A stretch of DNA of 64,000 nucleotides, taken from assembly GCF_002104995.1 (NCBI RefSeq), contig NW_024468254.1:1054001-1118000 (forward strand), in the 5' to 3' direction. Under the pieces are notes generated by a model that was not told the DNA's origin, made no database searches, and was given only the letters and a program-made list of their open reading frames with translations. Shown in pieces: positions 1-64,000 of the stretch (the first letter of the stretch is position 1; every line of letters starts with the position of its first letter). The translations under genes were made by a program, and so were the position numbers. The DNA comes from Linderina pennispora (Eukaryota > Kickxellomycota > Kickxellomycetes > Kickxellales > Kickxellaceae).

Positions 1-842
1 GGCAGCACAAACGTGGGGTCTGCCACCGTCAGGTCCGAGAACCACAGGATGCCCTCATGTGCCATGGCGGGCGCGACGTCTACGCTTGATCCCACTGTGT
101 CGAAATATGGCAGCGGCACGCCGCACAGATGGCGCAACACGTACGTCATCGAGACCCATATGGGGAGCTGCGCCAGCGGTAGCAGAAAGTTCATGATCGG
201 GTGGCTCCCCTGTTTCAACAGCAGCTCGTGGTGCTTCCGCCGGACCCGCTGCTCCAGCAGCGCCTGGAATTGCATTGGTGTCAAGCTTTTGTCGGCCGTC
301 TCCAGCCGCAGGGACGCCCTCATGCTGTGCTGCCATGCCGCGCTGACCCGCCCCAACCGCTGTGCGCGTGCCATTGCCCGTTGCTGGTAGATAAACACGG
401 GCAATGTCAGACTCCCACGCAGCACCACTGCTGACCCAACAATTACTGCCCACCACGGTGTCGCCGTTGCCGCGCCCCCATGCGATGTCTCAAGGAGCGC
501 CTGCACCAGCTTGAAGATAAACGGGTAGCTGGCATCAGCATTGCCCCCCACGATATCAATGTCCCCAAGACTTCCCCGGTGGCCTTGTGTTACCAACATA
601 TCTTTATCACTGTCAGCCGACGAGGTTTGCATGAATTTCGAGGTACTGAACGCACGTCGATCAGCCATTATGCCCATTGGCGTTACAATGCCACTGCCAC
701 CGGGCAAAAATCGAGATTTCGCCTGTAACAAAGATACGGATCGCCAAGTTGCAATATGAGGTGCGTTGTGGAGAACCAGTCGTGGGCCCAGTGCGAACTG
801 ACGCGAATGGCGAAGTGCCATAATCATAGCGCTGCGCCGCAT
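1..842 (-). CDS. COX18: Cox18-type mitochondrial inner-membrane insertase (Oxa1/YidC family), 3' end cut by window
   Basis: The minus frame is open from an ATG at 842 to the window edge (280 codons visible). An in-frame TAG lies four codons upstream of that ATG. The N-terminus is rich in Arg, Ser, Ala and Leu without acidic residues and ends near residue 60 in ADRRAFSTSK, a good mitochondrial presequence. After it comes a YidC/Oxa1-like segment: a first membrane helix (WWAVIVGSAVVLRGSLTLPV), a YQQRAMAR loop, a basic stretch, a second helix around NFLLPLAQLPIWVSM, and ILWFSDLTVADPTFVLP, the hallmark loop before the next helix. Cox18 translocates the Cox2 C-tail across the inner membrane. Oxa1 itself is the alternative. 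I prefer Cox18 because the W-F-x-D-L-T-V-x-D-P and Q-Q-R patterns are typical of it, but this is a judgement by eye. Confidence 0.8.
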   Translation of the reverse strand, partial: MRRSAMIMALRHSRQFALGPRLVLHNAPHIATWRSVSLLQAKSRFLPGGSGIVTPMGIMADRRAFSTSKFMQTSSADSDKDMLVTQGHRGSLGDIDIVGGNADASYPFIFKLVQALLETSHGGAATATPWWAVIVGSAVVLRGSLTLPVFIYQQRAMARAQRLGRVSAAWQHSMRASLRLETADKSLTPMQFQALLEQRVRRKHHELLLKQGSHPIMNFLLPLAQLPIWVSMTYVLRHLCGVPLPYFDTVGSSVDVAPAMAHEGILWFSDLTVADPTFVL

Positions 843-1111
843 ATTACTTTGCTAATCAACCTCTTGTCGAAATGAAATATCGATAGCTAATGAGTTGAAA
901 AGAGTGTGGGCTACTTCGAATATCTCTCGTAATAATAGCCCCAGAATAGGAATTTCGATGAAACAAAGAAAGTGGTTCGGGACAAGTGTAAGTGAGTGGT
1001 ACGTTTTTTTTGCATGAATCAAACAACCCAACCCCTGCCACAATACTGCCAATGATTAGGGGGAATGAGCAAAGGCCGAGACGGAAAGGATTGCCAAAGT
1101 CGCAAATGCAC

Positions 1112-1423
1112 TCAGTCGCTCAGCTGCGGTGCTTGGATAACAACCAGCAGGTAGCTGTGGTCGAGCGCAACCATGATCTCGTGCTTCGTCGTCCTGATCC
1201 GCAAGAACGACAGCTCATCAGAGCTCTCTAACTCTTCGACAATCTCCGCCGCGTCCCTTGCCAGCTTACTCAGTAGCTTTCCGTGCAGTTCGCTTCGCTC
1301 AGTCTCTCCTGTTGTGCGGATCACACGCCCATCCTTGGTCATTACTATTACTGACTCGACTCCACGCTTTGACGCCAAGCGATTGACGGTCTCATCAATA
1401 TCAATTTGCGATTCACTAGTTGC
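1112..1423 (-). CDS. Dynein light chain, roadblock/LC7 type (main exon; first exon unresolved)
   Basis: The frame reads ESQIDIDETVNRLASKRG, then GVESVIVMTKDGRVIRTT and SFLRIRTTKHEIMVALDHSY, matching roadblock/LC7 (DYNLRB) over its whole length of about 95-100 residues. Roadblock homodimers bind dynein intermediate chain and cargo adaptors. No ATG opens this frame. An in-frame TAG at 1424-1426 sits exactly where an acceptor AG would be, so the start codon is probably on a small upstream exon. An ATG at 1489 (reading M-H-A-A-A-Q) is a candidate, but I could not find a convincing donor. The stop codon at 1112 is secure and the 5' end is not. Confidence 0.8.
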   Translation of the reverse strand, partial: ATSESQIDIDETVNRLASKRGVESVIVMTKDGRVIRTTGETERSELHGKLLSKLARDAAEIVEELESSDELSFLRIRTTKHEIMVALDHSYLLVVIQAPQLSD

Positions 1424-3554
1424 CTACAAGCATAGATTGTGACAGTGGATTATTCATAGGATTGCCCTTGTCTGAGCGGCAGCATGCATGGTGAAGTAGT
1501 CTGGGGACGAGAGAGGGGAGAAAAGGAGGCTGTTGGGCTCAAAGAGCAGTTGAAAGCGTTTGCTCTAAGCGGAGTTCAAATCCGGGCTGGTGAAATTGCA
1601 ACCAAATACCGCAGTTGTGCGCGCACTTGGTGCTTGTGCGTCCGAATGCAAAAACGGAAGGCGGCTGTATTAGCTTCATATAACTTTATAAAGATCCGTA
1701 CCACCCCTCCACATTGTGTCAGGATCCCTACAAAGCACTGACTCCTGGTACAAAGCGCTGACTCTTACCATTGAAATTCCTTCTTGTGGGATAAATAAAT
1801 TGGCTGCTATATGTGTTTGGTCGATCGGAAAGGATGGGGGAAATGAGATAGACAGTGGCCAAAACATCCATGCGCTAGAACCGCGGCCTGATCAATCCAT
1901 ATGAAATGTGTATTGCCTATCAAGACAGATGTATGGGATTGGTCCTTAATCGCAACTTCATTAGTAAACAGATTGCAAAAACAGATGATTGAAAACGAAT
2001 TGAATAAGCAACTATTGCTTCATGTTGCACTTGGCTAGCAGGCAAAGCAGCCACATGCTTCAGGGGAAGCAAGCCCACAAACAGGCACCGCCTCCTTGCA
2101 ATAAGTCCGAGTACCCTTGGGATTCCACTTCCCCTTTATTGATGCAAGTCCACAATGGTTCCACAAGTATGCCTGATGCGCACAGCTTTGCAGCTGTCTT
2201 GCATCCCCAAGCAAGACCAACTACGCAATCGACTGGACTGTACACCCTAGTGACGCTTTGTAGAATACATGATGGCATCGCTTGACTCTTGAGTCACTTT
2301 CCTTAATAGCGCATGGGGACTGCTCGACAATGATCTGTCTGTCGCGCAGAGTGGGGCAGGTCAAACTCGGATCCAGCCTGGCCCATCGCGCCCCCCCCCC
2401 ACATATGCAAACGAAATGGGGAGCGGATCAAGGCAGCGAAATATTCGGCTCGTAGGGCATGGGCTGGGCCCTTTCTTGCACAGGGCGCATGGTGTTTGCC
2501 AGCCCTAATGAATGACAGCCCCCTCTCCCACGTTCCTGACATGTCGAGTGGTCACGCATTTCTCGAGCTTTAGGGTCTATAATGCGCATAAACTCCGTTA
2601 ATATTTTCAGAAGGCTGGTGGTTGCAACACCTCACAGTGGAAATAAGCTTAAGGTAAGGTGACCTATGTGTTGAATGGCCGGCAAATAAACAAAGGCTAG
2701 GCGAGTGATCAGACCAATTACACGCCTTCATCGTCATTCAACCCCTACGCAAGATCCATTGCAACAAACAAAAGGAATGCTCAGGGTGATCAAGACAAGA
2801 CGGACCCGAGGGTTAAAAATAGAATTCAGCTGTGGCTGCAACGGCTGGCACTCCTTGCAGGCCGTGCACTAGACCCGCCTTCACATGTCCTGCAGTGGGC
2901 TAGGTGATCGCAACTCGCCTACATTTGGAACATGGCAATTCTGGTGGGTCCCAATGCATTCAGCACCAACAATGGTCAAGGCCTCGAAAAATGTTTGGGA
3001 GGGGCGGCCAGAACCCAGCTAGAGTTCCCCGCCCGCTCTCTGCTGAAAAGCGCTGGCGATAATGAGCCTGTGAAATGGCAGGCCATGTAGTACAAGATCG
3101 TTTTGTAATTGACAATCGCTCTCAACTTTAACCAAAAGCCGTAACGACACCGAGTATGCGAAAATTCAGCTGTAAGACAAATAGCCAACGCACCTTGAAA
3201 GATTGGGTGCACAAAAGCAGAACATTCCGGCTGCCAGTGCAAAGGGGGAGGCACCCACCCAACCGGGGGTTTGGCAGCTGGGTAGCAGACCTGATAAAAG
3301 TCGCCGAGACCATTGGAATTCGGGTCTTCAGTATGGGGTGTCCAAGCCCGCAATCGCAAATTTCAAGAAGAAAAAACCACATGTTTATTTTTAAGGATGG
3401 GTTTCTTTCGCTCTGCACACTGGCAAACAAATATGCAACCGCTCTCGCACAAAAAAAATTAGGTCACCTTCCACATCACAACTGGTGCTGGTACAAGAGT
3501 ATGTGCTGCCCGGTCTTTTCTCGTGCCGGCATCGGATGGATCGCGTCCTGAGGA

Positions 3555-3560
3555 TATAAG
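3555..3560 (+). promoter_or_regulatory. TATA-like element of the WOPR gene
   Basis: A TATAAG element lies about 300 bp before the start codon and is followed by a pyrimidine-rich tract, a plausible transcription start zone. This implies a 5' leader of about 270 nt. Confidence 0.3.
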
Positions 3561-3633
3561 GAACCCCTCATTCCCTGATGCCTTTCTTGTTTCTTAGTTC
3601 TTATCATCAACAATAGACCCTTTTTCAACAGCT

Positions 3634-3657
3634 CTTTTACTTTTACTTTTACTTTTA
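3634..3657 (+). repeat. Short tandem repeat, CTTTTA x4
   Basis: Four head-to-tail copies of the hexamer CTTTTA lie in the pyrimidine-rich leader region of the downstream WOPR gene. It could act as a poly(dT)-like nucleosome-excluding element, but this is inference. Confidence 0.7.
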
Positions 3658-3858
3658 CCTTTTCTTTCTCAAATCCCTTGTACAGCGAACGGGGTTCCCA
3701 CATTTCCCGATATATTCACCGCGTCCCCTCAATCCTACGCCTTGCGCCTATAGATCAACAGCAGCTCTCTCTCCCCATCCCCGTTGCTCCATACCCTTAC
3801 GCCCCAATCCAGCTATATTAGTTTTGCCATTTACGTCCTATTTATCACATCTAAAGAC

Positions 3859-5256
3859 ATGGAGACATATAGAGGCTGCATCGAGACCACCGATGATGCC
3901 CTTCTCATTTTTGAGGCGTGCCGCCTCGGCATGCTGCAGCGCGTGAGCCGGCGACTCGTCGAGGAAGAGCGCAACTGCATTCAGTCTGGCTCTGTCTACG
4001 TCTGGGACGAGAGCGAGTCGGGCATCCGGCGCTGGACCGATGGCAAGCGCTGGTCGCCGTCGCGTGTCAACGGCTGCTTCCTGATTTACACCGAGCTTGA
4101 GCCCAAGACCGCCGCCGCCTCGTCGCCGTCCAAGCCCGGGTTGGTCAAGAAGGCCCTGTCGCTGTTCACAGCACATGCGAGCAAGCTGCACCTTGTCTGC
4201 TACTACAACAAGGAGGATCTGAACAACGGCAAGCTGATTACACCGTCGCAGGACCCGCTTCTGTGCAAGCTCCCGATCCCGCGCAGCCTGTATCCAGATG
4301 TGATCCCAGAGCTCATCCACGTCGCTTCCAGCCACAGCATCTCGGGCTATCCGATGCGCGCCGATTCGTATTCGCGCTCGTCTGCGCTCTCTTTGTACCC
4401 AGTGGCCCAGTCGTCGTCGTTGTCATCTGCCCAGCGGTGCAGTGGCCAGTCGCGCTCTAGTGCTTTGTCATCGGTGGCAGTAGGTTCAGACTACCTCCGC
4501 AACCAATATCCGCTTGTGCATCGGCAGGCACCACCGCAATACTTGGCCTCTCAGTGTGCAAGCCCCCAGGCTCGCCCCATTAGGCATCAGTGTCACTCTG
4601 GACCAGTAATGCATGACACGCACCAATCACCGCTATTTCAGCCGCACTATATGGTCTCGGTTCCTGCCGGTAGCCCACAGCCCACCGCCAACAAGGTCAA
4701 TAATCACCAAACTCTGGCGATTTCCAAATACGACCCGATCTCCATGCCTCAGGGCCCTCGGTCTGCCCCGCTTCTCCGCACTGAGACTAAGCAGGAGCAA
4801 AATTCCGCCATCCAGCAACTGCAGCACCAGCAGCAACATCACCCGGCGCACCCGATCTCCGAGCTTCAATACTCGGCTACTTCCCGGAGCGGAGTCATCA
4901 ATCACCGCAGCATGAGCCAGCCCGTGCCCCCACGCAGCAGCATCTCGCAATCCACCGAGGTCTTACCGTTGGCCATGGTGCCGTGCCAGCGGTCAAGCAC
5001 CACGACCAGCATGGCTGGCACCAGCAGCTCGCCATCGTCGAGCAGTGTGCGGCTCCCGCCCATCTCTGACCTGTTCAACGCAGTCGAGCAAATTTCAAAG
5101 CGGCGACCAGCCAATGCCCCCTCGTCGGTGGAACTGTCCGGTGCCCGCGGCCGGTACATGGGAGAGCCATGGGGCCGCACCAGTGGCTTGCGGTCAACCA
5201 TTCGTGGACCCGGTGGATACCTAAGCGGGAACAATGACATGGCCGAGCACAAGTAA
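3859..5256 (+). CDS. Gti1/Pac2 (WOPR) family transcriptional regulator, 465 aa
   Basis: It starts at METYRG. Upstream in the same frame there is only non-ATG sequence. Residues 1-80 form the first WOPR half (EACRLGMLQRVSRRL, SGSVYVWDESESGIRRWTDG, KRWSPSRVNGCFLIY) and about 92-150 the second (VKKALSLF, KLHLVCYYNKEDL, LPIPRSLYPD). The two halves together form the DNA-binding fold known from Wor1, Ryp1, Gti1 and Pac2, which act as switches of morphology, virulence and sexual development. The remaining 300 residues are Ser/Gln/His-rich and likely disordered activation sequence. The gene is paralogous to the one at 9231, with the shared core EACRLG, R-R-L, WSPSRV and CFL. It has no introns. Confidence 0.92.
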   Translation: METYRGCIETTDDALLIFEACRLGMLQRVSRRLVEEERNCIQSGSVYVWDESESGIRRWTDGKRWSPSRVNGCFLIYTELEPKTAAASSPSKPGLVKKALSLFTAHASKLHLVCYYNKEDLNNGKLITPSQDPLLCKLPIPRSLYPDVIPELIHVASSHSISGYPMRADSYSRSSALSLYPVAQSSSLSSAQRCSGQSRSSALSSVAVGSDYLRNQYPLVHRQAPPQYLASQCASPQARPIRHQCHSGPVMHDTHQSPLFQPHYMVSVPAGSPQPTANKVNNHQTLAISKYDPISMPQGPRSAPLLRTETKQEQNSAIQQLQHQQQHHPAHPISELQYSATSRSGVINHRSMSQPVPPRSSISQSTEVLPLAMVPCQRSSTTTSMAGTSSSPSSSSVRLPPISDLFNAVEQISKRRPANAPSSVELSGARGRYMGEPWGRTSGLRSTIRGPGGYLSGNNDMAEHK

Positions 5257-5360
5257 AAAACATTGTCTTTCTAGTTTATTCAATTCGCCTTTTGTAACCT
5301 CATTTACCTTATTATAGTGCTTTCCAAAAAGTGCAACAGCCTGCTTTTATAAAACATATG

Positions 5361-6149
5361 TTAAATCCACTGGTCGTCAGTTACCACTGGCTCGATCCGG
5401 ACTACATGTGAAACTGTCGCTGCTGGGGTGCCGCGGGTTGGGAAGAACCGCCCGAGTGCACTGCCTACATTGTCGACAAACTCGTCGGCAGCTCTCTTGA
5501 CACCGTCTCCCCACAACTTGACATCGAATGTCTCCTCGTCGGCATTGCCGTCATCAGCAGCAGCCCTGTTGAGGTCCAGCCCCGCAACGTCATTTTGTGC
5601 CCAGTCCGAGTTAAGGCTATCCTCAGTAGCGAGAAAATCCAGCTGATTTGGGTCAAATTCCGCAGAGTCAAGCCCAACAGTAGCGATGTCGTCGACCTCT
5701 GCGGGCTCTGCAGAGTCCAAAGAGGCACCTGCAGATCCAGCAAAGCCCATGGCGCCAAATGCGCTACTGAATTCCGCTGACATGCTGGCTTTCGGCGAGA
5801 CAGTTGGGATGGGCCAGGCATCAAGCATGCCGATAGTGGAACTAGACTCGGCAGAAATAAACCCATACAACATGTCGATTGCAGGTGCGGTGAGCTCAAT
5901 GATCGAAATGGGTGTTTGTGATTCGACGCCATATAGTCTGGCTGGACGAGTGGAAGCAGGGCTGGCGATCTTATCGAGAAGTGCCAGAATACCGCCGCCT
6001 GGTGCAACACTGCTTTGGCAATCACCTTGGCATTGGGCACTGGCTGTGGACGCAAATAGCGCCGCAGTGGGCGAGGACACTAGAACAGTAGGCGAAATGA
6101 TTGCACCCAGTGAGAGTGGGGCAATGAGCGATACTACAATGACGTTCAT
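5361..6149 (-). CDS. Predicted secreted acidic protein, 262 aa, family not recognised
   Basis: It starts at MNVIVVSLIAPLSLGAII, the only ATG at the head of the frame. A hydrophobic N-terminus of about 22 residues and a likely signal-peptidase site near STASA-QCQGDC imply secretion. The mature part begins with two close cysteines (QCQGDCQ). It then becomes Ser/Ala-rich and acidic, with the recurring unit LDSAE (LDSAEPAEVDD, LDSAEFDPNQLDF) and many Asp residues, and ends in a small positively charged segment (VKRAADEFVDNVGSALGRFF). No enzyme motif is visible. It is convergent with the WOPR gene at 3859 (104 bp between stops). It may be a cell-wall or secreted effector-like protein, but no function can be assigned. 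Confidence 0.65.
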   Translation of the reverse strand: MNVIVVSLIAPLSLGAIISPTVLVSSPTAALFASTASAQCQGDCQSSVAPGGGILALLDKIASPASTRPARLYGVESQTPISIIELTAPAIDMLYGFISAESSSTIGMLDAWPIPTVSPKASMSAEFSSAFGAMGFAGSAGASLDSAEPAEVDDIATVGLDSAEFDPNQLDFLATEDSLNSDWAQNDVAGLDLNRAAADDGNADEETFDVKLWGDGVKRAADEFVDNVGSALGRFFPTRGTPAATVSHVVRIEPVVTDDQWI

Positions 6150-9100
6150 GGTAAAAAAAAGCGTATCTGAGTGAGGGAGTGGTGGTGAGGGGGTGCGTGG
6201 AATAAGAACCGGCAAGGTGATTGTCAGACCATTTTCATTTTATACGACGCCCTTCGCGCAGGAGAGATATTTGGTATACACCATGGAATCAATCGTGGTA
6301 CACCCCTGTGGTGGTGGGGATGGAGGGCTAATACATGGATATGTATGCCGTGCACGAGTCATATTGCGCAAGCGCAAGGGTGTACATGCAGGGAATATTA
6401 AGAAGAGCGCTGGACTGCAGTAGGGAATGAGGGGTTACTGTGAAATTCCGTTTTTCGACCCCTTTTCCTTTCACCAACGGGGATCGCATGTCGATGCTCA
6501 CATGTGGCAAAGGATAGAAAAAAGTTGGGGGAAGTGCAAAGTATGTGATCAGCAAGTCGATCATCCGATCACTTTGACGAAGAAAAAGTCTTGGGGTACA
6601 CAGCGGAATGGGAGACTGTGCAAAAGACGTCGGCACGCTATTCGCAAGTGTGTCGGCAGATATAATCAGGCATGGAATTGCAGCGAGGCGCTTTTGCCCA
6701 GTCGAGTCAGCGGAAAGAGTAATTATTGGCGGGAGGCGTGTCGGCCTGGCTGGCTCCGGGGGTTGAGAGAAATTGAGAGGCTGTACACAATATAGGCGCT
6801 TTTCAGAGCTCAATACCCCGTGTATATTAGTGCTATATTCGCTCAGTCAACTACGCGTCGCCAATGGCTGCTGTATATATGTGTGTGCGTGTTGGATGCC
6901 AGAGCCGCTGCTATGTGCAGAAACGTGCGCTATTGGGTGGATTGCCCATGCTGGTTGTGATTTCTCCTAAAAAGAGCGTAATTTAGGACGGCTAGTCGGT
7001 CATGTGGGGCCACAATTGTGTCGTTGCGAGATGCAATTACTGATGGTTGCTATTGGACAACTGTCTGCAATTACAGCAAAAGGACAGCGAGTCCACAAAA
7101 GACGAAGCCGTGCGGCCGTATAACCGGAAGCGACCAGACAATGGACACAACTGAAGGAAAACGCTAGCGTGGTAGGAGCCGTGTCATTGTAGACTGCGCC
7201 GTTAAGGTTGCTACTGCCTGGTTGTCTTTCTCGCCTGCTAGAATGGACAATGCACGGTCACTGAAAAAATCGATGCAAGGTACATTGCAATTGTATGCGG
7301 TCTCAGCACATGCATACGAAGCGGTTTGTTTTGATTTTTCTTTCTATTTTTGTAAGGCAAGCGAGCAGACGGGCAGGAGGGTGGGATTGATGCAGAATCA
7401 TTGAGGAGGTCCAATGTGGAGGTGTGGCTTTGGCCATGGGTGCTGAAAGGGGCTAGAGCTGCAAGCACAGACTTGGCGGGGAAAGGGGGTAGAACTGGGA
7501 AAGCGGGTTCATATATGGTAGTCATTATTAATGAGATACATGAGGTAGCCATTGTCATGTCTCCCGTTGAGTGGGCAATTCAACGGCCGCAGTTACCACT
7601 AATTGAGGCTATCTGGCCAGTGGGCTTTTGAAAAGGAATCGAGAGAGCCATGGGAATGAGGAGGGGAAAGCGAAGAGGCAAATCGCTGGCTGATTCCCCC
7701 ACCTCTGTATCCCAAGTACAGAAAATATCTGCAGGCGCACTATTGCCAGCGACAAATGCGCGGCTCTACCCCCCTTGCAAATCCAAAACAGACGGGGCCG
7801 AGGTATCGAAGATTTGTTTACGGTTCCAAGACGTTCAGGAAGACACGTACAATAGACGTTCATTGAACTCGCCCGGCCAAGCGATGTTGGAAACCGCTGG
7901 CCATGACCCAAGGACATGCCGGAGGAGAAAATAGGTTCCTTGCTCCCGAATAGGGATCGACAGCGGGCTGTTTTGGCTCAGAACCGTCTGGCCAAATTTT
8001 TGAGCGGTTTGGGTCCTCCTGTCCAGTGCAAAAAAGAGTGCTTTTAGGCTCTGAAAAACAGGGTGTTTTGCGTATCACTATTCCACCCCATCCATTGGCC
8101 GCCCAGCAATAAAGCATACTCTTTGCGAAAGTTGCTTTTAGACTTCTCTCTCCTCTGCTTTTTAATTTCGCTTCCACCTCTATTTTCTTGCTGTACACGC
8201 GTTTCCTCGGCGGGTGAAAGGCATCTAGTCGGGTTTCCCAGCCACAGCTATATTCAATCGACTATAATATTTGCTCATGTGTTAAGCGGGGCGGCAAACC
8301 CAGAAAAGCACTCGCAACAAACTACACAAATAAGCACTATTTCGCATATACACTCCTGACGTCGCTGGCGTATGCGTGCACCCAGCCCTTCTGCCTTTTT
8401 CCACCCTTTCTGCGCCAAAAAGATTATTTCCTCCTTTTTCTCTAGTTGTCTATAGCTCCATCAATTTTCCCTCCCCTTCCCACACTTGCTAAGCTTACTT
8501 TTCTTATTATACTAAGCCATCGTAGCTTGTACGCGGTCTGGCTGTATTTTTTGTCGCCAGGAACTACGCATTAACCTGCAAGGAGACCAACAAGCGCTCT
8601 ACCGCTTTGTTCCCAGCAAACAAACATCATTTTTCACGCAGTAATTGTGCTCCCTCCCTTATACGCCACGAGCCTGGGACCATTTTAAAAAGGAGCTTTG
8701 ACAGCACAAAGCGCCACAGGCTCACAAACGGGCGAACAAACCGCGTACTGTCTGTGCTCGAAAAAAAACTGCCCGCTTCCCACTCCTCTACAGCCCGGCA
8801 GGCTCCAACCGTTCTGTGTACAACAAACCCTTTTTAACACTCCGCTCTCTTTAAGATTAGTGTCCCTTGCTCTTCCTACTTTTCTCCCTCAGCTAGAGCG
8901 ACCTGGCACCGCATTTCTCCTCTCATCTCCAGGCGTGCCAACTTTGCTCACATATTTTTAGTCTCGCCTACATCCCTTTGATGTGCCGTGTCGTTCAATT
9001 CCTCTAATTTTTGTCATTCTGTTTTTTATTTTATTTTCTGCTCCCTCTTCTGAGCACATTATTCACGAAGGAATCATTTTTTTCTTCGGGTTCGTTATAA

Positions 9101-9230
9101 ACCACCAGTTTTTCTCTCTCCCTCGCACCCCTCTCCTTTACAGCATTTCTTTTCTCTATTATTCCAGTTTCCGCGAACAACCTTTTCTCTACCCTCTTTT
9201 ATTATTACCTACATTATCCCTGACACAGCC
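6150..9230. other. Intergenic, 3.1 kb upstream of the second WOPR gene
   Basis: This is the largest gene-free stretch of the window. The last 1 kb (8100-9230) is strongly pyrimidine-biased on the plus strand and runs up to the ATG at 9231, consistent with a long leader. Open frames inside carry no recognisable motifs. The first 100-300 bp also serve as promoter for the secreted-protein gene. Confidence 0.5.
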
Positions 9231-11234
9231 ATGGGAGATACACGCATGGAAACGTACTACGGCTTTGTAAGCACCAGCGAAGACGCCCTCGCCTTGTTCG
9301 AGGCGTGTCGGCTAGGATACAAGCAGCGGGTGCCACGACGCCTCAGCGACGCCGAGCGCGCAGCCATTCGATCAGGGTCGATATTTGTTTGGGAGGAGAA
9401 CGAGTCTGGCATGAAGCGGTGGACGGACGGGCGCAGCTGGTCGCCGTCCCGCGTGCAGGGCTGCTTTCTGACATACCACGAGTGGGAGGGCCGGCGCCGA
9501 GCGCAGCGACACCCGACATTCCACACAATGCACGGCTTCAACATGTCGATGCTGCCAGCGTCGATGGCGGGCATCCACGGTATGCCATCACAGCCCATTC
9601 CCATGGGTATCGCCCGGTACGGGCATTTTACAGGCGGACCAACCAAGGCAGGCTCGTCGCAGGTACAGTACGGGTTCCCCAAGGAGAACGGCATGCTAAA
9701 GAAGGCATTGTCAATCAAGACCAACGACGGCAAAAAGCTGCATATCATCGCGTACTACTCCAAGGAGGACCATGCGCGCCGCCGGCTGCTGACACCCACC
9801 AACGACCCCAACTTCCCCAAGCTGGTGGTGCCGCCCAACCTATATCCCGACATGTCGCCCGAGTCCATGTATGGCGCCAGTCACTCACTCAGCACCACAT
9901 CACCGACGCGCGGTACCACCGACCTTGGGCCGAGGACGCGCGACTCAAATAACAGCGACAGCAACGAGGAAAACACTCGTCGGCTGGGCCGCGGCCACTC
10001 GAACCCCGGCACGTCGTCAATGGACGTGGACATGCTGCCCTCAGCATCGTCGCCCAGCCACTCGCTGGCGCCGCAGCATCCGCCGGCTCCGCACAGCGCA
10101 GCAACCACGCCGACATATCAGTCGTCCAAAACACGTGTCCAGTCACTTGTCGATGATGCCCCCAGCATCCCTGGCACGTCCATGTCGCCGTCGCACCACC
10201 TGTATGCCAGCCAGCTGCCGGCATCGCGGCCCTCAGGCGAGCACCAAAGGAGCCCCCATTCGGTGCTGCCCATGAATATTGCTACTGCCGCGGGCATGCG
10301 GCCAAGCAGTAACAGCTTCAGCAGCGGAACAAACTATCAGCCGGCGTCGTACTCGCACCTGCCTGCAGCGAGCCAGGGCCAAGCCGCCGCCCCGCCGCAC
10401 TACCAGCCTTCGAGTGGCTACAAAAGCGGTCCCAAATACCTGGGCCTGGGTGGTCCACTGGGACTGGGTGGCGGCCACACGACCCGGCGCGCCCCTCCAG
10501 CGCGCTCCATTACAACGGCAGGCGTGTACTCGCGCAACACATTCAACTCGTCGTCATCCTCGTCGCACGTGTCCGCCGGCGAGCCCCTCAGCAGCCCTTT
10601 GGCCACCGAGTTCAACACCAACCATTCGCCGATGATGTGCGATACTGCCGAGTCGTCGCGGCGACCCAGTTTTGTGCGTGGAGCGCCGCCGCCCATGCCG
10701 CTGCTGCTTTCGCCGGTCCATCCCCCACAGTTGCCGCAGCCCGCGTCGGCTGGCGGTGCCGCGCCTATGCTTCCAGACTACACGCCTATCAGCCTGGCGG
10801 GCATCCGCGGCGACGTCAAAGAGGGCCCGCGGCGGCTGCCGTCGATATCAGCTAGCCTGCGCAACGACTCGCCGCCAGAAACAACGTGTTCGCTGGGCGG
10901 GCTCGGCATTTTGCACACCAGCGTCTCGGCGGCACGGTCATCAGCGCTGCCGAGCCCCATGCCCACGCCAAGGCAGACTGCATCGCTTGGCTTTGATGGT
11001 GAGCGGACAAGCCCGCCGCACCGCAACAACTACCCCGACTCCCTGTCGCTGCTGGCGACGACGGCGGACCGGTCGCATGGCCAGCAGCGGCAGGCGTCAG
11101 TGTCCAGTCGGTCATCGATGCACCCGTATTCGCGCAGCGGGCGGCGTGGGCCGTCGATGCGGTCCGTCAGTCTCAAGCAGTCCGAGGACATCCGGCAACT
11201 TGGTGTGCTGGACCAAAGCCTCAAACTCAAATGA
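9231..11234 (+). CDS. Gti1/Pac2 (WOPR) family transcriptional regulator, 667 aa
   Basis: Start is MGDTRMETYYGF (an alternative start is M6, aligning with METYRG of the paralogue at 3859). The first WOPR half is residues 1-85 (EACRLGYKQRVPRRLSD, SGSIFVWEENESGMKRWTDG, WSPSRVQGCFLTYHEWEGRR). The second is about 140-205 (LKKALSIKT, KLHIIAYYSKEDHARRRL, LVVPPNLYPD), separated by a Gly/Met/Pro-rich insert longer than in the paralogue. The C-terminal 460 residues are low-complexity Ser/Pro/His with HTTRRAPPARS-type basic patches. Its long upstream region resembles the long regulatory regions of WOR1-type master switches (established for Candida; inference here). Confidence 0.92.
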   Translation: MGDTRMETYYGFVSTSEDALALFEACRLGYKQRVPRRLSDAERAAIRSGSIFVWEENESGMKRWTDGRSWSPSRVQGCFLTYHEWEGRRRAQRHPTFHTMHGFNMSMLPASMAGIHGMPSQPIPMGIARYGHFTGGPTKAGSSQVQYGFPKENGMLKKALSIKTNDGKKLHIIAYYSKEDHARRRLLTPTNDPNFPKLVVPPNLYPDMSPESMYGASHSLSTTSPTRGTTDLGPRTRDSNNSDSNEENTRRLGRGHSNPGTSSMDVDMLPSASSPSHSLAPQHPPAPHSAATTPTYQSSKTRVQSLVDDAPSIPGTSMSPSHHLYASQLPASRPSGEHQRSPHSVLPMNIATAAGMRPSSNSFSSGTNYQPASYSHLPAASQGQAAAPPHYQPSSGYKSGPKYLGLGGPLGLGGGHTTRRAPPARSITTAGVYSRNTFNSSSSSSHVSAGEPLSSPLATEFNTNHSPMMCDTAESSRRPSFVRGAPPPMPLLLSPVHPPQLPQPASAGGAAPMLPDYTPISLAGIRGDVKEGPRRLPSISASLRNDSPPETTCSLGGLGILHTSVSAARSSALPSPMPTPRQTASLGFDGERTSPPHRNNYPDSLSLLATTADRSHGQQRQASVSSRSSMHPYSRSGRRGPSMRSVSLKQSEDIRQLGVLDQSLKLK

Positions 11235-11352
11235 TACAACTCTCCCCCTCCCCCTTCTCCCCATCCTCTTCCTTCCCTTTCTTCGCACCCGAGTTCCATA
11301 TTTCCTTTTTCCGCTTCTAGCTCCCCTCCGTCAGTGTCACTATTGCAATATA

Positions 11353-11961
11353 TTAGCTGGTATCCGAATTCACACTCTTGCTTTGGAACACAACGCCTTG
11401 TGCGGCAAGGACAATGTCTGGTGTCTTGTCAAACTCGTCGGTCGGTACAGTCTCAACCACCTGCTCGTTTAGGCAGACCGCGCACTTGAACAGATGCGGG
11501 TTTCCTGTCAGAAACCTGTCGTAGTAGCCCTTCCCATGGCCACACCGATTGCCGGCCGTGTCGAATGCGACGCCTGGCACCAGGATGAAATCCAGCGCGC
11601 TGGCATCCACGCCCTTCCTGTCCTTGGCTGGCTCCGGAATGCCCCACCTGTTTTTCGGCAAAGACTCCAGGTCCTCCTTTCCTTGCAGCTCCACCATGTC
11701 CATGAATGTGCCATCGCATCTGGGCACATACACGCGCTTGCCGGACTCCAGTGCATCGTACAAAAGCTGCCTAGTCTGCAGCTCGCCCGAGTCCATGCTA
11801 ATGTAGATGCTGATGTGCTGGGCACGCTGGTAGGCCGAAAGCTGGACCACCTGCTTTGCGACTCGGCAAGACTGGTCGGTAAGTGCGGACGCAGATAGCT
11901 GTGAAAGCACACTGTGCATGCGCTTACGCAGCTTCTGCTTGGATGTCCGGATGGCGTTCAT
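11353..11961 (-). CDS. FAU1: 5-formyltetrahydrofolate cyclo-ligase, 202 aa
   Basis: Converts 5-formyl-THF to 5,10-methenyl-THF with ATP hydrolysis in folate one-carbon metabolism. Motifs: N-terminal K-x-x-L-R-K-R (SKQKLRKRMHSVLS), the central IYISMDSGELQT strand, YVPRCDG, GIPEPAKD, the D-F-I-L-V-P-G-V-A-F-D core, and the ATP/substrate loop NRCGHGKGYYDRFL, followed by the C-terminal LAAQGVVF. I chose MNAIRTSK at 11961. An in-frame ATG at 12081 would add 40 residues (MAVVRTAQKESRASYPKKTD), possibly a mitochondrial leader. It is divergent from the deubiquitinase at 12241, sharing a 280-bp (or 160-bp) bidirectional promoter. Confidence 0.92.
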   Translation of the reverse strand: MNAIRTSKQKLRKRMHSVLSQLSASALTDQSCRVAKQVVQLSAYQRAQHISIYISMDSGELQTRQLLYDALESGKRVYVPRCDGTFMDMVELQGKEDLESLPKNRWGIPEPAKDRKGVDASALDFILVPGVAFDTAGNRCGHGKGYYDRFLTGNPHLFKCAVCLNEQVVETVPTDEFDKTPDIVLAAQGVVFQSKSVNSDTS

Positions 11962-12240
11962 GGGGGGCGTTTGTGAAAAAGAATGATAGCACAATGTGGA
12001 GATAGAAAGGAAAGCTCGTGGATCAGTTTTTTTTGGATAGCTGGCGCGCGACTCTTTTTGGGCTGTTCGAACCACTGCCATAAATCCTGCCGTGATTATG
12101 CTAGTGCCGCTTTGTGATCAAGAACAATCCCCATTGCGTCACCTCTTGCTTCAAGTATAGGCACGCTCTAGGGCAGCACGGACAAGCCCGTGTTTTTCTT
12201 GCCTCGATTGCATTTCCAATTAAGACTTTTTATATTGTTA

Positions 12241-15200
12241 ATGGCCTTCGCATCTCAGCCTATTGGCGTTCTCTGCGCATACTTTGTCAACACCCAGCTC
12301 GCTGAATGGTCGCCGCCCGAGCTCCGCAAGCAGCAGACAAAGCTGCACCGGCACGACTGGGCCCAGCCGCAGACGCACCCCGACACACTACTTTCTCCAA
12401 GCAGGTGGGAGGCAACCTGCACGGAGTGTCTCTGTAAACTGCGTGTGCTGGGTGTAATATCCGACCGCACAACCACCGGCGGCAAGGCTCCGTGCACAGA
12501 CGAGCTCGGCCACCACTTTCACACACGCTTATCTGATGCGCCGGTCTCGCAAATACAAGGTCGCAGTGTGTATGCCGGCGGCGCGTGGTGCTGCAAATGC
12601 AACTCACAGGTCGAGCTGTCGCTGACCGCGCCAGTGATCTCCTCGCTGCAGGTGGCAGCGCTGGAGCGGGCGCGGGCGGCAGGCCACGAGCACCACAGCA
12701 CACAGGCGGTACGCGAGGTGCTGGTTACGCTGAAGACAATGTTCCGGATCGCAAAGAATGCCGTCGGTGGCGACGTTCGGCCGATAAAGTCAACCAGCCC
12801 CAAACCAAGGCAGCTGCTGAAATTCGACACAGCATGCAATGAGATTCTGGCGGCGGTCGGATTTGTGATGCGCGGCGACGAGTTCTGTCCACCAGATATC
12901 GTCGCCAGCATTTCAGATGACGAACTGAAGAGCTCGGTCAGCGACAGTCTCTCGTACCAGCAGCTGGTTGCCGCCATGGAAGAGCTTCTGGTGGCTTCGG
13001 GCAAATTCATGCGCAGACTACCACCAAACGACCGCGATGCATTGTTCCGGTATCTCAACGGCGCTATCTCCCTCATGCAGCTGCTGGGGTCGGATATGTA
13101 TCCGAAGCGGCCTGGAAGCTCACCACTAGTGATTTCGTCAAACCGCAGTATCATCGGCACTCGCTCATCGCTCGAAGAAGGCTATCGCCGGTTAGGCGCG
13201 CCTGAGGATGCTGCTGATTCTCTGGTGGCCTGGGCGTATTTGCGGCAGACGGAGGAAGACGAGTCAGACGACCCTATCAGCGGTAAAGATGCACTGGAGC
13301 GATTCGACGCACTGCAGGGGATTGCCGCCGCACGGTCGTCCAAGGAGCTTGGAGATCTGGTTGCCAACGAAGAGGACCGTGGGCTTGTGGCAACTGACGC
13401 ATTGCGGGCAGCGCTGGGCGAGATCTGCGGTGACCGGATGCTAGAGGTGGATGCGATTGGCGTGGATTCTATTCGCGAACTGTTCACAGCCAAACTAGGC
13501 AGCCTGGGGCGAAAAAAGGACAAGCTGAGTTTGGTTAACCACCTACACATTCTGGCGAGTGCGAAGCGTGACCAGGCATTGAAGGAATATGTGGTGAATG
13601 TAAGATCCGCGGTTGACGCCGAGGAGGACGTGGATGAGGGATCGCGGATGACGTCGCCGACGAGTCAGGTCAGGAGAAACATTGATCTATGGACCCAGCT
13701 GTAAGTACGATGGATGAGGGAATGCGCCAACTTCTTTCCCAGCACCTCCTTCTGCCAATGTCTATGTTGTTCAAAATCACTGCTGTGGTTGCCTGCGAAG
13801 TACTAACACGCGCTGCCTGCTCATCTGTGAATAGACCAACAGGGCTCAAAAACATTGGCAACACCTGCTACCTGAACTGCATGTTGCAGTGCCTCTTCTC
13901 GATCACCCCGATCCGCAATGCGGTCCTGCAGTTTGGCGATGGTAAAACATGGAACGAAGACGCAGTTGCTGGGCGCCGTGACGGCTCGCATGTGCTGTCT
14001 GAGCTCGAGATCCGCCGTGCGCTGCGGTTTGTCCGGTTACTCAAGGATCTATTTGGTAAGCTGATGAACCAGCGGATCGACAACAGCTCCATGTTGGCAT
14101 CAAGTGGTGGCCATCCTTTAGCAAGCACAGCAGTGGCAGTCGCGCCGGACCGCGAATTAGCCGATATGCTGCTGTTAGCTGGTACCAATAATACGGCGAA
14201 GCCTGCGAATGGTAGCAACACGCCAACAAAGCCTGACCAGGCCCGGTCGTTTGTGGAGCAGCAGGATGTCGACGAGTGCATCGACCAGTGCATTAGCCTG
14301 CTTCAGCACGCGCTGCCGCCTGATAGCCCGTGGAAGGACTCTGCTGGTGACATGGAGAAGGCAGAGGGATCGGAGAAAAAGAAGCGCAAGAAGGAGCCCG
14401 AAACCTGGATCCACCGACTCCTAATCGGCAACCTTGAGTACACAAACGGACAGACCAGCGAGGGCGAGCTGCAGACCACACATGAGTTGTTCCACAACCT
14501 GCTGGTGAACATCCCTAGTGCCAACTCTGATATCAACGAGTGTCTCGATGGGTTCTTTGCTGATGACACCGTGGCCAGCAGCGAAAGGGATGTTGTCAGG
14601 CAGTCGCGTGTTAGTCGCGCTCCGCCGGTACTGTTTGTGCAGGTGCAGCGTGTGCAGTTCGATAAGACAACTATGCAGCCATTCAAGGTCAACTCGCATA
14701 TTCGTCTGCGCGAGCAGATCTCGCTGGCGCGGTTCTGCCAGTTTGATGGCGAATCGGCCGATGCCAAATGCTGTCACAAGCTGCGGAAGCGGCTGTCTGC
14801 GATTGACAACCATCTGCAGGCGCTGAAAGTGCCCACTACCAAGCCTACCAAGGAGGGCTGGGCGGCTGGCGATTCAGTGATTCCAGCAATCGAGCGCGCG
14901 CAAAGCTTCCTCGCAGGTGTCAGCAGCTGGACAGCCAATGACGTCACAAAACAACTACTGGCGGAGCTGCCCCACGACCCCGACCTCCTCGAGACTGCCA
15001 AGCTTGCCAGCGACCAGCTGACACAAATGCTTACCGCCCTGAACTCTGCCAAGCAGTCATGGGAGGCGGAGCACCAGCGAATCCACGACGAGCTGGAGAG
15101 AATCTATGCAGACATACCGGACAACGACATGGCGTACACCTTGCACGCTGTGTTCATCCACAGCGGCGTGTCGTCAGAGTATGGCCATTACTGGGTGTAT

Positions 15201-15395
15201 ATCCGTGATCGGAATAGCAGGACAGGCGAGACGCGGTGGGTGAAGTTTAACGACTCGAGTGTGTCGACTGTGGAGGCGAGCGAGATTCTAAGGAGCTCGC
15301 CGATACCTGAAGAGGAGAATGCGAACCCGTATTATCTGGTGTATGTACAGAACCAGGAGCTGCCGGCGCTAGTGGACCTTGGCTCCACCAGCTAG
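12241..15395 (+). CDS. UBP2: Ubiquitin-specific protease, Ubp2/USP25-28-like, 1006 aa, one intron
   Basis: Exons are 12241-13700 and 13835-15395. The 134-bp intron begins GTAAGT, carries a perfect TACTAAC branch site at 13801-13807 and ends AATAG. Splicing joins DLWTQL to PTGLKNIGNTCYLNCMLQCL in frame, and the open frame would otherwise stop at the donor. Catalytic Cys is C498 in the Cys box, catalytic His is H938 (SEYGHYWVYIRD), followed by KFNDSSV. The QQDVDECIDQCISLL segment, a large N-terminal region (first 480 residues, with CxxC pairs TECLCK and CCKCNS), and the long insert inside the catalytic domain fit Ubp2, which trims K63-linked chains with Rsp5. The assignment to Ubp2 rather than another large USP is moderate. 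Confidence 0.88.
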
Positions 15396-15517
15396 TGATT
15401 TCTGTTTTCCAGAAAGGATGGGCAAAGGCTTGGCACTGCATTCAGGGAGGCTTGGCAGATTTTCCATACCTACTTGATTACGTACCAGCCTGCGTATGGT
15501 GATTTTTGTGCAACGGG

Positions 15518-15525
15518 TATAAATA
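15518..15525 (+). promoter_or_regulatory. TATA box of the small ORF at 15608
   Basis: TATAAATA lies 90 bp before the start codon at 15608, with a pyrimidine-rich stretch about 20 bp downstream. This arrangement supports real transcription of the short ORF. Confidence 0.5.
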
Positions 15526-15607
15526 CCAGAGTCGTCTTTCTCTGGGGCTCAGTCTGTATCGTTCATGGCCGCATATCCATTGATTATTTTTTATAAATTT
15601 ATATACG

Positions 15608-15847
15608 ATGCACCGCTCAAACTCCTCCGATTCCACTGGTACCATCTATAAAGCACAGACCCTGACCAATGACGAAAAGTATAACCCAACTGACGTCAAG
15701 GTCAAGAAGATGAGGTACTGCGACTATTTCCGCGCCGAAACCACCAAGGAAAAGCTGCAGGTTGCCGGTGCCTTCATCATGTCCTCGGGGATCCCGCCGC
15801 TATTTAAGAGTATCCGTCGCTGTCAGATGGGATGCAAGTGCAACTAG
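15608..15847 (+). CDS. Small protein, 79 aa, unrecognised
   Basis: ATG follows an AT-rich leader and a good TATA box at 15518-15525. The protein is Ser/Thr-rich at the N-terminus (MHRSNSSDSTGTIYKAQ), Lys-rich in the centre (DVKVKKMRYCDYFRAETTK), and then has a short apolar stretch (LQVAGAFIMSSGIPPLF) and a basic Cys-containing tail (SIRRCQMGCKCN). The apolar stretch is too short and weak for a firm membrane call. The three clustered C-terminal cysteines are notable. I recognise no family. Codons look coding rather than random. Confidence 0.5.
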   Translation: MHRSNSSDSTGTIYKAQTLTNDEKYNPTDVKVKKMRYCDYFRAETTKEKLQVAGAFIMSSGIPPLFKSIRRCQMGCKCN

Positions 15848-16309
15848 TACCTTATTAATTTAACATAGCATTTCGCCTAGTATATGGGATAATTGTAACT
15901 ACAATGTGACTGAACTCATGCTATGATGAGTGCCTTCAAATGGATTTCACATGCTTTCACAGCTGGGCCCATCAGCGCCATATACGGCCCTTCTCAAGCC
16001 CGAGTCATAAAATAGCACACGTTCTGAACAAACACTGCTCAAAGCGACAGACTTTATAGGTAAAGATATATTGAATTTTTCTTTCGTGCATTAATCGCCA
16101 GCATCCAGCTTTGTGCCCGGATGAAAGCTAAAAAGGGAAAGAAAGAAAAAGCAACACCCGAATTTCTAATGTACAAGTAGGTAGAAGGCAGAGGGGATGG
16201 GAGCGCCGAACCGCAGAGGGGCGGCGATTAGGAATTCTGGCAGAGCAAAAACGAAGAAAACCTTGGGTTGGCTAAACCTCCGATCTTACGCTGGGAACCG
16301 ACAGCAGAC
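15848..16309. other. Intergenic, nothing seen
   Basis: 3' flanks of the 79-aa ORF and of uricase (which ends at 16310). No motif or RNA structure stands out. Confidence 0.5.
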
Positions 16310-17248
16310 TTAGAGCTTGGTGGCGGGGCGCGAGATGGTGGCAGTGATGAAGCCGGACGGGTCGGCAATGGGCATGTAGACCTCGGCGTCCGAAGCCAGG
16401 TTCTTCAGGCCGAACTTGCTCAGATCGAACGGGAAGATGTGGATGTTGGGCAGAGCGTAGTACACGTCGTCGACGGCAGCGAACTCGTTGAGGATGCGGT
16501 CGGCCATGATGTACAGGGTGGTCTGGACCGAGGCGTGGACCCAGGCACGGGGGTCGTTGGCGAACGCATCGAGGGTGTTGCGCTTGGCGCCGTTGTAGAT
16601 GGTGTCGAAGGGCAGCGCCTGGATGGTGTCGATGTCCTTGGACACAACCTTCCACTGGCACAGAACCTTGGTCGACAGCATGCGGTCGGGCATGTCCGGC
16701 AGGGTGGCCAGCTCGTCGCGCCAGAAGTCGGTGAACGACGAGTTGGTGGTCTTGAGCACCTCCAGGTCGTAGAAGCCCGAGGTGACGTCGGCGACCAGAG
16801 ACGCGTTCGACGGCGGGTTGGTCTTGGTGACCACGGCCTCGGTCCAGCGGGTCTCCTTGCCCTCGCGGTAGAACGAGTGGGGGTGGCTGCGGTTGTCGAA
16901 CTTCATGCGCTCCCACGGCTTGGTGATGATCTTGACCTGGCACGAGGTGACGTGGGCGTACTTGTTGACCATGAACTTGGCGATCTCGGTGGCGAACACC
17001 TCGGGGACCATGACCTTCTCGGCAGGCAGCGTCTTGGCCAGGTAGTAGACGGTGTTCTTCTGCGAGTCGGTGGCGACGACCAGCTTGTTGTCGCCCTTGG
17101 TGTACGAGGACTCGAACTGGGCACCCGAGAGCAGGCAGCAGACCGAGTAGTCGGCAACCTCCTGCCAGCCGTCGGCGTGGCGGACGACGCGGACAACGCG
17201 GACGCGGTCCTTACCGTAGGCCTGGGACTTGATGATCGAGGACTCCAT
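16310..17248 (-). CDS. UOX: Urate oxidase (uricase), peroxisomal, 312 aa
   Basis: Oxidises urate to 5-hydroxyisourate with release of H2O2, the first step of purine degradation to ammonium. The catalytic diad lysine is K13 (QAYGKDRVRV) and its partner threonine T60 (LVVATDSQKNTVYYLAKTL). HPHSFYREG, LKTTNSSFTDFWRDE, the Gln loop SVQTTLYIMADRIL, and the histidine of LPNIHIFPFDL (about H270) are all present, so it looks active. It ends in Thr-Lys-Leu, close to the canonical SKL peroxisomal signal. Codon use is strongly C/G-ending, far more than the neighbours, indicating high expression. TATA box at 17359 and GATA sites further upstream. Confidence 0.97.
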   Translation of the reverse strand: MESSIIKSQAYGKDRVRVVRVVRHADGWQEVADYSVCCLLSGAQFESSYTKGDNKLVVATDSQKNTVYYLAKTLPAEKVMVPEVFATEIAKFMVNKYAHVTSCQVKIITKPWERMKFDNRSHPHSFYREGKETRWTEAVVTKTNPPSNASLVADVTSGFYDLEVLKTTNSSFTDFWRDELATLPDMPDRMLSTKVLCQWKVVSKDIDTIQALPFDTIYNGAKRNTLDAFANDPRAWVHASVQTTLYIMADRILNEFAAVDDVYYALPNIHIFPFDLSKFGLKNLASDAEVYMPIADPSGFITATISRPATKL

Positions 17249-17358
17249 TGCGATTGCTGGAAAGGGGCGAAGCGAGTTGGTTAGTCGGAAGTAGAAGCGG
17301 TAATTCAGATGAATGCCAGAACTGAGGAAGCCAACATGTCCACTCCGGCTGGCTTCCC

Positions 17359-17365
17359 TTTTATA
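17359..17365 (-). promoter_or_regulatory. TATA box of uricase
   Basis: TATAAAA on the minus strand lies 111 bp upstream of the uricase ATG, implying a leader of about 80 nt. Consistent with a strong regulated promoter. Confidence 0.6.
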
Positions 17366-17477
17366 CGGCTCCGTCCGTTAGACGGTCTTGGGATCTGGGT
17401 ACCTTTGGGCTTTTTGGGCGCGGTTGGCCGCATAGTTTTGAATGCAGCTCGAGCGTGGAGATTTTTGTTTTTCACTC

Positions 17478-17890
17478 AGATAACCTGCTCAGTCTGTAGA
17501 AATTCCCCGCGCAGAAGAGATCGTCTCCCCTCCCCTCATTTTTGCGCACATCGTCAGTTCAGGAGGGCAGCAAGATAAGCCAGCACCCGGGAGGTTTAGT
17601 CCAGCTGGAGGAGCGGAAAACTGGGTGTTGCGAGCACAGGCATTTTCGCCGCGCACGGTGCACATGCCCTATGCACTGTTAGGTCATGTATGCTGCATTT
17701 CCAAAAACCCATCGACGCGCGGTGATTTTCAAGAGCCTGGGCCAAGCTGCCTCGCACACAAGTGATTCTGCATCGGCGGTTTACAAAAGGAGAAAAATCT
17801 GCGTTTTTGTGCTGAGCTTGATGTGTCCGAGAATCCACTCCTTCGGCCAAAGAGAAGCAAATAGAACAACGAGCGGTATATTTTCGATAA
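17478..17890. promoter_or_regulatory. Three GATA-type sites upstream of uricase
   Basis: AGATAA (17478-17483), AGATAAG (17573-17579) and CGATAA (17885-17890) match HGATAR, the target of fungal nitrogen-control GATA factors (AreA/Nit2 family), at 230, 325 and 637 bp from the ATG. Such short sites also occur by chance; the call rests on context. Confidence 0.35.
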
Positions 17891-18671
17891 TTCCTACTCG
17901 GCCTATTCACGCAGTCACAATTGCTGTCCACCGCCCAGCACAATAATGAAACAGCGAAAACAGGCCGATATGTAATTTGCGGTGGATGGTAAAGGTGAAT
18001 TAAGGATCAGTTGCTTGTGAGTACTCGAGAGGCTCAAGGACACAGCAGGCGTACTGGCGCTGCTTTCTTGCTCCGGTGGTTAGCGCTTACTGCCGACTCT
18101 GAACAGCTGCATGCATTTGTGCTCGGCGCATACATTCATCGTACCATCTCTTGTTACATGCATGGCCAACGACACAGGCCATTATACACGACTTGGCACT
18201 CGGGGTGTATATACGCAACAACGGTGATGCTGAATATATGCCGAAATGGAATGTGGGCGCGGGGAGGACCTATTGAAATTAAATTATAGCCCGTGGTTGA
18301 ACGGCCAATGTACGGCTAATGCCCTTGCGTTTATAATGATGAAGCCGGCGAAAATAGCAGTAGTTAAAATATCCATTCCAAGGCGATGGGGGAACAGAGA
18401 AGTAGCTACGTTCATCGAAGCAGCGCTACTGCTATAATTAACCACATGGCGCTTCCATTCTTTGCCCGACTGGGAAAAACCTCCTAGATATTGTCAATTC
18501 GAATTGTTCTCAACTCTTAGTAAAAACTCACTTCATTTCATTGAAAGAATAAACGCTCTTGCTTGTGGATATCCCTGTTTGCTCTCCCACTTTCTTCATC
18601 CTTCTGCCCGCCGATGCTCTATAGTCTAATGTGCTGTATACACTCCTAATATATATCTGCACGAGACAGGA

Positions 18672-21224
18672 ATGACATCGACACCGGACGGGGCGGCACC
18701 AGATGCAATCACAGAGTCAAATGCCGATGCGCTGGCCACCTTCAAGCCAAGTGCTCGGGCATGGGTCTATGCAGTGTTCTTCACCACGATCAGTGCCCTA
18801 ATTGCGCCGCTGTTTCTGTATCGCACATACAGCATGCCGTTTTCCCCGCTGTTTATACCAGTTTTGATATATCCGATATGTCGACGCACGCTGCAAAGAA
18901 CGCCTGAACACCCACAGTCGTCCTCAGCCTCCATCTGGACAGCCGGCGGATTCATGAATCATCTACAGTGGTGCACGGAGCACTGGTATCTAAAGGCATT
19001 TTCGCGCGAGGAAATGGTGTGGATCACGTCGATGGTCGCAGCCGGCGGCAGTCTTGCACCAGCGTATCTGTGGATCGCTACGGTGGATTCGGACTTTGGC
19101 GGGCCGGTCAACTCGTGGATGAAGCTGGCACTGGTGATCGGCACGCAGGTGTTTGGGTGGTCGCTAGGCCAAATGTTTCGCCACGTTTTTGTCGGTCACG
19201 GCCACGGGATGGTCTGGCCCGATGTTATGCCTCTATCGTACTTGATACAAACACTATTTCCACAGGACCGCCGGGCACTTTCACAGAGTAGGCGCACCAG
19301 CGGGTGGCTAGAGAGCGGGTCTGACGAAGAATTAATAGGGGAAGCTGGATCTTTCGATAGAAGCAACACCGCCACCATCGGCCAATTTCCGACCCCCGCC
19401 CGCAAGCGCAGGCTGGCGCTGTTCACGGCAGTCGCATTCGTCTACCAGGTGATACTGAGCTTTATTGCGCCCATTTTCAAATCGCTGTGCCTGCTATGCA
19501 TTTGGGCGCCTACAAACCGGCTTCTTGGCGTTTTCGGCTCTGGGTGGGACGGCGCAGGAATCTTGTCGCTCACATTTGACTGGGAGGCGCTGGGAACGCT
19601 GGGGCCGTTGGTGTCGCCGCTGTGGGCTCAGCTGCACTTTTACGGTGGTGCGCTGCTGATGATGTACGTGCTGACGCCGGTCGGCTGGACACTGAACTGG
19701 TGGCAGTCCAAGAGCCTGCCGATTGTCTCGATGAACGTGTTTGACAATACCGGCAAAACGTACCAGATATCGCAGATCAATAGCACGATGACTGCAGAGG
19801 GAATCAAGTTTCGCAACTATTCGCCTGTGCGACTGTCGGTAAACAGCGCCTTGGGGTATATCTGCGCAGTGGCAGCTATCACGGCAGCAGTCACACACCT
19901 GCTGCTCTGGCACCGCGAGTGGCTCGGCGGGGCACTGCGAGAGCTGTTCCAGACCCTCTGGATCATCGTGGATCCGCGGCCACTAGTGAGGCGCCCGCGC
20001 ACTAGACGCCCGCCATTGCCAGAGGCAGACATGGGCTCAGCTGATACTGTGCTTGAAGAAGCGCCTATGCTGCAGTGGTGGTGGCTCTCCAGCAGAGTTT
20101 TGAGCAAGGCGGTTCGGGCGTGTTTGCTGGTTCTGTCTGTGGGATTCGCTGTCCTGACACCGTACTTTGGTATATCAGCACTGAATGGCTGGCAGATCGC
20201 GCTTGCCCTGGGGTGGTCGTTCGTCATGACCATCCCAACGGGGTTTGTCGAGGCGGTCGCGGGATTCACGCTGCCTATGGACCTGCTCCCGCACATCATC
20301 GGCGGATGGCTGCGCCAGCCCGGATCGCCTATCGAGACCAGCTACTTTCACATGTGGGCGACAGTGCCGACAAGTGTGGCATTGGGGTGGGCCGGCGTAC
20401 GCAGCTTCCAGCTTGCCCACCATTGCACGGCTGCGGTGCAACATGTTGGCAACAATCGGGATGACGGGGACAATGGACACCACGAAAACAATAGAGACAG
20501 CAAGAAGCCGACGATAGCAGAGGCCGAAGGCACTGCGCAGGGACTGCCTTCCCAATGCCGACTGGCATGGATAGGCAGAGGCACGCTTATCGGCGTTGTG
20601 TGGGGCGCCTGCATGAACCACCTCGTATATGTCGCGCTGAGCTTCGACCCCGCGCAGCTGAGCGACAAGACCTCGCAGGTTGGCTGGCGCGAGCCAGGGG
20701 AGATAGCGAGGGCACCGGCATCGCTGAGCTCGGAGCTCGTTGTTTGGGGCATCGTGGGCCCGCGTTCGATATTTGCTGCCGACAGCCCATACCGGCTGCT
20801 GTTCCTGCAAGGCCTGATGATCGGAGTGGCTGCCCCGCTGTTCCTGGCATGCGTCAGCCTGCTGTGCACACGCTGCTTATGCAAGCTGCGCCCCAATCGG
20901 ATCACCGCATGTGTTGGGGCAATCTGCGCGCAGGTGCAGGTCCCGCTCATTCTCACAGGCATGGTTGCGGTCCCGGGGCTGCCAGCAAACTTTATTGTGA
21001 CTGGGCTTGCGGCCGCGGTCGCCGGGCAATCGTGGTTCCGCCACAGGGGGCTCAGACTGGTAGACCGATCGCTGTTCAGCGCTGCCATGGACACAGGAAC
21101 CAGATGCGCGGTCGCGGCTCTGTTTTCTATTGGGCAGATCCTCGCGTACCAGAGGCGGCCGCTGCTGTTTGCCGAATGGTGGGGCAACACGTCGGGCAGC
21201 ATCGAGCACTGCGCCGCGTGGTAG
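18672..21224 (+). CDS. Divergent oligopeptide transporter (OPT superfamily), 850 aa
   Basis: A polytopic membrane protein with many hydrophobic helices (first: VYAVFFTTISALIAPLFLY) and the OPT order of segments, including WQIALALGWSFVMTIPTGFVEA-type helices and a final WWGNTSGSIEHC matching the C-terminal WWGN of the three OPTs at 24-33 kb. It is clearly distant from them. The NPGPF-x-x-K-E-H motif of peptide transporters is replaced by MNHLQWCTEHWYLKAF, and a long hydrophilic loop rich in Asn, Asp and His (NNRDDGDNGHHENNRD) is inserted. The substrate is uncertain: peptides, peptide derivatives or metal conjugates. No introns. Divergent from uricase. Confidence 0.85.
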   Translation: MTSTPDGAAPDAITESNADALATFKPSARAWVYAVFFTTISALIAPLFLYRTYSMPFSPLFIPVLIYPICRRTLQRTPEHPQSSSASIWTAGGFMNHLQWCTEHWYLKAFSREEMVWITSMVAAGGSLAPAYLWIATVDSDFGGPVNSWMKLALVIGTQVFGWSLGQMFRHVFVGHGHGMVWPDVMPLSYLIQTLFPQDRRALSQSRRTSGWLESGSDEELIGEAGSFDRSNTATIGQFPTPARKRRLALFTAVAFVYQVILSFIAPIFKSLCLLCIWAPTNRLLGVFGSGWDGAGILSLTFDWEALGTLGPLVSPLWAQLHFYGGALLMMYVLTPVGWTLNWWQSKSLPIVSMNVFDNTGKTYQISQINSTMTAEGIKFRNYSPVRLSVNSALGYICAVAAITAAVTHLLLWHREWLGGALRELFQTLWIIVDPRPLVRRPRTRRPPLPEADMGSADTVLEEAPMLQWWWLSSRVLSKAVRACLLVLSVGFAVLTPYFGISALNGWQIALALGWSFVMTIPTGFVEAVAGFTLPMDLLPHIIGGWLRQPGSPIETSYFHMWATVPTSVALGWAGVRSFQLAHHCTAAVQHVGNNRDDGDNGHHENNRDSKKPTIAEAEGTAQGLPSQCRLAWIGRGTLIGVVWGACMNHLVYVALSFDPAQLSDKTSQVGWREPGEIARAPASLSSELVVWGIVGPRSIFAADSPYRLLFLQGLMIGVAAPLFLACVSLLCTRCLCKLRPNRITACVGAICAQVQVPLILTGMVAVPGLPANFIVTGLAAAVAGQSWFRHRGLRLVDRSLFSAAMDTGTRCAVAALFSIGQILAYQRRPLLFAEWWGNTSGSIEHCAAW

Positions 21225-21513
21225 GCCGGCCCGCTGCGGTTGCACGGGCAAGAGTCGCAGTGCTCGGAAACGAGTGGCAAAAGGACATGCGCGAATCGTG
21301 TTGATAAATTACAGAAGGAAAGAGATTGAAAATAATAGTTCTAAACGCGAGGATCGTGGCGGGCGCAGCAGATCGGCAACAAGCACAGGCAAAAGCCGCT
21401 CTCTAGAGACGCTAGCAGCTTTCTAACCCCCAACTGGCTTCTCTCCTGCCTGTTTCTAAGTGACGGTCTTGCTCCCCCCCCCCAAAAAAAAAACGGAGCT
21501 TGCGTTTTTTTAA

Positions 21514-22506
21514 TTACGAAGAATTGGCCGAGATTGCGGCACTGCTCTTGCGCTTTTTCGACGCAGACGGTGCCTCAGGGCTCTTGCTGTTCAGCTTGCC
21601 GCTCTTTTCGAGCTCAGCGATTTCGGCAGCAGTCAGGAAGCGGCCGCCAGGACCGCGCGGGCGACGCATGGCGTGGCGATGGCGCGACTCGTGCAGATAC
21701 GGCTTCCGCTTGGCGTTGAGCTTGTGCTCGGCGGCCAGACGGGCACGGGCCTCGCGGCGCTTCATGATGCGGTGGTACTGCTTTGCGTTGACGTAGATGG
21801 GGTCCTCGTCGCGTGCGGCGAGATTTGCCTGCTGGACAAACCCCGTGCTACTGCTGTTAGGGGGCAGGGGCTGCGGGGGCAGTTGCGTGACGAACTGCTG
21901 GGCCTGCGGGGACGACATGGCCGCTGTGCGGTACATGTCCTTTAGGCGCTCCGGCGACATCTGCTTCTGCTGGTGCTGGTGCAGCTGCTGCTGCAGCGGG
22001 ACATCAGCCTGGATCCCCGGCGGAGCTGCCGGCGTGCCGGGTGTGCTTGGAAGCGGCTGCTGCTGCGGCTGTGTTTGTTGCGGCTGCTGGTAGAACTGGG
22101 GCTGGGGCGTGCTGTGCATGCCAGGCTGTTGCTGGCCATGGGCAGAGGCCATGGCGGCAGCAGCGGCAGCGGCAGCAGCAGCAGCGGGGTTGTTGTCAAA
22201 GGCGCCCATGGTGGGAAACATCATCTGCGCCTGGGCTGCATGTGTGATCGGGATCGAGTGCATCGGGCCACTGGCAGCCACAGCAGCGGCAGCGGCAGCA
22301 GCCACAGAGATCGTCGTTACCGGCTGCTGGGTCGCCAGCAGCGCATGGTGGTGGTCTGTAGGTATCGATGCGTGGTGGTGGTGATAGTTGGCTTGGCTGT
22401 ACATCTGAGCGGCGTTGGCAACGGATCCACCTACAGACATGGAAGCGCTCTGTGGCGTTGTCTGTGCGCTGAGCGGGTACGGGTACTGGTCGCTGGCGTG
22501 GATCAT
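21514..22506 (-). CDS. HAP2: CCAAT-binding factor subunit HAP2 / NF-YA, 330 aa
   Basis: The NF-YA core occupies about residues 235-291: DEDPIYVNAKQYHRIMKRRE (subunit-association helix) followed by HESRHRHAMRRPRGPGGRFL (minor-groove CCAAT-binding arm). It acts with HAP3 and HAP5 in the nucleus on CCAAT boxes. Upstream is a Gln/His/Ala-rich activation region encoded by CAG/GCN repeats (21960-22330), including poly-Ala runs and poly-Gln. I start at MIHASDQYPYPLS, after a hydrophobic stretch that does not look coding. The same frame stays open to an ATG at 22992, so the 5' end is not certain. The C-terminus has a basic KKRKSS motif. Confidence 0.95.
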   Translation of the reverse strand: MIHASDQYPYPLSAQTTPQSASMSVGGSVANAAQMYSQANYHHHHASIPTDHHHALLATQQPVTTISVAAAAAAAVAASGPMHSIPITHAAQAQMMFPTMGAFDNNPAAAAAAAAAAAMASAHGQQQPGMHSTPQPQFYQQPQQTQPQQQPLPSTPGTPAAPPGIQADVPLQQQLHQHQQKQMSPERLKDMYRTAAMSSPQAQQFVTQLPPQPLPPNSSSTGFVQQANLAARDEDPIYVNAKQYHRIMKRREARARLAAEHKLNAKRKPYLHESRHRHAMRRPRGPGGRFLTAAEIAELEKSGKLNSKSPEAPSASKKRKSSAAISANSS

Positions 22507-23993
22507 GATCTGGCTAAGATAAAAATACGGTGCCAAATAAAGAGAAATATAGCTGTAGTAATGTGCAGAAAAAGTGCTTGGGGACCCAATGAAGAGAACG
22601 GAAGAGAGAAGTTTTTCAACGAGAGAAAAAATACGAGTGGTGGATGCCCGCTTTTGTAACGCGTGAGGATCGGGCGTGAGGAAAGTATTACGCCTGTTCA
22701 AAAAAAAAAAACTAAAATAAAATAAAATAAACGAAGGAGCGGAATTGGCTACGAGAGGGAAAAAACTTTTTTGCTCGTAGTCTTCCCTTTTAGCCAAAGC
22801 GGCAGCACTAGCGCCCGAGCTTGGGTGTGCTTGCGACCCATCGACGATCCCGTCCCCGCAAGAACACTGTGCCAGCAGCTTCCCGTCAGTGTTCTCCTTG
22901 TACCCGTGTATGGAGGAGGCAAGGTAGCAGGGGGTCGTGTCGCACAAACACAAACGCCGTCCGTACCTTATTGAGCTTGCGAACCCACCCATTGGCCGGC
23001 TGCCGCCGTGTCTACGCAGCCCGCTGTTCTACCCCCACCCAAAAAAATTCTTGGCAGCAGCACACGGATGTGACGCGGAGCCTGAGCATCGAAGCGTTCT
23101 GAACCACAATGCTTTATTGCGCCCTCTTTATCTGCAACGCCCGTCCCTTCTCGAAGATGCCCCCGACCAGGCGAAAGGAGGGGACGCAGGCTGCCCTTGT
23201 ATCCCACGTGTATAGTGGGATAGGCCTGGGGTATTTTTAGGCATTCCCTTTTGGCCACTCCTCCATGTAGGTGATCGGATGTTCGTCGTATGGGCGCACC
23301 AACCGGTAGTGTGCCAGTCGAGATATGGCGGGTCTAGATCTCTCGGCATGTTGTCGGCAGCACACTAGCCTAGGGATCTCTAGTATGCTGTATCTGCTGC
23401 AGCTAATCGCAAACTGCTCGGCCCAACGAGCGTTTTATTGTCTTATACACTGCTTGAATCTCGGCAGATTGGCCTGGTTGCTCTGAAGGGCCAGTGACTC
23501 ATCGCGCAGCGCCTTGACTATTCGCAGCACACGGCCAGAATGCAGAGAAGAGAGAGCTTTTCTGCCTTGTCTCGGTGCCTGCTGCGCATGTGCAATGCCA
23601 GAAATACGGGGTTTGATACGGGGCGGCACTAGTACTTTTTTTTGGGCTTCGCTGCAACGGAGCACTCCTTTTGTTTGAGGAGGGTTTCCACCTCGGTGTC
23701 ATTGCCCGCTAGAAAGGCGGCAACATGGCTCGGCACGATCTTTATCTGCAGACAATCGGCGGGAGGAGGGTTCATATGCACTGGCAGGTGGGTTGTGCAA
23801 CAATGGAATCGGAACCGGGGCGGACATGTGAATTCTAGGCTCCCCATTTTGAAAATCCACTGGTGCTGCGCCCTCAACAAGCTGTAAACATTAGGCCATT
23901 GCGATCTATGCTGTGCACAAAAAGCCATGCTGCGCCTCTGTTCATTATGCATTCAACTCCTTGGAAATTTATTGTTGGGAGCCGGGTGCTTGC
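22507..23993. other. Region between HAP2 and the first tandem OPT gene
   Basis: Contains the HAP2 leader and promoter (A-rich run near 22700) and the 3' flank of the OPT gene ending at 23994. Apart from a possible short gene at 23435-23827, I see nothing. Confidence 0.45.
23435..23827 (-). other. Possible short gene, unresolved
   Basis: On the minus strand an ATG at 23827 opens a protein-like stretch (MSAPVPIPLLHNPPASAYEP, continuing to SRRLSADKDR). It is stopped by TGA, but the same reading frame then reopens into a second protein-like stretch (RKALSSLHSGRVLRIVKALR, ending ANLPRFKQCIRQ) whose TAA overlaps an AATAAA-type polyadenylation signal. An undetected intron, a decayed gene or chance could explain this. 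I could not find a frame-preserving intron that removes the TGA. No family recognised. Confidence 0.2.
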
Positions 23994-26234
23994 TTACGAG
24001 GAGATAAAGCCTGTCATCGACAGCGGACAATGGCCATCCGGGCTGTTGCCCCACCATCTGAGCTTGACATGCTCGAAGGCAAAGAAGATGATGATGCCTG
24101 AAATAGCCAGTCCAGAGTCCATGCCTGCCGAGAACGCAAAGGCATAGCGCTGCCACCAGCCATTCCACCGCGAATGGACATACCAGTTGGTGAAAGCGCA
24201 GACGACAAAGAACCACACATAGTCGTGGGTAGGAGCCGGCGGCAGGTTACCCACAACATTGAAGATGACGGCAATGTTGATCTGCGCAACCCACGAGTTC
24301 GGGAATCTCTTGGACAGGTACCAGAAGGGGAAGGGCACAAGCAGGCCGAGAATGAACAGGTAGAGCATGCTGTGGTATGGCGATTCTGTTCCAAACATGC
24401 GCCCAGGGCCGACCAGACCCCAGATAACCGATGCTGAGTAGAACGTATTGGTGTTGATACAGGTAACAGGGTATCCTTCTGGCGTGCACATGCCCTTAAC
24501 TGTAGACATGAGCCAATATGAAACACCGAGCTGCACAAACGCGCAGATAATGGTACCGACGAGCTGCGCAATGAACAGAGAGCGGGGCGGGATCTTCATG
24601 TAGTGGCCAAGCTTCTGGTCTCCGAGCAGCGACAGGGCCTGGGTCATGGTGATGTAGCCGTACACCTTGAATGTGACGTTGGCAATGGGATCGCCTGGCT
24701 TAGCGTAGCCGATGATGAACTCGGTGATCACATTGAGGCCAGGCTGCTGGTTGCTCAGTGCCTGGATGATACCGATGGGGATGGTAAAGATGAAGGGCAG
24801 AGCCGTTGCCAAGACGACATAGTACCAGTTCATCATGTGCCAAACCTCGCACGTCACAATCGACAGTGCAAAGGTGATTGCAAAGGTGACCATGTACCAC
24901 CATTGCGGGACCTCCTTGTAGCGGCGCATCAGCTTCATGTGAATGTCATCATCCATGGACCGCGACTGTCTGAACCGCTGGACAATATCCTTGCCGTGGT
25001 GGAGCGCAATATAGACGATGAGCGTGATGAGACCCGCGAAACCAACACCGTAAGTAAATCCAAACTGGAAGGTCATGCGGAGCGGCCCGTAGTCGGCGTA
25101 TTTTTCTGCGCTGAGGTGCTCGCCGTTCATGACCTGCTCGATATCGTAATCACTGCCGTTGGGCAGGAACAGCTGCGACGTGTAGATGGGCAAGTTGCCT
25201 GCATTCCACGTGTTCTTGTAGTACCCGATTGGCGTTACGATCCATATAAAGAGAACGAAGCCGGCAAAGACATTGCACGCCATCGGGAACGGGCAGGCAA
25301 TCGGTGACTGCGTGTAAGCGTTCGAGATGGTCGACCAGTCGAGAGTCAGCGCCATGAAGCCCAGCCCGTTGTATCCGTCGCCGAGATGGTTGGCAATGAT
25401 GTTGTTCGGAGCAGCAATGCAGAGGATTGGAATCATCGTCAGCGTGGTAAACAGGAACCCAGGAACGATGTAGTAGACGAAGCTGATGACGAAGAAGATC
25501 CAGAAGAACTTTGTGCGCGACATCCTGCCGCCAAAGTTCTGAATCTCGTGGAATGTGCGGAACAGCGTGGCGCTGATCAGCGTAGTTGGCCACAGCATGG
25601 CCGCCGGGTAGACCAGATACTTGCGCGACAGACCGGCAAACGAGTAGCCCATGACTTGCGTTGTCAGACAGAACAGGATTGAAGGGCCGAATCCAAGCGG
25701 GCTCTTGTAGTACAGCTTCTTGATAACCGTGACATCGATACCGTACACCGTGCTGACAGAGGTGCCGGCGAAGATGGAAATGAGCACATGCTCCTTGATG
25801 TTGAACGGCCCGGGGTTCAGCGTCCATTCCTTTCCAAAGGTGCGGAACTTCTTCTTGGGCAGCACCAGCGCCATCAGGTAGCCGCAGGGGAAGGACAGCA
25901 GCTGCACAATGTAGCCACCGAGAAGGATCGGGTTCTGGCGGAAGTAGAAGAACTGGTTCACAAATGCAAGTGCAGCACAGAAGATAATGCCGAGCACCCA
26001 CGAGCGGAACGTCAGGCAGGGCGTGTCTGGATTGTCCTTGTTAGATACCGCAATCCGCACAATCTCGAATGGAGAGTCCTCCTCCTCCTCATTCTCGTCG
26101 AACTGGCCACCCTTCTCGACACCAACACCCTGCTCAGACACCTTCAGGTCTTCCATGGTGCCTGGCTGCTCAAAATCATGCTGCTCTTGCCTGTTTGAGG
26201 ATAGCGCCGCACCAATGCGGTCAATAAACCCCAT
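23994..26234 (-). CDS. Oligopeptide transporter, OPT family, 746 aa (tandem copy 1)
   Basis: Proton-coupled importer of small peptides at the plasma membrane. About 14-16 hydrophobic segments follow an acidic cytosolic N-terminus (EEEEDSPFEIVRIAVSNKD). OPT signatures: TLNPGPFNIKEHVLIS, YVVLATALPFIFTIPIGIIQ, ALSNQQPGLNVITEFIIGYA, KVYGYITMTQALSLLGDQKL, VIWGLVGPGRMFG, and the SRSMDDDIH-KLMRRYKEVPQWWY cytosolic loop. Full length for the family. Same orientation as two close paralogues (27577 and 30616). TATA-like element at 26416, 180 bp upstream of the ATG. No introns. Confidence 0.96.
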   Translation of the reverse strand: MGFIDRIGAALSSNRQEQHDFEQPGTMEDLKVSEQGVGVEKGGQFDENEEEEDSPFEIVRIAVSNKDNPDTPCLTFRSWVLGIIFCAALAFVNQFFYFRQNPILLGGYIVQLLSFPCGYLMALVLPKKKFRTFGKEWTLNPGPFNIKEHVLISIFAGTSVSTVYGIDVTVIKKLYYKSPLGFGPSILFCLTTQVMGYSFAGLSRKYLVYPAAMLWPTTLISATLFRTFHEIQNFGGRMSRTKFFWIFFVISFVYYIVPGFLFTTLTMIPILCIAAPNNIIANHLGDGYNGLGFMALTLDWSTISNAYTQSPIACPFPMACNVFAGFVLFIWIVTPIGYYKNTWNAGNLPIYTSQLFLPNGSDYDIEQVMNGEHLSAEKYADYGPLRMTFQFGFTYGVGFAGLITLIVYIALHHGKDIVQRFRQSRSMDDDIHMKLMRRYKEVPQWWYMVTFAITFALSIVTCEVWHMMNWYYVVLATALPFIFTIPIGIIQALSNQQPGLNVITEFIIGYAKPGDPIANVTFKVYGYITMTQALSLLGDQKLGHYMKIPPRSLFIAQLVGTIICAFVQLGVSYWLMSTVKGMCTPEGYPVTCINTNTFYSASVIWGLVGPGRMFGTESPYHSMLYLFILGLLVPFPFWYLSKRFPNSWVAQINIAVIFNVVGNLPPAPTHDYVWFFVVCAFTNWYVHSRWNGWWQRYAFAFSAGMDSGLAISGIIIFFAFEHVKLRWWGNSPDGHCPLSMTGFISS

Positions 26235-27576
26235 GCTGCTGGTTTGGTGGTTTAAAGAGAAAAGAAATAGTATTAATTAAATAAGGTGAACTAGTAGTGA
26301 AAAGGCACTCCGTTTAGCAAAAACAATACCAAAATGAAGGGGAGTGAGGAGGCAGATGGAGAGAATCGTGTAGTGCTCAAGATGCAAGGCACCCCGCAAC
26401 AGAAAAACTGCGCCCTTATATACGCACCGTGCTAACCACAACAAATAGTAAACTTGGGGGAGGCAGTGTAGTCCCTCTTTTGCACACTGCTCCTGTAGCA
26501 GACATACTCAGAACAAAGGAAACATAGAACGCCCAGCCCCTAGACATGCGTGCGATAATTGCAATAGATTTTGCATATAGGCGTTCTATCTGGCAATGCG
26601 GTAGGCAGATCAACATGGCAATCCATGATTTTGTTTTCTGGTCAAAAAGGGGACAAGCGCGCGAAATTCTCGTCTCTTATAGCTGACAGTTGCTCGGACA
26701 TCCATCACATGGGCGTGCTGGCCCCTAGCGATGGCGTTTGTAGTGGCCGTATGCCAGATTGCGGACTTGATGCGAGTTCCGACTTGGCAGACTAGTCTGT
26801 GTAATGAAAATCCAACCTGGGTGTGCAAATCAGCGATGGCAGTGATGGCAGTGATGGTGGTGTGGGGGGCGTACATGTACTTGGGAAGGGAGAAACCGCC
26901 AGAGAAGCATGCTGCATAGCCATAGAATCGTCTGTACGACTGCAGCGCTCCTGTCCCCACGCTTGCTGCACTTGTCGCGTAATAATGGCCACCATAAAGA
27001 GAGGAGCATCTGATGGGCAATCGTTGCGCCTTTACAGATGGTCTCATGATAGTCGGCATTCTGGCACGGCGCTTCCATCCGGATGGGGAGTGTCTGGGGA
27101 CATATGCTGCTGCATCGCCGATGGAGGGGCGCAGTGGACGGCCGGAGGCCAGCATTGAAGCATGGCCAGTCCTGCTTTGCACAGCGTATGCCTCTGGCAT
27201 AATTCGCTGCAATGATAGGTGGGTCTGGCTTCTATCGAGAAGCACATGACAGGCGAGATTCAAGGCAAATCGCAGTTTTCGCAGCTGCCAAAAATCGAGC
27301 GAAAAGGGTAAGGCGACCAAATGTCTACCTGCCCTATGATGGCCAATCGTCCCTGCCCAGTGAGAATGGTAGCAGAGAGGGACCCTGTTGCATGCAGTTC
27401 GTTGCTTGGCATCGGCTTACCGTGAGAAAAAGGACCCACCAAACCCGCATTGCCATCGGCCATGTAGGTCCTCTCCACTCTGAACGGCATGTCCGCAAAG
27501 GAACAACGATGGCCATTGAAAACAGGTAGGGTTAATTATAGTCGTTTTGTAAAAATAGAGGCTACCGGAGAATAGA
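26235..27576. other. Intergenic between OPT copies 1 and 2
   Basis: 1.3 kb. Carries the promoter of copy 1 (proximal part) and the 3' flank of copy 2. A 236-codon open frame (26610-27320, minus) has no ATG at its head and no conserved pattern. I treat it as noise. Confidence 0.5.
26416..26422 (-). promoter_or_regulatory. TATA-like element of OPT copy 1
   Basis: TATATAA on the minus strand, about 180 bp upstream of the ATG at 26234. Confidence 0.4.
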
Positions 27577-29832
27577 TTAAGACGCGCCGGCGGATGCTGC
27601 TGCTGCCAGCATTTCCTTGTAGTTGGCCTTTCCGTACTGTGCCAGCTTGCAGTGAGTTGATTCCATGCCCCACCAGTGCGGCAAAGCGACGTTCTGGAAA
27701 GCATAGTATGTAACAATGCCCGAAATTGCAAGGCCACAGTCGAGGCCAGCCGACAATGAGAAGGCATAGCGCTGCCAGCCACGGTTGAAGAGCCTTCCCC
27801 ATAGGAAGTTGAGAGCAAAGCAGCCAACCCACCAGTTGAAATATACGTGGGATGGTGCGGGTGGCATGTAGCCCGAGGCGATAAACAGCATGGGGGTGTG
27901 GATGTGCTTGACCCAGCTATCCGGATACTTGCGCGTGTAGAGCCAGAATGGAATAGGAAGCAGCAGGCCGAGAATGAACAGGTACATCATCGAGTGGTAT
28001 ATCGATTCCGTTCCAAACATGCGCTCAGGGCCGACCAGACCCCAAATAACCGATGCCGAGAAGAAGGTGTTGGCCTGCAGACATGTAAACGGCATACCTT
28101 CCGGCGTGCACATGCCCTTGATCGTGTCCATGAGCCAGAAGGCAACACCAAGCTGAACAAACGAGCAGATGATGGTACCGGCAAGCTGCGCGAAGAACAG
28201 GGCGCGAGGCGGCACCTTCATGTAGTGGCCGAGCTTCTGGTCTCCGAGCAGCGACAGGGCCTGGGTCATGGTGATGTAGCCGTACACCTTGAAGGTAACG
28301 TTGGCGATGGGATCGCCTGGCTTAGCGTAGCCGATTATGAACTCGGTGATCACATTGAGGCCAGGCTGCTGGTTGCTCAGTGCCTGGATGATACCGATGG
28401 GGATGGTGAAAATCAGAGGAATCACGGTCGCCAGGATGACGTAGTACCAGTTCATCATACCCCAGACCTCGCATGTCACAATCGCCAGAGCGAAGGTGAT
28501 GACGAAGGTGATAGCGTACCACCAGTGCGGGACCTCAGGGTAGCGGCGCATCAGCTTGGCATGGATATCGTCGTTCATCGAACGCGACTGGCGCACGCGC
28601 TGGACGATCTCCTTGCCGTAGTGGAGAGCAATGTAGACGAAGAGGTTAATCAAGGCAGCGAAGCTTAGACCGTAAGTCATGGCGTACGTGAACGTCATGC
28701 GCAGAGGACCATACGACGCGTATTTCTCAACATCCAGGTTATCAGTAGGCGTCATAACTTCGTGAATGTTAAATACGCTTCCGTTGGTTGTGTATAGAGT
28801 CGCCGTGTAGATGGGCATTAGCTGGGTGTCCCACACATTCTTGTAGTAGCCGATCGGGGTCGCAATCCACATGATAATGACGAAGCCGGCAAAGACGTTG
28901 CAGCAGTAGACCCACGGAATGGCAATCGGCGACTGTGTGTAAGCCGACGAGATGTAACTCCAGTCGAGCGAGAAGTTGAGCATGCCCACACCATGCATCG
29001 CATCTCCAAGCTGGTTGGCGATAATGTTGTCTGGAGCAGCAAAGCACAGGATGCTTATAAAGCTGAGAGTCGGGAAGATGACCCCAGGGATAAAGTACCA
29101 GCAGAAGCTACCGAGGAACGCAATCCAGAACACATGTGTCCTAGTGAGCCGGCTGCCAAAATTCGACAGCTCGTGGAAGGTACGGAACAAGGTGACGCTG
29201 ATGAGGTTGGCAGGCCAAATCATGGCGGCGGGGTAGACGAGGAACTCGCGCGAGAAGCCAGCGAACGAGTAGCCCATGATCTGCGAGGTCAGGATGAAGA
29301 GAATCGAGGGGCCGAATCCCATCTCCGACTTGTAATACATGCGCTTGATGGTGACCACATCAATGCCGTATGTCGTGCTGACTGATGCACCCGCAAAGAT
29401 GGAGATGAGCACATGCTCCTTGATGCTGAAGGGACCGGGATTCAGCGTCCACCGGAAGCCAAACGTGTTGAACTGGCGCTTGGGCAGCACCAGCGCCATC
29501 AAATAGCCACAGGGAAAGGATACTAGCTGCACGACATAGCCGCCGAGTGTGATGGGGTTCTCACGGAACCAGTAATACTGGTTGATGAACGCAAGACCGG
29601 CAGCGAATATGACACCAAGGACACATGAGCGGAACGTCAGGCACGGCATGTTCGGGTCGTCTTTGTTGGAGACTGCTATCCGCACCATCTCGATCGGCGA
29701 GTCCTCCTCTTCCTCATCCTTCTCGCTATCAAAGACCTTGTCAGCAGCTGGCATGTCGAGGCTGTATTCCTGATCTACAAACCCAGCCTGGCTCCTGTCG
29801 TCTATAGCCTGTTGGCCAGTAGCAGTAAACAT
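27577..29832 (-). CDS. Oligopeptide transporter, OPT family, 751 aa (tandem copy 2)
   Basis: Starts MFTATGQQAIDDRSQAG. Same architecture as copy 1: acidic tail ending EEEEDSPIEMVRIAVSNKDD, NPGPFSIKEHVLISIFAGAS, SRSMNDDIH loop, LNVITEFIIGYAKPGDPIAN, VIWGLVGPERMFG and a C-terminal WWGMESTHC (WWGN in the others). It shares long stretches of identical DNA with copy 3 (see the 215-bp tract) and further short identical stretches with copy 1, more than selection on protein would require. Predicted plasma-membrane peptide/H+ symporter. TATA box at 29937. Confidence 0.96.
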   Translation of the reverse strand: MFTATGQQAIDDRSQAGFVDQEYSLDMPAADKVFDSEKDEEEEDSPIEMVRIAVSNKDDPNMPCLTFRSCVLGVIFAAGLAFINQYYWFRENPITLGGYVVQLVSFPCGYLMALVLPKRQFNTFGFRWTLNPGPFSIKEHVLISIFAGASVSTTYGIDVVTIKRMYYKSEMGFGPSILFILTSQIMGYSFAGFSREFLVYPAAMIWPANLISVTLFRTFHELSNFGSRLTRTHVFWIAFLGSFCWYFIPGVIFPTLSFISILCFAAPDNIIANQLGDAMHGVGMLNFSLDWSYISSAYTQSPIAIPWVYCCNVFAGFVIIMWIATPIGYYKNVWDTQLMPIYTATLYTTNGSVFNIHEVMTPTDNLDVEKYASYGPLRMTFTYAMTYGLSFAALINLFVYIALHYGKEIVQRVRQSRSMNDDIHAKLMRRYPEVPHWWYAITFVITFALAIVTCEVWGMMNWYYVILATVIPLIFTIPIGIIQALSNQQPGLNVITEFIIGYAKPGDPIANVTFKVYGYITMTQALSLLGDQKLGHYMKVPPRALFFAQLAGTIICSFVQLGVAFWLMDTIKGMCTPEGMPFTCLQANTFFSASVIWGLVGPERMFGTESIYHSMMYLFILGLLLPIPFWLYTRKYPDSWVKHIHTPMLFIASGYMPPAPSHVYFNWWVGCFALNFLWGRLFNRGWQRYAFSLSAGLDCGLAISGIVTYYAFQNVALPHWWGMESTHCKLAQYGKANYKEMLAAAASAGAS
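28805..29019 (-). repeat. 215-bp tract identical to 31820-32034 (gene-conversion tract, copy in OPT 2)
   Basis: Read base by base, 28805-29019 matches 31820-32034 without a difference, including synonymous positions, while flanking coding sequence differs. A second identical tract of 107 bp is 29204-29310 against 32216-32322. Confidence 0.85.
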
Positions 29833-30615
29833 GACAAATAATCGAGAGGAATAGAATAAAAATATTATGAAAGAGCAATGGACGACAATGGTGGGGGTGA
29901 GGTGCTGGAGACGCCACCCGCAGATGCTAGAGCTCCTTTTATACCGTTCTTGCTTAGTCTTTTCGCCTTCTTCCTAAGGACAATAGTTGTGCGGTACCAT
30001 TTTGGGCTCGGCCCGCCTACTCTTCATATCCCGATCCGCCTCCCACCTCTGCACCGCGACTACGCATGATTTTCCAGCTTGAGCAAATACGGCAACAGCT
30101 TTGCCCAAATCTCGAGAATCGGGTACGCCCATTTCGTCCAAATAAACAACAACTTATAAAGACTAGCCTTGGAAAGCATTACCGTGCCGCCACGACCTTT
30201 GATGCACGAATGAAACAACGAGCCTTGCTCTGCGAGCTCCATATTGAGGAGCCGAAGGAGGATGTGCAGGGGTGCGCGGAATTCGATCAAAAACACATGC
30301 TGTGTCTCCTCGACCAGAAATGGCAACGCCAAAGCGTCTTGACAGTACAACTTTCCCACCCTCATCAGGCTGCCTATCCTGGCAGTGCTGAATCATTTGC
30401 TGCCGGCTTGCTCAAAACATCGGGAGTGGTTTGGTATTGTCACACACACATGCAAATCATGGGGCCGAACGCCGCTTTGTTTGGCCCACCCTGCCAGCTG
30501 CTCCTGGAATTCCCTCCAAACATCAACCAAAGTGTGCCAAAGAAGAGCATATTATTTGGCAAAAAGGTAGCATTGTCAACAAAAGCTAGACGATATGTGC
30601 AACGGCTAGAGCTGC
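29833..30615. other. Intergenic between OPT copies 2 and 3
   Basis: Promoter of copy 2 (TATAAAA near 29940) and the 3' flank of copy 3. A 191-codon plus-strand open frame at 30066-30641 runs antisense into the end of copy 3 and shows no motif. I see no gene. Confidence 0.5.
29937..29943 (-). promoter_or_regulatory. TATA box of OPT copy 2
   Basis: TATAAAA on the minus strand, 105 bp upstream of the ATG at 29832, a spacing like that at uricase (111 bp). Confidence 0.55.
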
Positions 30616-32850
30616 CTAGGCTGCTACAGGAAGCGCCTTGAATCCATGGGCGGCAAGTGGGCAGTGAGTACCCGCCTCTGGGTTACCCCACCAGTTCGGT
30701 AGAGTGACATTCTGGAACGCATAGTACACAACGATACCTGAAATCGCAAGACCACAGTCAAGACCAGCAGACATTGCGAAGGCATAGCGCTGCCAGCTGG
30801 AGTTCCTGTACTTGTGCCAGATGTAGTTGAAGAAGAAGCAGCCAATAAACCAGTTGGTGTACACCGACGACGGGGCAGGGGGCATGTAGCCCGAGGCGAT
30901 GAAGAGCAGAGGAGTGTGGATGTGCTTGACCCAGCTATCCGGGTACTTGCGCGTGTAGAGCCAGAATGGAATAGGGAGGAACAGGCCGAGAATGAATAGG
31001 TACAGCACAGGGTGGTACGGCGAGGAGCTTCCGAACATGCGCTCAGGGCCAACCAGACCCCAGATAACCGACGCCGAGAAGAAGGTGTTGGCCTGGATAC
31101 AAGTGAAGTGGCCACCCTTCTCGGTACACATCCCGTCGATAGTGTTGATGAGCCAGAAGGCGACGCCGAGCTGCACAAAGGCACAGATAATGGTACCGAC
31201 AAGCTGTGCGACGAACAGGGCGCGAGGCGGCACCTTCATGTAGTGGCCGAGCTTCTGGTCTCCGAGCAGCGACAGGGCCTGGGTCATGGTGATGTAGCCG
31301 TACACCTTGAAGGTAACGTTGGCGATGGGGTCTCCCGGTCTGGCATAACCAATGATGAACTCGGTAATGATGTTGAGGCCGGGCTGTTGGTTGCTGAGGG
31401 CCTGGACGATACCAATGGGGATGGTAAAGATGAATGGGATGACAGTAGCGACAATGACCCAGTACCAAGGCATGAGGTGGAAGACCTGGCAGGTAATGAT
31501 AGCCACAACAAAGGTGATGACGAAGGTGATAGCGTACCACCAGTGCGGGACCTCAGGGTACCGGCGCATCAGCTTGGCATGGATATCGTCCTCCATCGAA
31601 CGCGACTGGCGCACGCGCTGGACAATCTCCTTGCCGTAGTGCAGGGCGATGTAGACGATGAGGTTGATGAGACCAGCGAATCCAATACCGTAGGTCATGG
31701 CGAACGTGAACGTCATGCGGAGCGGCGAGTACGCGTTGAACTTTTCAACATCAAGCATATCACCGTTCCTGACCATGGAGATGTTGTACTTGGCACCGCC
31801 CGTAGTGTACAGCTGCGATGTGTAGATGGGCATTAGCTGGGTGTCCCACACATTCTTGTAGTAGCCGATCGGGGTCGCAATCCACATGATAATGACGAAG
31901 CCGGCAAAGACGTTGCAGCAGTAGACCCACGGAATGGCAATCGGCGACTGTGTGTAAGCCGACGAGATGTAACTCCAGTCGAGCGAGAAGTTGAGCATGC
32001 CCACACCATGCATCGCATCTCCAAGCTGGTTGGCAATGACGTTGTTGGGGGCAGCGAAGCACAGGATGCTCAGGAAGCTGAGAGTCGGGAAAATGACACC
32101 AGGAAGGAAGTACCAGCAGAAGCTACCGAGGAACGCAATCCAGAAGACCTTTGTGCGCGACAGCTTGCCCCAGTTCTGCTTCTCATGGAAGGTACGGAAC
32201 AGGGTGACGCTGACCAGGTTGGCAGGCCAAATCATGGCGGCGGGGTAGACGAGGAACTCGCGCGAGAAGCCAGCGAACGAGTAGCCCATGATCTGCGAGG
32301 TCAGGATGAAGAGAATCGAGGGACCGAAGCCGAGATCCGACTGGTAGTACAGCTTCTTGATGGTGACCACGTCAATGCCGTAGGTCGTGCTGACAGAGGT
32401 ACCGGCGAAAATGGAGATAATAACGTGCTCCTTGATGCTGAAGGGACCGGGGTTGAGTGTCCACTCCCAGCCGAACGTGCGGAACTTCTTCTTGGGCAGC
32501 ACCAGCGCCATCAGGTAACCACAGGGGAAGGACAGCAGCTGCACGACGTAGCCGCCGAGTGTGATGGGGTTATCGCGGAACCAGTAGAACTGGTTGATGA
32601 ACGCAAGGCCAGCAGCGAAGATAATGCCCAGCACCCACGAGCGGAATGTCAGGCACGGCAGGTTGGGGTCGTCCTTGTTGGAGACGGCGATGCGGACCAT
32701 CTCAAAGGGCGAGTCCTCCTCCTCCTCCTCGCCGTCAAAGTGAGCAGCTGCCTTCTCGACATACTTCTCCTCGTCAATGGCGGTGTTGTACTGGGCGGCT
32801 CCGGTTTCGCCCTCGTAGCCGTGAGATTGCGGATATTGAACCTCGGCCAT
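30616..32850 (-). CDS. Oligopeptide transporter, OPT family, 744 aa (tandem copy 3)
   Basis: Starts MAEVQYPQSHGYEGETG, followed by an acidic run and SPFEMVRIAVSNKDDPNLPC. It has NPGPFSIKEHVIISIFAGTS, SRSMEDDIHAKLMRRYPEVP, LNIITEFIIGYARPGDPIAN, KVYGYITMTQALSLLGDQKL, VIWGLVGPERMFG and terminal WWGNPEAGTHC. It is the closest relative of copy 2. The first external loop after the third quarter differs (IDGMCTEKGGHFTCIQANTF against IKGMCTPEGMPFTCLQANTF), which could alter substrate access (inference). TATA-like element at 33044. Confidence 0.96.
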   Translation of the reverse strand: MAEVQYPQSHGYEGETGAAQYNTAIDEEKYVEKAAAHFDGEEEEEDSPFEMVRIAVSNKDDPNLPCLTFRSWVLGIIFAAGLAFINQFYWFRDNPITLGGYVVQLLSFPCGYLMALVLPKKKFRTFGWEWTLNPGPFSIKEHVIISIFAGTSVSTTYGIDVVTIKKLYYQSDLGFGPSILFILTSQIMGYSFAGFSREFLVYPAAMIWPANLVSVTLFRTFHEKQNWGKLSRTKVFWIAFLGSFCWYFLPGVIFPTLSFLSILCFAAPNNVIANQLGDAMHGVGMLNFSLDWSYISSAYTQSPIAIPWVYCCNVFAGFVIIMWIATPIGYYKNVWDTQLMPIYTSQLYTTGGAKYNISMVRNGDMLDVEKFNAYSPLRMTFTFAMTYGIGFAGLINLIVYIALHYGKEIVQRVRQSRSMEDDIHAKLMRRYPEVPHWWYAITFVITFVVAIITCQVFHLMPWYWVIVATVIPFIFTIPIGIVQALSNQQPGLNIITEFIIGYARPGDPIANVTFKVYGYITMTQALSLLGDQKLGHYMKVPPRALFVAQLVGTIICAFVQLGVAFWLINTIDGMCTEKGGHFTCIQANTFFSASVIWGLVGPERMFGSSSPYHPVLYLFILGLFLPIPFWLYTRKYPDSWVKHIHTPLLFIASGYMPPAPSSVYTNWFIGCFFFNYIWHKYRNSSWQRYAFAMSAGLDCGLAISGIVVYYAFQNVTLPNWWGNPEAGTHCPLAAHGFKALPVAA
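31820..32034 (-). repeat. 215-bp tract identical to 28805-29019 (copy in OPT 3)
   Basis: Partner of the tract in OPT copy 2. Encodes the same central membrane segments of both transporters. Confidence 0.85.
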
Positions 32851-35303
32851 GTTTGGTGCTATGGAGTGGAAATCTCAAATAGTACCAGGTAGCGGAAAAA
32901 GGGTAATATTAAAAGAAGGGGTGATTGAAGTAGAAGTTAAAGATTTGAATAGAATAGAGAGAATAGAAAATAACAAGGGTGGTTGTATAAATCGACTCCA
33001 AGTAATGAACCATCCGGGGGAGGCAGGCGCGCTGTACAATGCTCTTTATACTGGGACGGTGTAGCTGCTCAGCCGTGCCACCCCCGGGTGTCAGCAAACC
33101 GGTTGCCACCCGTTGTCGCACTCCCAGCACGGCCCATTTTTCACCCACGCTGGAAACGCAGCGAAGAACCGGCAGCGACGGCAATCATCATGAGCCAGGG
33201 AGCGCGCAGCCTGTCGCCATGGACGGGGATGCACACATCCTGCGAGGCGTTTGCTGTGCCGGCCGTCTCGCTACATGATTGGCAGAGTGCGCCTATTCAG
33301 TATATTGCAGATGTGTTCTCCCCGTTCCGCGCCTGCCTGCAGATGGAATGCGCAGAGTGGCCATGGGGGTGTTTGCGCGACAGAGACGGGGACCCCTTGT
33401 CGCACATTTTTACAGATAGAACCGGCTATCACGCGAAATTTGGATGCATAGGGACGGCAAGGACAGACGGAGCGACGAGGGGCAGAGTGTAAGCAGATCT
33501 ACCGATGGTCTCTCTGATAGCATTGGACTCGCTCCCTGCAATCGATTGTTATTTGCGCTACCCAGAACAGGCTCTGCTGTGTCAACAGCGCACTCCGCGG
33601 GCACAGCTTCTCTATTTTTTCCTCCCCAACCATCAGTGTGTCATCTGCTCGCAAAATGAACCGACGCAGGCTGGCCGATGGGCATCAGCAGGGAGCACCA
33701 GGTGAGCGCGGTCTGCCAAAACAAGGCATCCAAGGGATCCCGTTGCGTGTGAAATATCGCTGCTACACAAAACTCCGTCCATTAGCAGACTCGTCTGGCA
33801 ATCTCCTCCGCATCTGGCTCCAGGCGCCGGCAGGTTCTTTTTTGCGCAGAAAGAAAAAACCAACAGAAAATGTTCCCACCCCAATAATCGCACGTTGCCT
33901 GCCTGTTCTATCCAGGAATACATGTGATCCGCAGAAGCGTCTGCTGTGCCCATATCGCGGCAGGCGCCGCCTGGGAAGCTCCTCCCGCGCGGAGCGCGCT
34001 ACGCCCGAGCTCGGATTTGGACATGCGTGGGCAAGTGTCGATCTAAATCGAACCTATATATAGTAATCTCGAATTCGATATTGTGCTCTCCTACTGGACA
34101 GAAGCATCGGCGTGGCAATCCTCTGCAAGCACAGCAACCTGCTTCCAAGTAGGCCCTTTCCCTCAGTTCTGCCAACGTCGCAACCGGGCATCCTTGCCAA
34201 TGGGCAAGGAATCACCCCGGCCAGAAAAACAGAACAGGGGGCCGTGCCCATCGAGGTGCAGTGTGCCGATGTAGCTTGCATGTATGGATATTTGGCCGTG
34301 GGTTTTTGTTTGGGTGCAAAAACACCCCCGCATGTCCCGAAGCCAATTGCTACTCCTTTAGCAGAAAGCGGTACCATCGAGCACGCTGTTCCCACGACAC
34401 GAGAAATCAAACAAAACCAGCAAATGCATGGGTGCCAAGTTGCGTTCTCGCAACAAAGTGGCAGCGGCCTCTGGTCTGACAATTGCCTTACTTGACAGCG
34501 GCGAGCTCCAATGTGACAGCTGGTCCATGTTGGAAGGCACATTGACAAAAGGGGCGGTGGTGGAATGCAGGAGTGGGGTAGCATGCTGCCTTCGTTCGAG
34601 GCGCACATTGGAAACGCGCATGCGCCGGGAGTGCTTTTGCTGGCAACTCCGCATTCAGCAGATGCTGATTTCTTCTCCTGCTTTGTGACACAAACGTACG
34701 CGCCTGCATCCCTGTATCGGCTCACCCTATTTGATACCGGTGCCAGGCCGTGCCATCTGCTGAAAGGAGCCGGGTCCCACGGTGCACGGGGACAACTCTG
34801 GAGGTTTTGCTATCAGCCCAGTTCCGCTGGGGGAGGCACAAAGCTGACCTTGGCCCACAGACTCTCAACGCACAACATATGCCCGGGATTTCTTGCTGGG
34901 CGGGGGTGGAAATAGAGGAAGCAGGTGCTAGGTGCGGACTTCAGCCAAATCGGGATTCATTTTATGCAGACTGTAGTTTAAGCAATTACCCGAGTGATTA
35001 ATTAGCGGCTATGTGCTGAGAATTGGCAAGGTGATTCCTTTCGGCTCTACTTTACCTCATTTCAGCCCTATATAGCGTATATGCAGAGCACGTACCGCGA
35101 TACGGATCTAGGGTCCCTGGAATGAAAAGAACGCTCTGTATGTTCTTGTCAAGCAAAAAACCGGTTTGTTATTTCTAAAGGAACACCATCATTCTATTGT
35201 AGAACGTCACTAGAGAAGCTTCGCTATAATGCATGGAAAGCGCTATATTTCATACACAAAAATATTAAACGGCTAGATAGAAAACAAACTCGAAAAATGC
35301 AAA
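32851..35303. other. Intergenic, 2.45 kb
   Basis: Leader and promoter of OPT copy 3 (32851-33060) and the 3' flank of the Ca2+/H+ exchanger. Several frames of 100-220 codons are open on both strands (for example 34054-34725 minus), none with an ATG plus protein-like pattern. No RNA gene recognised. Confidence 0.5.
33044..33050 (-). promoter_or_regulatory. TATA-like element of OPT copy 3
   Basis: TATAAAG on the minus strand, about 195 bp upstream of the ATG at 32850. Confidence 0.4.
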
Positions 35304-36659
35304 CTACCCAGTAACAATATCCTTCGGGTAGAGGAAGTAGGCGACGCCGATAATGACATAGGCGACAATCAGCACCAGGCCCTCGAGCCAGTTCGTGCGG
35401 CCATCGCCAATGATGTAGTTGACCAAAAGCACCGTGACGAACAGGACGACAGTGGTGAATGGGCTGAAGTAAATGGTCATCGGCTGCTTGATGATCCAGC
35501 CGAGCACGCACATGAACGGAGTCACAAACAGCGCAATCTGCAGGCTCGAGCCGACGGCGACGCCAATGGCCAGGTCCATTTTGTTGCGGATAGCGACAGT
35601 TACGGCGGTGACGTGCTCGGCGGCATTGCCAACGATTGGGAGCAGAATCATGCCGACAAAGGCACGCGACAGGTTCCACTTTGTTGTCAATCCATCGATT
35701 GAGTCGACCAGGAACTCGGCACACACGCCAGTCAGACCAGTGATAATAAGCAGGAGTAGGAGCGCCGCCGGAATCGTCAATTCGATGTCCTCCTCGTCAT
35801 CGTCCGGCACATTGTCATGCGATTCAATGTTTTGCAGCGAGTTTGCTGACTGCACATCATCGGGGCTCAGGTAAGCTGCGGCGCTGGGGGTGGCCGGGAC
35901 AGTGGTGCCATCATTTTTGACCAGCTGGGCTGTGGCTTCGCGCTGGTGTGGCTTGAGCGCCGCCAGGTCCTTTTCGGCCTTATCGACCGCCACAAACATG
36001 CCTGCGTGGGTCTTGAGCTGGAACACCAGGTAGGCGATGTAGATGATAAGCAGGAAAATTGACGTGACATGCGACAATGTCAGCGTGCCGCTCTTGAGCT
36101 CGGTCTGGCGGGCCTCGAGCGAATTATAGGCGGCCGGCAGTAGGGTCGACAGAATGGCCATGGCCAGCAGCGACCCGTACGACTGCGCAGCATTGACATT
36201 GAACAGCTGCTCGTTGTTCTTCAGCCCACCGAAGAAGAAACAGCAGCCACCGACTAGCAGCAGGTTGCTTAGAATCGAGCCCACCAGAGAGGTCTGCACA
36301 ATCTCGACTTCGCCCTTGACTAGCGCCAGAATACTAACCAGCAATTCGACTGCATTGCCAAAGGTCGCGTTCAAAAGACCGCCCAGTGTCTCGCCCAGAT
36401 GCAGTGCCAGTTGCTCGGTCGCATACCCCAGAAGGCTGGCCAGGGGGACGATGGCAAAGAAGTTGATTATGAAGACAGCCACGTCCGGGAAGCCGGCCGG
36501 GTGCGAGGCGATGCCGACCGGGACCAGCAAAAGCAGTATGTTGATCCAGCTGTTGAACAGGGAGCGGCGCAGAAGCAGCATGGGCTGGAGAAGACCCGCG
36601 GGCTGGCATTTTTCGTGCTGCGTTGCAGTGAGCTCGGCAAGGTTTGCGGTTGCATTCAT
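35304..36659 (-). CDS. VCX1: Vacuolar Ca2+/H+ exchanger (CAX family), 451 aa
   Basis: Moves Ca2+ (and Mn2+) into the vacuole against H+. Both CAX signature repeats are present: GLLNATFGNAVELLVSILAL in the first half and LPIVGNAAEHVTAVTVAIRN in the second. About 11 hydrophobic segments are interrupted by an acidic loop (SHDNVPDDDEEDIELTIPA) between the two halves, as in Vcx1. The second half contains SLQIALFVTPFMCVLGWI. I start at MNATANLAELT (36659), which gives the usual short cytosolic tail before LFNSWINILLLLVPVG. In-frame ATGs at 36839 and 36941 would add 60-94 basic, Ser/Pro-rich residues. Divergent from the Doa4-like gene. Confidence 0.93.
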   Translation of the reverse strand: MNATANLAELTATQHEKCQPAGLLQPMLLLRRSLFNSWINILLLLVPVGIASHPAGFPDVAVFIINFFAIVPLASLLGYATEQLALHLGETLGGLLNATFGNAVELLVSILALVKGEVEIVQTSLVGSILSNLLLVGGCCFFFGGLKNNEQLFNVNAAQSYGSLLAMAILSTLLPAAYNSLEARQTELKSGTLTLSHVTSIFLLIIYIAYLVFQLKTHAGMFVAVDKAEKDLAALKPHQREATAQLVKNDGTTVPATPSAAAYLSPDDVQSANSLQNIESHDNVPDDDEEDIELTIPAALLLLLIITGLTGVCAEFLVDSIDGLTTKWNLSRAFVGMILLPIVGNAAEHVTAVTVAIRNKMDLAIGVAVGSSLQIALFVTPFMCVLGWIIKQPMTIYFSPFTTVVLFVTVLLVNYIIGDGRTNWLEGLVLIVAYVIIGVAYFLYPKDIVTG

Positions 36660-37625
36660 GGTGTTGGTGCGGACTGGGCTTGGGTGGCGGGCAGTGCGGG
36701 ATAGCGAGGCTCGCGCGCCCAGGCCCCACTCGCTGTTAGAGGTCGAGTGTCTGGGGTGTGTGGGCGGGACAATGGGCGCTTGGGAGTGCAGCGACCGCGC
36801 AGTCGAGCGCTGTCGCAGGAGATTTGAAAACACGGGCATAATTGAAAACAGTGGTGAGATAGACAAGATACTGCAGAGAAAGAAAGTCTTGAGGGATGGA
36901 GGAGTTTGCGACGTGCCTTCATGTCTGACGGGGCGGTTCATGTAGGCAAATCGTTCTTGCTTCCAGCTGTGCTTGTTCGTTTTTTGGGCGTAGAAGAGGC
37001 ATAACCAAACAATTCAACGCAATTGTCGCTCTTGTTCTATGAAGAGTTTTCCGTGCGTTGAATTTCTGTGCACTCTTGCCTTGTGGACAATCCATCTACG
37101 CATCTCCTTTCTGTCATGAAAACAGCAAATCCCTCAACAGATTGGGAGGAGGAACCATGCGGGAGGCTGCTATGGCGCCTGTGCCAAGACAGGTGGAATT
37201 GTGTGTTTCCTCTTTACTCATACGGTTGCTATAGCAAAGCGCAGTGGGTGGTTTCTTGGGGCTACAGTGGCCAAGTGTAAATGGCCCAAAAGGCGTGCCT
37301 GGCGCCCTTGCTGCGTAGTTAATAATAGATTTTGTCTTGCTGCGCAGCACCAAGCAGCAATCCAGGCTCAAAGTAGTCGTGCAGTGGGTGAGGGGCAGAT
37401 GATGGAGATGTGACAGGATTGTGTGGCCAAAGTGCATGTGCGTGATCGCAATCACTAGTAATCTAATCAGCACTAATGCCAAGGCCACACAGTGAGCAAC
37501 GTGCCTCTCAGGTGGGTGTGACATTCCGCTGTTTTTCGATGACGTGCAACTGCAATAGCGTCCTCGCTTTTTTGCACAGGTAGTGCTATATTTATTTCTC
37601 TTTTCTAAATGTACAATTAGGACAA
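36660..37625. other. Divergent promoter region of VCX1-like and DOA4-like genes
   Basis: The part up to 36941 may be N-terminal coding sequence of the exchanger if an earlier ATG is used. The rest shows no gene. The last 60 bp before 37626 are AT-rich. Confidence 0.5.
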
Positions 37626-40600
37626 ATGTCGGGAGCACACGGAGGACGCACCAATGACCTCATCCGCAGGTTTGAGAGCCTGGCGTTGAAGCAGCAAGGC
37701 AGCGGAGCAATACCGCAAAAGGCAGACCGGCCGGTACGCATTTCGCCGGCAGCAGTCACACAGCAATCGCCGTCGCGACCAGCACTGGCACCGGTGCTGG
37801 AAGACCAGGCAGTGACGTTTCCGGAGCTGGCGCAGACGCCACCACACCGGCCGGTGGGCGACCTGCACCGGTCGGACCAGCTCCGGCCCAACCTGCAAGC
37901 AGGCGGGCTGAGCATTTCGCCATTAAGCCCGCACAGCCTGCCATTGACCAGGCCTCCCCCAGCCGACGACGGTCTGGCACTGCGCACCAGTACGGGGCGG
38001 AAGCGCTCGCTGGTGACGGATTTGAACAAGCGGGCGCAAATCGACCGCAGCATCTCGGCGTCGGTGAAGGCGTGGCTGAAGACGGCACAGCATTGCATGG
38101 AGGAAGCCAAGGCGGATAAACGGAACGGGGAGCTGGAGAACGCATATGTGAAGTATATGAAAAGCTCGACGATTATCACAGAGATTGTGCCCAAGCAGAA
38201 GGAGTTTGACAGGCGCGACTCGGTGTACGTCAGGCTGCGCGGTGAATTGGGCCGGTCGGTGCTCAATGAGCTCGAGGAGCTGGCGGCAGTGCTCAAGCAG
38301 AGACCGTATCCGGAGCGCTCGATGACGGCTGAGCAGGTAGATGAGATGGAGGATGCATTCGCCAACAAGTTCCCGGAGCACCCGGGCGAGCCGTGGACAA
38401 CGCCGCCAGTGCAGCCAGTGTCGTATAACTCGGCAAGCACTATTGAGGATGTCTTGTACAATGAGCATAATAGCAGGTTCCGGGAGATTGACGCGCAGGC
38501 GCGCATGGTGGATATGAGCGGACCGCAGACCGGCATGGCAGCAGTGCAGGGCAGCGGCGGGGCAGCGGCGGAGTGGGTTGGCAAGAACATGGTCACGTGC
38601 ACGCCCACCGAGCTCTGGGACCTGATACAGAAATCGCGGGTGTCGACGGGCGGGCGGCCGTCGGTTCTGATCCTGGACGTGCGGATGCACCAAGAGTTCG
38701 CGTGGGGTCACATCGACCACCGCACAGTAGTGAATGTGGATCCACTGGGACTACATGCAGGATGTACGTCTCGGGATATCGAAAAATCGCTGGTCTTGGT
38801 ATCTGAGGAGCAGCAGGAGTGGTTCCGGCGGCGCAACGAGTTCGACATAGTAGTGTATATGGACCAGAACTCGCGCAACTCGAACACAAAGGGGCTGCGG
38901 GAACTGGTGGCAGCCATCTATCACTACGAGGTGGACAAGACATTGAAGCACTCGCCGCTGCTATTGATTGGTGGCATGGACGCGTGGGAGGCAGAGGTGG
39001 GGAGGGACAAGTGCCTCTGGTCGAACACAGCGGCCAAGAAGGCGCCGAATATCGCGTCGATGCTGTCGTACCATGCACCGACGGGGGCATTAACGAATAC
39101 ACAAGCTCAGAAATACACGCCTGGGCCCCAGAAATACACGGCAGAGCCTCAGCAACAGCAGCAGTCAGTGGACCTGTACCGGTACCAGCCGATGCCTATG
39201 CAGCCAGCGGTGGGCTCGGTGTTTGACTTTTTCCAGCAAAATGCAAACTACCGGCCACAGTGGCCGGCAGTGTATACGCAGGGATACAATACACAGGGAC
39301 TTGAATCGGCGGATCAGATCGCTGCGCCCAAGCCGTTGCCGGAGATCCCGGGGGCGGCGGCGCGCGTACAGCGGCGGAAGACGGTGTTTGACAATCCGGT
39401 CTATGGGTTCACGGGGTCCCCAGGCAGCGGCGGTGAGAGGCAGGCGATCAAGCAGCAAGCGCAGATCCAAGTGTCTCAGCCGCCGTCGATTCCACCCAAG
39501 CCGGCAGCGTACCAGCAGAAGGCTGAGGCAGAGGGCTATACACAAAAGGAGGAGCCATCACCTCAGAAGCCCGAGCTGTCTCCTCCGAAAGTTGAGCCAT
39601 CTCCTACAAAGACAGAGCCATCTCCACAGACAACAGCAGCGGTGGTCAAGCGGCGACACACACCGCCAGCCGCGCCATTACCAGCAGTCCCCCGGCCATC
39701 GACACTGTATGCAAACCCAACAGCAGCCGGATCCGACCCGTCGCTCAACGGACGCATGCACGCAGGCGGACTGATCCGGTCGCAGGCGGTGGTAGCCACC
39801 AGCAGCCAGAAGACAGAGGAGGACGCGGGTGGGTTCGGATCCACGGGTCTGAAGAACTTTGGCAACACGTGCTTCATGAACAGCATCATCCAGTGCCTGG
39901 CCGGCACCACTCCCTTCGTGCGGTACTTCCGCCAGGGCCACTGGCGTCGCACTGCTGGCGGCAGCGACGTGGCGGTGGAGTTTGCGCGCCTAGTGGACAC
40001 CATGTGGAGCGGGCAGTATGCGTCTCTGTCGCCAGTAGCCTTCCGCAATGCTGTGGGCCGGCAGTCGGAGCAGTTCCGTGGCAACGACCAGGAGGACGCA
40101 CAGGAGTTTGCTGTGTTCCTGCTGGACGCGCTACACGAGGCTCTCAATACTATCAGCCCGCGGCCGCCGCCCGACAGGGAGCTGTCGGCAGAGGACGAGC
40201 AAGTGTTCGAGCAGCTGGTGGATGCGCGCCAGGCGCAGTTTATGTGGGAGAGGCATATCCGCCGCAACTGGTCGATTGTCACCAGCATTTTCCAGGGCCA
40301 GGCGCAGTCGCGGCTCACGTGTCTGACATGCCGCCACACATCCACCACGTATGCGACGTTCACGGAGCTGTCGGTGCCGATTCCGGGCGGCACCCCCTCA
40401 ACTGATATTTACAAGTGTCTGGATGCCTACTCGGAGACCGAAGTGCTGGATGGCGACGACCGGTGGAAATGCCCGCAATGCAAGGCTAAGCGCCGTGCGA
40501 CCAAGCGGCTGCTAATTGCTAGACTGCCGCTGGTGCTGATCGTGCATCTGAAGCGGTTCTCGACCATTGGGCATTTTCGCGAGAAGCTCGAGACTCGCGT

Positions 40601-40850
40601 CAGCTTCCCCACCCGCCACCTGCAGGTCGGCAATTATACGGCGCCAGGTACCGCAGGCAAGGCTGAATACAATCTGTATGCGGTGGCTAACCATTTCGGC
40701 ACATTGTCGGGCGGGCACTACACAGCCAGCGTGTTCAATGGGCTGAGGCAGAACTGGAGCTACTACGACGACACGCGTGTATCGCCCATCCGCGAGCAGG
40801 ACGTGGCTACGCCTGCTGCATACCTGCTATTCTATGTGCGTGCAGACTAA
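37626..40850 (+). CDS. DOA4: Doa4/USP8-type deubiquitinase with USP8-like helical, rhodanese and USP domains, 1074 aa
   Basis: Removes ubiquitin from endosomal cargo before multivesicular-body sorting (Doa4, USP8). Order of domains: a helical MIT/USP8_dimer-like region at about 135-230 (RSISASVKAWLKTAQ, YVKYMKSSTIITEIVPKQKE); a rhodanese domain at about 320-460 (LILDVRMHQEFAWGHI, LLLIGGMDAWEAEV), whose catalytic cysteine position reads VVYMDQNS and so is inactive, as usual in this family; a Pro/Lys linker with SPP/SPTK repeats; and the USP domain from 741. The catalytic Cys is C749 (GLKNFGNTCFMNSIIQCL), His H1031 (GTLSGGHYTASVF) and Asp D1048/D1049. Two CxxC pairs (LTCLTCRH, WKCPQCKA) form the zinc ribbon. 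No introns. Convergent with the next gene, 76 bp between stops. Confidence 0.95.
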   Translation: MSGAHGGRTNDLIRRFESLALKQQGSGAIPQKADRPVRISPAAVTQQSPSRPALAPVLEDQAVTFPELAQTPPHRPVGDLHRSDQLRPNLQAGGLSISPLSPHSLPLTRPPPADDGLALRTSTGRKRSLVTDLNKRAQIDRSISASVKAWLKTAQHCMEEAKADKRNGELENAYVKYMKSSTIITEIVPKQKEFDRRDSVYVRLRGELGRSVLNELEELAAVLKQRPYPERSMTAEQVDEMEDAFANKFPEHPGEPWTTPPVQPVSYNSASTIEDVLYNEHNSRFREIDAQARMVDMSGPQTGMAAVQGSGGAAAEWVGKNMVTCTPTELWDLIQKSRVSTGGRPSVLILDVRMHQEFAWGHIDHRTVVNVDPLGLHAGCTSRDIEKSLVLVSEEQQEWFRRRNEFDIVVYMDQNSRNSNTKGLRELVAAIYHYEVDKTLKHSPLLLIGGMDAWEAEVGRDKCLWSNTAAKKAPNIASMLSYHAPTGALTNTQAQKYTPGPQKYTAEPQQQQQSVDLYRYQPMPMQPAVGSVFDFFQQNANYRPQWPAVYTQGYNTQGLESADQIAAPKPLPEIPGAAARVQRRKTVFDNPVYGFTGSPGSGGERQAIKQQAQIQVSQPPSIPPKPAAYQQKAEAEGYTQKEEPSPQKPELSPPKVEPSPTKTEPSPQTTAAVVKRRHTPPAAPLPAVPRPSTLYANPTAAGSDPSLNGRMHAGGLIRSQAVVATSSQKTEEDAGGFGSTGLKNFGNTCFMNSIIQCLAGTTPFVRYFRQGHWRRTAGGSDVAVEFARLVDTMWSGQYASLSPVAFRNAVGRQSEQFRGNDQEDAQEFAVFLLDALHEALNTISPRPPPDRELSAEDEQVFEQLVDARQAQFMWERHIRRNWSIVTSIFQGQAQSRLTCLTCRHTSTTYATFTELSVPIPGGTPSTDIYKCLDAYSETEVLDGDDRWKCPQCKAKRRATKRLLIARLPLVLIVHLKRFSTIGHFREKLETRVSFPTRHLQVGNYTAPGTAGKAEYNLYAVANHFGTLSGGHYTASVFNGLRQNWSYYDDTRVSPIREQDVATPAAYLLFYVRAD

Positions 40851-40926
40851 GACTTAGAGTACATTTATTTAATTCCTCCACCAAAGAACTCCATCCAAAT
40901 GTCAGCCCTCACGTAGCTTTTCACTT

Positions 40927-42321
40927 TTAGTACGCGATCATGCTGACGGGCAGCTGCTCGGCTGCAGCCTCAGGCTCAGCCAGCACGCGGTTGAGCGACC
41001 GACGCACGACATCGGCGCGATGCGCAATATGCTCGGTATTAGCCCTCTGCTGCGGCTCCAACAACTCGACATCAGTGTTAGCCAGCGAGCGCAAGATCAG
41101 ACCAGCCAATTCCCTGACATGGTTAGTCTGCCTCTTGAACCCGTCCCTGAAGGCCGCCGCCCCCTGCACATCGCCGGCCTCGCGCAGATTCGCCCACTGC
41201 CTATACCTGTACGCCAGCACCTGATCCAGGGCCCCCATATAGCTGGCCGACGATTTGGCACTGCCCAAGGCGTACCTCTGCACATTAAGTCTCTGCGACT
41301 CCTGGTCGACATGAGACAAAAATGCCTGGTAGCTGGCCGGCCTATGCCTGTCGATGCCGTCAGAGCACGGCAGGGAGCTATTGGGGGAGAGGTGGGCGAG
41401 CTGGAAGAGATGCGTGCTTAGAGACGCCACTGGATTGGAGCTCTGTGCAACGCCAAAGTACGCGCGCTGGGATGTGTCGTGGGCATTCTCGAATTGCACG
41501 CCGTGGTTGAACATGGCCGAGTCCTTGCAGCCGCTAAGGTATGTGCGGAACGACATGTACTCGCCCGAGCTCTTCAATGTCTCGGCCATCACATTATTTA
41601 CTTTCTGCATGGCCCCGGTGTACTGCGCGAGTGCCTGGTCAAACAGCGCGCGGTTGTCGGTTTCCACTGCCTTGAGGATGTCTTGCGCCGCCTGGACAAT
41701 CTGCCCGGTATGCTGCCCGGCCAGGACATGCGCAATAATGTAGCTGTGCTCGCTACTGCTGCCCGAGAACATGCGGATCGGCTCCAGATTCTCTGCCACC
41801 AGAGCTTGCTCCGGATCCTTGCGCCTGTAGTTATAGAACGTATACGACATCGAATGCTCCAGAAACGGCCTGGCGCCGATTCTCTGTGCAATGACCTCCA
41901 GTGGCCTGGCAATGTTCATGGGCAAAATGCGTCTTGCCAGCCCGTGATTGCGCGCCAGCCGGAACTGAATGTCGCAGGGCTCCAAAAGATACGCCGATGC
42001 GAGGAACGTGTAGTCGCGGAACAGCGCCGAGAGGATCCGCCGGTCAAAGATGAAATTCACATCGTACAGCGGCAGCTCCGTCTCGATGCGCGAGCCGAAC
42101 CGCCCGCTGTGCAGGAGTCCGTATGTACCGTCGCCTTTGTAGAGAGGCATCTCATGGAGGAGTTCAGAGAGCTTGTCAAAGTAGCTGGGCAGAACCGCCA
42201 GCGGGTCGTGCCGAGGGAGGAAGCCGTGCGAGGACGTCACGGTGAACTCGCCATTTGTGGCCTGGGAGGAGTGGAAGCGGCGCAGCGCGGGTTTCAGTGT
42301 GCGGGTGGTACGAGAGAGCAT
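40927..42321 (-). CDS. Indoleamine 2,3-dioxygenase-like heme protein with mitochondrial-type leader, 464 aa
   Basis: Conserved IDO features in order: GFLPRHDPLAVLPSYFDKLS, KGDGTYGLLHSGRFGSRIE, ELPLYDV, ALFRDYTFLASAYLLEP, MNIARPLEVIAQRIGARPFL, YRRKDPEQALVAENLEPIRM, FRTYLSGCKDSAMFNHGVQF, and a late His (RQTNHVRELAGLI) that I take as the proximal heme ligand. IDO opens the indole ring of tryptophan (first step to kynurenine and NAD). The N-terminus MLSRTTRTLKPALRRFHSSQ is Arg/Ser/Thr-rich with no acidic residue, typical of a mitochondrial presequence, whereas known IDOs are cytosolic. Whether this divergent member acts on tryptophan is uncertain. TATA box 61 bp upstream. Confidence 0.75.
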   Translation of the reverse strand: MLSRTTRTLKPALRRFHSSQATNGEFTVTSSHGFLPRHDPLAVLPSYFDKLSELLHEMPLYKGDGTYGLLHSGRFGSRIETELPLYDVNFIFDRRILSALFRDYTFLASAYLLEPCDIQFRLARNHGLARRILPMNIARPLEVIAQRIGARPFLEHSMSYTFYNYRRKDPEQALVAENLEPIRMFSGSSSEHSYIIAHVLAGQHTGQIVQAAQDILKAVETDNRALFDQALAQYTGAMQKVNNVMAETLKSSGEYMSFRTYLSGCKDSAMFNHGVQFENAHDTSQRAYFGVAQSSNPVASLSTHLFQLAHLSPNSSLPCSDGIDRHRPASYQAFLSHVDQESQRLNVQRYALGSAKSSASYMGALDQVLAYRYRQWANLREAGDVQGAAAFRDGFKRQTNHVRELAGLILRSLANTDVELLEPQQRANTEHIAHRADVVRRSLNRVLAEPEAAAEQLPVSMIAY

Positions 42322-42810
42322 GGTTTAGAATACAACTGGGATGGGTATTAGGAGGTTTTTCCAATGTCCCCTTCTCTTCCTTTTTATACCAGCCATGTAG
42401 AGTTAACCAGGGCGTGTCTTCATCTCGTTGACGTGGGATAAAAATTGCCCGCCCCTCCCTGGGCAAAAAATTATTGTCCTTTCGTACGCTGTGTATGCGG
42501 CGGACGAATACAAGGATGAAATTCTCCTATCTAGCCGTCGGTTCGTACTGAAAAACCCTCCGCGAAGATCCCTCCGTCCACCATGCTTCCCTCTTGCGGC
42601 AGGCACATTGGCATGTGAGCAATGCATACTACATAGGCTCGGTGAAACCATTGTTTTCTTAAAAAAAAAACATGCACTTGCTGTGACTGCTTGGAAATCC
42701 TTAAAGACTTGCTTGTATGACACGGTGGTAGAGCAGACTTGGCTGGAGTGACGGGACAAAGAAATATTCGCGCACCTGGTCACATGGGTTTTATTTTCCC
42801 CGCTAATCGG
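42322..42810. other. Intergenic between IDO-like and release-factor-like genes
   Basis: IDO-like promoter with a TATA box, an A-run near 42660 and the 3' flank of the next minus-strand gene. Nothing else seen. Confidence 0.5.
42382..42388 (-). promoter_or_regulatory. TATA box of IDO-like gene
   Basis: TATAAAA on the minus strand, 61 bp upstream of the start codon, leaving a leader of about 30 nt. Confidence 0.55.
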
Positions 42811-43281
42811 CTAGATCTGATCCCCTGTGGTCTCCTCTGCCTGGGCGTACTTTTTGCGTGCGCGCTGACGCTGCTTGTGCTTGCGCTGCTTGAGCTTGTC
42901 GACCTTTCTGGCGATCTTGCTCATTTCGCCGTTGATTAAAAGATCGAGCTTGTCGTGCAGTCGCTTGTACGCGATCTTGCGGTTCTGCTGCAAATAGCGT
43001 GTGTCCTGACAGATAACCGTGGTGTTGGTGGGCCGGTGAAGGAGCTGCACGCAGGAGCTGGTTTTGTTGAGCTTCTGCCCGCCGTTGCCCCATCCGCGCA
43101 CGTGCTTTTCCTCTATCTCCAACGGGTCCAGTACCACTGGCGTCTTTTGCTTCTTCTTCTTCTGGGGAGGCGGCATGGGAGGCGAGGACGGTGTGTCCAG
43201 GCTTGCTAAGGATGTGTGGACCTGGCGGGATAGTCGTCCGGCAAGACACACGACTGCACGCGCTCTCAAAGCAGCAAACAT
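42811..43281 (-). CDS. RSO55: Mitochondrial class I release-factor-like protein (Rso55/MTRFR family), 156 aa
   Basis: N-terminal leader MFAALRARAVVCLAGRLSRQ with Arg/Ala/Leu and no acid is a mitochondrial presequence. It is followed by a Lys-rich linker and a minimal GGQ domain: EEKHVRGWGNGGQKLNKTSS, CVQLLHRPTN, TVICQDTRYLQQNRKIAYKR. GGQ is at 67-69. The C-terminal tail is a long basic helix (KIARKVDKLKQRKHKQRQRA), as in Rso55, MTRFR (C12orf65) and ICT1, which rescue stalled mitoribosomes using the tail in the mRNA channel. It lacks codon-recognition domains of true RF1. The usual GxGPGGQ reads GWGNGGQ here. Confidence 0.9.
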   Translation of the reverse strand: MFAALRARAVVCLAGRLSRQVHTSLASLDTPSSPPMPPPQKKKKQKTPVVLDPLEIEEKHVRGWGNGGQKLNKTSSCVQLLHRPTNTTVICQDTRYLQQNRKIAYKRLHDKLDLLINGEMSKIARKVDKLKQRKHKQRQRARKKYAQAEETTGDQI

Positions 43282-43397
43282 TTTGTGAAAAAAAGGACAA
43301 GACGTTGACTATCACTCAAACAGCGAATATGCCGCAAAACGAAATCTATACTTTTAAAACGTGTTTCTGCAATATGACCTTTATGGATGGAAAAGTC

Positions 43398-44183
43398 TCA
43401 GTTGATCTTGTTGTACGTATTGATGAACATGTACCGCGAGAACGTCACGTACAGCTTACGGAACCACACATACTGGCTCTCGTGCATGCGCATCGCATCC
43501 ACGCCCCTGGCGTACGCCTTCAGATCGGCCACAAACACCAGACTATCTCTTGCCGCCCAGAACGTGCCCAAACTAAACAGCATATCCAACACCGACGCAT
43601 ACTTTCTCACCACCCCAACGCTCTCCAATGCATACACGTTCACCGGATGGAACTTGAACCGCTGCGCCGTCATCGCCATGTGCTTGACGCCCACATACGC
43701 CGCAATGTGATTCGCATGCCCACTCACACCCTTCCCGTCAAAAGTGAATATCGCATCCACATCGCCCGCTGCGCACACAGCCTCCACTGTACGCGCCACC
43801 AGTGCCGCATTCCATGCCTTGTGTGGGCTGTCTGGCAAGGACGGGTCATCGACGATGATAACATTTTCGGCTGCCAGTCCCATGCTGACCGCTGAGCGCA
43901 CCAGCTCCGTCTTGCGTACCGCGCCCAGTCCGGCGCTGTCGCCTGTCGACAGGCACAAGATACTGACCATCGTGTTTTGCTGCTGGAGAGCTGAAATCGT
44001 CGGTGCGAAGAACATGCATTCGTCATCCGGGTGCGCTGTAACAAACAAAACGTGCTTTTGCTTCTTGTCCAGCTTGGCCGCAGGAACGAAATTGCGCTGC
44101 ACGAGGCCTGGCTGGAAATACAGAACCACGTAGATTGCTGCTGACAGCAGAATCAGCGGAAGGACAAAATGCACGACAATCAT
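43398..44183 (-). CDS. GPI12: GlcNAc-PI de-N-acetylase (PIG-L/GPI12), 261 aa
   Basis: Second step of GPI-anchor synthesis on the cytosolic face of the ER. One N-terminal membrane helix (FVLPLILLSAAIYVVLYF) precedes the LmbE/PIG-L catalytic domain. The zinc and catalytic motif AHPDDECMFF has HPDDE at 51-55. LSTGDSAGLGAVRKTEL follows, then IFTFDGKGVSGHANHIA with the distal His residues. Family-typical length. Start MIVVHFVLPL is the first ATG of the frame. It shares a 115-bp bidirectional promoter with the kinase at 44299. Confidence 0.95.
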   Translation of the reverse strand: MIVVHFVLPLILLSAAIYVVLYFQPGLVQRNFVPAAKLDKKQKHVLFVTAHPDDECMFFAPTISALQQQNTMVSILCLSTGDSAGLGAVRKTELVRSAVSMGLAAENVIIVDDPSLPDSPHKAWNAALVARTVEAVCAAGDVDAIFTFDGKGVSGHANHIAAYVGVKHMAMTAQRFKFHPVNVYALESVGVVRKYASVLDMLFSLGTFWAARDSLVFVADLKAYARGVDAMRMHESQYVWFRKLYVTFSRYMFINTYNKIN

Positions 44184-44298
44184 TATAGTGTAAAAAAGCC
44201 CGCAAGTGGAAAAACAAGACAAAAGCCAGCTTGCTCCTGTGACCCTATTTTTTTTTGACTTTGCAACCTTTTATTCTCCACTCTACTGTATTTTCCTA

Positions 44299-45387
44299 AT
44301 GTTCTACTCCATTACCCGACATGTTGACGAGGCCCTGGTGCAGGAGACCTGGCTGACGCTCAACAAGCGCATAAAGGCTGATATCATCGTCATGTGCCTG
44401 GAGCGCGGCCTTCCCACCGAGGGCAGCAAGTCGCAGCTCATCCGGTCGCTCCTCGACTGGAGCACCGACACACTGCCTGTCCCCTGCCCCTCGCTGCCAA
44501 ACCTCGAGCAGCTAAGCACCCGCGAGGCCCAGCTGCTGACCAACGCCGAGGCCTCGGCCAGCTCCGTTGAAACCGACGAAATCCCCTTCTCGCAGCTCGA
44601 GTTCCTGGAGAAAATCGGCTCCGGCGGCTTCAAGGACTGCTTCCGCGGCACCTACCAGAACATGCCCGTGGCCATAGGCGAAATCCGCATCGCCAATTTC
44701 TCCACCGCCGAGTTCGACGAGATTAGGCATGAGATTAATGTGGTCAAGCAGTTGCGTCACGAGAATATTGTCAAATTCATTGGCGTCTCGGCGTACAAGA
44801 AGCGCCTGTGTATAGTCACCGAGCTGTGCGATAAAGGGGATTTGTTCGACTTTATGAAGCGCGTACCCAAGCCGCCGTTCGCCCAATTGATGATGCTGAT
44901 GCATGATATCGCCTTGGGCGTCTCGTATCTGCACACAAGACGGCCTAGCATCATACATAGGGATTTGAAGTCGATGAATGTGCTGATTTCCGCCGACAAC
45001 CGCGCCAAAATCAACGACTTTGGCTTGGCCCGCATCCGCCCGCGCATGAACACCATGGTGCACACTGCCTGCGGCACGCCCAACTGGCAGGCGCCCGAGT
45101 TCTGGGCCCTCAAGCCCTCGTACACAGAGAAGGTCGACGTCTATGCGTGCGGCCTGATCTTCTGGGAGATCCTGCAGTGGGGCGCCGCACCCTACCCCTA
45201 CCATGACATGACCGAGCACGAACTCTACATCAATGTGCGCGACCACGGATACCGCCCATCATTGGCAAAACTGCAGTCTTATCCGCGTGAACTACTCGAC
45301 CTTGTCCAGCAGATGTGGGCACAGAATCCGAATACCCGCCCGCCTATGACGCAGGTTGTCGAGAAGCTACTCGAGTATCTTTCTTGA
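44299..45387 (+). CDS. TKL-like protein kinase with N-terminal SAP-like motif and relocated lysine, 362 aa
   Basis: Residues about 1-55 (NKRIKADIIVMCLERGLPTE, SKSQLIRSLLDW) fit an SAP helix-loop-helix, a DNA/chromatin-binding motif. The kinase domain starts near 100. The Gly loop is IGSGGFKDCFRGTY, the alphaC pair is EIRHEINVVKQLRHENIVKF, the catalytic loop is HRDLKSMN (HRD 220-222), then NDFGLARIR and GTPNWQAPEFW. The beta3 lysine is missing: VAIK reads VAIGEIR (G127). A lysine instead sits in the Gly loop (K112, GGFKDCF), the site used by WNK kinases. All other catalytic residues are intact, so it is probably active. Start: first ATG of the frame. Confidence 0.93.
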   Translation: MFYSITRHVDEALVQETWLTLNKRIKADIIVMCLERGLPTEGSKSQLIRSLLDWSTDTLPVPCPSLPNLEQLSTREAQLLTNAEASASSVETDEIPFSQLEFLEKIGSGGFKDCFRGTYQNMPVAIGEIRIANFSTAEFDEIRHEINVVKQLRHENIVKFIGVSAYKKRLCIVTELCDKGDLFDFMKRVPKPPFAQLMMLMHDIALGVSYLHTRRPSIIHRDLKSMNVLISADNRAKINDFGLARIRPRMNTMVHTACGTPNWQAPEFWALKPSYTEKVDVYACGLIFWEILQWGAAPYPYHDMTEHELYINVRDHGYRPSLAKLQSYPRELLDLVQQMWAQNPNTRPPMTQVVEKLLEYLS

Positions 45388-46196
45388 ATACTGGAATCGA
45401 GTACGCTTTTATTTGTCAAATCTGAAGTAGTAAAATATACTTTATGCTACATGGTTTTTTCATCATCAGCAATCAACATGTACGAGGCTAGCTACTGAAA
45501 TCAATGTACAGGCTATGTCCAACTGGAACACCACTCATGCTTAAGGTGATGGTTTGTTCACAGGTAGCCATACCAACACATGTCTAAAAGTGGATATACG
45601 ACATATTATCATCTGATTTTAAGTAGCCTACTCTTGTGTTTGTCATATGTCCACACAGGAATCAACCCAAGAGTTCCAGTGATCCTGCAATTCTTCTCTA
45701 CTCGCACTCTGAATGAGTCGACGGCGTTGCCTTCACACCTTCAATCTTCAATGGCTGTGAACTCTTTGCATCAAGTGTCATTTTACTCGGCATCCATGCA
45801 GAACTCGGGATCCTGAAACCTATCTGTTAATTCGCTCGGCCAATTCTGTAAAGAGCTTTAGAAATCTTCAATAATATCTGAAATGTACTACCCAACACGG
45901 GCTGGAGATACTGAAAGAATCTGTATGGTGCCGTTTTGTTTTTTCAACCTCGGCATGTGCTTTTTGCTACCACGCAACCATGCCTCTTATACTCATAGCT
46001 TGACCGCCAAATCTTCCTGGGCAACAGGTTGATATCAGAGAGTATTTAAGGTTTGATATCACCATCAGCCTGCATGCCTTGCAAAAACTAAGCAACTAGG
46101 CATAGTGGGGTTCTCCTTTTCCATTCCCTAGCTTTCTTTTTGATTTTGGATATTTCTATATTGGTTGCCCCTTTTAGAAACAGATACATCCAAACT
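45388..46196. other. Intergenic, nothing recognised
   Basis: AT-richer than the coding regions. A 78-codon ATG frame at 45580-45816 has no convincing features. Confidence 0.45.
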
Positions 46197-46541
46197 TCAT
46201 TGCTGCACATCGTAAAGCCCCACAGAAAACACCTGTCGAATCGACGTAGCCGAACTGTCAGGCTTGACCTTCACTACAGCAAATGTGCTGCTGTAGTCAA
46301 TGTCCCGCTGAAGTTCAATGCTGTCGAAGGAGCGGTTGTCGCTGACACCCTGTGCGTACAGGCCAATATCAACACGCCGCTGGTCGTCCCTGCCTTGTGG
46401 ACCGGTGTCAACATTCTTGAAGGGCAAAATGTGACGATAGTCGGCAGACTGCTGCTTTTCGGCCTTGCTCTCAGGAACGCACATATAGCTATGGATGTGC
46501 TCCACAATGAGCAGGGCCAGCTGCTATATCGGAATGTAGAT
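46197..46541 (-). pseudogene. FunK1 kinase relic (fragment of N-terminal nuclease-like region)
   Basis: Frame reads IYIPI-stop-QLALLIVEHI, then RHILPFKNVDTGPQGRDDQR, DIGLYAQGVSDNRSFDSIEL and STFAVVKVKPDSSATSIRQ. It closely matches the central part of the FunK1 gene at 50679, at DNA level too. An internal TAG is at 46524-46526, the EVK motif has become KVK, and homology ends abruptly at both sides. A truncated, disabled duplicate. High DNA similarity implies recent origin. Confidence 0.8.
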
Positions 46542-47223
46542 CCTGGTTACGAGGATCCTACCAGAAGTCAAGTCGCCGATCTAGCCTTTGACACATTTGA
46601 GTGTATCACTGACCAGGCAAAATGCAAATGTTGAAATTATAGGGGCTCTGTTTTGGAATGAGAATAGAGGTTTGACTAAGGATTTCAAATGCTATTAGCA
46701 CGATAATATATGAAAAAGAGAAGAAAAGCCAGGGCTCTTGAGCACTGGCCTCTTGATTCTCTCCAGGTAAAATACTGCAGCATCTGTTTGATAGAAGCGA
46801 TGTGCTAAAGGGCAGAATGCCATTGTGTGCGTCGGGGATATGAGGTTGTACCCTTATCATCCGCATCTGAGTCACTGCACCTGCTATTATGCACCTGGCT
46901 GGGTCCTAGAACATCGGCATGAATCCTTGCACCAATATTCGCTGGCTTGGGCATGCAACACTACATTCATGCTCCTAATTAGGTGCTCTGCTACTGGTAT
47001 GTGATACCAGATGTTGATATTCAAGCCCAAATTGGTCTCATTCTGACTATATATATAAACCCCTGTCATTGTTAGCCTTGTAGCTTTCAGAGTGCGCTTG
47101 ACTGATCACTAGGATTACAGGTTCGAAGTATATCAACATCCGGTCGCTTGACTTTACCCGATCTCAATACATAGTACTAATGTAGATTTAGATATCGAAG
47201 ATAGTGTATTAAGTTGAAATTGA
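46542..47223. other. Intergenic between FunK1 relic and FunK1 gene
   Basis: The first 70 bp may carry a more decayed extension of the relic (several stops). The rest shows no gene. Confidence 0.4.
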
Positions 47224-49886
47224 TTATAGTTTACTCCTTGAACTCTTCCAGGCCTCGGTCATCGTCTTCAGCAGTGCTGTGGTGATATCGCTCTTCTTCT
47301 CCAACCGCTCCTTGAATGGATTAAACCTTACGCGCGTTCTTCTATTTATATGAAACCACGTGCCTTTGTAGCGGCTACCGTCGCACGTGTCACCCTTACG
47401 CAGGTTCGGATTTTGGAACAGATCCATGTAGAGATCTTCCACAAGATCTTTTGCGATATCAATATCTCTATCGAGGTGAAAGTTCACCATGATTCTCCCA
47501 TTTAAACCACCAGGGGAGCTTAGTTGAGCCATTTTCGAATCAACAGCATCATCCGCAGATCCAGTACGCCAGCGATTGATTGGTAGTTCCCTCAGTTCCT
47601 CAGATGACCGCCTGCTATCTGGAGCAAAGCCTTTTGTAGCGCACCAGCAGATCAGGTATATCAGCGACTCCCAATCGTCCAGAGCAGTTCGCTCCACATC
47701 TGATTTGGCAAGGTTGTTGATGCTCATAAATGGGATCGTTCCTCGTGTCTCCAGGTTCGGCCCTTGCGAACCACTCAGATCGAGTGCGCAATCAAAGTCG
47801 ATGAGCAGTCCGCGCGCCGGTTTGCCCTCCTCACGCACGACAAGAATATTGTTGCTTGAAATGTCCCGGTGGAGGATGTTGCACCGATTCAGCAGCTCCG
47901 AGTGGCAGCGCATGGCATCGCCCAGAACAGCAATGAACTCATGTACTGACTCGACCGTGCTGAGCGACTCGCCGATCGGCGACATGGCCAACCGCTTGTG
48001 CGCGCGGAACGGAATTGCAGCTCCAGCTGGCATACGCAATGAAAACAATGGACCCAGTATGCGCTTCATGTTGTCCTCGAAGACCTCGCCATTGGAATCG
48101 ATATGGACTCTGCCGCCAGCATCGAGCCTAGGATAGACCAAGTCCTCGACATCTGACTGCGCCAGCTCTGTGGTGATCCGGTGCATAATCTGCACCTCGT
48201 CTCGCTTGTCGTGGACAGGATCCTCCTCTGCCTCCGGCCACGCGTCTTTCAGAACAAACTTGGGTATGATGCCGCCACCAGTGGGTTTCTCGTCTGTCGC
48301 CAAATAGCACCTCGTACGCCGTCCAAACATGCCGTCCGCTGCCAGTAGCACCTTGTCGAAGTAGTACGTTTTTGTTGTTGCAGGGCTCGACGACTTGCCT
48401 GCTGCATCAGGACACTCAATGGTCCAGCATTTGTGCTCAGGGTTCCAGAGGATACCTCTGTCATACCCGAGTTGGTCTTTCTCGCACAGTGCAAAGTTAG
48501 CCAACAGCTCGACAAACTGCCGACGACCGGCTGCTGTTGTCATGTCGAGAGCGCTCGATGAAAAAGCCGCGTCGTTGGAAAACAGGCACACTCGCACCTC
48601 ATTGTCGCACACGGTCAGACCCCAAGCGAAGCGTCTGTTGGGTTGATTCCTGTAGATGCTGCGTGTCCTCTGCATCAGCTGCGCGTAAGCCTTGTCAACT
48701 GTGCGCCGGGTCTTGCCGGATCGAGCTTCAATAAGGGCCACCATATTTTTGCTGTGAAAGTCAGTCAGTAGCTCGATATCTGTAAGTGCGTGCTGAAACT
48801 TGATGCCTGCCTCAAACTCCGAAGCGTCGGTATTGCCGCTGGACTGGGGTCTAGGACGGGTGCATGGCAGCAGCTGATAATAACTCTCGAGGTATCTGCT
48901 GAAAGGGCCCGTATCCAACGCACGAATGAGGGTGTCGATGTGTTGAACGACAAACAGAATGAATGACATGGCTGATTCATGTATCTTCTTCGCCGTGTGT
49001 ATGTCGTCATCGTCGAGGCTGTCTGTAGATGTAGCCAGTGGTGGGCGAACCCACTCCTCAAACGCTGCAAGAGCGCTGTCTGTTGACCCGCGCTTCTCGT
49101 CTTTCGCCTTGTCGTATGCTGCAATGTCGAACAGCGTATGTTGCTGCTGCTGCTGGCAGGTGGTGATATCGCAAGCAAGTTCTCTGAGAGTATCCTGGAT
49201 ATCATCGACGCTGCTTGCTGCACTGCCAGTGACTAGGCTGAGCCGGCGCTCCAGCTCCAATGCGACCTGAGTCGACACCAGGTCTGCCAGCTTGCTTGTC
49301 ACGGTATTTCTCGACTTTACACTGTCAAATACGCCGTTGGCATCACGGATCAGTCGTTCCTTGGCCCAGTGGTCGGCTTCGGTCAACACCTCGTCTTTGT
49401 TATTCCACCACTCCATACCTTGGCTCAGCTGGGTGTTCATGTTCGGCGTGTTGCCCCTCATCATGGCCATTATTTTGTCGCTCCAGCTATTTGAGGACTG
49501 GTCTAGTGCCCGGACCCAGCGGCCATTAGGGTAAATGGATGCTATACCAGAATCTGCACAGTTAGCAAATGTGCATGTCATAAGCGTACCATAGTAGCAA
49601 GGTCCACTATGCGCTTACCTCTTGCGCTCTCACCCTTTTGTGTCTTCTTTGCTGGTGGTTGTGCCGAGTAGTCGTCGTCATCTGATTCAGAGTTCGAGCG
49701 CGACCGCTTGGTGCCAATGCAGACTGTGTTGCTAGAGGAGCGTGCCTTCTTTGGTGGCGAGAACTTGCTAACTGGCGATGAAATGGAGCTAGAGAATTTG
49801 CGCTTGATACCCGTAGCGGCTGGCTTGCTGGCGGCAGGAGCTGACAGAGTCCAGGAAAGCTCGGCAATATTGTTGCAGGTAGTCAT
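47224..49886 (-). CDS. FunK1-type fungal kinase, 865 aa, one intron, kinase motif intact
   Basis: Exons are 49886-49619 and 49553-47224 (minus). The 65-bp intron starts GTAAGC and has a TGCTAAC branch and a TGTGCAG acceptor, and the join preserves frame (GESAR-DSGIAS). The N-terminus has NLS-like basic patches (FSPPKKARSSS, AKKTQKG). The middle region corresponds to the REase-like part of FunK1 but is degraded: the acidic D is lost and ExK reads EAR (48721-48729). The kinase part has ILHRDISSNNILVV (HRD, 47863-47871), LLIDFDCALD (DFD for DFG) and GTIPFMSI, then DDWESLIYLICW, the FunK1 signature. Substrate unknown. Second FunK1 gene nearby at 50679. Confidence 0.88.
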
Positions 49887-50678
49887 GGTCGACTGATAAA
49901 TTACAATGCGAATGGGTTCAAATGCAGGAGAATGTGTATGTCTTAATGCAAAGCTAAGAGAAACAAAAGCTGTAGGCAGCAGCTCTGGAGTGGTTTAAGA
50001 GCTGGAGCGAGCAATCACCATTGGCTGCAGCGTGTTTACTGCCTGGGGTTTTTCTGCAGAGACTGTTTACGAAAAGGCGCTTGAGCAGATCCGATTTAAT
50101 CGGCTCCCGCATTTTAAGCACTGCTTCAGAGATTGGGAGTGTGGCGCTGGCTGCATCAGTATGCTTGCATTCAGCGACGGCTCTGCAGATTCGAATGAGG
50201 AGCCGGCTCGCAGAAATGCAATGGGTTCTGAGCCAACTACTTCATAACAGGATCAAGACAGTCGGGCGAGACAAGGGAGCGCTTAGGGCTTGTGCTGAGC
50301 ATGCATGGGCAAAATTCATATGTGCATGTGAAGGAGGGCACATACTTGTGTCACTACAATGTTCCCTTTCTTCACTTCTAGAGTATACCAATAACCCATC
50401 TATTTTTGACCCATCTATTTTTGACCCATCAATGGCTCATTTGCTGCAAAGTAGGAATTTGGCTGGTGTTTCCTGTAGACTAGCGATATGCCCATGCTGT
50501 CTAAACGCGATGATCTTTCGAAGACCCTTTGAGGCATATAAATATGACGGTCACCTTTTACTTTGGGTCCACAGTGCTATATTGCCGCTTGCTTATTAAA
50601 TTGCAGCCGTAGTGTAGATGTAGTGTGTTTTATAGTGACAAATGAAGCGATTGAAAATATTTACTTGTTGCCTTGAGA
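49887..50678. other. Intergenic between the FunK1 genes
   Basis: A 192-codon plus-strand open frame (50021-50599) has no ATG at its head and spans a short tandem repeat. I consider it non-coding. Promoter of the FunK1 gene at 49886 lies here. Confidence 0.45.
50395..50430 (+). repeat. 15-bp tandem repeat, 2.4 copies
   Basis: Unit CCCATCTATTTTTGA twice plus CCCATC. A local slippage duplication. Confidence 0.8.
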
Positions 50679-53222
50679 CTATGCAATGCAAATGTTCCGT
50701 GAGCTCTTCCAGGCTTCGGTCATCGTAGCAAGCAGTGCTGTGGTGATCTCTCTCTTCTTCTCCAGGCGTTCCTTGAATGGATTAGGTGTTGTATCCTCTC
50801 CTCTGATCCGCATGGGCTGTGTACCTCTGTAACGACTCCCATCGCACGTGCCATCCTTACGCAGGTCCAGTTTTTGGAACAAATCCATATATAGATCTTC
50901 CACCAGGTTTTGCAAAATGTCAATATCCCTGTTGGGATGAAAGTGCCTGATGATTCTTGAATGGAAGCCATTAAGTGTTTCCAAATTATCCTTCTTGGCT
51001 TCACCGATTTCCTTAGGAGTTCCGTTTCGCCACTTGCTGATTGCCAAGCCCCTCATACTCGCGGGATGTCGCCTATCTTTCTTATCCCTGCAAATCCCAA
51101 TCGTTGCGTACCAGCAGATTAGGTAGACCAGCGACTCCCAGTCGTCCAACTCTGTCTGCTCAACGTCTGACGCAAGCAAGCGGTTGATGCTTGCATATGG
51201 GAGCGCACCTGTCTGCTCGCTGCGTACTGGTGCTCGGACCTGTCCAACCTCCAGGGCACTGTCAAAGTCGATGAGTAGCCCGCGCACTGGCTTTCCTTCC
51301 TCACGCACTACAAGGATGTTGCTGTCAGTGATGCAACGATGGAGGATGCTGCACCGCTTCAGGATCTCCGAGTGACAGCGCATCGCGTCACCGAGAACCA
51401 CTATGAGCTCATGCACTGACTCTACGTGCTTCAGTGGTTTTCCAATGTTGCCCATTATGACACGTGTGTGTACGCGGAACGGAATTGAGCCTCCATCTGG
51501 TTTGCGCAGCGAAAACAGCGAGCCCAGTATGTTTTTCACGTTGTCCTCGAAGACCTCGCCGTTGGCATCGATGTGGACTCGGTCGCCAGCATGGAGCTTG
51601 GGATATACTAAGTCCTCGACATCCGACTGCGCCAACTCTGTAGCGATATGGCGCATGAACCTGATTTCGCTCCGCTTGTCCTGGGCAGGATCCTCCTCAA
51701 CCTCCGGCCACGCGTCCTTCAGAATGAACTTGGGTGCAATGCCGTTGCCAGTGGGTTTCTCGTCTGTCACCAAAAAGCATCGCCTGTGCCGACCGAAGAG
51801 CTCGTCCGCACTGGACAGGAGCTGCTTGTCAGAGTAGTACGTTTTCACTGTTGTGGTGCCCGACGACTTGCCCGCAGTGTCGGGACCTTCGATGGCCCAG
51901 CAATTGTGCTCAGGGTGCCAGCGGATCGTTGGGTCGTAGCCCAGCTGATCAACCTCGCACAGTGAAAAGTTGACGAGAAGTTCGACGAACTGCCGACGAC
52001 CAGCTGCTGTTGTTATGTCGATGGCACTGGACGAAAAGACAATATCGTTGGAAAACAGACATGTGCGCACCTCATTTCCGCACATTGTGATGCCCCAGAT
52101 GAAGCGGCGATTTGGCTGCATCGCATACATGTTTCTGCTGTAAAGCAGCAATTGAGCAAGCGCCTGCCGGACCGATGCAGCCAAACTGTCAGGCTTGACT
52201 TCAATCACAGCAAATGTGCTGCTGTAGTCAATGTCCTGCTGGACCTCAACGCTGTCGAAGGAGAAGTCGTCGCTGACACCCTGTGCGTACAGGCCAATGT
52301 CAACACGCCGCTGGTCGTCCTTGCCTTGTGGACCGGTGTCGACGTTCTTGAAGGGAAGGATTCGGCAATAGTCTTGCAGCAGGCGGCCAAGATCGCGGTC
52401 CTTCTGACAGTCTTCGACTTGACCGTCGATCTCGCGCATGGAAAACAGTAAGAGTTGCTGAATCGGGAAATACGTTTTAGTCTCAGCGACCTTCCCTTTT
52501 TTCAGCAGTCTAAGCCAGTTGCTGACTTCCTCCAGGGGGTCCTTTGTCGCATTTCTCGGCTGGTGCTGCTGCAAATTCGGCAAGCTGGCAGCAGGAATAG
52601 GCTCACCCCCTGCACCACCGGCCGGTCTAGCGCTAAGGCGGTTCTCCAGCTCTGCTGAAACATGTGCAGTGATGTCGCTCGCAACACTACGCAGTGCCAC
52701 CGAGCGTGGGCGGCAGAATTCGAAAACGCTATCCTCATTCTCGACCACACGACCTTTGGCGAACGCCATACTCTCGGCGTCCCTCTCAGCCGTGTGATCC
52801 GACTGGACCATGGACATGTTGGAGAAGACAGTCGCGTTTGTTGTCTTCTGAACAAATGGACTGTTCTCCAACACGCCGGTGAGCCTCGCCTTTTTCGACT
52901 CTGCATCTATAACGGTTGAGTTACAGTTATTAGGTTAGACTTCATGTGGTTGTTGCCTTGTACCTGCTGCTATGTGTATATATGCACACGTACCTTTGTT
53001 CTGGTATCTCCTTTGAAAATACGGCGACTGATCCAATGTTGTTGCCGAAATACCTTCATAAGTATAGGATGCCAATGTCCGTTTACATGTCGGAGTAACA
53101 AAGCTGTCCAGAGGAAATGATTGTGTATTGCTCTGCCGAAGTGTTTGCTGCGGACTACTCGGTTGAAGTGTTTGCTGTGGACTATCTGGTTGAGATGGCT
53201 GGTGTTGGCTATCCTCTGTCAT
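50679..53222 (-). CDS. FunK1-type protein, 818 aa, one intron, probable pseudokinase
   Basis: Exons are 53222-52994 and 52906-50679 (minus). The 87-bp intron has a GTACGT donor, a TAATAAC branch and a TTATAG acceptor, in frame (RYQNK-DAESKKARL). No ATG opens exon 2, which supports the splice. Exon 1 is Gln/Pro/Ser-rich with TLxPSSPQQTL repeats. The REase-like region looks intact: VDIGLYAQGVSDD, FAVIEVKPDSLAASVRQALA (EVK 52194-52202), then Q-L-L-L-Y. The kinase region has HRCITDSNILVV: the HRD aspartate is Cys (51333-51341). LLIDFDSALE and DDWESLVYLICWYA follow. No kinase activity is expected; the domain may bind partners. Confidence 0.86.
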
Positions 53223-53768
53223 CTTTGCCTGAGTAGTGGTCGGTGAAAAATGAGTTTGCGTGGATAGAGAGGAAAAAGGACAGGAAAGAGCGCAGTAAAG
53301 ACGGTGGGCGGTTCAGGTCAACAAGAGGGAGTGCTGGCATTTGTTCAGCCTGCCTGAACTAAGAAAAACAGTGTTCCATTGTTGCAAATGAGCTGCTCAA
53401 GCACCCCTGGGTGGCGTTGGAGTCGTCCAGAGATGGTCAAAACGGCTATATGCGCCGCTGTTGCAAATAAGATTAAATTTAGGGTTAGGAAATCAGCCAA
53501 GATGCTGTTTCTACATATCGGAACACACTAGGTGTAACCTTGGTGGGCTTACATGCCAGAAATCATATCCACATGAAGAAGACTTCGGTGTGTGTGAATG
53601 TCTGCAGTGCTTCTGCATGTCCCTTGGTTTCTTGGTGTTCTTAACTGCGCTTTATGTGTCTGGCACGCCACTGTAGAATACTCTACAGAGCCTTGTGTCC
53701 GTCGATATTTCGAGTGTGTATATTAGAGTATTATCGAAAGAAAATTGAAGCCCCACCTATCGCCTTCA
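53223..53768. other. Intergenic, nothing seen
   Basis: FunK1 promoter and 3' flank of the SPX-phosphatase gene. No gene or RNA recognised. Confidence 0.5.
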
Positions 53769-55802
53769 TTATCCGACCAGCTGGAGTTCGGCAGCCTCAC
53801 TCTGCGAGTAGCCCATCAGATACAGTACGTTCGCCAGGCTCTTTTGGTTGATCCGGGCACGTGCTTCCTGCTGCACCTTGGGCTTCGCATTGAACGCAAC
53901 CCCCAGGCTAGCCTTGCCGAGCATGAGCAGGTCATTGGCACCGTCGCCAACAGCAACAACCTGGTCGATGGCAATGCCTTCGGCCTGGGCAATAACCTCA
54001 AGGAGTTCTGACTTCCGGACCGCATCGACAATCGGTCCCACGGTCCGACCCGTCAGCCGCTTCCCATCAGTGCTGACCTCCAGCTGGTTGGCAAAGGCGT
54101 AGTCTAATCCGAGCTCGTTCCTGACGTACTTTGCCAGCGGAATGAACCCGCCAGAGATGACCGCCAGCTTGAATCCGGCATTCTTCAGCGCACGGCACAG
54201 GTAGTGCGCGCCTTCTGTAAACACCAGCTGCCGCTTGACCTCCTCTAGTGCCTCAATCGGCGTGTCCTTGAGCAGCGCAACCCGACGGCGCAGCGACTCC
54301 TTGAAGTCGATCTCTCCACGCATCGCACTCTCAGTAATGGCCGACACCTCCTCTTCGATGCCGGTGGCACGCGCAATCTCGTCAATGACCTCCTGCTGGA
54401 TCAGCGTCGAGTCCATGTCAAACACGACCAGGCGCTTCTGTCTGCGGAACACATTGTCGGGCTGCAGAGCCACATCAGTCTGGAATCCGGTGCTCAGAGT
54501 GAACAGCTCGGCCTTCATCTCCTCCAGCGACAGAGTGTCAGGCACGCTGAGGCGGAACTCGACGCACATCAGCTCCGAGTGCTTGTCCAGCCGGCGCATC
54601 TGCTCGACGCTGATCTTCTTCTTCAGCAGCCATTTAAGCCAGGCGCTCAGGAACTCGGGTCCCAGCCCGCGCTCGTTCAGCACTGTGGCAATGTACTTGA
54701 CACGCTGCGCATACGGAGCCTCGTCCAGCTTGTACTCTGACTGCCCACTCAGCACCGATGCCTTGAGTCGCGCGTTCTGCACATCAAACGTCAGGGTGCC
54801 GTCCCACTTTTGCGCAGTCTCGGCCAGGTCACTGAACAGGTCGACGTCGCCGTTGTGCAGATGCACAAGAACGCCAAACGTCACATCGTGGTGCAGCCGC
54901 GAGAGCGAAAAGTCGATGATCTGGCAGTTGTGCTTGGACAGGCAGCCCAGCACTCCGCCAATGATGTCGGTGCCGTGCGGGCCACGCAGCGAGATCATGA
55001 CTGTCTGCGTCTCATGCAGCAGATCGACCAGTGGGCTGAGCTTGGGCGAGATGTTGATGCCAAACGACGTGTTGGGCAGTCCGGACGGCGTTTCGACCCG
55101 GGTAGAGGTTGTCGAGTCGGTGTGCCCGCCATTGAGGACCGCTGGTAATGTGCCAGGATGTGTCCGAGACTCGACTGCAGCTGCCAGGGCATCAGACGAA
55201 CTGCCGCCCTCCTGCTCCACCAGCAATGTAGCCAGCTGGTTCATCAGCTCGGGCTTCAGACGCAGCAGAGAAGTGGAAACTACAAACGACAGCTGCGAGG
55301 TACGCATCAGGTAGGGCTCGCGGATCTGCAGGCCAGACCACTTGTCGTGCTTCTTCAGTGCCTTGGCAATGGCAGTGAAGTTCAGGAACACAAAGCGCTC
55401 CAGCAGCAGCAGGTCCTTCAGCGCATCTTCGCACTCGGCAACTGTTGTCTTCTGCATCGGATCCAGCACCCGGTTGATCCGCTCCTTGGTTGCGTCCTTG
55501 ATCTTGACAAAGAACGAGTTGATCCGCTCGATGTCGGCATCCAGCATCTTGACGAATGCGGGTGTCAGCTGGGTGACCTTCTCCAGGCGCTGGTGCAGCA
55601 TGGCGTCGAACGAAGGCTCGGAATCGGAGCCCGGTGACCACTGGAAGACGTGTGTGCGCGGGAACGAGCTCGACAGGTGCACGTTGCAGCCGACCATGCG
55701 CGTCTTCAGAAACGCCTTCAGTGCATCGTATTCAATAAAGTGTGGCTGCCACTCGTCCGGGAACGCCGTCTTTTGCTGATTCAGGTAATTGCCGTATTTC
55801 AT
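53769..55802 (-). CDS. SER2: SPX-ACT-phosphoserine phosphatase fusion, 677 aa
   Basis: One uninterrupted frame from the ATG at 55802. Residues 1-165 look like an SPX domain: MKYGNYLNQQKTAFPDEWQP, HFIEYDALKAFLK, AFVKMLDADIERINSFFVK and the lysine-rich helix NFTAIAKALKKHDKWSG (K147, K150, K151, K154), which in known SPX proteins binds inositol pyrophosphates. A linker of about 90 residues follows. ACT modules lie at about 265-335 (TVMISLRGPHGTDIIGGVLG) and about 410-446. From 455 a complete SerB/Ser2 HAD phosphatase follows: VVFDMDSTLIQQEVIDEIAR (D462, D464), AVISGGF (S550), K597 and GDGANDLLMLG (D620, D624). It should dephosphorylate phosphoserine in serine synthesis. Usual fungal Ser2 lacks the SPX part. 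No introns. Confidence 0.93.
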   Translation of the reverse strand: MKYGNYLNQQKTAFPDEWQPHFIEYDALKAFLKTRMVGCNVHLSSSFPRTHVFQWSPGSDSEPSFDAMLHQRLEKVTQLTPAFVKMLDADIERINSFFVKIKDATKERINRVLDPMQKTTVAECEDALKDLLLLERFVFLNFTAIAKALKKHDKWSGLQIREPYLMRTSQLSFVVSTSLLRLKPELMNQLATLLVEQEGGSSSDALAAAVESRTHPGTLPAVLNGGHTDSTTSTRVETPSGLPNTSFGINISPKLSPLVDLLHETQTVMISLRGPHGTDIIGGVLGCLSKHNCQIIDFSLSRLHHDVTFGVLVHLHNGDVDLFSDLAETAQKWDGTLTFDVQNARLKASVLSGQSEYKLDEAPYAQRVKYIATVLNERGLGPEFLSAWLKWLLKKKISVEQMRRLDKHSELMCVEFRLSVPDTLSLEEMKAELFTLSTGFQTDVALQPDNVFRRQKRLVVFDMDSTLIQQEVIDEIARATGIEEEVSAITESAMRGEIDFKESLRRRVALLKDTPIEALEEVKRQLVFTEGAHYLCRALKNAGFKLAVISGGFIPLAKYVRNELGLDYAFANQLEVSTDGKRLTGRTVGPIVDAVRKSELLEVIAQAEGIAIDQVVAVGDGANDLLMLGKASLGVAFNAKPKVQQEARARINQKSLANVLYLMGYSQSEAAELQLVG

Positions 55803-56874
55803 GATAGAGCAGAATAATATGCGTGAAACTGAAGAGAAAGAGTGGAAATAATAAGAATACTAGCGCTAGGTGCGGGAGAGCTGGGGGAACAGAGATAGGT
55901 CCTCCTGTTCTTTATCAGCTGTCTCTCCCCACCACCTGGGCTTGGAGCGGGTGGGCGGGGCGAGTCAACTGGCGTTCTTCGGAGATTAAACCTCGAATAG
56001 AACGGCCGGGAGCGAGCTCGTTTTGGTGAGTAATGAAGCCCCTTTGCCCCATTTTCCAGCACTGATCACGCTAGATAACGGGCTGACTGGTATCATTCAT
56101 TTCGCAAGCCCAGAGAGTTTGCCCAGCACCCAGCAGACAATGAGGAACACATTGTCGTCTGTGCTTTGTTTATGGCCAAGCTCGATGGTCCCTACATGTG
56201 GGCAGGGTGATTCGCAGCCAGCCATGGCAATGGTGCCGCTACAGTATAAATGGCCGGAGCTTTCCCTGGAAATACATATTGTCAAGCTGTCTACCAATCC
56301 AAACACCACGCACTATGGATGCGATAACCTGCACTACAGCTTTACCAATACGTCCACTCTGCTCATCTACGCCTCAGACTCACTCAACCAAAGCGGAGCT
56401 TATTATTATGAAGGACACATCAGCATCCAGGCCCCACTTCTGTCAAATCAGGGTCCAAAACGCTGCAAGGGCCAAAACTTCACCAGCAGTAATCTGAAAC
56501 ATCTACCCGCCTGACATCTTAGAGCAACTATGTTCATTCCTTTAGAGCTATTCAGACATCAACATAGTCTTGTTCATAGCTGTGTGCTTTCTAATGTAAG
56601 TGCTGCTAGAGCTGGCTTGTTGCTAGGCCCAAGCACCGTCATGATCCAGATCTACCCGGTCGGCAGAGCCCAGCACCTAGCTGCCACGACCCGTGCAGTA
56701 AAATTATTTGGATACCGCCACACCGCTGTTTCCTCAAGCAGAGCTGATCACTTTGAAGATCACCAGATAAGTGATCTCAGGCCGGCTCCACACGTGGGTG
56801 CGATCAGACCACCCTCGCACTGGCTTTTTGCTTCCGCACTCTTTGTGCTTCATTTAATATTAATAGTCTACACC
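55803..56874. other. Divergent intergenic region of the SPX-phosphatase and F-box-like genes
   Basis: Contains TATAAAT near 56243 on the plus strand and an open frame (56023-56514, plus) with no ATG at its head. The downstream gene's frame is also open back to an ATG at 56530, so part of this region may be a longer N-terminus. Confidence 0.45.
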
Positions 56875-58593
56875 ATGGCTGTAGCTTCATCGGCATGGGC
56901 TGTGCCGGATCACATCCTGGAGAGCATTTTTGGCTATGCGACTGGTCTCGGCCGCAAGGCGAACGAGTACAACGACTGTGGCCGCTGTATGCCAACGAGT
57001 TCGCTGATGGGCATGCTGTGGGTGGACCGGTACTGGAGATCGGCGATTCGGCCGCTGTTCTTCCGTAACGCAGTCGTATCTAAGAGAGATGCTCGGTTTG
57101 ACTGGAAGATGGGCGGGCAATTTCGCATGAACCTCCGCGATGCTGTCGCCATGGGTGCTGAGAACCTAGTACAGTCGGTGGAGCTACACTATGAGCTCTA
57201 TTACCTGCTAAACGAGCAGACAAAGGGCGACCCGCTGTACCAGGTGTGGCTCAACAGTATCCGGTTCGTGGGCACGAGACAGTTGATATTCAGCTGCGAC
57301 TACTTTGAAGTTACCGAGTATATGTATGTTGACATCCTTGCTCGGCGAGCCGCAGAGTACAGCCAGCGCCTCGATGAGCTGTTTCCGAACTTGGAGTCCA
57401 AGGTGTTCCAGCAGTTCTACTACCCCAGCTTTGACTCGACGAAGAGCTCGCGTATCGTTGCTGCCATGTGTGGGCGCACACGGCGCATATCGCTAGACAA
57501 CGACTGGCTCAAGATCGAGCCGTGCGTCCTGCCGCCCATCACCAAGCTCACGTACACACTGGCAGACAACACGCCACCCGACGATTTCTTTGCATATCTC
57601 TACAGCATTGCACCTACGCTCGAGTTCCTGAGCCTCCGCGATCCACGCTCTCTAGTATGGACCCGTGTCGTGCAGCACGCCAACGAATCTCCGGTCGTCT
57701 ATCCACGGCTGCAGACCCTGCACATCAACTGCTACTATGTGGTCTCGCATTGGCACCACCGGCCCAACCACACTGAGGATGTAGTGGTCCCAATTGGCCC
57801 GCGTTCTGCGCCCGCCGGAGTGCCCTTCCCAGCGCTGCGTGAAATTGGCTGCAAGCCAGCATATCCATTTGCCAACGATGTTGTGTTTCGCGGAAACAGG
57901 GCAGTGCTCAAGCGTGCAGGCTTTCTCCTCGACAGCACGTCATTCAGATTGCTCGAGAGCGCCGGCGTGTTCGACAGCCACGCGTTCCCAGCCATGGCCA
58001 ACATCAGGCTTGGTGATTCGCGCAGGGCGTCGAGGCATCCGCAGAGAGTTGTCGAGAAGCTGCTACTAAGGGCATTCTGCATGGCGCCCAATGCATCCAC
58101 GGCATTTGTGCGCCTCGACCTCAACAACCCAGTCATGGGCAATGCAGCCCTGGTGGCTGCGCTCAGCTCCGCGCCCGCCAGCCTGCAGAACCTGGTACTT
58201 CCGAACGTCATGCTTGGTCTCCAACACGCCTTACATATGCTTAATTTGCTGCCCAATTTGCGCCACCTGACTCTTGCCCTCAGCAGTGAGACAGATGACG
58301 AGCAGGCGATGGTGCGTGTCTTGGCAAGCGGTGCCCTGCGAACCCGCGTCACTAATCTGACGTTTATGTTGGATATGATCCGCTCGACGGAGCTCGCTGC
58401 AGAGCACATCCGCGTGCTGGCTGCACCTATTAAAACTCTGCGCTTGGTCACGGTTTCGGGGCCCCAAATGGCAGAGGTCGCTGCCAGGCTCCGGGAGCTG
58501 CCGGCCAGGCCCGAGTTTACGGAGCTTGGTACCAGAATGGCAGACATCGCGGTGCACTGCAGGCGTCTGAATGCCGCTGATTTTCCGTTCTGA
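56875..58593 (+). CDS. F-box-like / leucine-rich protein, 572 aa
   Basis: Start MAVASSAWAVPDHILESIFG has a good ACCATGG context. An in-frame ATG at 56530 would add 115 residues including a hydrophobic helix (LFASALFVLHLILIVYT), less likely. Residues 8-60 fit an F-box-like helix set (VPDHILESIFGYATG, SLMGMLWVDRYWRSAIRPLF). The rest has irregular Leu-rich repeats ending in blocks such as LQNLVLPNVMLGLQHALHML, NLLPNLRHLTLALSSE and LRTRVTNLTFML. Such proteins usually recruit substrates to SCF ubiquitin ligases via Skp1. This class is expanded and fast evolving in fungi. No specific orthologue recognised. Confidence 0.65.
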   Translation: MAVASSAWAVPDHILESIFGYATGLGRKANEYNDCGRCMPTSSLMGMLWVDRYWRSAIRPLFFRNAVVSKRDARFDWKMGGQFRMNLRDAVAMGAENLVQSVELHYELYYLLNEQTKGDPLYQVWLNSIRFVGTRQLIFSCDYFEVTEYMYVDILARRAAEYSQRLDELFPNLESKVFQQFYYPSFDSTKSSRIVAAMCGRTRRISLDNDWLKIEPCVLPPITKLTYTLADNTPPDDFFAYLYSIAPTLEFLSLRDPRSLVWTRVVQHANESPVVYPRLQTLHINCYYVVSHWHHRPNHTEDVVVPIGPRSAPAGVPFPALREIGCKPAYPFANDVVFRGNRAVLKRAGFLLDSTSFRLLESAGVFDSHAFPAMANIRLGDSRRASRHPQRVVEKLLLRAFCMAPNASTAFVRLDLNNPVMGNAALVAALSSAPASLQNLVLPNVMLGLQHALHMLNLLPNLRHLTLALSSETDDEQAMVRVLASGALRTRVTNLTFMLDMIRSTELAAEHIRVLAAPIKTLRLVTVSGPQMAEVAARLRELPARPEFTELGTRMADIAVHCRRLNAADFPF

Positions 58594-59308
58594 AACTATT
58601 GGGATTAGTTCCGTCTTCATTTCACTTTGGCAGACATGACTTCTGGGGGGCTTGTTCATGCATCGAAGCTGTTGGAGGACTTTCCACATTCGGTTTTGGC
58701 TGTGCATGTCCCCCCTATGACGTCGTATCTTGACCGCCTCCTACCTTGCCTGTCAGTCGCCAGATGCCACCTACGTCGCCTGTTTTCCCGCACTCGCCCT
58801 CTCTACTTTTATCCCGGGGGAGGGGTACCATGAACAATAGATACCCAGACACACCGTCCGACCGCCCATCTTCGTTTTCGTCCACAGGAAAAGAACGCAA
58901 GTCTGCGGACAACCTGGCTGCAGCCTGTGCATATTCGTGCTGCATGATCACTGGCGTCCCTCTTTCTCATACGTCATGGCCACCCACCCGCACACATTGT
59001 TGTGTGCGAAGCATCCAGACCCAGGAGGGATTTATTTTCCACAGCACTCCGGCGTCCAGCTATTTCCCAGCTCATTTGCACTGGTTTCTCCTTTTTCGTT
59101 CCAGAGGCACATGCCTCAAGGGCTGGTGCAAGTCAGGACTCCTTTTCAGCTTTTTTCCTCTATTGACAAAAACCAGAAATGTTCGTTTCCCTTTTCTCTC
59201 CTATTTCCTACATGTCCAAAGTTTTTGTACTTTTTTAATATCCCTTTCTGGCGCTGTCCATCTTCCTGTTTCCAGACCCACCCTCTTTCCCTGTACACAT
59301 AGCCTAAC
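58594..59308. other. Intergenic, promoter of the zinc-finger microprotein
   Basis: Pyrimidine-rich towards 59300. Open frames overlapping it have no protein-like pattern. Confidence 0.45.
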
Positions 59309-59587
59309 ATGGCAAATAAGAAACAAGTCAGTTTCAAAATCGACCTGCCTCCATTGGCCGCCAATACCGTGCAGGCAGGACCCAAGCCCAAGGCAAAGTC
59401 AAAATCACCAAAGCCCAAGCCCGCGCAGGGCCAGGGCGATGTGCTGGACAGCATGTCCCGCTTCGAGCAGGAGTTTTATCTGTGCCCGTTTTGCGGCTTC
59501 CCGACATCCGACTACAAGGGTCAGATCCAGCATCTTGGCGAGTCGCATCCCTGGTACAGCCTGGAGATACATGCAAACATGAGATAG
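59309..59587 (+). CDS. C2H2-like zinc-finger microprotein, 92 aa
   Basis: Start MANKKQVSFKIDLPPLA. A Lys/Pro/Ser-rich basic linker (GPKPKAKSKSPKPKPAQ) is followed by one finger, YLCPFCGFPTSDYKGQIQHL through H, with spacing C-x2-C-x12-H-x4-H. The tail is short (WYSLEIHANMR). The finger resembles C2H2 but with few of the usual hydrophobic positions. A nuclear or RNA-linked adaptor is possible; function unknown. Convergent with the RING-H2 gene (154 bp between stops). Confidence 0.6.
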   Translation: MANKKQVSFKIDLPPLAANTVQAGPKPKAKSKSPKPKPAQGQGDVLDSMSRFEQEFYLCPFCGFPTSDYKGQIQHLGESHPWYSLEIHANMR

Positions 59588-59741
59588 GCCTTTGTCGAGC
59601 GTGGCCAGGAGGGGGCAGGAGCCCCGAGCACACAAAATGGATGTGGGCGCAGCTGTTGGCCGCTGCCAATGCTTGTTCAATTTCTCGCCTAAATGTTTTT
59701 ATGTTACTACCCACCAATGTATTTATCTGCACATGTGTAGT

Positions 59742-61982
59742 CTACTTGCCACGCTCAATGGGTACTGCCTCCGACCTGCAAATCGGACATCTGTTGGCGC
59801 CCTGGGTGAACCACGAGTCGCCGCACACCAGGTGCAGCCCATGGTGGCACTTTAGCACACGCAGTATGTCGCCGACCTCAAAGTCCTCCAGGCACACGGG
59901 GCACCGCTCAGCCGACACCAGATGCACGACAGCCGGCATACTGCCAGTGTCCACATGGCTTTCTTCCTGGTCGTCCTCGCCAACAATGAGCTTGGCAACC
60001 GACAACTCAGCGTCCTCCGCCGTGCCCCGCGTCTCGAGGCGGTATCTGGCCAGCGTCTTGTCAACCGCCTCCTGGCTCACCGTGTTCGACGACACCTCGC
60101 CGATGATATTCGCAATCTCCATGAACAGCTCGTAGTTGCCGCCCGACAAATTCATCTGCAGGTCCGTCGAACTCATGTCGTCCTGCAGCAGCTCGGGAAA
60201 CAGCTCGTATGTCACCATGGTCAACAGCAGCGGGTTGCCCAGCGTCATATCCTGAATGGTCACATATATCGAGAGGCCAGCGTTGTTTGGCGCCCCATCT
60301 CCAGGCGATGCCGGGGCGGTGTCTGCAGCGCTGGCTGGGGCTGTGCCTGCTGAGCCCGGACCGGCACCATCGGGTGTTTCCTGGCCCGCCTGCACCGTGC
60401 CCCCGCGCAGATGGCCGACAAAGTTCGGGACCAGCGAAGTGAGCCGCTGGCGCAAGCTCTCCATAACTGATTGCAGCCTGGGCACCGCCGGCTGCTCCGG
60501 CCCTGCAGCCTGTGGCCCCGCGTTAGCCAAGTCACGCGTCAGCCTGCTCGACAAGGCGTTCTCTGTGGCCTGGATATGCCGCTCAAGCGACTCGCTCATG
60601 TCGGGAGTATGTGCTCCGCTGGCGGTGCTGTTGTTGCTGCTCGACGAGGAAGTGGTGGCGGCCGTTGTTGTCGTAGTATCGGGACTGGCAAATGAAGAAG
60701 GCTCTGCATTCTCCGCCTGTGCCAGGCGGCTGAGCATATCGTGGCTCATCTGCAGGCCCAGGACAGCAATTGGTACCTCAATGTCACGGCGCTCGTCATG
60801 CATGGCCCGTGCAATTTGACGTAGCCGCCACAGCCTCTCGTCCCGCTCGTGGCGGACGCTATTCCGGCGCCGCTCGTCCAGCGAAAGAGGGCGCACAGGT
60901 TGCTGCTGTGCATTGTCGGTAGCTGCCGACTGGTCAGATGGCACCTGTGCAGTGCCTTCCGGGGTCTCGGCTGCTGCTGTCCCTGCTGTTGCTGCTGTTG
61001 CTGCTGCTGCTGCTGCCGCCGCCTGTGGGACCGACGGAGCCGTATTCAGCGAAAACATGGGCTGAAACTCGGGATTATGCGAGATGCTCAGGCGGTCGTA
61101 CTGCAGCAGCGCCTGTTCAATGGCGCCTGGCATCAAGAACATGCGGAATATCAGGCCAGATGATGACGACGCTGGCGATGACCCAGACTCACTGCCATCA
61201 GCGGCATCATCTGCCGCACCAGCCGAGGTTCCAGACGCATTGGAAGTCTCCTGACTGCCATCATCAGCAGCAGCAGGAGCAGAGGCGGGACTGGCCGCAG
61301 CCATCTCGACATCGCCGTCACCCGCCGCCGCTATATCCTGCTGACTGGCTGCCTGCGGCGACTGGCTTTCCTCCTGGTGCTGTTGTCGCTGGGTCACGCC
61401 CGACGCATAGGTCTCGAGCATGGCCAGAATAAATAGCGAGATGTGGTACGTCAGGCCAATCCGCCCCCTGGTGTCCATGTTGTAGCCGGGCAGCCGCTGG
61501 CGCACTTCCGAGTGCAGCGCCAAAAGCGAGTCCAGCATTCCGCGGTTGGCGATGGCAGTGTCGCGCACCAGCCGCCGCCGCTCAATCTCCTGGGATATCG
61601 AGTTCACCACCGAGCCGCCGATGACCCGCGCCAGGAGCTCGTTTCGCCGAATCCCCTCTCGCCGACCGGCATTCGGGGTCGTCGGCGATGCCCCCGCTGC
61701 CGAGTGGGGTGCTGCTGGCCCTGATGCTGGAGAAGTATCCGCGGGTGCATTGTTCGATTCCGTCGCTTGTGTAGTCCTTGCTGGGGTTGTTGTGTACGGT
61801 GAGTACCGGGTCGCTCTCTGCTGGTGCTGCTGCGGCCGTGCGGCCGTGCCTCGCACACTCGACGACTGCGCGCGCGCCGGGGTGTTTGCCCGTGAGGTGT
61901 AATCCCGCACTAATCGGCGATTCGGGCGGTCGTCATTGCCATTGCTACCGGGTGCATTCCACCGCGAGTAGGCCTGCCCCAT
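59742..61982 (-). CDS. RING-H2 ubiquitin ligase with predicted N-myristoylation, 746 aa
   Basis: C-terminal RING-H2 finger RCPVCLEDFEVGDILRVLKC, then HHGLHLVCGDSWF and RCPICRSEAV. All eight ligands are present with C-x-H-x2-H-x2-C spacing and the E2-contact Trp (W of DSWF). The N-terminus MGQAYSRWN has Gly2 and Ser6, matching an N-myristoylation signal. The middle is mostly disordered: Ser/Ala/Pro/Gln stretches and poly-Ala (GCN repeats near 60970-61020), with several helical blocks (RLARVIGGSVVNSISQEIER-like). An E3 ligase tethered to membranes is inferred. The substrate cannot be told. Start is the first ATG after a long AT-rich leader. Confidence 0.85.
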   Translation of the reverse strand: MGQAYSRWNAPGSNGNDDRPNRRLVRDYTSRANTPARAQSSSVRGTAARPQQHQQRATRYSPYTTTPARTTQATESNNAPADTSPASGPAAPHSAAGASPTTPNAGRREGIRRNELLARVIGGSVVNSISQEIERRRLVRDTAIANRGMLDSLLALHSEVRQRLPGYNMDTRGRIGLTYHISLFILAMLETYASGVTQRQQHQEESQSPQAASQQDIAAAGDGDVEMAAASPASAPAAADDGSQETSNASGTSAGAADDAADGSESGSSPASSSSGLIFRMFLMPGAIEQALLQYDRLSISHNPEFQPMFSLNTAPSVPQAAAAAAAATAATAGTAAAETPEGTAQVPSDQSAATDNAQQQPVRPLSLDERRRNSVRHERDERLWRLRQIARAMHDERRDIEVPIAVLGLQMSHDMLSRLAQAENAEPSSFASPDTTTTTAATTSSSSSNNSTASGAHTPDMSESLERHIQATENALSSRLTRDLANAGPQAAGPEQPAVPRLQSVMESLRQRLTSLVPNFVGHLRGGTVQAGQETPDGAGPGSAGTAPASAADTAPASPGDGAPNNAGLSIYVTIQDMTLGNPLLLTMVTYELFPELLQDDMSSTDLQMNLSGGNYELFMEIANIIGEVSSNTVSQEAVDKTLARYRLETRGTAEDAELSVAKLIVGEDDQEESHVDTGSMPAVVHLVSAERCPVCLEDFEVGDILRVLKCHHGLHLVCGDSWFTQGANRCPICRSEAVPIERGK

Positions 61983-62194
61983 TGTATGTATAGATAATGG
62001 CGCCTCTGGGCGGATATGTGATATAATGAGAGTGGTGTAAAATACAAGAAAAGAGGGTGGAAAAATATGTGTATTTGAAGAGAAGAAAAAGAAACCAATG
62101 CGCTAGAACTTTCTAACCACCTCGCACAAAGTGATCTGGCTTCTGGGGAAAAAAATTCCGCATCACACAAACTGCCAAGGGTAGAACATCACGT

Positions 62195-64000
62195 TTATTC
62201 AAAAGAAGTGACAACAACATAGCCGTTGCGGCACCCAACGACCAGCCGCGAGTCGTCCATAGCACTGGCGACATACTTCAGGTCGCGGACACCCTTGCCA
62301 ATAAGCACCGAGTCGTCCATGGCGGTGGACTTGCGCAGCGCCCGGTACAGCCTGTTCATGTCGCGCATGACTGCCTGGGCATCGCGCACCTGGCCGCGGT
62401 GGTCGACCACATCGACCGGGCGCTTGAACCGGCTCTCATAGTGCTTCTGGATATAGTACGGCGCCGAGTTGCTCAGCGCGTCGATGCCGAGATTCGGGTT
62501 CTGCACCGCATGGAACAGATCGGGGGTGCTCTGCTGCAGGAACTCGACCGCTGACCGCAGGTAATTCACAGAGAATGGGACGCGGCCAAAGTCAGGCACG
62601 TCGGTCGCATAGCGGATGGCAAACATGGAGCGCATGGCCTTGGCGCTCACTGCGTCCAGGTCGTTCAGATCCACAGGCTCGTCGTTGACCAGCATATGTG
62701 ACCACCCGGTCTCGTCCACAAGGTCTCCCTGGCCTTCGCCACCCCCAAACCCGCCCGGCATCTGCAACTCGAGCTCCTCGATGATATCTTTCAGCGCCTC
62801 CGCGTGTTCCCTGCTTGCGGGGCCCAGGTCCGTGCTTGCGTCGACGGGATACAGGCCCAGGCTCACTCCCAGCACAGCGTCGCTGGCGGGGTGCTCCGGA
62901 TCTTCCACCGGCGGCATCTCGCCGCCCCCCAGCTCGCAGATCCGTATAAACCCGTTGGCCTGGTACAGCACTCGCCGGAAATCCAAAGTCGCAATGTTGC
63001 CCTCCAGCTCGGCGAACCGCGAGTTGATGTTCAGGATATGGTACCGGTCGTTCTGCGGCGTGGTGTTTTGCCGCAGGCTCTGCATCCGCCTGCCGCCCAG
63101 TGCCGGTCCGTCGCGGTCGCCGATGATCTCGCTGTACATGCGCTCCACGTCGCGCTCAGACCGCAGCAGCTGCTTGAGCGTCTCGCGCCGCTCCTCATCG
63201 TAGGATTTGGTTGACGCAGCTGGAGTATGGCCAGCCGCTGACTCACCGCCATCGCCACTGTCTGCGCTGCCAGGGCTGTCAGGTGCCGCCACATTTCCGT
63301 CCACTGGTGGATTGCCCCTGTGGTCCTGTTCGTCCTCGGGACCGCCGATGAGCATCAGCTCCGAGATCGGCGGCAGCCCGTCAATTCCTGGCGGGTACAG
63401 CTCGTACTGCCCGAACGTGTATTTGCCGTACACACACAAATGCGACATATGCAAAAGCCTCATCGCATACGGCGCGCCCACATTGCCATGATAGATCAAC
63501 GGGTGCAACGGGGTGTTCAGTAGCGTGTCGATATCCCTGCGGGCCTTGGAGCGATCCGTCACTACAATGACGCCCGACTCATCGACGCTCAGCATATGGT
63601 TGTCATTGTCCAGCACAAACACCGCCGTGATCGCATACTGGTGCGCCGTCTGCAGCGCGTCCTCCAGTACCTCGCCGGTCTTGTGGTTCAGTAGCGTGAT
63701 CTGCGTGCCATGCCCAACCACAATAAACTCCATCCAAATATGCAATGACCCGATCCGCACGTCCTCCAGACGGAACTCGCGCAGGTGCTTGCCAGTCTCC
63801 AGATCATACACGTCGATGATGCCCGCTGCCGACGATGTGATCAGCCGGTTGGTCGACGGGAAGAAGTCAAACAGCTCGGGCCGATGCCGCAACCGCACCA
63901 CGCGCAGTTTCGGCTGGCACGGCTTGCCTGCCAGATTCACACACTCCAGGATCACTCCCGCCTCCTTCTCCGACAGGCTGCGCAGCATGCCGTTGCGCTC
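62195..64000 (-). CDS. Beta-propeller (WD40-like) protein, possibly F-box/WD40, 5' end beyond window
   Basis: Stop at 62195. The frame is open past an ATG at 63988 to the window edge, so the start is outside. WD40-like blades: RLITSSAAGIIDVYDLETGK, MEFIVVGHGTQITLLNHKTG, TAVFVLDNDNHMLSVDESGV with VIVVTD, and the final VASAMDDSRLVVGCRNGYVV. Blades are irregular, and a long acidic Gly/Asp-rich insert (residues about 220-300 of the visible part) interrupts the propeller. An F-box, if present, would be upstream of the window. No specific orthologue recognised. Confidence 0.65.
   Translation of the reverse strand, partial: ERNGMLRSLSEKEAGVILECVNLAGKPCQPKLRVVRLRHRPELFDFFPSTNRLITSSAAGIIDVYDLETGKHLREFRLEDVRIGSLHIWMEFIVVGHGTQITLLNHKTGEVLEDALQTAHQYAITAVFVLDNDNHMLSVDESGVIVVTDRSKARRDIDTLLNTPLHPLIYHGNVGAPYAMRLLHMSHLCVYGKYTFGQYELYPPGIDGLPPISELMLIGGPEDEQDHRGNPPVDGNVAAPDSPGSADSGDGGESAAGHTPAASTKSYDEERRETLKQLLRSERDVERMYSEIIGDRDGPALGGRRMQSLRQNTTPQNDRYHILNINSRFAELEGNIATLDFRRVLYQANGFIRICELGGGEMPPVEDPEHPASDAVLGVSLGLYPVDASTDLGPASREHAEALKDIIEELELQMPGGFGGGEGQGDLVDETGWSHMLVNDEPVDLNDLDAVSAKAMRSMFAIRYATDVPDFGRVPFSVNYLRSAVEFLQQSTPDLFHAVQNPNLGIDALSNSAPYYIQKHYESRFKRPVDVVDHRGQVRDAQAVMRDMNRLYRALRKSTAMDDSVLIGKGVRDLKYVASAMDDSRLVVGCRNGYVVVTSFE

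Follow-up and report, generated by a model that had tools for sequence, protein, structure and literature searches.

Gene structure at the locus

The window analyzed is a 64,000-nucleotide stretch of the Linderina pennispora genome (contig C179, positions 1054001-1118000; 26.2 Mb of genome were searched). Its minus strand holds, at 53769..55802, one open reading frame of 677 codons plus stop that runs from the ATG at 55802 to the stop at 53769-53771 with zero internal stops and encodes a protein of the order SPX-ACT1-ACT2-SerB. The start codon agrees with the relatives: among 114 family rows that cover the next position, 111 have K2 there. The first-pass annotation had proposed a single uninterrupted frame with an SPX domain, two ACT segments and a SerB-type HAD phosphatase, and the Pfam and NCBIfam scans bear this out; the residue numbers that it gave for the SPX lysines (K147, K150, K151 and K154) and the catalytic residues (D462/D464, S550, K597 and D620/D624) are all correct.

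The SPX domain (residues 1-192; 55227..55802, minus strand) matches PF03105 with an E value of 6.5e-12 and 46.6 bits against a cut-off of 27.8, so that the SPX call has its profile match. In the structure model, this part is helical, with predicted helices at residues 3-11, 25-36, 65-113, 121-156, 161-168 and 177-197 (block pLDDT 74-97), and its sequence matches in the PDB are to plant SPX1/2 (SPX2 at E 9.2e-12), the Gde1-type chain 5ijp, VTC3/4 and XPR1. Matches to TAL-effector repeats, with E values down to 7.6e-15 in the PDB profile search with a family alignment (A1), were rejected as repeat artefacts, no stretch of them passing alone. None of the 50 rows of the full-length structure comparison was an SPX chain, the rows being taken up by the HAD part, and in the model (pTM 0.66) SPX is not placed with confidence against the catalytic part.

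A linker follows (residues 193-264; 55011..55226, minus strand) that is largely disordered in the model (205-252 at pLDDT <50) and ranges in length from 29 to 93 residues among 140 proteins. ACT1 (residues 265-342; 54777..55010, minus strand) is recognized by PF13740 (ACT_6; E 7.6e-8, 32.6 bits against a cut-off of 23) and is the only ACT domain called by Pfam; ACT2 (residues 360-450; 54453..54725, minus strand) was placed by alignment to Mycobacterium avium SerB (residues 268-670) and by the strands and helices modeled at 367-448. The HAD phosphoserine phosphatase domain (residues 455-669; 53796..54440, minus strand) matches PF12710 (E 5.2e-21) and passes the SerB equivalog model TIGR00338 with 275 bits against a cut-off of 144.15; its catalytic motifs, DxDST, SGG, K and GDGxND, are all found. 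A search of a viral sequence collection gave zero matches, and the Pho4-like motif CACGTG occurs 14 times in the 64-kb window against 21.5 expected from shuffling, which is no signal. Elsewhere on the minus strand, positions 59742-61982 encode a RING-finger protein of 746 aa (zf-RING_2, 41 bits) that contains long stretches of low complexity.

A second copy and a putative intron

The whole gene lies within an inverted duplicated segment (window 45720..56188) that matches C179:988268-998725 with 96.9% identity over 10,483 bases. The two copies of this 10.5-kb segmental duplication are about 101 kb apart and carry, besides the SPX-SerB gene, a FunK1-type fungal protein kinase sequence (window 50679-52874, minus strand; PF17667, 175 bits); cross-matches of ~73% within the segment point to an older tandem duplicate of the kinase around 47.2-48.6 kb. 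Genes with equal or near-equal scores were also seen on the contig pairs C145/C1, C157/C149, C106/C1, C1/C189 and C13/C141; because several of the searched genes appear twice on different contigs, the assembly looks as if it comprised two haplotypes or duplicated contigs.

In the second SPX-SerB copy, the fusion is intact. The two coding sequences differ at 22 nucleotides, 18 of them at third codon positions, and the proteins at two amino acids only, which suggests purifying selection on both copies. The public protein of this species named phosphoserine phosphatase (P0002) is identical to the second copy except that it lacks residues 195-211, and the 51 nucleotides dropped from that gene model (55170..55220 in our copy, minus strand) start with GT, end with AG, lie in the linker and preserve the frame. 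As the same residues have aligned counterparts in Coemansia proteins, the stretch is probably coding and not an intron; were it an intron, it would be an in-frame one, and the SPX and SerB halves would therefore stay in one frame.

Phosphatase, pathway and signal genes in the genome

A search of the genome with TIGR00338 gave 23 matches, and the two over the cut-off are the two fused copies, the next match scoring 38 bits. With the broader PF12710, there were 17 matches, 16 over the cut-off with the fused copies included; eight of the 14 further frames over the cut-off were scanned, and none is a SerB: six are MtnX-like, passing TIGR01489 and reaching at most 26.4 bits as SerB, and two are other HAD types, one an unassigned HAD-IB (L039) and one of HAD-IA type (L042). 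From the TIGR00338 search and these eight frames, we rejected a further phosphoserine phosphatase without SPX, save for a very divergent one, which may exist. MtnX-like HAD-IB phosphatases occur as tandem pairs on two contigs (C35:256526-258031 and C96:7066-8568).

The phosphorylated serine pathway ends with phosphoserine phosphatase, whose reaction releases phosphate. For the preceding enzymes, a SerC-like frame scored 437.8 bits (cut-off 443.6) and pieces of PGDH reached 145.3 bits (cut-off 454), both judged by curated, prokaryote-based thresholds; since the matches fall below these, the pathway in Linderina is probable only. On the side of the signal, genes for PPIP5K (126.9 bits, cut-off 35) and of the IPK family (145.5 bits, cut-off 22.2) were recovered. 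With these and the SerC- and PGDH-like genes, signal and pathway both appear to be present.

Distribution and losses of the fusion

Three protein searches, of which the best 120 of 6599, 7986 and 2622 hits were retained, provided 256 distinct proteins, our own included; the second search used a C-terminal piece as the query and had a length limit of about 590 aa, which favored SPX-less proteins. Domains were assigned with models derived from the 68-row alignment A1, and a match of ≥40 bits that covered 120 or more of the 187 positions counted as SPX. By this measure, SPX stands ahead of HAD in 141 of the 256 proteins among the matches listed, with ACT2 in all 141 and ACT1 in 140 of them, a count that is partly by construction as the models were built from family members. 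As an independent check, Pfam SPX was found at E values up to 1e-3 in 67 of the 68 members of A1. The co-occurrence of SPX and SerB in fungi is thus well borne out (141/256 among the matches listed), and the fusion's unfamiliarity, remarked on in the first-pass annotation, holds for one half: the architecture is common in databases, which already compute SPX on such proteins and name many of them phosphoserine phosphatase, but we found no description of the fusion in the open-access literature, searched partly by ranked lists. A survey of mycorrhizal nutrient signaling has "SPX" ten times and "phosphoserine" zero times in its main text (PMC8401276). In our view, SPX-SerB adds a new class to the SPX-fused effectors, though its sequences were already in databases.

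Among the matches listed, the fusion reaches from the chytrids to the Glomeromycotina, and two ascomycetes have it in decayed form. It was found in Coemansia, Kickxella, Mycoemilia, Furculomyces, Smittium, Syncephalis, Thamnocephalis, Basidiobolus, Rhizopus, Mucor, Phycomyces, Umbelopsis, Endogone, Mortierella, Rhizophagus, Diversispora, Ambispora, Geosiphon, Spizellomyces, Rhizophlyctis and Piromyces, among others, and in Paraphysoderma of the Blastocladiomycota. SPX-SerB is also present in the EukProt entry Partr_v1 (P0254), a label that we take to stand for the aphelid Paraphelidium tribonemae. The Dikarya with an SPX match among those listed are two Taphrinomycotina, Saitoella (P0238; SPX 131 bits, with K29 replaced by T) and Neolecta (P0164; SPX 50 bits, the lysine cluster mostly deleted); in both, the damaged SPX pocket occurs together with a decayed HGTD loop in ACT1. 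No SPX was seen on SerB of red algae, of one EukProt entry or of bacteria among the matches listed, to which the length limit of about 590 aa applied.

A HAD match above 200 bits without a qualifying SPX was found in 114 of the 256 proteins among the matches listed, some of them fragments or marked partial. Complete-looking SPX-less proteins come from Gigaspora, Dentiscutata, Lichtheimia, Fennellomyces, Dimargaris, Tieghemiomyces, Coelomomyces, several chytrids and two Pezizomycetes. Since relatives such as Gigaspora, Dentiscutata, Lichtheimia, Fennellomyces and Dimargaris, among others, keep ACT-SerB without SPX, the domain is evidently dispensable for catalysis, and some of the apparent losses could be truncated gene models.

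A quick tree was made from 56 rows picked by hand (308 columns of ACT2-HAD). In it, the 50 rows of the fungal side are set apart, with a support of 94, from the red algae and from single EukProt and bacterial entries. The Gigaspora pair falls within Glomeromycotina and the Lichtheimia pair within Mucorales, the Dimargaris pair stands beside Ramicandelaber, and Coelomomyces beside Paraphysoderma. The label of SPX presence requires at least seven changes on this tree, of which the strongly supported branches force only two, many deep forks being unsupported. The simplest reading that fits is an old fungal architecture, gained early and then lost several times. In the same SerB tree, Ramicandelaber (P0148) clusters with Dimargaris and Tieghemiomyces (P0158, P0159) and not with Coemansia (support 87). 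Three proteins (P0165, P0163 and P0173), one of them annotated as Anaeromyces robustus, constitute a fast-evolving SerB paralog, and P0165 retains an SPX remnant without the contact residues.

Conservation of the SPX pocket

AtSPX1 is reported to have a phosphate-binding cluster of Y25, K29 and K139 and a lysine surface cluster of K136, K140 and K143 (PMC7810988). The Linderina equivalents are Y25, K29 and K150 for the former and K147, K151 and K154 for the latter, with spacing identical to that of AtSPX1. From residue positions and family conservation, we assign Y25 to K29 (55716..55730, minus strand) as the putative first part of the phosphate-binding cluster and K147 to K154 (55341..55364, minus strand) as its remainder together with the predicted lysine surface cluster. 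Across the ungapped rows of the 141 proteins among the matches listed, Y25 is kept in 134 of 135, K147 and K150 each in 137 of 138, and a K or R at position 29 in 132 of 135, at 151 in 140 of 140 and at 154 in 137 of 140; the sole exception at Y25, K147 and K150 is the divergent paralog P0165. For comparison, the catalytic residues D462, D464 and S550 are present in 141 of 141 rows, and K597, D620 and D624 in every ungapped row.

Drift of the other basic residues was assessed in the 86 rows left after dropping 31 Linderina-, Coemansia- and Kickxella-type rows; Mycoemilia, presumably also of the Kickxellales, was retained. Among the 31 K/R/H positions of the Linderina SPX, 15 have a K or R in less than a quarter of the rows, and those basic in more than 90% are K2, K29, K33, R72, K147, K150, K151, K154 and K183; R167 is basic in 77 of 86. 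In the 86 rows, the mean frequency of the commonest residue is 0.90 for HAD, 0.75 for ACT1, 0.74 for ACT2, 0.56 for SPX and 0.39 for the linker (values ~4% too high, from a divisor of 83 in place of 86). The conserved lysines fit inositol-pyrophosphate sensing by the SPX domain.

The ACT1 loop and serine feedback

In M. avium SerB, L-serine is described as contacting D17 and I126 (PMC10564941). The aspartate of the M. avium loop GVDQPGV, which by its chain numbering should be D17, aligns opposite H276 of the Linderina loop GPHGTDI (residues 274-280; window 54963-54983), in which G274 and the run H276 to I280 do not vary across the 117 rows of the family. In this alignment, ACT1 thus lacks the serine-contacting aspartate of the mycobacterial enzyme. 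In a 23-row alignment, the HGTD loop is also found in all eight SPX-less fungal rows, is absent from red algae, a EukProt entry and Desulfuromonas, and is decayed in Saitoella and Neolecta; as a side observation, fungal ACT-SerB, with or without SPX, has an invariant GxHGTDI loop where bacteria and red algae have one that contains D.

The first-pass interpretation is therefore only partly upheld. What stands is the fusion with its catalytic motifs and SPX lysines, conserved across several fungal phyla; the serine feedback through the ACT modules that it had added is unsupported at the residue level, with a histidine at the aligned position in every one of the 117 rows. With its invariant loop, ACT1 may bind some ligand in these fungi, though not through the known serine contact.

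Proposed mechanism and alternatives

Our preferred reading, to which we give a probability of about 0.6 from the sequence evidence, is that the fungal phosphoserine phosphatase is controlled by inositol pyrophosphates (PP-InsPs) bound at its own N-terminal SPX domain. We favor it chiefly because the pocket has been selectively conserved over the depth of the fungi. IP7 or IP8 would bind the pocket of Y25, K29, K147, K150, K151 and K154; in the ligand-free state, the tethered SPX would restrain the ACT/HAD part or its assembly, and the ligand would relieve this restraint, such that serine synthesis would run under plentiful phosphate and slow down in starvation. The choice of activation as the direction is a guess that tips only slightly over inhibition and leans on the analogy of VTC, where PP-InsP relieves an SPX-mediated inhibition: PP-InsPs are described as activating VTC by breaking an SPX-SPX contact (PMC10167327, PMC12653687). 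As to the signal itself, an older report has IP7 rising on phosphate starvation, contrary to the view in which it falls (PMC10511240).

The opposite sign, with PP-InsPs inhibiting the phosphatase, the enzyme being released under phosphate scarcity and its product phosphate retrieved, is a serious possibility, if clearly the lesser one. It would use the same anatomy and draws on the phosphate released by the reaction. However, the serine pathway would regenerate phosphate that is already cellular, making the net gain small, and the VTC precedent, as described, goes the other way (PMC12653687).

The main rival to gating as such is that SPX serves as a PP-InsP-dependent docking or turnover module, which would bring the enzyme to a partner, membrane or degradation system while catalysis itself stays unaltered. 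The linker is long, variable and disordered, which in our view is as much in keeping with a tethered domain for partner binding as with an allosteric switch, and PP-InsP-dependent binding of an SPX domain to a partner has a precedent in AtSPX1 with PHR1, as reported (PMC7810988). We consider docking clearly less likely than gating, though deserving of attention. That SPX is a passive remnant, retained merely for folding or dimerization, seems improbable: the domain has indeed been lost in several relatives and is decayed in P0165 and two ascomycetes, but its contact residues are kept in nearly all of the 141 rows while other basic positions drift. Finally, an assembly join or missed intron merging two genes, hinted at by the linker intron called in the public model of the second copy, can be dismissed, as that intron would be in-frame, the second copy is intact and the same domain order recurs in 141 proteins among the matches listed, from many genomes and metagenome contigs; nothing separates the two halves in the way that the first-pass annotation had thought could undo its reading.

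Should gating by PP-InsPs hold, a soluble amino-acid biosynthetic enzyme would be under the direct control of a phosphate signal, and the architecture suggests that phosphate status is linked directly to amino-acid synthesis. The route from phosphate status to carbon and nitrogen metabolism becomes testable with one purified protein. More tentatively, at somewhat less than even odds, the fungal ancestor, perhaps together with aphelids, may have wired the phosphate signal into serine and one-carbon metabolism through a PP-InsP receptor on the last enzyme; most Dikarya, the model yeasts included, would then have lost this receptor, and the invariant HGTD loop of ACT1 would be the site of a second effector other than serine, so that the protein would integrate two signals. 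If this ancestral reading is true, the PHO network derived from yeasts misses an old metabolic branch.

Comparison with known systems

Mycorrhizal fungi, chytrids and moulds have SPX-SerB, but fission yeast, among the yeasts from which the PHO pathway is known, lacks it; passages of a fission yeast study name six SPX proteins, SerB not among them (PMC8749416). A group of SPX-less fungal SerB proteins (Rhizina, Kalaharituber, Batrachochytrium and others) shares the SerB-type HAD domain with Linderina but matches neither the SPX nor the ACT1 model derived from A1. The mycobacterial enzymes SerB and SerB2 (3p96, 5is2, 5jlp) likewise come without SPX, and their loop GVDQPGV, holding the serine-contacting aspartate, differs from the GPHGTDI of Linderina. 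The N-terminal SPX domain, with equal spacing of the phosphate-binding and lysine surface clusters, is shared with the VTC subunits, Gde1, Pho81, Pho87/90/91, XPR1 and plant SPX1-4; unlike in those effectors of phosphate homeostasis, the SPX of Linderina is fused to an amino-acid biosynthetic enzyme.
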